From contig JAUWLW010000042.1 in assembly GCA_030613505.1 (NCBI GenBank), positions 1 through 22,790 of the forward strand: 22,790 nt of DNA, read 5' to 3'. The stretch is from Candidatus Zixiibacteriota bacterium (lineage in GTDB: Bacteria > RBG-13-66-14 > B26-G2 > WVWN01). Below, in pieces: positions 1 through 22,790 of the stretch. The notes under the pieces are model-generated. The model ran no database searches and was not told where the DNA came from. It saw only the letters and a list, made by a program, of their open reading frames with translations. Position numbers and translations under genes: made by a program. Numbering within the stretch: the first letter of the stretch is position 1; the number at the start of each line of letters is the position of its first letter.

Positions 1-2280
1 CTCGAGCCAGTAGTAATAATCGTCGCCGTTCTCGAGCGGCGTATCCACGAAAGTGAAAGGAGACTCGCCCGCGATAAGGTCGTCGTTCACTTTGACCGGG
101 CCGCTCGAGCCGCCGCCCACGGCCTCGGCCGCGGCCGGCCCTTTCGCCCGGTATAAATTCCAACCGACTACTTCCCTATTCGTAGCCGCGCGCCAGGAGA
201 GCGTTACGCGTCGTTCGCCGGCCCGGGCCCCGAATTCGCGCGCCAGCGGCCCCGACCCGCCCGGGTTATGGCCGCCGTAGTCGCGGCCCGGCGACGCAGG
301 AGTGGGGGGCCGCCACGCCGGCCTGTAAAATGGCATTAACGGGTCGCCCACCAGGACGTACCTTATCAGCGAATCGCCGCGGATGCGGTGAGCGGGGAAT
401 ATCTCGGATACTTGGGCCGTGGCAAAGCAGAGCGCCTCGCCCAAGGTATATCGGCGCTTTAGGAGGCGGTTGACGTACGATATCCAGAACCAACCGGACG
501 ACGGCGCCCCCACCGGCGTGTACGACGAAATGGACGCCGCGCCCAGGTGCCGCATCACGACCGCGTTCATCTCGCCGGCGCCGAGCGAACACGCGTTGAA
601 CGCCGCGACGAGACCCGGGCTCGTGTTCGGCATCTCGTCCCAGCGATTGTAGGAGAACGACTCGCCGTCGAAGTTCACGAAACCGGACGACCCGCCGGGC
701 CAGTCTCGTTTACCCCAGGGAACGTTCTGCGCGACGCCGGTGTCCTGGTCGAACGGATATATACAGTCCTTCGAGCCGTGGCTCGAGCAGTAGAAGAAAG
801 CCGTCCCGAGATTTACGTCCTTCTGGAAACCGAAGAGGTCCTCGTCGGGGACGAACGGATGCGGGGGGCCTTCTCCCGCCCGGCGGCCGTCGTGGACGAC
901 GGCCTCGTAACCCCCCTCGCGGAAATCCATAAATACGCCCGGGTCGTCGAAGCCGCCGCCGCGGCATCCTAATACTTCGTTGACTTTGTGAAGTTTGCCG
1001 TAATTGTCCTTGAACGTATCCGGGCACGTAACGACGTTGTGGGCCATGTACGAGACGCCGCAGAACGTGACGTGCCCCGGCCTCGGGTTGGCGAATATGA
1101 GGGCACGGTAGGCGGATGTCATATTTACGGACGCGAGGCTCTCCGCCGGCGGATTGACGAAGCGGCCCGGCGCGGCGCCGCGCTCGTCCGGGGTCTCCGT
1201 GTCACCTATTATCGCGCGGTCGAAGGCGTAAGAAAGGCTCCCCTCGCCGAACGCGGGCGCGAAGGTCAGGACGTACTCGAGCTGGCGAGGGTCCGTACCG
1301 CCCAAGGCCTCGAGCCAACCGTAAAACCGGTCCGCTACGGCCTGCTCGCCGGCGAGCACCGACGCCGGAAATACGTACGGCTCGAGCAGCTTCTCGCGGC
1401 TCTCGGGGACGTGCGCCCGTTCCAATTCCCACGCGCTGGAGCTCAACGCCGTTATATCCGCGGGGATTTCCAGGACGAAGCCGCCGTAGCGCGCCGCGGC
1501 CAGCGCCGCCGGCGCCGCCATCCGCCGGCCCCGGAAACAACACAGTACCGGCGGCGCCGGGTCCGTGAGGTCGTTGACGTAGGTGACGACGTCGCGCTCC
1601 GTCTTTAGGTCGGCGACGACGCCGACGCCGCGAGCGGCGAGCGCGGCGTTGACCGAGGGCGGCAACGCGTCGCCTATCTCGACCACGACCGCTTTCGATG
1701 GCGCGAGGTATCCGATAAATTTCAACGTCTCGAGGGAAAAGCCCGACGGCTCGGCGTAGAAGAGCGGCGCGTTCAGGTAAGCGGCGACGGAGGCGGCGTT
1801 GGCGGCGCTCTCGACGTCGCGGACCGTCGGCTTCGCGACGTACGGCGCGACGACGACGTACTCGCTCTCGAGCCAATCGCGCGAGAGCTCGCAAGCGACG
1901 CGGGGCGGCGGCCCGATTATCTCCCGGACGCCCTCTTCGCCCAAGCCGAAATATTTCCGGGTATACTCGACGTCGGCCGGGGCCACGCCGCCCACGGCGA
2001 CGAGCTGTTTCAGGCCGCCGCGGCCGTCGAGGTATTTCTTATAAGCCTCGAAGAAGCGCTTAACGGTTTCGTTGCCGATGGCGTCGGCCAGGACCGGCGC
2101 CTGGTACGTGTCGCCGCCGTGGCGGAAGACGAAGGCCGGCGCCGCGGCGAAGTAATTATAAAGGGAGTCGGCGCCGGCGTCGTCGTGGACGAGGGCGAGG
2201 CGCGGCATAGGCCGCCAACCGGCGGAGGCCGCGCCGGCCAAAATAAAAATTAGGGCCGCGATGCGAAATAGAGAGCGCAC
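1..2280 (-). CDS. Secreted C25-like (gingipain/caspase-fold) cysteine peptidase, 3' end outside window
   Basis: The frame is open for 760 codons from a GTG at 2280 to the window edge, so the C-terminus is missing. The GTG start gives a clean signal peptide (MRSLFRIAALIFILAGAASA, then GWRP); the next ATG (codon 25) would lose it. The probable clan CD catalytic pair is His501 in a hydrophobic strand ending SSHGS and Cys564 in AAFNACSLGAG. A segment near residue 645 reading YVLVGDPLMPFY is typical of the end of C25 catalytic domains. From about residue 680 a fibronectin-III-like module follows (LSWRAA, GWNLYR, DYYYWLE), as often seen before sorting domains in secreted proteins of FCB-type bacteria. 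Family knowledge suggests an exported endopeptidase cleaving after Arg or Lys, or a processing or secretion-linked protease; the substrate cannot be read. C25-like membership is fairly firm, activity is inferred. Confidence 0.8.
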   Translation of the reverse strand, partial: MRSLFRIAALIFILAGAASAGWRPMPRLALVHDDAGADSLYNYFAAAPAFVFRHGGDTYQAPVLADAIGNETVKRFFEAYKKYLDGRGGLKQLVAVGGVAPADVEYTRKYFGLGEEGVREIIGPPPRVACELSRDWLESEYVVVAPYVAKPTVRDVESAANAASVAAYLNAPLFYAEPSGFSLETLKFIGYLAPSKAVVVEIGDALPPSVNAALAARGVGVVADLKTERDVVTYVNDLTDPAPPVLCCFRGRRMAAPAALAAARYGGFVLEIPADITALSSSAWELERAHVPESREKLLEPYVFPASVLAGEQAVADRFYGWLEALGGTDPRQLEYVLTFAPAFGEGSLSYAFDRAIIGDTETPDERGAAPGRFVNPPAESLASVNMTSAYRALIFANPRPGHVTFCGVSYMAHNVVTCPDTFKDNYGKLHKVNEVLGCRGGGFDDPGVFMDFREGGYEAVVHDGRRAGEGPPHPFVPDEDLFGFQKDVNLGTAFFYCSSHGSKDCIYPFDQDTGVAQNVPWGKRDWPGGSSGFVNFDGESFSYNRWDEMPNTSPGLVAAFNACSLGAGEMNAVVMRHLGAASISSYTPVGAPSSGWFWISYVNRLLKRRYTLGEALCFATAQVSEIFPAHRIRGDSLIRYVLVGDPLMPFYRPAWRPPTPASPGRDYGGHNPGGSGPLAREFGARAGERRVTLSWRAATNREVVGWNLYRAKGPAAAEAVGGGSSGPVKVNDDLIAGESPFTFVDTPLENGDDYYYWLE

Positions 2281-2286
2281 GGGTAT

Positions 2287-2315
2287 ATTTTACCACGGCC
2301 TCGTACTCTCCGCAA
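2287..2315 (-). promoter_or_regulatory. Promoter of the C25-like peptidase gene, apparently leaderless
   Basis: On the minus strand a TTGCGG box (2310-2315) is followed after 17 bp by TAAAAT (2287-2292). The expected transcription start, about seven bases further on, falls at or next to the GTG start codon at 2280. No Shine-Dalgarno sequence precedes the GTG. The same TTGCGG box with a 17-bp spacer occurs upstream of mreB in this window. Confidence 0.55.
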
Positions 2316-2340
2316 CAAACGCCGGTACTTTGAAGGCTTT

Positions 2341-2370
2341 AACGTTGAAACGGAAAACGTTGACACGTAA
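2341..2370 (+). repeat. Tandem 15-bp direct repeat at the R-M promoter (possible operator)
   Basis: Two adjacent 15-mers, AACGTTGAAACGGAA (2341-2355) and AACGTTGACACGTAA (2356-2370), agree at 13 of 15 positions. The second copy contains the -35 hexamer of the methyltransferase promoter. The placement would suit a repressor or activator site. No controller (C) protein gene is visible beside the operon, so the binding factor is unknown. Confidence 0.45.
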
Positions 2371-2388
2371 AACCGGCGATGGTATATT
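2360..2388 (+). promoter_or_regulatory. Promoter of the restriction-modification operon
   Basis: A consensus TTGACA (2360-2365), 17-bp spacer and TATATT (2383-2388) predict a start near 2395 and a leader of about 32 nt before the methyltransferase ATG. The -35 box is embedded in the second unit of a tandem repeat. Confidence 0.75.
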
Positions 2389-2426
2389 TGGTTTGGTGGA
2401 GCATAGTATCCACGTGCTAAAGAATA

Positions 2427-3377
2427 ATGACCCAAAAAACCTCAGCCAAGCCGGTAACATTTGAAGACCTCGACGCCTTTTTGGAAAAAAACGATTGCGT
2501 CGTTATCGAAGACAAAAAAATCAAATTGGACGGCGCCCGCCGTAAGAAAAAATTACAACCCGAGGAATTCAAGTTAGAAACGTCAACGGTCTGGAGCTTC
2601 CCTAAAAGAGGTAATTGGGCGACCCATAAGGCGAATTTCCGCGGCAACTGGGCCCCTCAAATCGCCCGTAACATCATCGAACGCTACAGCGAACCCGGCG
2701 ATACCGTTTTGGATATGATGGTGGGGGGAGGTACTACGCTTGTCGAATGCGTGCTTACGGGGCGAAAAGGCGTAGGCGTGGACATAAACAAGGACGCCCT
2801 GATGGTAACGCTCGATCGCCTCAAGTTTATGCGGGATTCGGATGACGAACAAATCCGCGATATCCAAATCGATATTTACAAGGGTGACGCGCGGGACCTG
2901 AATTTCGTCGGAGACGAAGCGATAGACTTGATAGCGACCCACCCTCCGTACGCCAACATAATTAAATATTCAAAAAATAACGCGCCCGAAAACGCCGGCG
3001 ATCTATCTAAACTGAACAAAATCGAAACCTTCGTCGAACAAATAGGTGGCGTCGCCGACGAGGCGTACCGGGTCTTAAAACCCGGGAAATACTGCGCAAT
3101 TCTAATCGGCGATACGCGGATAAATAAGCACTACGTACCTATCGCCTACCGCGTCATGGGCCAATTCCTAAAAACCGGTTTTATCCTCAAAGAAGATATT
3201 ATTAAAGCGCAATGGAACACCCAAACCGAAACGTTGTGGTCCAAACTATCCGCCAAGTACAACTTTTTACTAATATTACACGAACACCTGTTTATATTCA
3301 GGAAACCCGAGGCGGGGGAAAAATTAAAAAAATACAAATATAGTATGCTTAACGCCGAAGGGGAGCAGGGCGAATAA
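2427..3377 (+). CDS. Type II N4/N6 DNA methyltransferase
   Basis: A 316-residue SAM-dependent DNA amino-methyltransferase of the N6_N4_Mtase kind. In order: an FRGNWAPQIARNIIERYS segment (about 71-88, motif X-like), SAM-binding motif I DMMVGGGTTLVE (96-107), VGVDINKDAL (117-125, motif II) and the catalytic THPPY (171-175, motif IV). This is followed by a C-terminal half rich in hydrophobic strands, including RVLKPGKYCAILIGDTR. Motif X and I preceding IV argues against the beta class. The product should methylate adenine N6 or cytosine N4 and protect DNA from its partner. The stop overlaps the next start (TAATG), implying translational coupling to the PD-(D/E)XK protein. The Shine-Dalgarno is weak (AAAG). 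The gene is visibly AT-richer than the flanking housekeeping genes, consistent with horizontal acquisition. The recognition sequence cannot be predicted. Confidence 0.88.
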   Translation: MTQKTSAKPVTFEDLDAFLEKNDCVVIEDKKIKLDGARRKKKLQPEEFKLETSTVWSFPKRGNWATHKANFRGNWAPQIARNIIERYSEPGDTVLDMMVGGGTTLVECVLTGRKGVGVDINKDALMVTLDRLKFMRDSDDEQIRDIQIDIYKGDARDLNFVGDEAIDLIATHPPYANIIKYSKNNAPENAGDLSKLNKIETFVEQIGGVADEAYRVLKPGKYCAILIGDTRINKHYVPIAYRVMGQFLKTGFILKEDIIKAQWNTQTETLWSKLSAKYNFLLILHEHLFIFRKPEAGEKLKKYKYSMLNAEGEQGE

Positions 3378-3829
3378 TGAAAGCTAACGAATACCGGGAC
3401 GCTACAGCTAAATATTTAGCCCGGCGTTACGCGGAAGACGGCCTTGAAGTTTTTACCGAAGTCGGATTAGGCACGTCCATCGTTGGGAAGAAGAGGAAGC
3501 TAGACGTATTAATCCTCGATAATAATACCGGGAAATCTTTCGGGTTGGAGTGTAAAGTGCAAATGGTGAGCGGTACCGCGGAGGAGAAATTATACTTCGC
3601 TTTGGAAGACATTAAAGCTATGCCGATACCGGGGGCCGTAGTATACTACGGCGGCGGTTTCACCGAGGCCTTTCTACACATGCTGGCCGCTTCCCCGTAC
3701 GCGGTATATTGTAAGCCGCCGGGTTGCGGCGAAGGAAACTCGGAAACCGACGAGTTGGATACGCTACTCGACATCCACTTCGGCCTGTTGCGCCGGCGGG
3801 TATCGGACGATAGGAAAATAACGCCTTAA
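3377..3829 (+). CDS. PD-(D/E)XK endonuclease, restriction partner of the methyltransferase
   Basis: A small 150-residue protein with a readable PD-(D/E)XK core: KLDVLIL places Asp43 on the first strand, and GLECKVQ places Glu58 and Lys60 (ECK) after a 14-residue connection; Glu28 could be the helix glutamate. SGTAEEKL (65-72) directly after the ECK strand is a feature I associate with single-domain nucleases of this superfamily. Its start overlaps the methyltransferase stop by one base, the usual type II R-M layout, so it is most likely the cognate restriction enzyme cleaving unmethylated sites. No separate DNA-recognition domain is visible, so specificity must reside in the compact fold or in a dimer. 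It could instead be a nicking or repair nuclease (for example Vsr- or HJC-like), but the operon makes restriction the best reading. The specific subfamily is not assigned. Confidence 0.8.
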   Translation: MKANEYRDATAKYLARRYAEDGLEVFTEVGLGTSIVGKKRKLDVLILDNNTGKSFGLECKVQMVSGTAEEKLYFALEDIKAMPIPGAVVYYGGGFTEAFLHMLAASPYAVYCKPPGCGEGNSETDELDTLLDIHFGLLRRRVSDDRKITP

Positions 3830-3846
3830 AGTTTTTTACACTGTAC

Positions 3847-3920
3847 GGGCGATTAGCTCAGTTGGCTAGAGCGCCTGCCTTACAAGCAGGAGGTCGGAGG
3901 TTCAAGTCCCCCATCGCCCA
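3847..3920 (+). tRNA. tRNA-Val (anticodon TAC)
   Basis: A full cloverleaf can be drawn: acceptor GGGCGAT/ATCGCCC (7 bp), D-arm GCTC/GAGC, anticodon stem CCTGC/GCAGG with loop CTTACAA (anticodon TAC, reading GTN valine codons), variable AGGTC, and T-loop TTCAAGT. The discriminator is A and no CCA is encoded. One oddity: the T-stem GGAGG/CCCCC carries an A-C mismatch in its middle pair (3898/3910). It lies 17 bp after the restriction gene with no clear promoter of its own, so it may be read from the R-M operon. Its 3' 44 nt are duplicated at 6951-6994. Confidence 0.95.
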
Positions 3921-3930
3921 AAATAATCAA

Positions 3931-3954
3931 GGGCCCGCGAGGGCCCTTTTTTAT
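3931..3954 (+). terminator. Intrinsic terminator after tRNA-Val
   Basis: GGGCCC-GCGA-GGGCCC followed by TTTTTTATT. The complementary strand also ends in a T-rich run, so it may serve the convergent NHL gene too. Confidence 0.88.
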
Positions 3955-3964
3955 TACAGGATAT

Positions 3965-3986
3965 TTTCTGCCATATTTCTGCCATA
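3965..3986 (+). repeat. Perfect tandem 11-bp repeat beside the tRNA (possible integrase arm-type sites)
   Basis: TTTCTGCCATA occurs twice head to tail, 44 bp downstream of the tRNA-Val 3' end and just past the NHL gene stop. Short direct repeats close to a tRNA 3' end are where tyrosine-integrase arm-binding sites usually lie. No integrase gene is present, so this is only suggestive. Confidence 0.4.
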
Positions 3987-3993
3987 AATCTCC

Positions 3994-4920
3994 CTACCTA
4001 AAAAGCGCCTTAACCTTCCCGAGCGATTCGGGGAAAACGGCGTCCCCTATCCAGCGGAAGTATTGGATGCGGTTGTTATAACAGTCGCTGACGTACGCGC
4101 GGGCACCCGTCGGCGAGATACCGACATCAACAGGCAGGTTGAACCCCGAACGCCACATACCGAGGAAGGAACCCGTGGCGGTGAAGTATTGGACGCGGTA
4201 ATTCTGGGTATCGACCACGTTAACGTTGCCGTTCGGCCGGAAAGCTATCCCATGAGGGTCGTAGAATTGGCCGGCACCGGCCCCACGTGAGCCCCACTTG
4301 CCGAGGAAGGACCCAGCGCCGGAGAAGTATTGTATACGGTAGTTATGAGTATCAGCTACATAAACGTTGCCGTTAGGCGCAACGCCTAAATCACGGGGAT
4401 AATCGAATTGGCCGTCGCCCGTTCCGGTCGTACCCCACTTGCCGCGGAAGGAACCCGTCGAGGTGAAGTATTGAACGCGGTCGTTAAGGGAGTCGGCGAC
4501 GTAAACGCGGCCGCGCCGCGCGACGGCTACGCCGCCAGGATAATTAAACTCGCCGTCCCCGGAGCCGAGCTTGCCCCACTTGCCAAGGAAGGAGCCGCTC
4601 GAGGTAAAGTATTGGATGCGGTTGTTATTTTGGTCGGCGACATAAATGTTTCCGTTCGGCCCAACGGTTACGCCCCTCGGACGAAAGAACTGGCTGTTAC
4701 CCGTGCCTAAAGAACCCCACTTACCGAGGGAGGAACCCGTGGCGGTGAAGTATTGGACGCGGTGGTTTTCTGAATCGACGACGTAAACGTTACCGTTCGG
4801 CGTAACGGCTACGCCTCTCGGATAATGGAGTCCGCCGTACCACATGCCTTCGTACACCCAGCTGCCGCAGGCCGCGGCGGCGACCGCCGTAACCGCTACG
4901 ATAACTAAAACCCTTTTCAT
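3994..4920 (-). CDS. NHL-repeat beta-propeller lipoprotein
   Basis: A 308-residue exported protein. The ATG at 4920 was chosen because an ideal AGGAGGT lies eight bases upstream; an upstream in-frame ATG lacks this. The N-terminus MKRVLVIVAVTAVAAAAC reads as a lipoprotein signal with a lipobox-like AAAC. The rest is six NHL repeats of about 47 residues (PRGVAVTPNGNVYVVDSENHRVQYF, then ATGS..GKWG..G.G..QF, and variants), enough to close one six-bladed propeller. NHL propellers bind proteins, RNA or ligands as scaffolds; this one should face the periplasm or outside, and its partner is unknown. The fifth blade has NVNVVD for the usual NVYVAD. The DNA repeat period of about 141 bp follows from the blades. 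The gene stands alone between two GGGCCC-type terminators and has a long structured leader. Confidence 0.88.
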   Translation of the reverse strand: MKRVLVIVAVTAVAAAACGSWVYEGMWYGGLHYPRGVAVTPNGNVYVVDSENHRVQYFTATGSSLGKWGSLGTGNSQFFRPRGVTVGPNGNIYVADQNNNRIQYFTSSGSFLGKWGKLGSGDGEFNYPGGVAVARRGRVYVADSLNDRVQYFTSTGSFRGKWGTTGTGDGQFDYPRDLGVAPNGNVYVADTHNYRIQYFSGAGSFLGKWGSRGAGAGQFYDPHGIAFRPNGNVNVVDTQNYRVQYFTATGSFLGMWRSGFNLPVDVGISPTGARAYVSDCYNNRIQYFRWIGDAVFPESLGKVKALFR

Positions 4921-4980
4921 CGTTCGACCTCCTGCTTTATAAGGAGCGCTCTCCAAAGAGCCGCGTTAGGTTAAGACTAA

Positions 4981-5132
4981 ATAGAAAACCCAGGCCGGCC
5001 TTTAGCCGAACCTGGGTAGTATTTCGTAACGCGCGGCGCGCGAGGCGCCGTGCCATACCAAACTTATTTCTCCCGACCCAGGCATACCTCACCCCTAGAA
5101 ATTATTCCGCCCGGTTACGTATACCTTCTCCC
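4981..5132 (-). promoter_or_regulatory. Candidate structured leader RNA (attenuator or riboswitch-like) upstream of the NHL gene
   Basis: Read on the minus strand, the leader can form a closing stem, GUAUACGUAAC (5114-5124) with GUUACGAAAUAC (5019-5030), around two inner stems: AUUUCU/AGAAAU (5097-5102/5066-5071) and CGGCGC/GCGCCG (5045-5050/5034-5039). Directly after it comes a terminator-like hairpin, ACCCAGG (5011-5017) with CCUGGGU (4988-4994), reinforced by CGGC/GCCG inside and followed by UUUCUAU. A second CCUGGGU (5076-5082), inside the multibranched part, could pair with the same ACCCAGG. Mutually exclusive helices of this kind are how attenuating riboswitches work. It matches no riboswitch class I can recall, and no ligand can be named. 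The 60 nt before the ATG hold another small hairpin (GCUCU/AGAGC). Confidence 0.45.
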
Positions 5133-5139
5133 AGAGCCA

Positions 5140-5167
5140 ATATTATATAACGCGGAGTTTTAGTCAA
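5140..5167 (-). promoter_or_regulatory. Promoter of the NHL lipoprotein gene
   Basis: TTGACT (5162-5167), 16-bp spacer and TAATAT (5140-5145) on the minus strand. The predicted start near 5133 gives a leader of about 210 nt, unusually long for this window, which otherwise favours very short leaders. Confidence 0.6.
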
Positions 5168-5246
5168 GCATAAAATATCTCAACCTCAACCATTTTGGTA
5201 ATGTATATAATGAACTCCATTCTCGCCGGCCTCGCGGACGAACGGG

Positions 5247-5276
5247 AATAAAAAGGGCCCGGGAGGGCCCTTTTTA
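5247..5276 (+). terminator. Bidirectional intrinsic terminator hairpin
   Basis: AAAAAGGGCCC-GGGA-GGGCCCTTTTT is flanked by A and T runs on both sides, so it can act on either strand. It nearly duplicates the tRNA-Val terminator (same GGGCCC stem). No convincing gene ends here on the plus strand; it probably insulates the divergent NHL and radical SAM transcription units. The stretch from 4921 to 5550 otherwise holds the NHL leader, both promoters and the radical SAM leader. Confidence 0.8.
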
Positions 5277-5323
5277 ATTAGCGACCGGGCCGGGCCGCAT
5301 TTCGGCGCGGGCCGGGAAAAAGC

Positions 5324-5352
5324 TTGACAAAGACCTTGCCGTATACTATAAA
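5324..5352 (+). promoter_or_regulatory. Promoter of the radical SAM gene with long leader
   Basis: TTGACA (5324-5329), 17-bp spacer, TATAAA (5347-5352), predicted start near 5359. The leader of about 190 nt to the ATG at 5550 can form a GACGGCGG/CCGCCGTC stem from bases in 5366-5431, but there is no terminator-like hairpin in it. Confidence 0.7.
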
Positions 5353-5549
5353 ATTAGAACAAGCGGACGGCGGTGCGCGTTCGCTTCGCTCATATCCAAA
5401 GGGCGCCGCAACTTAACCGCCCGCCGTCGCCGCGGATAATCGTTTATTATACCCGCGCTAACGTCAGGCCGATACCTACCCCCGGTCGCACCAAAAGGGC
5501 GCGTGCAAACTCGCCGCGTAAAAATCGCGCGGCATAAAAAAGGAACCCG

Positions 5550-6929
5550 ATGAAAGCCACGTCCACCAACCCCCGCGTCCTTCTATGCACCTCGTACCGA
5601 CGCTCCCGCGGCGACTACCTGGACTTCCTGGGGGGCGCCACGCGGGGCCTCCCCAAGTTGAGCTCGCCGTGCCGGCTCAGCCCGGGCCTGCGCTTCATCA
5701 AACAAAACGTCCCCGAGGTCGAGATACTCGAGTATCCGCTGTGGCACGAGTACGTCGCGAAGCTGAAAGAAGGCTGGGATATTGTCGGCTTCAGCGCCTA
5801 CCAACGCGACATCGCCGAAATAGAGAGTATGGCCGAGGAGGCGCGGCGGCAAGGCGTGGACGAAACGTGGGCCGGCAACTTCGGCGTGCTGGACGACAAG
5901 GTCCCGAGTATGGTGGACCGGACATTCGTCGGCCCCGCGGAGGACTCCATCGCGCGGTTTTTCGGCCACAGCGTCCCCGACGAAGACATCGAACATCCGG
6001 CGATGATGGTGCACGTATCGCTGCGCCCCGGGAACATACGGCACTTTTCCGCGGGTTTGCTTTACACCCAGCGCGGCTGCCCGTACAAGTGTACCTTCTG
6101 CCAGACGCCGGCGTTCGACAAGCGGCGCTTCTCGATCAACTACGAAAGCATCGAGCGCGTCCTGCGTTATTACCGAAAGATCGGCATTAAATATATCTTC
6201 GTCATGGATGAAATCTTCGGCGCGGATAAGCGGTTCACCGACAGCGTGACCCAACTCCTCAGCCGTTATAACTTCCACTGGCTGGCCCAATCCCGCGCGT
6301 CGCTCTTCCTGCACAACCTCGACGAATGGTACGAACGCGGCCTGCGCATTACGCTCGTCGGCGTAGAGTCCATGTCCCAAAAGGCCCTCGAGTCGATCAA
6401 TAAAAAGCAAAGCGTCGAAGAGGTTGCGGCGTTCGCGCGGCGCACCGCGGAAAAGCCGGGCATGTTCCGCTTCGCCTACTACCTCATTGGTTACGAGGGC
6501 ATGAACGCGGAGGAGACGCTCCGCGACGCGCAGCTCCTCAATGAATTAGGTTTCGACTCGAGCGGCGTGTGCGTCCTCACCCCCTACCCGCAGACGCCGT
6601 TGTGGGACCGATTGGAGGCCGAATACGGCACCTTCGACCCGACGTACGCCCATTATAATTCGAAGCACCTGGTATGGAACAACCCCCACATCTCGGCCGC
6701 GGAGATGCAAACCCTTTTGACTTCCGTAGTAAACCTGCTCAACAACCGCGCCGCCATCTACGCCAAGATATTCACTCGGCTCCTGTGGCCCGGCCTTAGT
6801 CTGTCGAAACCCGCCCTCCTCTGGCGTAACCTGGTCAAGGTCCCGGTCTCGAGTTACTTCATAAACGACCGTAAGCAGTTCTTCTTTCCCAAGCTCGGCG
6901 CCGACCGCCCCGGGTCGGTTTCGCCCTGA
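5550..6929 (+). CDS. Radical SAM protein with degenerate B12-binding-like N-terminal domain
   Basis: A 459-residue protein. Residues about 8-150 look like the Rossmann-type domain found ahead of radical SAM cores in the B12-binding subfamily (VLLCTS strand, GWDIVGFSAYQRDIAEIE, VDRTFVGPAEDSI), but the cobalamin DxHxxG signature is absent. The radical SAM cluster motif is RGCPYKCTFCQ with Cys177, Cys181 and Cys184, followed by a TIM-barrel-like region (YIFVMDEIFG, ITLVGVESMS, FAYYLIGYEGM). The C-terminus (about 370-459) has no known domain. It should bind a 4Fe-4S cluster and cleave SAM to a 5'-deoxyadenosyl radical in the cytoplasm; the substrate is unknown. Relatives act in methylthiolation, ring formation and lipid or cofactor modification. 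AAGGA eight bases upstream supports the start. It is a single-gene unit, and a tRNA fragment and terminator follow it. Confidence 0.85.
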   Translation: MKATSTNPRVLLCTSYRRSRGDYLDFLGGATRGLPKLSSPCRLSPGLRFIKQNVPEVEILEYPLWHEYVAKLKEGWDIVGFSAYQRDIAEIESMAEEARRQGVDETWAGNFGVLDDKVPSMVDRTFVGPAEDSIARFFGHSVPDEDIEHPAMMVHVSLRPGNIRHFSAGLLYTQRGCPYKCTFCQTPAFDKRRFSINYESIERVLRYYRKIGIKYIFVMDEIFGADKRFTDSVTQLLSRYNFHWLAQSRASLFLHNLDEWYERGLRITLVGVESMSQKALESINKKQSVEEVAAFARRTAEKPGMFRFAYYLIGYEGMNAEETLRDAQLLNELGFDSSGVCVLTPYPQTPLWDRLEAEYGTFDPTYAHYNSKHLVWNNPHISAAEMQTLLTSVVNLLNNRAAIYAKIFTRLLWPGLSLSKPALLWRNLVKVPVSSYFINDRKQFFFPKLGADRPGSVSP

Positions 6930-6950
6930 GGAGGCCGCGGCGGATGAACC

Positions 6951-6994
6951 GCCTTACAACCGGGAGGTCGTAGGCCCGAGTCCCCCATCGCCCA
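6951..6994 (+). pseudogene. Duplicated 3' fragment of tRNA-Val (att-like remnant)
   Basis: This 44-nt segment aligns without gaps to the last 44 nt of the tRNA-Val gene (3877-3920), with 38 of 44 identical. It includes the anticodon loop CTTACAA, AGGTCG and the exact 16-nt end AGTCCCCCATCGCCCA. The 5' half of a tRNA is absent: no GGGCGAT acceptor strand or D-arm precedes it, since the radical SAM stop codon lies only 21 bp upstream. The T-stem is further degraded (GTAGG/CCCCC). A same-orientation partial tRNA 3' end is the usual scar of integration into a tRNA gene; a decayed tandem tRNA copy is the alternative. Confidence 0.8.
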
Positions 6995-6999
6995 TAAGA

Positions 7000-7024
7000 C
7001 CCCGCCACGCGGCGGGGTTTTTTT
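7000..7024 (+). terminator. Intrinsic terminator after the radical SAM gene and tRNA fragment
   Basis: CCCCGCC-ACGC-GGCGGGG followed by seven T. It lies six bases beyond the tRNA fragment and ends the upstream radical SAM transcript. Confidence 0.9.
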
Positions 7025-7043
7025 AGAGGCGTTTCGATACCCT

Positions 7044-7073
7044 TTGACCGGCCGCCGCCCTTTATGCTATCCT
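7044..7073 (+). promoter_or_regulatory. Promoter of the M48-like membrane protein, near-leaderless
   Basis: TTGACC (7044-7049), 18-bp spacer, TATCCT (7068-7073). The expected start near 7080 is two bases before the ATG at 7082, and no Shine-Dalgarno exists. An in-frame ATG at 7064 lies within the spacer just before the -10 box and is therefore unlikely to be the start. Confidence 0.55.
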
Positions 7074-7081
7074 TCGTGACA

Positions 7082-8311
7082 ATGACCCGGCTAGCTATCA
7101 TCGCCGCTTTTCTGGCCGTTTCGCTTATCGCCGTTTTCGCGCAAGGCGAGGGGGCCGAAACGGTCCCTATGGGCCAGCGGGGCCTCATCTACGAGCTCGG
7201 CCCCAAGTTGCCCGAGCCGGAAAAAGAGGCCCTCACGGACCCGCGCTTCGCCGCGGCCGGCCGCTACACGACGGCGCGCCAAATCTCGGCCGTAGCTGCG
7301 GCGCTGTTGATAATCGCCGTGCTCGCGGCGTTGCACTTCTCGGGGGCGGGCGGCCGCCTGGCCCGGCTGGGCCGGGGGCGCACCTTCGCCACTACGTTAA
7401 TCATGGCCGGCGTGGTAGGGGCGGCGGTGGCGGTCCCGCTCTTACTGGTGGCCGCCGTACGGGGCGGCTTTTTGCGCGCCGCGGGCGGCGAGCCCTCGGC
7501 CGCCGTCATCCTAATCAAGCCGCTTTGCTACGGCGTGGCGGCGGGAGCCTTCGCGCTGACCGTCGGCGCCGCCCGGGCCATATGGTCGCGGACGTGGTGG
7601 ATCGCGGCGACCTTCGCGGTTGTCGTGGCGGCGGTATTTTGGGCGTTCCTTCTCCCGCTCCCGCCCGCGGCCGAGCCGTCGTCCCCCACGGGCGGTTTTC
7701 TGCTCGAGCGGGTCCAGTACCTGTCGGCGCAATACCAGATGCCGCCGTACAAGGTCGCCGTCGAGCGGCGCCCCCCCGCAGATGAGATTATAGCCGCGGC
7801 GTCGCCCCCCGCGCGCCGCGTCGTCGTCGTGTCCGCCGGCGCGGAGTCGCGCGGCCGGTACGAGGCCGAGGTCTTCCTGGCGGCCGCGGTCACCCGGGCG
7901 GAGGCGACGCGAAACAGCTTCCTCGGCGCCGCGGCGCTGATCTTTTTCATGGCGTCGCTCATAGCCGCGGACGCCTTCGGCCGCGCGCTGACCCGTCGCC
8001 TGGGGGGCGATGCCGACCCGCCCGCCGGCCTTTTACCGTTCGCGGCGGTCCTCGTCGCGTTGTGGGCGGCGGCCCTCGTTTTATGCAACGTATGGAACCG
8101 GCACCTTTGGCTCGAGGCGGACGAAGAGGTCGTTCGGCTCACGCGGAAGCCCATCGCCGCGGTAACGCTTTACTACGAGGAGGCGCGCGCCAACCTTGCC
8201 GCCGCGGAACCGAACCCGGTACTCCACTTCCTGGTCGACGCGAAACCGTCGCCCGCGGAGCGCGCCGCCCGGGCCCGCCGCCTGCGCCGCGAGCTGGCGG
8301 GAATAAACTAA
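7082..8311 (+). CDS. Multi-spanning membrane protein, apparent inactive Ste24/M48 protease homologue
   Basis: 409 residues from the ATG that fits the promoter. Hydrophobic spans lie at about 3-20, 65-82, 105-125, 145-165, 175-195, 275-295 and 320-340. The order of features resembles Ste24-type CAAX proteases: a soluble LLERVQYLSAQYQMPPYKVAVE segment before the RRVVVVS strand, then a helix where HExxH should be, then EADEEVVRLT (Glu345, Asp347, like the third-ligand ExxAD region), then NPVLHFLVDAKPSPAERAARAR (like the HFLFYSHP..ERI end of M48). The helix reads VFLAAAVTRAEATRN, so the zinc motif HELGH is replaced by AAVTR (268-272) and catalysis should be lost. Possible roles are a membrane scaffold, or sequestering of substrates of an active paralogue, as pseudoproteases do. 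The homology is my motif-level judgement. If wrong, it is simply a polytopic membrane protein of unknown function. Confidence 0.72.
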   Translation: MTRLAIIAAFLAVSLIAVFAQGEGAETVPMGQRGLIYELGPKLPEPEKEALTDPRFAAAGRYTTARQISAVAAALLIIAVLAALHFSGAGGRLARLGRGRTFATTLIMAGVVGAAVAVPLLLVAAVRGGFLRAAGGEPSAAVILIKPLCYGVAAGAFALTVGAARAIWSRTWWIAATFAVVVAAVFWAFLLPLPPAAEPSSPTGGFLLERVQYLSAQYQMPPYKVAVERRPPADEIIAAASPPARRVVVVSAGAESRGRYEAEVFLAAAVTRAEATRNSFLGAAALIFFMASLIAADAFGRALTRRLGGDADPPAGLLPFAAVLVALWAAALVLCNVWNRHLWLEADEEVVRLTRKPIAAVTLYYEEARANLAAAEPNPVLHFLVDAKPSPAERAARARRLRRELAGIN

Positions 8312-8354
8312 GCGCTTTTAACTAATTCGCCGGGGTATATCGGTAAGAAAGATA

Positions 8355-8383
8355 TTGTGATTTTATTAAGCCTATATTATAAA
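8355..8383 (+). promoter_or_regulatory. Promoter of the dCTP deaminase / GNAT-ASCH operon
   Basis: TTGTGA (8355-8360), 17-bp spacer, TATAAA (8378-8383), then a strong GGGAGGT Shine-Dalgarno (8393-8399) four bases before the ATG. The whole 8330-10640 segment is AT-richer than its neighbours. Confidence 0.7.
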
Positions 8384-8403
8384 GGGATAACCGGGAGGTA
8401 AAT

Positions 8404-9579
8404 ATGGTTAACAACTACGGGTTTAGGCCGGGCATACTGAATAGGGACCAATTAATAAAGCTAGGCGAAGAAGGGCGAATCCACGACCTAACTGAAGCTG
8501 ACGTCGGGGAATCTTCATTTGACCTACATTTAAGTCGTAACTTTTGGGAAATGGAAGGATGCGTTAAACCGTTTACGGAGAATAAAAGCATCATAAACGA
8601 AATTTGCAATAAATTCGGGACCCCAAAAAAAGCGAGTGATGAAGAAGTTTTACATAAAGGCAAAACCTATATATTTAAAATTAAGGAGTCGATTAATTTC
8701 TACGATACGTACTTTTCGGCAAAAGCGACGGGAAAAAGTACCATAGGCAGGTTAGACGTCCTCACTAGGGTCATACCGAAAGCCCACCACGAATACGATA
8801 CAATTAAAAGTAAAAGCTCAAGTGATATATTCTTAGAAATAACGCCACTTACTTTCCCGATAATTGTAAAAGAAGGTACGGCCATGAGCCAATTGAGGGT
8901 CTCATGTTGCGATTTCGATATTAATGAAATGAACGGGGTTGAAGAGTGTACTTTTTTATCGGAGAATAACTACGTTTTAGAATCGGACGGGTCCGGCGTA
9001 AAACTCGAAAAGTTGTCCACCTTATCAGTTAATCTTAAGTCCGACCCAACATTACCGGGGAATACTGTAGGATTTAGGGCATTACCGCAAGAAAACGGGA
9101 GCGATAGGCCACCTATAGATTTAACCAAAGATTATAGGCCGGGGGACGATACAAATAAATATGACCCAAAAAAGTATTGGGAACCGATCGAAGCGCAGAA
9201 TAAGGAAGGGGAAAAATTTATTGCTATCGAACAAGAAAAATTTTATATTCTCCGGTCCAAGGAACGCTTCTCCCTACCTCCTGACGTTGCAGTTTATTGT
9301 AGGGCAATAACAGAGGAACTTGGAGAAATACGAATCCATTACGCAGGTTTCGTACATCCCTACTTCGGTGCCGGGAATATAGACGTTAACGGGAAACCGA
9401 GAGGGACACCCCTTATATTCGAAGTACGCTCACATAACGTTGACGCTTTACTTCGCCATGGCGATACGCTCGCCAATATCCGTTATTACCGGATGTCGAA
9501 GGAAAATGAAGAAGATAGTAAGGACTACGGTAAACAAGAATTAAAACTCTCTAAAGTCTTTAAGGATTGGCCGGAATGA
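8404..9579 (+). CDS. dcd: Two-domain 2'-deoxycytidine 5'-triphosphate deaminase
   Basis: A 391-residue protein of the fused DCD type (PF06559 by motif recognition), a little longer than the roughly 360-residue bacterial relatives. Domain one carries SSFDLHLS (37-44), the nucleotide-binding SAKATGKSTIGRLDVLTRVI (105-124; Ser112 and Arg116 match the E. coli Dcd Ser/Arg pair) and the catalytic strand FLEITP with Glu145. Domain two carries ELGEIRIHYAGFVHPYFG and EVRSHNVDALLRHGDTLANIRYYRM, the repeated dUTPase-like half. It should convert dCTP to dUTP plus ammonia in the cytoplasm. As housekeeping it would feed dTTP synthesis; dCTP deaminases are also known anti-phage effectors that drain dCTP. 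The TGA overlaps the ATG of the GNAT-ASCH gene (ATGA), so the two are coupled. Lower GC than surrounding genes and a private promoter and terminator point to acquisition as a module. Confidence 0.85.
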   Translation: MVNNYGFRPGILNRDQLIKLGEEGRIHDLTEADVGESSFDLHLSRNFWEMEGCVKPFTENKSIINEICNKFGTPKKASDEEVLHKGKTYIFKIKESINFYDTYFSAKATGKSTIGRLDVLTRVIPKAHHEYDTIKSKSSSDIFLEITPLTFPIIVKEGTAMSQLRVSCCDFDINEMNGVEECTFLSENNYVLESDGSGVKLEKLSTLSVNLKSDPTLPGNTVGFRALPQENGSDRPPIDLTKDYRPGDDTNKYDPKKYWEPIEAQNKEGEKFIAIEQEKFYILRSKERFSLPPDVAVYCRAITEELGEIRIHYAGFVHPYFGAGNIDVNGKPRGTPLIFEVRSHNVDALLRHGDTLANIRYYRMSKENEEDSKDYGKQELKLSKVFKDWPE

Positions 9580-10619
9580 AAAACGAAGAAGGCAAATTGG
9601 ATTTCCGGCGTAAAGTAACGGTGGCACGATTTGGGGCCTCCGATATCGACCCGGACCTCGAACAATTAAAAGAATTCAAAAACATAATCGAAGAGTGTGA
9701 CGACAATTACCCGGGCATAGACCTATGGTTCGAGAAAAAGGTAAAACCGGGATTGCGTGAGAAAGAGCGGGGCGGGGTTCTCATCTATCACGAGGGTAGC
9801 GCCGTAGGGGCTTCGGTGGTAAGGAAGGGCGAGGACGGTAAATTATGCAGCCTTCGTATAAAACCAAAATATCAGAAAAAAGGAATTGGTAAGTTGTTAA
9901 TGGCGTTATCCGTCCTCGAGTTTAAAAAATCGGAAATAATCCACTTCAGCGTACCGGCCAGCATATGGGGTTCGGAAAAGGCCTTTTTAGAGAGATACGG
10001 GTTTACCTTCGCAGGTAAATTTAAAATTCAATATCGCCGCGGGGACGACGAGTTATTCTGTACGGGTAGTTACGGGAATGCTTTACAACGCGTTTTGTTA
10101 GATATACCATTATTATTCGCTGAATTTTCTATTAACAAAAATACGGAAGCGGCGGAGCTTATCCTCAGTATTAAACCTAATTTCGTTACGAAAATAATAA
10201 CTGGCGAAAAAAAGATCGAGTTGAGAAGGCGTTTTAGTAATAAATGGGAAGGCGCCATAGCTATACTATATGCGACCCATCCCTACCACGAGTTCGTCGG
10301 GGAAGTTAAAATCGAAAAAGTTATAACGGGAAAGCCGATAGATATCTGGTACGAGTTCGGCACCGAACTAGGCTGCGATAGGAATACTTTCTTCTCGTAT
10401 TGTGATGGTTTAGAAGCGATAAACGCTTTAATGTTATCGGATGTTAAACGGTTCGAAATGCCCCTTCATATTAGCTCGGTCAATAGGATTATCCGGACCG
10501 CCTATAAAGACTTTAAAGAAATCACTCCGCCCCAATCCCACTCTCGCGTCGGCAACGAATTACTACACCCTTTAGCCATTCTACATTCTAGTTTATTTAA
10601 TTTCGAACGTCCGCCTTAA
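9576..10619 (+). CDS. GNAT acetyltransferase fused to an ASCH domain
   Basis: 347 residues, translationally coupled to the dCTP deaminase. An ATG at 9576 is preferred over an upstream TTG because it forms the ATGA overlap. Residues about 14-175 are a GNAT fold: VLIYHEGSAVGASVV, then the acetyl-CoA loop LRIKPKYQKKGIGKLLM (93-109, Q/RxxGxG type) and FLERYGFTFAGKF. Residues about 193-300 are an ASCH (PUA-like) domain: ELILSIKPNFVTKIITGEKKIELRRRF (194-220) has the GxKxxExR signature, followed by ILYATHPYHEFVGEVKIEKV. ASCH domains bind RNA or nucleosides, and the E. coli family member YqfB hydrolyses N4-acetylcytidine. An acetyltransferase and an ASCH domain in one chain, beside a cytosine-nucleotide deaminase, suggests action on cytosine nucleotides or on an RNA. 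That is inference; GNAT substrates here could equally be protein or tRNA. Confidence 0.78.
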   Translation: MKNEEGKLDFRRKVTVARFGASDIDPDLEQLKEFKNIIEECDDNYPGIDLWFEKKVKPGLREKERGGVLIYHEGSAVGASVVRKGEDGKLCSLRIKPKYQKKGIGKLLMALSVLEFKKSEIIHFSVPASIWGSEKAFLERYGFTFAGKFKIQYRRGDDELFCTGSYGNALQRVLLDIPLLFAEFSINKNTEAAELILSIKPNFVTKIITGEKKIELRRRFSNKWEGAIAILYATHPYHEFVGEVKIEKVITGKPIDIWYEFGTELGCDRNTFFSYCDGLEAINALMLSDVKRFEMPLHISSVNRIIRTAYKDFKEITPPQSHSRVGNELLHPLAILHSSLFNFERPP

Positions 10620-10649
10620 TGTTCTTCAATTGAAAAGCTAAAAAAATAA

Positions 10650-10673
10650 CCGCCTCTAAAGGCGGCTTTTTTA
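10650..10673 (+). terminator. Bidirectional terminator between convergent operons
   Basis: CCGCCT-CTAA-AGGCGG followed by CTTTTTTATT on the plus strand and by an equally T-rich run on the minus strand. It closes both the GNAT-ASCH operon and the minus-strand operon that ends with the propeller lipoprotein. Confidence 0.9.
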
Positions 10674-10689
10674 TTCGGCATAATTGTTC

Positions 10690-11637
10690 TCAGTCGTAAT
10701 ACCTGCTGACGCCGCTGTCGAGCGTCCCGAGCCAAACGTACCCCAGCTTATCGCCGAAGACGCAAAGGACGTAGTCGGATAACAGGCCGCGGGTCGTACC
10801 GAAGGTCTCGAAGCCCGGGCCGACGCTCCGCGAAGCGCCGCCGCCCGCCGTCGCGACCCACAGCTCGCCGTCGGCGCCGTAGCCGAGGTCGTTTATAATG
10901 TCGGCCCGCAACGCCGAGTTCGCGCTGGTGTACGTCTTGACGACTTTCCCTTTCCTGAGGAGGGCGAGGCCCCGGTCGGTGCCGACCCAGGCGTCGTCGC
11001 CCCGGGCGGCCACGGCGTAGACGACGTCCGACGGCAGGCCGGCGCCGATCGCGGTGTACTCCGTTATCTTACCGCGGTCGTAGAACGCGGCGCCGCCGAA
11101 GCAGGCTACCCATAACCGGTCCACGCCCACGGCGCACACGTCGCGCACGTCGTCGCCCGGCAGGCCCGAAGTGCAGTCGATGACGGTAAAGCCGGGGTCG
11201 TCGAAGCGGGCCAGGCCGCGGTTGGTAGCGAACCACACTTTCTCGCCGTCGAACGCGACGTCGTAGAGCCAATTGGACGGCAAGCCGTCGCCGGTGGTGA
11301 ATTTCTTAATCTCCTCGCCGCGGAGCCGGGCCGCACCCAGGAACGTAGCGACCCACACGTCGTCGTTCGGACATACCGCGAGGCCGAAAATTTCGTTCGC
11401 CGGCATCCCTCCCCAATAATCGTATACCACCCAATCCGAGCCGCGGTTGAACGCGAGGCCGCCGTCGGTGGCGAACCACGTCCCATCCGGACCCGCGTAT
11501 ATGTCGTAGACCTTGTTGCCGGGGAGGCCGCTGCCCTCGGCCGTTATGTAGAACCACTCCGGCCCCTCCACCGGCTCGTCCTCGCACGCGAACGCCAACA
11601 ACGCCGCGCATATTATGATAATGACCGACCGCCACAT
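10690..11637 (-). CDS. Two-component-regulator-propeller (Reg_prop) lipoprotein
   Basis: 315 residues. MWRSVIIIICAALLAFAC is a lipoprotein signal with lipobox FAC (Cys18). The mature part is about seven repeats of the Reg_prop type, each with a GLPSN- or GLPGD-like turn, a VYDIYAGPDGTWFATDGGLAFNRG-like strand pair and a threonine- or tyrosine-containing linker, so it should fold as one seven-bladed propeller. In hybrid histidine kinases such propellers form the periplasmic sensor. Here the propeller stands alone on a lipid anchor, without kinase or membrane-signalling domain. It is the last gene of the minus-strand operon, eight bases or fewer after ridA. A surface or periplasmic binding role is likely; the ligand is unknown. 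Confidence 0.82.
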   Translation of the reverse strand: MWRSVIIIICAALLAFACEDEPVEGPEWFYITAEGSGLPGNKVYDIYAGPDGTWFATDGGLAFNRGSDWVVYDYWGGMPANEIFGLAVCPNDDVWVATFLGAARLRGEEIKKFTTGDGLPSNWLYDVAFDGEKVWFATNRGLARFDDPGFTVIDCTSGLPGDDVRDVCAVGVDRLWVACFGGAAFYDRGKITEYTAIGAGLPSDVVYAVAARGDDAWVGTDRGLALLRKGKVVKTYTSANSALRADIINDLGYGADGELWVATAGGGASRSVGPGFETFGTTRGLLSDYVLCVFGDKLGYVWLGTLDSGVSRYYD

Positions 11638-11644
11638 AGGAAAG

Positions 11645-12031
11645 CTACTCCCCGCCGACGTGCGCCACCGCGGCTATCTCGACCAGCGCGCCCTTGGGTA
11701 GTGCCGCGACCTGGACCGTAACCCGGGCGGGCGGCTCCTCGCCCACAAACTCGGCGTACGCGTCGTTGACGGCGGCGAAGTCGGCCAGATCGACGAGGTA
11801 AATCTCCGTTCGTACGACGTTCTCCCAGGAAGCGCCCGCGGCCTGCAACACGGCCGTTAGATTGGCCATAACTTGGCGCGTTTGCGCCGCGGCGTCGGCG
11901 CCGACCAGCTCGCCCGTCGCGGGCTCGAGCGCGATCTGGCCGGCGGTGAATAAGAAAGGACCGGCGGCTACGGCCTGGACGTACGGCCCTATGGCCGCCG
12001 GCGCGCCGTCCGTCTTAATCGTCCGCCTCAC
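11645..12031 (-). CDS. ridA: RidA family imine/enamine deaminase
   Basis: 128 residues, the family's standard length. Signatures: APAAIGPYVQAV (10-21, with Tyr17), LFTAGQIAL, and PARVTVQVAALPKGALVEIAAVA with Arg103 and Glu118 at the positions of the E. coli catalytic Arg105 and Glu120. RidA trimers hydrolyse reactive 2-aminoacrylate-type intermediates released by PLP enzymes to keto acids and ammonia. The start is GTG (12031), giving MRRTIKTDGAP as in typical family N-termini; it overlaps the preceding membrane-protein gene by 17 bp, implying coupling. Position five-eight style cysteine (Cys107 in E. coli) is replaced by threonine-valine here, which is common and not needed for activity. Neighbours give no specific metabolic hint. 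Confidence 0.93.
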   Translation of the reverse strand: MRRTIKTDGAPAAIGPYVQAVAAGPFLFTAGQIALEPATGELVGADAAAQTRQVMANLTAVLQAAGASWENVVRTEIYLVDLADFAAVNDAYAEFVGEEPPARVTVQVAALPKGALVEIAAVAHVGGE

Positions 12032-13208
12032 CGGCCTCCTCCGCCGCTTCGCCTTCGGCCGGCGTTTCTTTCTCCTTCTCCAAGGTGAGCATCGCCTGCT
12101 CGAGCTCGTCGTCGTACATTTCGAGCAGGTTCTCGTCGTCCTTCTTCTTGCGCAGGATGGTGTAAATTATCGTCTGGCCCACGGTATTCACGTTCAAAAT
12201 ATAGGAACAAACGACGCCCAATATGACGAGCAGGCCGAGCGACATGAGCGTCGCGGATATAGCCTGCGGCCACGGCAGCGGTAGCATGACCTCGGACGAG
12301 ACGAAGAAGGAGCGGACGCCCGACGCCGAGAGCCACGCCAAGGGGGGACAGGCGCCCGGGTACACGCCCCGCAGCCAGCTGGGTAATACGCGCCACGCGG
12401 CGTCGAAGGCTACGGCGAACTTGGGCCCCATCGGTATGTACAAAACCGCATACGCTACCTTAAGCGCCGCCGCCGAGAAGAACGCGAACGCCGCGGCCGC
12501 GGCCGTCGCCGGCGCCCACAACAAAACGTCGTATACCACCAGCCGCCACGGCTGACCCGACAACGTTGAGAAGAGCTCAAACGACGCCTCGAAGGTGTCG
12601 TCGCCGGTGGTGGCCACTATCGCCGGCGTAAGGCAGAACGATATGGCGAAAACCAGAGCCAGGAAGACGAACAGCAGCGCGCCGAGGTAAAGCGGCACCA
12701 GCGACAGCGACGCGACGACGTCGCCGAACCAGGGGATCTTGCCGACGAGGCCGACGAGCAAACCACCGCCGAAGAGTACCGCCAACGAGACGAGGATCGC
12801 CAACGGCGTGAAGATGACGGCCCGCCAGTGGCGCCGCACGTATTGGCCCGCCTCCCGCCGGGAGTAGAAGTCGTTGCCCCGCAGCTGCTCGATGGTGATC
12901 TTCGCCACCGCCGCCATGCCGAGGAAGACGACGACGAAAAAGGCCAGCGCCCCCAAAGCCCATAGGATTACGCCGCCGGCGTTCAAGGGGATAGCGCCGA
13001 ACGCGAGCGCCAGCGGCGGGAAGAGGTAGTACGAGCTCCATATGCGGTAGGCGTCCGCGCCCGAGACCGCAACCGCCAGGTATGCGAAGGCGTTATACAG
13101 GATAAGGCCCAGCGCCAACGCCCGCAGCTGGGTCCATATCTTCTTGGCGCTCAGCGCGAGTCGGGGGGCGCGGAAGATATCTATGAAATTGAACCTGAAC
13201 TCGAGCAT
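12015..13208 (-). CDS. Polytopic membrane protein of unknown function with acidic tail
   Basis: 397 residues, not recognised as a named family. The N-terminus is cytoplasmic-looking (LEFRFNFIDIFRAPRLALSAKKIW), an entry often seen in membrane proteins with repeated helices. Hydrophobic spans occur at about 28-50, 62-100, 130-160, 170-200, 225-255 and 310-340. The last 60 residues are soluble and very acidic (LLEMYDDELEQAMLTLEKEKE, then many Glu and Ala). A charged EQLRGNDFYSRREAGQYVRRHWR loop sits between spans two and three. AAGGAGGG seven bases before the ATG supports the start. It lies between the transaldolase and ridA genes in one transcription unit. No catalytic motif is visible; transport or envelope-assembly scaffolding are only possibilities. 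Confidence 0.82.
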   Translation of the reverse strand: MLEFRFNFIDIFRAPRLALSAKKIWTQLRALALGLILYNAFAYLAVAVSGADAYRIWSSYYLFPPLALAFGAIPLNAGGVILWALGALAFFVVVFLGMAAVAKITIEQLRGNDFYSRREAGQYVRRHWRAVIFTPLAILVSLAVLFGGGLLVGLVGKIPWFGDVVASLSLVPLYLGALLFVFLALVFAISFCLTPAIVATTGDDTFEASFELFSTLSGQPWRLVVYDVLLWAPATAAAAAFAFFSAAALKVAYAVLYIPMGPKFAVAFDAAWRVLPSWLRGVYPGACPPLAWLSASGVRSFFVSSEVMLPLPWPQAISATLMSLGLLVILGVVCSYILNVNTVGQTIIYTILRKKKDDENLLEMYDDELEQAMLTLEKEKETPAEGEAAEEAGEADD

Positions 13209-13245
13209 CTTCCCTCCTTGCCGCGGCCCGACGTCGTCGGGCGCC

Positions 13246-13893
13246 TTAACCTTTCGGTATCTTCGCGTAGTCGTCTAGGAACTTCTTCATCCCGGCGTCG
13301 GTGAGCGGGTGCTTCACCAGCTTGTCGATGACCGCCGGCGGGACGGTGACAATGTCTGCGCCGATGCGCGCGGCCTCGACGACGTGGAGCGGATGGCGGA
13401 CGCTGGCGACGACGACCTCGGTATCGTAGTCGTAGTTCTCGTAGATCATGACGATGTCCTCGATGAGGTCCATACCTTCGTGGCTTATGTCGTCGAGGCG
13501 CCCGATGAACGGACTGCAGTACCCGGCGCCCGCCTTGGCCACCAGGATAGCCTGCGCCGGCGAGAAGACGAGCGTTACGTTGGTGGTAATGCCCTCGTCG
13601 GCAAGCCGTCGCACCGCTTTTAAACCCTCTTCGAAACAAGGCACCTTGGCGACGAAGTTGGGGGCGCGCTTGTGGAAGTCGCGCGCTTCGGCCACGATGC
13701 CGTCGGCGTCCTGGCTCACGGCCTCGACGTTTATGGGGCCCGAGCATATCTTCGCGATCTCGTCGTAGAGTTTGTCGGCGGGCATCTTCTCGCGCGACAC
13801 GAGCGTGGGGTTGGTGGTGACGCCATCGAGCAAGCCCAGGTCCGCGACGCGCTTTATGGCGTCCAAATTAGCGGTGTCGATAAAGAGCTTCAT
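13246..13893 (-). CDS. tal: Transaldolase (FSA/TalC type)
   Basis: 215 residues, the short TalC/fructose-6-phosphate-aldolase subfamily. MKLFIDTANLDAIKR, GVTTNPTLVSRE, NFVAKVPCFEEG with the Schiff-base Lys83, and YCSPFIGRLDDIS are all in place. Glu57 in PINVEAVS occupies the position that is Glu in true transaldolases and Gln in E. coli FSA, so transaldolase (sedoheptulose-7-phosphate plus glyceraldehyde-3-phosphate to erythrose-4-phosphate plus fructose-6-phosphate, non-oxidative pentose phosphate pathway) is favoured. GGAGG lies about ten bases before the ATG. It is second in the minus-strand operon, 51 bp after the GWxTD gene and 37 bp before the membrane protein. Confidence 0.93.
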   Translation of the reverse strand: MKLFIDTANLDAIKRVADLGLLDGVTTNPTLVSREKMPADKLYDEIAKICSGPINVEAVSQDADGIVAEARDFHKRAPNFVAKVPCFEEGLKAVRRLADEGITTNVTLVFSPAQAILVAKAGAGYCSPFIGRLDDISHEGMDLIEDIVMIYENYDYDTEVVVASVRHPLHVVEAARIGADIVTVPPAVIDKLVKHPLTDAGMKKFLDDYAKIPKG

Positions 13894-13944
13894 TCTCTCG
13901 AAACCTCCGCGTATGGGAATGGGTTCTTGGTTTGCCTCGCGCGC

Positions 13945-15024
13945 TTACTTACCTTCGAAACGGCCCGGCGAATCCCAGAACGTGGTCTCGCGGGTATCTT
14001 CCACATCCTCTTCGTCGATCGCCAGCCGGTTCATGTCGAATTCGGCGAAGGAGGCGATGTGCCGGCCGAACCCCGGCTCGGTGGAGGCGAAGACGTTGTA
14101 CTCGCCGTCGCCCACGTCGTCGACGAAGACGAAGAGCATCCGCCGGCCTACCAGCCCGGCGTTATAGTACTTCCAAGCGTAATAAGGTTTCGTGGACCAC
14201 GTAGACCGCTCGAAGCCCGCCAGCGACGCCACGCCCCCGGCGCGGTCCTCGATCTCGTCGGGCGGGCCGAAGGCGACGTAAACCTTGCCGCGGTCGGTCC
14301 GCAGGCCGTCGCGGATGGGCGTCGCATAGTGGTCCTGGACGTACGTTACGCGCCGCCAGAACTCGTCCTCGTACTCGTTCTCGGGAGTGTTCGGGTCCGG
14401 GTCCCGCCGCACCCAAACCTTGTCCAGCATCATGCTCTTGCCGCGGGGCGAGAGGACGTCGAAAAGGGCGAGCTCCTCTTCGGTGGCGATGAGGGACAGC
14501 GCCAGGCGGGTTTCCTTCTCCGTGGGCCGCGGAAGGTCGCGCACCTCGTCCGGGAAAAGGACGCCGAATTGCTCGGCCCCGCTCATCCTTTTTATCAAGT
14601 CTTCCGTCAACCGGCGCAAGTCGCGGCTCTGGGCGTCGGCCGACCCTTTCAAGGTTTTCTTCTCGACGTCGTTTACCCAAATCTGGACCGTATACAGCTC
14701 GCCGTCGTACGCAACGCGGCCCGTGACGACCTCGTCGTCGCCCAAAGCCTTACCCAACCGTACGATATCGTTCATGGCGGTAAGGTCGAGGCCGGCGTCC
14801 CGCGCCGCGGTGGCGGCGTTATTCGTGCGCCGGTAACTCTCCAATTCGTACCCCTCTACGCCCAAGAACATAAGGCGGACGTTGTCGGCGACGTCGACGC
14901 CGCTTTCAGCGCTCGCCTGGCCGTAAACCGGGAAGTCCAGTACGGCTAACTTACGCGCGGCGGCCGGGCTCCCGGCGACGGCCGCGAGCATCGCCGCGAC
15001 GGCTATGTATTTTAATATCTTCAT
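13945..15024 (-). CDS. Secreted GWxTD-domain protein with CsgG/LpoB-like N-terminal domain
   Basis: 359 residues. Signal peptide MKILKYIAVAAMLAAVAGSPAAA, then a domain (about 24-150) starting RKLAVLDFPVYG with LGKALGDDEVVTGRVAYDG, which resembles the curli-secretion/LpoB-type periplasmic fold. Residues about 180-330 form a GWxTD domain: WVRRDPDPNTPENEYEDEFWRRVTYV, then GLRTDRGKVYVAFGPPDEIED. The name-giving Trp is Leu here (GLRTD). GWxTD proteins are secreted, common in Acidobacteriota, Gemmatimonadota and FCB groups, and of unknown function. It is the first gene of the five-gene minus operon. AAGGAAGG upstream and a good promoter support the start. Pairing with a CsgG-like domain suggests an envelope role. 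Confidence 0.82.
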   Translation of the reverse strand: MKILKYIAVAAMLAAVAGSPAAARKLAVLDFPVYGQASAESGVDVADNVRLMFLGVEGYELESYRRTNNAATAARDAGLDLTAMNDIVRLGKALGDDEVVTGRVAYDGELYTVQIWVNDVEKKTLKGSADAQSRDLRRLTEDLIKRMSGAEQFGVLFPDEVRDLPRPTEKETRLALSLIATEEELALFDVLSPRGKSMMLDKVWVRRDPDPNTPENEYEDEFWRRVTYVQDHYATPIRDGLRTDRGKVYVAFGPPDEIEDRAGGVASLAGFERSTWSTKPYYAWKYYNAGLVGRRMLFVFVDDVGDGEYNVFASTEPGFGRHIASFAEFDMNRLAIDEEDVEDTRETTFWDSPGRFEGK

Positions 15025-15071
15025 ATCGTACTCAACCTTCCTTCTTGGATTATTCTCACAGACGAATATAA

Positions 15072-15100
15072 ATTATAATACACGGCTTACCCAAAAGCAA
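15072..15100 (-). promoter_or_regulatory. Promoter of the GWxTD-transaldolase-ridA operon
   Basis: Minus strand: TTGCTT (15095-15100), 17-bp spacer, perfect TATAAT (15072-15077). Predicted start near 15065, leader about 40 nt with AAGGAAGG as ribosome site. Confidence 0.75.
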
Positions 15101-15127
15101 ATAAAAACCTTAACGCCGCTCCACCCC

Positions 15128-15293
15128 CAAAATAAAGGCCGCGCCGAGGCGGCCTTACAACGGACATGGGGCCGAAGCCCCCGCTACTACACAATTCGTT
15201 GACACGGCCGCAGGAAGCGCGCCGGCGCTAAGTCCCCGCTTCCCGAAAAGTAACTTTTACGGCAGCCCGCGTTTTCGGTTGACACCGACCGAA
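15128..15293 (-). ncRNA. Candidate structured small RNA in the divergent intergenic region
   Basis: On the minus strand this gene-free stretch holds consecutive hairpins: UCGGU-GUCA-ACCGA; an AAAAG/CUUUU stem; GGAAGCG paired with CGCUUCC; GGGGC-UUCG-GCCCC; and finally AAGGCCGC/GCGGCCUU (15149-15156/15135-15142) followed by UAUUUU like an intrinsic terminator. A TATAAT on the minus strand (15300-15305) overlaps the -10 box of the plus-strand EAL promoter and could start it, but its -35 is poor. The terminator lies before the GWxTD promoter, so this RNA would be separate from that mRNA. It fits no RNA family I recognise. GC-rich DNA forms hairpins by chance, so confidence is low. Confidence 0.3.
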
Positions 15294-15307
15294 GCCGCTA
15301 TTATATT
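15279..15307 (+). promoter_or_regulatory. Promoter of the EAL / response-regulator operon
   Basis: TTGACA (15279-15284), 17-bp spacer, TATATT (15302-15307). Predicted start near 15314; leader about 36 nt without a Shine-Dalgarno before the GTG at 15350. Confidence 0.8.
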
Positions 15308-15349
15308 GATTTCAGGGTGGTTCGTTAGCCGCCTACTACTGCGCATGCC

Positions 15350-16756
15350 GTGGTTGAAGACGAGAAATTTATACCCGAGAAGCAGCCCAGCAGCCGGACC
15401 CTGTGGCTCCGCCTGCAGACGCTGTTGTCGGACAAGATAAGCTCGCTACCGACGCTGCCGGCGAAGATGGCGGCCGTACGCGCCGCGCTCGAGGAGTACG
15501 GCGCCGTGGGCCTGATCTACCTGACCATCCCGCGGGCCGACGACCTCGAGGCGCTCTACGGCTGGCAATGTCTGGACGAGTTCGTCGCCGACGTGGGAAC
15601 CGTCCTGGCCAAATTCCACCGGACATTTCTCAACCCGGACGACGTCGTCGTCGTGCGCGACGTCCAATCCACCGAGTTCCTTTTGTTCGTTAAGCCCTCC
15701 GCGGCCGACAGGCCGGAAGAGGTAGCGCCGGACCGGCTCGAGACCCTCAAGACGCAGCTCATCAAATACCTAGAGTCGGAACGCAACGCCGACATCCTGC
15801 GCGGCCATCATCAGGTGAACTTCCTGACCGCGACCTCGCGGATCATCCACAACCTCTTCACCCGGCCCGAGCGCTTGGTCCTGGCCGCGGTCGACGGGAC
15901 GCGCCGGGCGGCGATATCGGCCGCGGAAACCGAAACCCGCCACCAAAAAGAAACGCTTCAGCGTATCATCGTACGCGAAGAAGTGGACGTCCTCTACCAG
16001 CCCATTTTGACCCTGGGCGAGCTCGGCATCTTCGGCTTCGAAGCCCTATCCACCGCCGCGGACGGCACCGGCATCGCGAACGCCGAGATGCTCTTCGCGC
16101 TGGCGGCGGAGGCCAACCTGTCGACGCAGCTCGACCGCGTTTGCCGTCGGCGCGCTTTCACCGACGCCCAGCGCTGGCTCGGCGACAGCCGGCTCTTCCT
16201 CAACACCGACCCCCGCACCATCGAGGATCTCGGCACCCGGGACGACGCGCTGTTTCACCTCTTCCAGAGCGGCGGCATATCGCCCCACCGGGTCGTACTG
16301 GAGATAACCGAACGTTCCGCCATCGGGAACCTCGCTCTCTTTGAGGCCACCCTCAACCGCCTTCGCGATTACGGCATCGGCATCGCGGTGGACGACGCCG
16401 GCGCCGGGTACGCCAGCCTGAACACCATCGCCCGCCTTAAACCCGACTTCCTCAAGTTCGACATAGCGCTGGTGCGGGACATCGACCGCGACCGCGTCAA
16501 GCAAGAGCTCCTGGCGACGGTTCAGGAGCTGGGGAGCCGCGTCAACGCCCGCGTTATCGCGGAAGGCATCGAGACGGAGGGCGAACTAACAACCCTCATG
16601 GAGGCGGGCGTCGAGTTCGGCCAGGGTTACCTCCTGGCGAAGCCGAAGCCTGCTTTGGAAATAGAGCGGTTCTTCCCCGGCGACCCCGGACGGATACTGG
16701 AATACGCGAGAGAAGACGAACCGAGCGGCGCACCGGAGGAAAAAGGCTTTGAATAG
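15350..16756 (+). CDS. Cyclic-di-GMP phosphodiesterase: degenerate GGDEF plus EAL domain
   Basis: 468 residues, GTG start (MVEDEK). Residues about 45-190 are GGDEF-like, but the signature is replaced by VQSTEF (105-110), so no cyclase activity is expected. The EAL domain (about 205-440) keeps the catalytic set: Gln217 in LYQPI, Glu231 (FGFEAL), Asn285 (LFLNTDP), Glu318 (LEITER), Asp348 and Asp349, Lys369 (FLKFD), Glu405 (IAEGIET) and Gln425 (GQGYLL). The loop-6 motif reads DDAGAGYAS rather than DDFGxGxSS, a Phe to Ala change. It should hydrolyse c-di-GMP to pGpG. No membrane segment, so cytoplasmic. The stop overlaps the next gene by eight bases, so it is expressed with a response-regulator receiver that may control it. 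A short disordered acidic tail ends it. Confidence 0.9.
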   Translation: MVEDEKFIPEKQPSSRTLWLRLQTLLSDKISSLPTLPAKMAAVRAALEEYGAVGLIYLTIPRADDLEALYGWQCLDEFVADVGTVLAKFHRTFLNPDDVVVVRDVQSTEFLLFVKPSAADRPEEVAPDRLETLKTQLIKYLESERNADILRGHHQVNFLTATSRIIHNLFTRPERLVLAAVDGTRRAAISAAETETRHQKETLQRIIVREEVDVLYQPILTLGELGIFGFEALSTAADGTGIANAEMLFALAAEANLSTQLDRVCRRRAFTDAQRWLGDSRLFLNTDPRTIEDLGTRDDALFHLFQSGGISPHRVVLEITERSAIGNLALFEATLNRLRDYGIGIAVDDAGAGYASLNTIARLKPDFLKFDIALVRDIDRDRVKQELLATVQELGSRVNARVIAEGIETEGELTTLMEAGVEFGQGYLLAKPKPALEIERFFPGDPGRILEYAREDEPSGAPEEKGFE

Positions 16757-17114
16757 GAAAATTCTCGTAGTTGACGACGAGGAGAGCGTCCGGCACGTCG
16801 TGTCCTTCACGCTCGAGCAGGCGGGCTACGCCGTCGACACCGCCGCCAACGGCGACGAATGCCTCGAGAAAGTCTACTCCTTCCGCCCCGACCTGGTCCT
16901 GCTCGACCTGATGATGCCCACGGTCGACGGTTGGGAGGTATTGAGGTTGTTGCGGTCCAACCCCGAGACCGAGGCCGTCCAGGTCGTCCTACTCACCGCC
17001 AAGGGCGAGATCCACGACATAATGTTCGCGCTGCAGCAAGGCGCCGCCGACTACATTACCAAACCGTTCGGTAAGAGAGAACTACTCGAGCGTATATCGC
17101 GCGCCCTGGAGTGA
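16749..17114 (+). CDS. Single-domain response regulator (CheY-like receiver)
   Basis: 121 residues forming one receiver domain and nothing else. Asp9 and Asp10 (VVDDEES) bind magnesium, Asp53 (LLDLMMP) is the phosphoacceptor, Thr83 (LLTAKG) and Lys105 (ITKPFGK) complete the site. The start is TTG, inside the end of the EAL gene, supported by GGAGG about nine bases upstream. With no output domain it must act through protein contacts; coupling to the EAL gene makes the phosphodiesterase the obvious partner. No histidine kinase is in the window. Confidence 0.93.
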   Translation: MNRKILVVDDEESVRHVVSFTLEQAGYAVDTAANGDECLEKVYSFRPDLVLLDLMMPTVDGWEVLRLLRSNPETEAVQVVLLTAKGEIHDIMFALQQGAADYITKPFGKRELLERISRALE

Positions 17115-17135
17115 AAACCGACACGCCCCAGAAAC

Positions 17136-17168
17136 TAAAAAACCCGCTCTCGAGAGAGGGCGGGTTTC
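17136..17168 (+). terminator. Bidirectional terminator between the receiver gene and mreB
   Basis: AAACCCGC (17140-17147) pairs with GCGGGTTT (17160-17167), with a partly self-pairing TCTCGAGAGAGG inside. The minus strand ends in six T, the plus strand in TTTCTC, so it mainly serves mreB and probably both. Confidence 0.85.
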
Positions 17169-17192
17169 TCGCGCCGAGGCGTGCCGCGGCCC

Positions 17193-18236
17193 TCAGACCT
17201 CCCGGATGATGACTTTCTCGTACTTCTTCGGGTCCTCCAGAACCTTGCCGGTCCCGAGGACGATGCACGTCAGGGGGTTTTCAGCGATCCGAATCGTCAG
17301 GTTGGTCTCCTTATTTAAAACCAGGTCGAGGCCCCGTAAAAGCGAACCTCCCCCGCAGAGCACGACGCCGTCGTCTATGATGTCGGAGGCCAACTCGGGC
17401 GGCGTCTGCTCGAGCGTGTCGCGGACGGCGCCGATGATCTGGCCCAACGGCTCGCGGATGGCGTCGCGCATCTCGCGGGAGGAAACGGTCAGCGTCTTGG
17501 GGATACCGGCGACGAGGTCGCGGCCTTTAACGGCCATGGTCTCCTCGCGCTCGAGCGGGTACGCCGAACATATGGTCTTCTTTATCTTCTCGGCGGTCAG
17601 TTCACCCACCAGCAAGTTGTAAGCCTTCTTTAAATAATTATCTATCGCCTCGTCGATCTCGTCTCCGGCGACGCGGATGGAGGTGCTGGTCACGATGCCC
17701 TCCAGCGCCAGGACCGCCACCTCGGTCGTGCCGCCGCCCACGTCCACTACCATGCTGCCGCGGGGCTCGTGGATGGGGAGGCCGACGCCTATGGCCGCGG
17801 AGATGGGCTCCTCCACCAGGATGACCTCCCGCGTGCCGGCGTGGAGCGCCGAGTCCCGCACCGCGCGCCGCTCGACGTCGGTTATGCCGGTCGGGACGCA
17901 TATCGCCACCCGCGGCCGGAAGACGCCCCGCTTGCCGCGCGCCTCGCGGATGAAGTACTTTATCATCTCCTCGGCCAGGCGGAAATCGGCGATGACGCCG
18001 TCCTTCATGGGCCGTATCGCCAGGATCGACCCGGGGGTCTTCCCCAACATCTCCTTGGCCTCGTGCCCCACGGCGAGCACTTCACGCTTCGCCCGGTCGA
18101 GCGCCACCACCGAGGGTTCGTTTATCACGATGCCCCGGCCGCGGACGTACACCAACGTGTTCGCGGTGCCGAGGTCCATCGCCATGTCGGGAGTCACCGA
18201 GGAGAAGAAACGTTTAACGTTCGAAAAAGCGCCCAA
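17193..18236 (-). CDS. mreB: Rod-shape-determining actin homologue MreB
   Basis: 347 residues, the usual MreB length. Actin-type ATPase motifs: DLGTANTLVYVRGRGIV (phosphate 1), DVGGGTTEVAVL (phosphate 2), GGGSLLRGLD (adenosine) and VPTGITDVERRAV. MreB filaments lie under the inner membrane and guide lateral wall synthesis. I chose a TTG start at 18236: GGAGG sits five bases upstream and the N-terminus (MGAFSNVKRFFSS) matches family form. An ATG 21 codons further out overlaps the -35 box and has no ribosome site. mreC is not adjacent but about 2.3 kb away on the other strand in an ispE operon, and no mreD or rodA is seen. Confidence 0.95.
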   Translation of the reverse strand: MGAFSNVKRFFSSVTPDMAMDLGTANTLVYVRGRGIVINEPSVVALDRAKREVLAVGHEAKEMLGKTPGSILAIRPMKDGVIADFRLAEEMIKYFIREARGKRGVFRPRVAICVPTGITDVERRAVRDSALHAGTREVILVEEPISAAIGVGLPIHEPRGSMVVDVGGGTTEVAVLALEGIVTSTSIRVAGDEIDEAIDNYLKKAYNLLVGELTAEKIKKTICSAYPLEREETMAVKGRDLVAGIPKTLTVSSREMRDAIREPLGQIIGAVRDTLEQTPPELASDIIDDGVVLCGGGSLLRGLDLVLNKETNLTIRIAENPLTCIVLGTGKVLEDPKKYEKVIIREV

Positions 18237-18270
18237 AGCCGCCTCCGCGTGCGATGATTTGATTGCCGAA

Positions 18271-18299
18271 ATACTAACACACGGCCTGCGCTCCCGCAA
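18271..18299 (-). promoter_or_regulatory. mreB promoter
   Basis: Minus strand: TTGCGG (18294-18299), 17-bp spacer, TAGTAT (18271-18276); start near 18264 with a 28-nt leader carrying GGAGG. It sets the mreB start at the TTG of 18236. Confidence 0.65.
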
Positions 18300-18342
18300 G
18301 TTGATTCGGCCCTACGCGCCCCGGCCGCGCCGTTCGCCGCTA

Positions 18343-18371
18343 TTGACTAACGCCGACGCCGTTAGTATCAT
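18343..18371 (+). promoter_or_regulatory. Promoter of the phosphoesterase-ispE-mreC operon, leaderless
   Basis: TTGACT (18343-18348), 17-bp spacer, TATCAT (18366-18371). The start is expected around 18378, at most two bases from the ATG at 18380, with no Shine-Dalgarno. It is divergent from the mreB promoter; the two -35 boxes are about 44 bp apart. Confidence 0.65.
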
Positions 18372-18379
18372 ATTGGCGT

Positions 18380-18865
18380 ATGGACCGCGTCGCCGTCATA
18401 GCGGACTCGCACGACAACCTGCACAAGATACGGTTGGCCGTCACCGTCATCAACGAGTGGGGCGCCGACCTGGTTTTACACTGCGGCGACTACGTGGCGC
18501 CGTTCACCGCGGAACCGTTTAGCGAACTCAACGCGCCCTTGCGCGGCGTCTTCGGCAACAACGACGGCGACCGCGCCGCCCTCAAAAAGGCGTACGCCGA
18601 CATAGGCGAGATAGACCCCGACCCCCACCGCTTCACCTTCAACGGCCTTTCGATGCTAATAACGCACAAACCGCGGGTGGCGCGCGAGGCCGCGGCCGGC
18701 GCCGGCTACGACCTCATCGTCTTCGGCCACGACCACCGCGTCCGCGTCGAACAAGGCGAATCCCTCGTAATCTGCCCGGGCGAGCTCGGCGGCTGGGTCA
18801 CGGGGCGCGCGAGCCTCGCGCTGGTCGAGGTCCGGATAGGCATCGTCGACATCGAATACCTATAG
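18380..18865 (+). CDS. YfcE/MJ0936-type metallophosphoesterase
   Basis: 161 residues, standard length for this small calcineurin-like subfamily. Metal-site motifs in order: ADSHDN (Asp8, His10), HCGDYV (GD), GNNDGD (Asn), ITHKPR (His, with the usual THGH shortened) and FGHDHR (GHxH). It should bind two divalent metals and hydrolyse phosphodiesters or phosphomonoesters in the cytoplasm; natural substrates of this family are mostly unknown. It opens an operon with a secreted LolA/B-like protein, ispE and mreC, suggesting only co-expression with envelope genes. Confidence 0.9.
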   Translation: MDRVAVIADSHDNLHKIRLAVTVINEWGADLVLHCGDYVAPFTAEPFSELNAPLRGVFGNNDGDRAALKKAYADIGEIDPDPHRFTFNGLSMLITHKPRVAREAAAGAGYDLIVFGHDHRVRVEQGESLVICPGELGGWVTGRASLALVEVRIGIVDIEYL

Positions 18866-18868
18866 CTG

Positions 18869-19729
18869 ATGAGACGCTTTCCGCTTATAAAAGTTCGCGG
18901 CGCGTCGGCGGCCCTTGTAGCGGCGGCCTTCCTCGCGATAATAACGGCGGCCGCGCAAGCCCAACCGCCGGCGCCTTCGAAAACCGAGCCGTCGGCCGCG
19001 GCCCTATTGTTGGAAGGAATTGAAAGCGGACGCGGCTCCCTCGCAAGTTATCGCGGGACGGCGACGCTACGCGCCTACGGCGACGTCGAGGGCTCCTTCA
19101 ACGCCGCCTTCGCCCGCGAGCTGCCCGACCGAGGGCGTTTGGAGATGTCGACGCCGCTGACGGGAACGGCGCTGGTCGTCACCGCCGCCGGGGGCGAGCT
19201 GCTGGCCTTCTACCCGCTCGACGAAATCGCCGTCGTCGGCTCCGACGACGCGCGCGGCATCCCCGCCCTAGCGGCCGGCGCGGGCGGCAGCCTCTCCGAT
19301 AGCCTGGACTTGCTGACGGGGCGGCCGCCGCTATACGCGGAGGAGGTGGCCGCGGCCGACCTGGAAATTAAAGCCGTGGAAGACAGCGATACCCTCACGT
19401 TGACGTGGCTCGAGGCGGGGGGTTCGCGCCTCCAGCAGCTGACGTTGGCCGGCAACCCGCGCCGCCCGGTCGCTTTTAGGATTTACGAAAAAGACGCCGC
19501 GGCGGTAGACGTCACGTACGGCGATTGGCGCGACCGCGGCGACGTCGCCGCGCCGTTCGCGGTAACCGTAAAAACGAGCGACGCCATAGTGGAAATATCC
19601 GTCAAAAAATTCGAAGCTAACGTCGACATACAGGAGGAGGCGTTTTCGACGACGCCCCCGGAAGGTGTCGAGGTTCTGGAGAGGTGGCCCGTTCCTTCCG
19701 CGTATGACGTCGAAGATGAACGAAACTAA
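18869..19729 (+). CDS. Secreted LolA/LolB-like (DUF4292-like) protein
   Basis: 286 residues, ATG three bases after the upstream stop, no Shine-Dalgarno, so translated by coupling. Signal peptide about 1-31 ending AQAQ. The body is mostly beta strands in the pattern of the lipoprotein-carrier fold: SLASYRGTATLRAYGDVEGSFNAAF, GRLEMSTPLTGTALVVTAAGGELLAFYPLDE, then LTLTWLEAGGSRLQQLTLAG and FAVTVKTSDAIVEISVKKFEANVDI. These are the strands I associate with DUF4292/LolB relatives that carry lipoproteins across the periplasm. There is no lipobox. The gene overlaps the ispE start by about 26 bp. The family call is moderately secure. Confidence 0.75.
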   Translation: MRRFPLIKVRGASAALVAAAFLAIITAAAQAQPPAPSKTEPSAAALLLEGIESGRGSLASYRGTATLRAYGDVEGSFNAAFARELPDRGRLEMSTPLTGTALVVTAAGGELLAFYPLDEIAVVGSDDARGIPALAAGAGGSLSDSLDLLTGRPPLYAEEVAAADLEIKAVEDSDTLTLTWLEAGGSRLQQLTLAGNPRRPVAFRIYEKDAAAVDVTYGDWRDRGDVAAPFAVTVKTSDAIVEISVKKFEANVDIQEEAFSTTPPEGVEVLERWPVPSAYDVEDERN

Positions 19730-20576
19730 ATTCGAAGTCGACGCGCCCGCCAAGGTCAACGTGTGCCTGTTGGTCGCGGGGCGGCGAGCGGACGGCTACC
19801 ACGACGTCGCCACCGTCATGGCGCCGCTCGAGCTGGCCGACGCGCTGACGATTACGGTCAAGGCCGGCCGCGGCGTCAACGTGAGCTGCGACGGCGCCGG
19901 CGTCCCGACGGGCGAGCGCAACCTGGCCGGCCAGGCGGCGCTGGCGTTCCTGGCCGCGGCGAACGTCGACGCCCGCGTCGACGTCCATTTGGCCAAGAAC
20001 GTACCGGTCGGCGCCGGCCTGGGCGGCGGCTCGAGCGACGCCGCGGCCGCGCTCCAAGCCCTGAACGAGCACTTCGGCCGGCCGCTGAGCGACGACGCGC
20101 TGTGGCACCTCGCCCGCCGGCTGGGCAGCGACGTGCCGTTCTTCCTCCGCTCCGGCTGGGGATTCGCGACGGGGCGAGGGGACTTCGTCACGCCCGTACC
20201 GGGCCCCGCCGGCGTTCCTCTCCTGCTGGCCGCGCCGCGCCGCAGCGTCCAAACCACGCGCGTCTATAAAACGCTCACGGCGGACGAATACGCGCCGAAC
20301 GCCGACGCCCTCTGGGAAGTGCTGGCTCGCCTCGACGGGCCGCCGACGGCGTGGTGGCCGGCGGGCGAAAACTCGCTGGAGCGCCCGGCGCTGCGCGCCT
20401 TCCCGTTTTTGGAAGAACTTAAGGATGCGCTGGCCGAGCTCGGCGTCGACGGCGCACGGCTAAGCGGCTCGGGCGGCGCGTTCGCGGCGCCGGCGACCGA
20501 CGGCGAAAAAGCGAAGGCCGCGGCCGCGGAACTGACCGCCCGCGGCTACTGGGCAACGATAACCGCCACGCGATAA
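19704..20576 (+). CDS. ispE: 4-diphosphocytidyl-2-C-methyl-D-erythritol kinase IspE
   Basis: About 290 residues. GHMP-kinase motifs: DAPAKVNVCLLVAGRRADGYHDVATVM at the N-terminus (substrate-binding Lys in PAKVN), PVGAGLGGGSSDAAAAL (ATP loop and catalytic Asp) and LSGSGGAFAAP (motif 3). It phosphorylates the 2-hydroxyl of CDP-ME in the MEP isoprenoid pathway, which also supplies undecaprenyl phosphate for wall synthesis, fitting the neighbour mreC. The exact start is uncertain: ATG at 19704 (MTSKMNETK) is taken, with 19716 equally possible; neither has a good ribosome site, and both overlap the upstream gene, so coupling is likely. Confidence 0.93.
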   Translation: MTSKMNETKFEVDAPAKVNVCLLVAGRRADGYHDVATVMAPLELADALTITVKAGRGVNVSCDGAGVPTGERNLAGQAALAFLAAANVDARVDVHLAKNVPVGAGLGGGSSDAAAALQALNEHFGRPLSDDALWHLARRLGSDVPFFLRSGWGFATGRGDFVTPVPGPAGVPLLLAAPRRSVQTTRVYKTLTADEYAPNADALWEVLARLDGPPTAWWPAGENSLERPALRAFPFLEELKDALAELGVDGARLSGSGGAFAAPATDGEKAKAAAAELTARGYWATITATR

Positions 20577-20578
20577 CG

Positions 20579-21358
20579 ATGCGGACGCTCTTCAGCGCGA
20601 AAATTATTACGACGTTGTTGCTTTCGGGCGTCGCGGCCTGCCTGGTCGCACTCGACCTTACGGGCCGCTTCGAGGCGCGGGCGCTACTCGTCCGGGCCAA
20701 GGCGCCGGCGTACACGCTCTCGTCGTACGTGAAGGAGCTCGAGCGCGGCGAGGAAACGCGGGCCGAGATGGCGGAGCGGCTCGCGCGCCGCTCCATATTG
20801 CTGGGTCGCGCCGAACGGTACCGGCGCGAGAACGACGCGTTGCGCGCGCTGCTCGGCTTCGCCGTCGAGATGCCGTACGAGTTGACGTACGCGCCCGTCC
20901 TCGAGCGCCGCGCCGAGAGCTGGCTCGAGACGACGGCGGTGGGCGCGGGCCGCCGCGACGGCGTCGCCCCGGGGATGCCGGTAATAGGGGCCGAAGGGCT
21001 GGTGGGCCGGGTCGCGCGAGTGACGGCGACGGCGGCCGAGGTGGAGCTCATCACCAGCGAGCGGGTCCGCGTCGCCGCGACGCACGCGCCCACCGGGACG
21101 ACGGGCGTGTACTACGCCGACGCCGAAGGCCGCGGCCGGTTGGAGTACCTGCCGCGAACCACCGAGCTCAAGGTGGGCGACCTGGTCGTCACGGCCGGCA
21201 CGAGCCGCCTGTTCCCGCCGGGCCTGATTATCGGGTACGTCCGCGCCGTCGAGCGGCCTTTCGACTCCATGTTCGCCGAGGTGGAGGTAGCGCCGGCGGA
21301 GAATCTGGCCGCGCTGGAGAGCGTCTTCGTCGTCGATTGGCTGCCGCCGAAAAAGTGA
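20579..21358 (+). CDS. mreC: Cell-shape protein MreC
   Basis: 259 residues. One N-terminal membrane span (about 10-28), a coiled coil (about 50-90, ending LGRAERYRRENDALRALLGF) and the two beta-barrel domains of the family: YAPVLERRAESWLETTAVGAGRRDGVAPGMPVIGAEGLVGRVARVTATAAEVELIT and TGVYYADAEGRGRLEYLPRTTELKVGDLVVTAGTSRLFPPGLIIGYV. It forms periplasmic filaments that activate the PBP2-RodA synthase and connect to MreB. It starts two bases after ispE stops. The mreB gene is nearby but divergent, and mreD is missing from the window. Confidence 0.93.
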   Translation: MRTLFSAKIITTLLLSGVAACLVALDLTGRFEARALLVRAKAPAYTLSSYVKELERGEETRAEMAERLARRSILLGRAERYRRENDALRALLGFAVEMPYELTYAPVLERRAESWLETTAVGAGRRDGVAPGMPVIGAEGLVGRVARVTATAAEVELITSERVRVAATHAPTGTTGVYYADAEGRGRLEYLPRTTELKVGDLVVTAGTSRLFPPGLIIGYVRAVERPFDSMFAEVEVAPAENLAALESVFVVDWLPPKK

Positions 21359-21384
21359 ACAAGCGCCCAACGCGTCGAGTATAT

Positions 21385-21408
21385 CCAGCCCCTCGAGGCT
21401 GGTTTTTC
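21385..21408 (+). terminator. Intrinsic terminator after mreC
   Basis: CCAGCC-CCTCGA-GGCTGG followed by five T. Confidence 0.9.
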
Positions 21409-21440
21409 GTAAGCGGCGCCGGGGCGGAAAACCGCCGCGG

Positions 21441-21470
21441 TTGATTTAGGCGGCGCGTTTTTGTTATAAT
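21441..21470 (+). promoter_or_regulatory. Promoter of the SPASM radical SAM gene
   Basis: TTGATT (21441-21446), 18-bp spacer, perfect TATAAT (21465-21470). Start near 21477; leader about 34 nt with AAGGTGA before the ATG at 21511. Confidence 0.72.
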
Positions 21471-21510
21471 ACGCCGGTTCATTACTACGGTCCTACAAGG
21501 TGAAATAGAG

Positions 21511-22539
21511 ATGAAGAGAACGCCCTTCGTAGAATCCTGTCTGGTCATAGGCCAGTGCGCGGTCAACTGGTTCGCGCGCCGGCCGCTCGCCGTCTCGTTC
21601 GAGGTGACGAACTCCTGCAACTGCAACTGCCGGCACTGCGACCACGGCGGCCCGGCGGCCGAGCCGGACCGCGTCGGCCCCGACGACATCCGCCGCTGGA
21701 CGAAGGTCCTGCACCCGGGGGGCATCCAGATCTCGGGGGGCGAGCCGCTGCTGCGCGAAGACATAATAGAGTGCGTACGCGCGGCCCAGCGCTTCGGCGG
21801 CCTGCCGTATACCGTCTTCGTCACCAACGCCTCGCTCTTGACGGAGGAGAAGTACCTGGCGCTGCGCGAGGCCGGCGCGGACCAGTTCTCGGTCTCGCTC
21901 GACTTCCCGGACGAACGGCACGACGACTTCCGCCGCCACCCGGGCCTGTTCGCCCACCTCGACGAGCTGCTGCCGCGGCTGGCCGCGCTCGGCTTCGACG
22001 ACATCGTCCTCAACACCGCCGTCACGCGCGAGAACTATAAACATATAAACGACATAGTCGACCTGGCGTCAGCGTGGGGCGTCAACGTATCCTTCAGCGC
22101 GTACTCGCCGCGGCGCACCGGCGACACGTCGTATATGATAACCGAGCCGGAAGAGCTGGCCGAGCTGCGGCGACAGTTCGGCGCCGTGATCGAACGCAAG
22201 GGGGACGACCCGCAAGGCCGCATCGTCAACTCCTGCACCACGCTCAAAGAAACGTACGAATATTTCGAGAACGGCGGGACGCCGGGCTGCACCGCGGGCC
22301 TCCGCTTCCTCGTCGTCACCGCCGACGGCTACCTCCAGCCGTGCTCGATGCACTTCTGCAAGTACCTGGACCAACGCAAAATGGCCGAAGAGTTTACCGC
22401 CGGTAATGAATGCGACGAGTGCTACGTCGCCATCCGCTCGTACCTCGACAAGGGATTCTGGCAGCTACTGCGCGAGAACGTCGTGGACCACTTCTCGTTC
22501 CGGCTGCGGCGGGACCGGGCCGGGGCGCGAGCCGACTAA
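21511..22539 (+). CDS. Radical SAM protein with SPASM-like C-terminus
   Basis: 342 residues. The radical SAM motif NSCNCNCRHCDHG has Cys36, Cys40 and Cys43; QISGGEPLLRED is the SAM-binding GGEP, and QFSVSLDFPDERHD a barrel strand. After residue about 250 the cysteines in GTPGCTAG, LQPCSMHFCKY and NECDECYVA look like a SPASM auxiliary iron-sulfur site. SPASM enzymes modify peptides, lipids (HpnH-like) or proteins (anSME); no precursor peptide gene is seen next door, so the substrate is open. Cytoplasmic; the first 25 residues form an amphipathic stretch (LVIGQCAVNWFARRPLAV) that might touch the membrane. It is a single-gene unit. Confidence 0.87.
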   Translation: MKRTPFVESCLVIGQCAVNWFARRPLAVSFEVTNSCNCNCRHCDHGGPAAEPDRVGPDDIRRWTKVLHPGGIQISGGEPLLREDIIECVRAAQRFGGLPYTVFVTNASLLTEEKYLALREAGADQFSVSLDFPDERHDDFRRHPGLFAHLDELLPRLAALGFDDIVLNTAVTRENYKHINDIVDLASAWGVNVSFSAYSPRRTGDTSYMITEPEELAELRRQFGAVIERKGDDPQGRIVNSCTTLKETYEYFENGGTPGCTAGLRFLVVTADGYLQPCSMHFCKYLDQRKMAEEFTAGNECDECYVAIRSYLDKGFWQLLRENVVDHFSFRLRRDRAGARAD

Positions 22540-22554
22540 CGCGCCGTTTTAGGT

Positions 22555-22583
22555 TTGACAAATACGCCGCGGGGGTTTAAACT
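22555..22583 (+). promoter_or_regulatory. Promoter upstream of the right-edge secreted-protein gene or of a small RNA
   Basis: TTGACA (22555-22560), 17-bp spacer, TAAACT (22578-22583); start near 22590. Confidence 0.75.
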
Positions 22584-22649
22584 GTAAACGGCAACCAGGG
22601 GGGAGCCGGTGCAAGGATTGAGAAATTCGACAACGCGATACGCGACGTG

Positions 22650-22686
22650 GCGCCTCGGCGGCCTCAGGCCGGGGCGCTTTTTATTT
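22650..22686 (+). terminator. Strong terminator hairpin inside the leader (attenuator, or end of a ~95-nt RNA)
   Basis: GCGCCTCGGC pairs with GCCGGGGCGC (one G-T pair), loop GGCCTCAG, followed by TTTTTATTTT. It sits between the promoter and the ATG at 22704, so transcription either ends here as a small RNA or reads through under control. Upstream sequence has CGCG-ATA-CGCG and CGGC/GCCG mini-stems but no family I recognise. Confidence 0.75.
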
Positions 22687-22703
22687 TCTCCGGGGGTTAG
22701 ATA

Positions 22704-22790
22704 ATGAAAAAGGTTATAGCGCTCGCGGCGTTGACGGCGCTGGGGGCAGCGGCCGCGCACGCCTACCTGGGCGAAGTCCTCGCGTCGTGG
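22704..22790 (+). CDS. Secreted protein, N-terminal 29 codons only
   Basis: The ATG begins MKKVIALAALTALGAAAAHA followed by YLGEVLASW, a textbook Sec signal peptide with an AHA cleavage site. The gene continues past the window, so function cannot be told. GGGGGT about eight bases upstream is a modest ribosome site. Expression would depend on read-through of the terminator hairpin in its leader. Confidence 0.75.
   Translation, partial: MKKVIALAALTALGAAAAHAYLGEVLASW

Follow-up and report, generated by a model that had tools for sequence, protein, structure and literature searches.

In the ampC attenuator of Escherichia coli, a ribosome that binds the minimal start/stop of the leader, at the attenuator stem, prevents the terminator from forming, and this control is linked to growth rate. 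UTP-dependent pausing supplies the signal in pyrBI of the same organism. Coupling that overcomes a terminator has its textbook case in the pyrBI leader (PMC5021804), where a leader open reading frame (ORF), pyrL, overlaps the intrinsic terminator and termination is suppressed when a ribosome follows closely (PMC4824070, PMC5021804). When a stop codon was moved to 5 bp before a terminator in E. coli, termination dropped from ~90% to under 10%, and repression is slight for a terminator in the first 100 bp of an ORF, except where the polymerase pauses (PMC4824070). Amino-acid attenuators follow a spacing rule in which the stop codon lies more than 20 bp from the terminator (PMC4824070).

The leader discussed here lies upstream of an NHL-repeat lipoprotein gene in a contig of 22,790 nucleotides (JAUWLW010000042.1), the whole of which is referred to as the window. 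Judged by sequence evidence, the gene is preceded by the promoter, leader and intrinsic terminator expected of a ribosome-coupled attenuator (Table 1). As in pyrBI, an ORF in the leader overlaps the terminator. However, pyrL is longer and holds its terminator inside the ORF, whereas here the stop codon falls in the terminator loop and two more conserved hairpins come before it; the pyrBI attenuator has no homology to the present family. The ampC leader differs in that its start and stop codons are adjacent, while here they are ~27 codons apart. The trp, his and ilv attenuators also place an ORF before an intrinsic terminator, but the stop codon of the present leader is in or next to the terminator and the genes that follow are not biosynthetic. 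Furthermore, the leaders feature no run of control codons, the peptide is not conserved, the genes encode secreted proteins, and a previously proposed antiterminator overlapping the terminator is not conserved across the copies. The family is not an amino-acid biosynthesis attenuator. Like riboswitches with terminator expression platforms, it has a structured, conserved leader and terminator repeated upstream of a regulon, but it matches no Rfam class and has no conserved closing stem or antiterminator.

Copies of the leader in four congeneric genomes

A DNA search found five further copies of the leader in the window's own genome, at 75-82% identity, and additional copies in three congeners. 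An exact-pattern scan gave matches in Candidatus Coatesbacteria bin961 (CP070633) and in a metagenome-assembled genome deposited as Candidatus Zixiibacteriota (WVWN01). The latter appears to be G003, a congener of Coatesbacteria bin961, and its label is probably wrong. A covariance model built from 20 copies raised the total to ~34 in four congeneric Candidatus Coatesbacteria genomes, with 8 in the window's genome; these copies are mutually related, so that counts over them are not independent. Three of them (G3_C25, G0_C68b, and G3_C62) are borderline, scoring below ~25 bits. The model search returned no convincing copy in 37 other genomes, including ten available relatives from order to phylum. 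The two best weak matches, in G014 and G017, both outside the phylum, are by eye not the leader and look like chance. A 17.5-bit match inside the NHL coding sequence of the window is as weak as these extra-genus matches and indicates the noise level.

Rfam gave no credible family for the leader at curated or at relaxed thresholds. The leader is a new, undescribed RNA family and belongs to no known riboswitch class, in agreement with the initial annotation of this DNA, which could name none. The conserved unit begins at the TTGACT -35 box, upstream of which similarity is lost, and reaches the U-tract of the intrinsic terminator. TTGAC is found 53-60 nt before P2 in most copies, and the promoter appears to be sigma-70-like. 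An inverted repeat, AAAAAGGGCCCTCCCGGGCCCTTTTT (window 5247-5275), sits between divergent genes just upstream of the leader promoter and looks like a bidirectional terminator.

Table 1. Coordinates of the leader elements in the window (window positions unless a locus is given) and of related leaders with a different ORF end
Feature	Position	Strand	Basis or remark
Promoter-like -35 TTGACT (5167-5162) and -10 TAATAT (5145-5140)	5140-5167	-	Sequence
P2 5' arm, CCGGGC	5109-5114	-	Compensatory changes
P2 3' arm, GCCTGG, includes the G of the leader ATG	5078-5083	-	Compensatory changes
Shine-Dalgarno-like AGGGGTG in the P2 loop	5090-5096	-	AAGGGGGU, AAGGGAGU or AAGGAGGU in other copies
Leader ORF, MPGSGEISLVWHGASRAARYEILPRFG then stop; 27 codons, TAA (5004-5002) in the terminator loop	5002-5085	-	
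P3 hairpin, CGGCGC-CTCGC-GCGCCG	5034-5050	-	Compensatory changes in divergent copies
Intrinsic terminator, CCCAGG-TT-CGGC-TAAAG-GCCG-G-CCTGGG then TTTTCT; hairpin 5016-4989; ACCCAGG...CCTGGGT plus TTTTCT, 5017-4983	4982-5016	-	Compensatory changes; in all strong copies
Previously proposed closing stem, GTATACGTAAC (5124-5114) with GTTACGAAATAC (5030-5019)	5019-5124	-	Present here, not conserved in the family
Downstream gene, NHL-repeat lipoprotein, 308 aa, ATG 4920, Shine-Dalgarno AGGAGGT, ends SLGKVKALFR	3994-4920	-	
Divergent leaders with fused frame, terminator-like hairpin read through	L074:1669-1791 and 3746-3868; L075:2441-2563	-	
Leaders with ORF ending before the terminator	L067:4695-4827; L068:420-552; L071:410-543	-; +; +	

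Conserved helices

The initial annotation had described a promoter, a leader of ~210 nt, paired stretches at 5124-5114/5030-5019, a CGGCGC/GCGCCG hairpin and a terminator, and all of these are found in the window copy where it had placed them. The window leader folds more stably than dinucleotide shuffles (z -4.1, 0/200), and its minimum-energy fold has neither the closing stem nor P2. In a MAFFT alignment of the family, 95.8% of the cells in P2, P3 and the terminator together hold standard pairs, and both sides have changed in 8 pairs. These values were reached by none of 500 shuffles, and controls in which the helices were slid fell to 49% paired or less. An alignment of 38 matches fitted to the model holds 18 pairs with changes on both sides, although it leans to the model and takes in a few noise matches. 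P2 has the family consensus CCGGGC/GCCYGG and shows compensatory changes.

The leader open reading frame

In most copies, a Shine-Dalgarno-like sequence is followed after ~7 nt by an ATG at the 3' arm of P2. This start opens an ORF of 27 or 28 codons (24 in one copy), an element that the initial annotation had overlooked. Sixteen copies have the stop codon at an identical position in the terminator loop, where it is UAA, but UGA in one. Four others stop just upstream of the 5' arm of the terminator with different stop codons, and in the remaining copies the leader frame extends past the terminator. A leader ORF with a ribosome-binding site and an end that overlaps or abuts the terminator is a feature of the family, though not of every copy: ATA is the start in two copies, some divergent copies have no leader ATG, and one has an early stop in the leader frame. 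In three divergent copies from G003, the leader frame (ILPR/MLPR...) passes through the hairpin (ILPRLARWAGVGVFVFGGLLLSCDEGPT, MLPRLARWAGVGVFVFSAAYGDTYVYWYKWG) into the apparent signal peptide of the main protein. In three species, the leaders of related NHL genes share an ORF that ends just before the terminator, with no stop codon left in the loop (Table 1).

Stop codons ahead of the terminator are found in the ORF frame of one of 27 copies, as against 19 and 7 for the other two frames. Under shuffling of letters within alignment columns, ~3-4 stops were expected in the ORF frame and none was seen (P = 0.003-0.01), while stop depletion in frames 1 and 2 was not significant by the same column shuffles. 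On sequence grounds, it is likely that the leader frame is translated.

The sequence of the leader peptide is under no detectable selection. The pN/pS of the ORF is ~0.85, there is no codon-position periodicity, and indels in well-aligned copies are out of frame about as frequently as in frame, with frame-breaking indels in three copies (G1_C35b, G3_C44a, and G2_2280k). A conserved or arrest-type leader peptide finds no support, given this pN/pS and given that the terminal PRFG is dictated by the terminator sequence; both change together in G1_C35a. The leader peptide itself is probably not the effector.

A proposed ribosome-coupled attenuator

We favor the reading that these leaders attenuate transcription in the manner of pyrBI and ampC and form a genus-specific family whose terminator would be blocked by a ribosome translating the leader ORF; we give it a probability of slightly less than one half. 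The promoter would start a leader in which two hairpins and then an intrinsic terminator precede the gene. The ribosome-binding site in the P2 loop and the ATG at the 3' arm of P2 would then start a short ORF that spans P3 and reaches its stop in or at the terminator. A ribosome moving close behind RNA polymerase would cover the 5' arm of the terminator, so that no hairpin forms and the gene is transcribed by readthrough. If the leader were not translated, for example through P2 holding the start codon or through slow translation, the terminator would form and transcription would stop early. P2 could in this way limit initiation on the leader ORF, while P3, 17 nt upstream of the terminator, may act as a pause hairpin that delays the polymerase until the ribosome has caught up. 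The signal sensed may be translation capacity or growth state. The coupling model is weakened by the distance between the leader ATG and the start of the terminator, which at ~70 nt is inside the 100-bp range of E. coli (PMC4824070). The pN/pS of the ORF, the lack of codon-position periodicity, the frame-breaking indels, the early stop and the copies with ATA or no ATG also count against it, and selection to keep the ORF open, to which the stop depletion points, is only possible.

A fuller version of the coupling model is more doubtful, though possible. It would make the leaders a new class of attenuator, with the terminator loop holding the stop codon of a leader ORF whose sequence does not matter, a conserved hairpin gating the start codon, a set of surface proteins of the genus tuned by transcription-translation coupling, and the ORF fused to the main gene in some copies.

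Alternative readings

A small-molecule- or protein-sensing attenuator would use P2, P3 and the purine-rich GGAGGAAACGA as a binding site that alters terminator formation, with the open frame incidental. The purine-rich segment, which is conserved between P2 and P3, persists in copies that have no full ORF (e.g., CGGCGGTAACGA in G3_C47b and G1_C56), and it is mainly on this account that a ligand- or protein-responsive element is possible. Such an element would also suit a structure kept over divergent sequence and a leader peptide without purifying selection. However, about half of the copies lack the closing stem that a three-way aptamer would have, the alternative helix proposed to overlap the terminator is not conserved, and Rfam offers no match. 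Stop depletion that is specific to the ORF frame likewise counts against it, and on balance we consider the sensing attenuator unlikely.

The leaders could also be promoter-RNA-terminator units that make a small RNA, with constant partial readthrough to the genes and no regulation. The extent of the conserved unit, from the -35 box to the U-tract, and its ~34 copies are consistent with this. In most strong copies, however, a start codon in the same orientation follows after 15-115 nt, frequently behind a good Shine-Dalgarno sequence, as would be expected of a cis element, which renders the small-RNA reading improbable. The genes or operons that follow mostly encode secreted or membrane proteins, including NHL, PD40 and BNR propellers, lipoproteins, a membrane protein ending in SFSF and a zinc-ribbon membrane protein; G2_2280k (radical SAM/methyltransferase) and G2_2337k (uncertain) depart from this pattern. 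NHL paralogues follow many copies, and unrelated protein families follow others. The position of the leaders and the variety of the secreted-protein genes suit cis-regulation of a regulon better than they suit a mobile repeat. Short, apparently broken genes follow two leaders, G0_C9 (G000:C9 22685-22814), where ATA replaces the leader ATG, and G1_C35b (G001:C35 7424-7547), which has a 7-nt deletion.

Two further observations concern the NHL genes and their products. The window's genome (G000) shows a large expansion of NHL-repeat proteins, with at least 150 repeat matches over many genes, and only a minority of these genes carry the leader. The NHL protein has the C-terminal motif P.SLG[RK]VKALF[RK] (window 3994-4023, minus strand), as do many other secreted proteins. 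Its back-translated pattern occurs at 60 places in the window's genome and at none in a reversed control, and the motif may be a sorting signal.

The initial annotation proposed a riboswitch-like switch in which ACCCAGG pairs either with the 3' arm of the terminator or with an identical CCUGGGU (5076-5082) inside a junction closed by a long stem. Both pairings can form in the window copy. In the family, however, the central pair of the antiterminator is broken in 15 of 20 copies and other pairs in 9 and 8, without compensation or covariation, and the helix is best seen as an accident of the window copy; its CCUGGGU corresponds to the 3' arm of P2, whose sequence is GCCCGGG in most copies. P2 and P3 are conserved, but the closing stem is paired in only about half of the copies. 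Compensatory changes, sought in homologous leaders as support, occur in P2, P3 and the terminator and show no excess in the closing stem, where 71% of cells are paired and duplex energies are no better than those of shuffles. The leaders thus have no conserved closing helix of an aptamer at this stem, as a riboswitch of any class would. What survives of the proposal is its attenuation architecture, in that a structured, conserved leader with an intrinsic terminator stands between promoter and gene and is repeated before many genes. The specific switch is largely refuted and retains very little probability, and the stop codon of the leader ORF in the terminator loop makes a ribosome-coupled attenuator more likely than a riboswitch.

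Recent duplication of the 5' flanks of paralogous genes, in which nothing but the promoter would have a function, is just as improbable. It would explain the NHL paralogues behind many copies but neither the compensatory changes in three helices nor the leaders before unrelated protein families.

Implications for the genus

In an uncultured phylum, this undescribed RNA family tags genes for secreted proteins that appear to share one regulon. Should the coupling model be true, attenuation would act as a general translation-state gate on surface proteins without the use of amino-acid control codons. The ~34 copies, with stop codons in the terminator loop, before it or past it, or with the ORF fused to the gene, would then be natural variants for testing how ribosome position affects intrinsic termination.

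What the first reader, a model, noticed from the sequence alone, without database searches (positions are those of the whole stretch)
8404..10619. Compact dCTP deaminase plus GNAT-ASCH operon: candidate nucleotide-based defence or cytosine-metabolism system
Seen: two genes coupled by ATGA, with their own promoter, strong ribosome site and terminator, in a segment AT-richer than its flanks. Gene one is a fused dCTP deaminase with Ser112, Arg116 and Glu145 intact. Gene two fuses a GNAT domain (QKKGIG loop) to an ASCH domain (GEKKIELRR). Known: dCTP deaminases act as anti-phage effectors by draining dCTP, and the ASCH protein YqfB hydrolyses N4-acetylcytidine. Inference: all three domains could act on cytosine nucleotides. 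The GNAT-ASCH protein may sense, modify or switch on the deaminase, or be a second effector. I know of no described system with this pairing.
Basis: partly seen in the sequence, partly recalled or inferred. Interest (0 to 1): 0.78.

Follow-up and report, generated by a model that had tools for sequence, protein, structure and literature searches.

The report
Mobile dCTP-deaminase / GNAT-ASCH gene pair
A small transferable two-gene cassette, found in bacteria of three different phyla, joins a complete dCTP-destroying enzyme to a two-domain controller protein related to a candidate phage-defence and toxin-antitoxin family, so it is probably an undescribed cell-protection module that could be tested directly in the laboratory.

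Summary
Genes 8404-9579 (fused DCD-family dCTP deaminase, K111/S112/R116/E145 intact) and 9576-10619 (GNAT fused to ASCH) overlap by ATGA and sit in an AT-rich 2.4-kb cassette (8299-10688). Two sister species lack it between the same two genes.

The pair is not unique to this genome. It recurs in the same order in two Zixibacteria genomes and one Spartobacteria MAG. In 533 genomes of three phyla, this DCD occurs in exactly four, each time directly before the GNAT-ASCH gene. The four DCDs form their own clade (100/100) apart from alphaproteobacterial housekeeping enzymes. The host has a separate ordinary dcd.

Known anti-phage dCTP deaminases (AvcD) are zinc enzymes of an unrelated fold, and the ASCH is not YqfB-like. 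It belongs with PADLOC candidate PDC-M11B, the GevA antitoxin of GNAT-EVE/ASCH systems.

Most likely: a mobile module in which the DCD is the effector and GNAT-ASCH its sensor or antitoxin-like controller. In a Bacillales relative, fused GNAT-ASCH follows a membrane protein instead, which suggests partner exchange. Anti-phage activity is inferred, not shown. Verdict: a new variant of a known kind, worth testing.

The parts
8299..10688 (.). accessory cassette: about 2.4 kb present here, replaced by about 54 bp between the same two genes in sister genome G004 and by a similarly short gap in G005
   Evidence: GC drop
8394..8398 (+). ribosome-binding site GGAGG of gene 1
   Evidence: sequence
8404..9579 (+). 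gene 1: fused two-domain DCD-family dCTP deaminase (391 aa), predicted effector
   Evidence: Pfam DCD_N, DCD, DCD_C; PDB 2r9q over nearly the full length, E 9e-33; K111, S112, R116, E145 invariant
8440..8901 (+). N-terminal DCD domain with KST-IGRLD motif (K111, S112, R116) and E145
9001..9561 (+). C-terminal DCD_C domain (HYAGF, FEVRSH motifs)
9576..9579 (+). ATGA stop/start overlap of the two genes
   Evidence: sequence; the same 4-base overlap occurs in L045 (7983-7986)
9576..10619 (+). gene 2: GNAT-ASCH fusion (347 aa), predicted sensor/controller
9708..10070 (+). GNAT domain, acetyl-CoA loop Q100-K-K-G-I-G105; related to a small stand-alone GNAT that neighbours GNAT-EVE/ASCH systems
10155..10538 (+). 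ASCH domain of the PDC-M11B / GevA type; Y232 and PPQS (318-321) correspond to ZmASCH Tyr47 and Ser128
10650..10665 (+). intrinsic-terminator hairpin with T run after gene 2 (possibly ancestral to the site)
2301..3844 (+). neighbouring accessory cassette: DNA methyltransferase (2427-3377) plus PD-(D/E)XK nuclease (3377-3829), absent in G004; not part of the pair but evidence on the neighbourhood

Best explanation
It is a horizontally transferred two-gene module. Gene 1 encodes a catalytically complete, zinc-independent DCD-fold enzyme that turns dCTP into dUTP and ammonia. Gene 2 encodes its controller: an ASCH domain of the GevA/PDC-M11B type that binds a nucleotide or nucleic-acid signal, fused to a GNAT domain. 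I propose that GNAT-ASCH holds the deaminase in check or switches it on when a signal appears, most likely phage infection. dCTP would then be drained and dUTP raised, and phage DNA synthesis would stall. SHOWN: the two proteins, the intact DCD residues, recurrence of the pair in three phyla, a DCD clade of its own, empty sites in sister species, and the kinship of the ASCH with an antitoxin or candidate-defence family. INFERRED: effector and controller roles, the trigger, activity on dCTP, and the anti-phage outcome.
For: Pair recurrence: L044 Zixibacteria (DCD 2905-4068, GNAT-ASCH 4102-5091), L045 Spartobacteria (6727-7986 and 7983-9077, ATGA overlap), G504, a genome of the Zixibacteria phylum (L219 328-1467 and 1477-2499). 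In 533 genomes of three phyla this DCD occurs in 4 and full-length GNAT-ASCH in the same 4, plus one contig-end fragment in G506; hypergeometric p 1.5e-9, not corrected for phylogeny. Specificity: among 160 ASCH-bearing loci from two scans only 2 have a DCD nearby, and these are two of the three that carry a fused GNAT-ASCH. DCD clade 100/100 against alphaproteobacterial and viral-contig DCDs; the two Zixibacteria copies (48.8%) are no closer to each other than the window copy is to G504 (48.6%), as expected of transfer. DCD active-site residues invariant in all four. A separate ordinary dcd exists in G000, and in G014 a further match well over the DCD-family cut-off. ASCH kinship with GevA and PDC-M11B; its binding-cleft residues Tyr and PPQS are invariant in the four. 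Mobility: empty sites and a large serine recombinase next to the L045 pair. Partner exchange: in L046 a predicted membrane protein replaces the DCD directly upstream of a fused GNAT-ASCH, beside PDC-S42.
Against: Only four complete instances, from MAGs or unnamed assemblies. None of the four lies inside a clear known defence island; the L044 pair stands between housekeeping genes and the G504 pair near radical-SAM genes. The nearest defence-like neighbour of the window copy is a methyltransferase/nuclease pair 4.6 kb away. The DCDs match no defence model searched. The GNAT loop is altered (QxxNxG) in two of four members, so its catalytic role is uncertain. No complex was modelled, and the DCD model was poor (pLDDT 45).
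Confidence: 0.5

Rival explanations
1. The GNAT domain is the toxin (for example acetylating charged tRNA) and the fused ASCH its built-in restraint, as GevA is annotated for GevT; the deaminase is an accessory or a trigger.
For: GNAT toxins are known and GNAT-EVE/ASCH operons are proposed toxin-antitoxin systems (PMC7641849); phage PhiR47_2 annotates GevT toxin and GevA antitoxin; the ASCH is GevA-like; the GNAT loop is canonical in the window copy and in G504.
Against: The GNAT here is a different, smaller family than the GNAT of GevT (weak similarity, E 0.006). Its loop is altered in L044 and L045, and L045 fails Pfam GNAT altogether, whereas the DCD residues never change.
Confidence: 0.17
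2. A nucleotide-pool or niche-metabolism operon: extra dCTP deaminase for dTTP supply, with GNAT-ASCH modifying or regulating it. No immunity role.
For: DCD is normally a dTTP-supply enzyme (PMC12088426, PMC10733785). Genome G015 shows no other DCD-family hit, so there it could serve metabolism.
Against: G000 carries an ordinary dcd above the family cut-off and G014 a separate strong DCD-family match. Sporadic presence (4 of 533 genomes), empty sites and a clade of its own. No thymidylate or salvage gene nearby.
Confidence: 0.14
3. A mobile-element maintenance or counter-defence module that serves the carrying element rather than the host.
For: The L045 pair borders a serine recombinase and an AAA_25 gene. 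Relatives of the ASCH with GNAT-EVE are common on prophages. Jumbo phages carry related small GNATs.
Against: Three of the four copies show no integrase or element genes beside them (window). No relative of gene 1 was found in phage records.
Confidence: 0.12
4. A cytosine-modification or repair pathway in which GNAT makes and ASCH reads or removes N4-acetylcytosine, and DCD clears the pool.
For: Some ASCH/EVE proteins are predicted readers of modified bases (PMC7641849); E. coli YqfB is an ASCH-family N4-acetylcytidine hydrolase (general knowledge).
Against: None of the gene-2 family matches the YqfB model although the control does. A mycobacterial Dcd:dut does not act on 5-methyl- or 5-hydroxymethyl-dCTP (PMC10742078).
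Confidence: 0.07

Closest known systems
GNAT-EVE + ASCH operons (GevT/GevA of phage PhiR47_2; PADLOC candidate PDC-M11A/B; (PIN)-GNAT-EVE of PMC7641849)
   Same: The ASCH domain of gene 2 is homologous to GevA/PDC-M11B. Two-gene, tightly coupled, mobile.
   Different: No EVE domain and no PDC-M11A protein. The GNAT is another family and is fused to the ASCH. A dCTP deaminase takes the partner place.
Alphaproteobacterial fused dCTP deaminase (NCBIfam PRK07559, PDB 2r9q)
   Same: Same two-domain DCD_N/DCD_C architecture and active-site residues.
   Different: About 30% identity, scores below the PRK07559 cut-off (194, 202, 177 and 252 against 283 bits), separate clade, accessory distribution.
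AvcID and other anti-phage dCTP/dCMP deaminases
   Same: Proposed outcome is the same: dCTP drained in phage infection (PMC10511110).
   Different: AvcD is a deoxycytidylate deaminase, a zinc-dependent fold unrelated to DCD (PMC12088426), under an RNA antitoxin; no PADLOC match for gene 1.
ZmASCH (PDB 5guq), single-strand-specific ribonuclease
   Same: Same fold; Tyr47 and Ser128 equivalents kept.
   Different: The ZmASCH structure has no GNAT domain. Lys53 is His in the window copy, Arg or Lys in the other three.
Small GNAT + membrane protein beside GNAT-EVE/ASCH/AAA_17 genes (L007, L036, L037, L039, L068 and others)
   Same: GNAT domain of gene 2 belongs with this small GNAT. L046 has the same GNAT-ASCH fusion.
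   Different: Partner is a membrane protein, not a deaminase, and GNAT and ASCH are mostly separate genes.

Membership tests
DCD-fold dCTP deaminase | DCD_N and DCD_C domains over the whole protein | tested here: met
   E 8e-27 and 9e-31, 2r9q residues 28-387
DCD-fold dCTP deaminase | Active-site Ser, Arg and Glu of the trimeric DCDs | tested here: met
   S112, R116, E145 invariant
DCD-fold dCTP deaminase | dCTP deaminase activity | not testable with these tools
   needs purified protein
PRK07559 equivalog (alphaproteobacterial dCTP deaminase) | Score above the curated cut-off of 283 bits | tested here: not met
   193.8 bits; homologues 202, 177, 252
Known anti-phage dCTP deaminases (AvcD type) | Match to a defence-deaminase model / zinc deaminase domain | tested here: not met
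   no PADLOC model for any operon DCD tested; Pfam gives DCD only
PDC-M11 / GevTA (GNAT-EVE + ASCH) | ASCH partner of the PDC-M11B family | tested here: met
   6e-25, 6e-31, 2.5e-28, 5e-27 in the four members
PDC-M11 / GevTA (GNAT-EVE + ASCH) | GNAT-EVE protein (PDC-M11A) encoded with it | tested here: not met
   only a weak GNAT-only match inside gene 2 (E 4e-4); no GNAT-EVE hit in L044 or L045
YqfB N4-acetylcytidine amidohydrolase | Match to NF003443 | tested here: not met
   YqfB control 177 bits; no gene-2 family member hits it
GNAT acetyltransferase | Acetyl-CoA loop (Q/R)xxGx(G/A) | tested here: inconclusive
   QKKGIG in the window and QAKGIG in G504, but QGNNLG and QETNLG in L044 and L045
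Anti-phage defence system | Sporadic, mobile distribution | tested here: met
   4 of 533 genomes, empty sites
Anti-phage defence system | Residence in defence islands | tested here: inconclusive
   methyltransferase/nuclease cassette 4.6 kb away in the window; no known system seen beside the other three
Anti-phage defence system | Protection against phage | not testable with these tools
   needs plating assays

The most novel reading that the evidence does not exclude
An undescribed immune module that uses the ordinary zinc-independent DCD/dUTPase-fold dCTP deaminase as an inducible effector, governed by a GNAT-ASCH controller derived from the GevA/PDC-M11 world. The controller can be re-paired with other effectors, such as the membrane protein in L046, making it an exchangeable sensor unit.
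Probability: 0.4. Interest if true: 0.82.

Novelty: new variant of a known kind. Interest (0 to 1): 0.64.

Why it matters
Nucleotide-draining immunity is known with zinc-type deaminases. This pair would show that the unrelated housekeeping DCD fold was recruited for it independently. It would also give a function to ASCH and GNAT domains that recur in candidate defence loci (PDC-M11) without a known mechanism. The module is only two genes (2.2 kb), so it can be cloned and tested in a standard E. coli strain.

Tried and rejected
Single-protein scans found nothing: P0002 in genome contigs and viral contigs, P0001 in viral contigs. The chosen peptide patterns were too specific. An alignment of P0002 with GNAT+ASCH chimeras solved this. 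Alignments of the operon DCDs or GNAT-ASCH found nothing in viral contigs. No DCD relative in phage records; plasmid DCDs are alphaproteobacterial, about 30% identical and without GNAT-ASCH in the flanks examined. YqfB membership rejected. AvcD-type membership rejected (PMC12088426). The DCD structure model was too poor to use. No co-folding tool was available, so a complex was not tested. A GevA/GevT paper was not found in the library, nor a text naming PDC-M11; Iyer 2013 on ASCH/GNAT systems is not held.

Full report
WHAT IS THERE. The window holds two genes in one cassette. Gene 1 (8404-9579, 391 aa) starts five bases after a GGAGG site and is a two-domain DCD-family protein: Pfam DCD_N, DCD and DCD_C. 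Its best solved relative is 2r9q, an annotated 2'-deoxycytidine 5'-triphosphate deaminase, aligned over residues 28-387. K111, S112, R116 and E145 are invariant against six alphaproteobacterial enzymes. Gene 2 (9576-10619, 347 aa) begins inside the end of gene 1 (ATGA) and carries a GNAT domain with the loop QKKGIG followed by an ASCH domain. The ASCH is just under Pfam's cut-off, but PADLOC PDC-M11B (6e-25), PHROG 3136 (2e-26), PDB 5guq (1e-10) and a Foldseek search of a model with mean pLDDT 72 all agree. The segment is AT-rich. A T-run hairpin follows at 10650-10665; no sigma-70 consensus promoter was found upstream.

IT IS A MOBILE UNIT. In sister genomes G004 and G005 the upstream gene (7064-8311) and the downstream gene (10690-11637) are direct neighbours. 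In G004, window positions 8299-10688 correspond to about 54 bp. None of the other 13 genomes of the phylum has either gene as a full-length relative at the thresholds used. The genome has its own ordinary dcd on contig C60, 128 bits against a cut-off of 93, and a further DCD/dUTPase-like gene on C7. So gene 1 is an extra enzyme.

THE PAIR RECURS. A scan of genome contigs with an alignment of P0002 and four GNAT+ASCH chimeras gave two fused GNAT-ASCH proteins far above the rest: L044 (Zixibacteria MAG, 36%) and L045 (Spartobacteria MAG, 34%). Both have a fused DCD directly upstream in the same orientation; in L045 the genes again overlap by ATGA. A profile search of 132 genomes of the Zixibacteria phylum gave a third pair, G504, and a contig-end GNAT-ASCH fragment in G506. 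Searching the same genomes and 387 genomes of the phylum of L045 with the DCD profile returned only the members already known. Over 533 genomes of three phyla the DCD is present in four and the full GNAT-ASCH in the same four; hypergeometric p 1.5e-9 (relatedness is not corrected for). As a control, of 160 ASCH-bearing loci fetched from genome and viral collections only L044 and L045 have a DCD, while 139 have a GNAT-EVE gene. The ten other fused DCDs examined, from plasmids and viral contigs, have no GNAT or ASCH hit in the flanks held. The four operon DCDs form a clade with 100/100 support. The two Zixibacteria copies are as far apart (48.8%) as the window and G504 copies (48.6%), which fits transfer rather than descent. 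Neighbours differ in every genome: RarA/MgsA (L044), a large serine recombinase (L045), radical-SAM genes (G504).

WHAT THE ASCH AND GNAT BELONG TO. The phage hit with named genes, Escherichia phage PhiR47_2, calls its two proteins GevT toxin and GevA antitoxin. GevT is PDC-M11A (2e-133) and GevA is PDC-M11B (7e-52). These are the GNAT-EVE/ASCH operons that a census paper proposed as toxin-antitoxin systems and found near restriction systems and in prophages (PMC7641849). The ASCH of gene 2 is homologous to GevA (29% identity) and to the Pseudomonas plasmid ASCH (35%). It keeps the Tyr and the PPQS motif that correspond to Tyr47 and Ser128, cleft residues that contribute to nucleic-acid binding or cleavage in ZmASCH (PMC5615036). 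The GNAT of gene 2 is not the GNAT of GevT but a small stand-alone family. In Pseudomonas, Nitrosophilus, Methylobacterium, Paenibacillus, Morganella, Erwinia, Methylophilus and a viral contig this small GNAT lies near the GNAT-EVE and ASCH genes and each time beside a related membrane protein. In a Bacillales MAG (L046) the same kind of GNAT-ASCH fusion as in the window follows such a membrane protein directly, next to PADLOC candidate PDC-S42. So the gene upstream of a fused GNAT-ASCH is either a deaminase or a membrane protein.

MECHANISM. The DCD residues never vary, whereas the GNAT loop does (QxxGxG or RxxGxG in the window, G504 and L046; QxxNxG in L044 and L045). The ASCH cleft is conserved. 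I read this as deaminase = effector and GNAT-ASCH = controller, with ASCH sensing a nucleotide or nucleic-acid ligand. Activation would drain dCTP and raise dUTP. Draining dCTP is a demonstrated anti-phage outcome for AvcD (PMC10511110), but AvcD is a deoxycytidylate deaminase, and zinc-dependent deoxycytidylate deaminases are unrelated to the DCD fold (PMC12088426). The claim here is therefore 'works like', not 'is a'. Phage defence as the biological role is an inference from mobility, from the kinship of the controller and from the exchange of the upstream partner.

NEIGHBOURHOOD. The window shows a second accessory cassette 4.6 kb upstream of gene 1: a DNA methyltransferase with a PD-(D/E)XK nuclease (2427-3829), absent in G004. 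It abuts a tRNA-Val gene (3847-3920). A 44-bp copy of the tRNA 3' half (86%) at 6951-6994 flanks a further 3-kb insertion. This is a place where foreign genes accumulate, which supports but does not prove a defence role.

LIMITS. The DCD model was poor and was not used.

Noticed in passing
window 2301-3844: DNA methyltransferase (2427-3377) and PD-(D/E)XK nuclease (3377-3829), overlapping by one base, form a likely restriction-modification cassette absent from sister genome G004.
   Followed up: partly
window 3847-3920 and 6951-6994: A tRNA-Val gene and a 44-bp, 86% identical copy of its 3' half flank a 3-kb segment (NHL-repeat protein, radical-SAM protein) missing in G004: an attachment-site-like trace of integration.
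   Followed up: partly
L007, L036, L037, L039, L054, L068, L075, L190: A recurrent module across several phyla: AAA_17-type ATPase, GNAT-EVE (PDC-M11A), ASCH (PDC-M11B), a small GNAT and a membrane protein of about 330-440 aa with hydrophobic C-terminal segments that has no Pfam or PADLOC match in the copies tested. PADLOC models cover only two of the five genes.
   Followed up: partly
L046 308-3372: Bacillales MAG: PADLOC candidate PDC-S42, a membrane protein and a fused GNAT-ASCH are adjacent, suggesting one operon.
   Followed up: partly
L041 4001-4384, L042 3944-4390, L043 3944-4387: Jumbo phages of Burkholderia, Pseudomonas and Erwinia carry the same small GNAT family; in Erwinia phage AH06 it lies next to a Lar-like restriction-alleviation gene, so it could be a counter-defence protein.
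   Followed up: no
L026 1962-7056 and L027 1912-6948: Two Bosea plasmids carry a fused dCTP deaminase between a site-specific DNA methyltransferase and thioredoxin-domain plus AAA ATPase genes: another accessory setting for this enzyme.
   Followed up: no
L009 1438-3322: A genome of the window's own phylum (G008) has a PIN-GNAT-EVE protein with an ASCH gene, the classical form of the related system.
   Followed up: no
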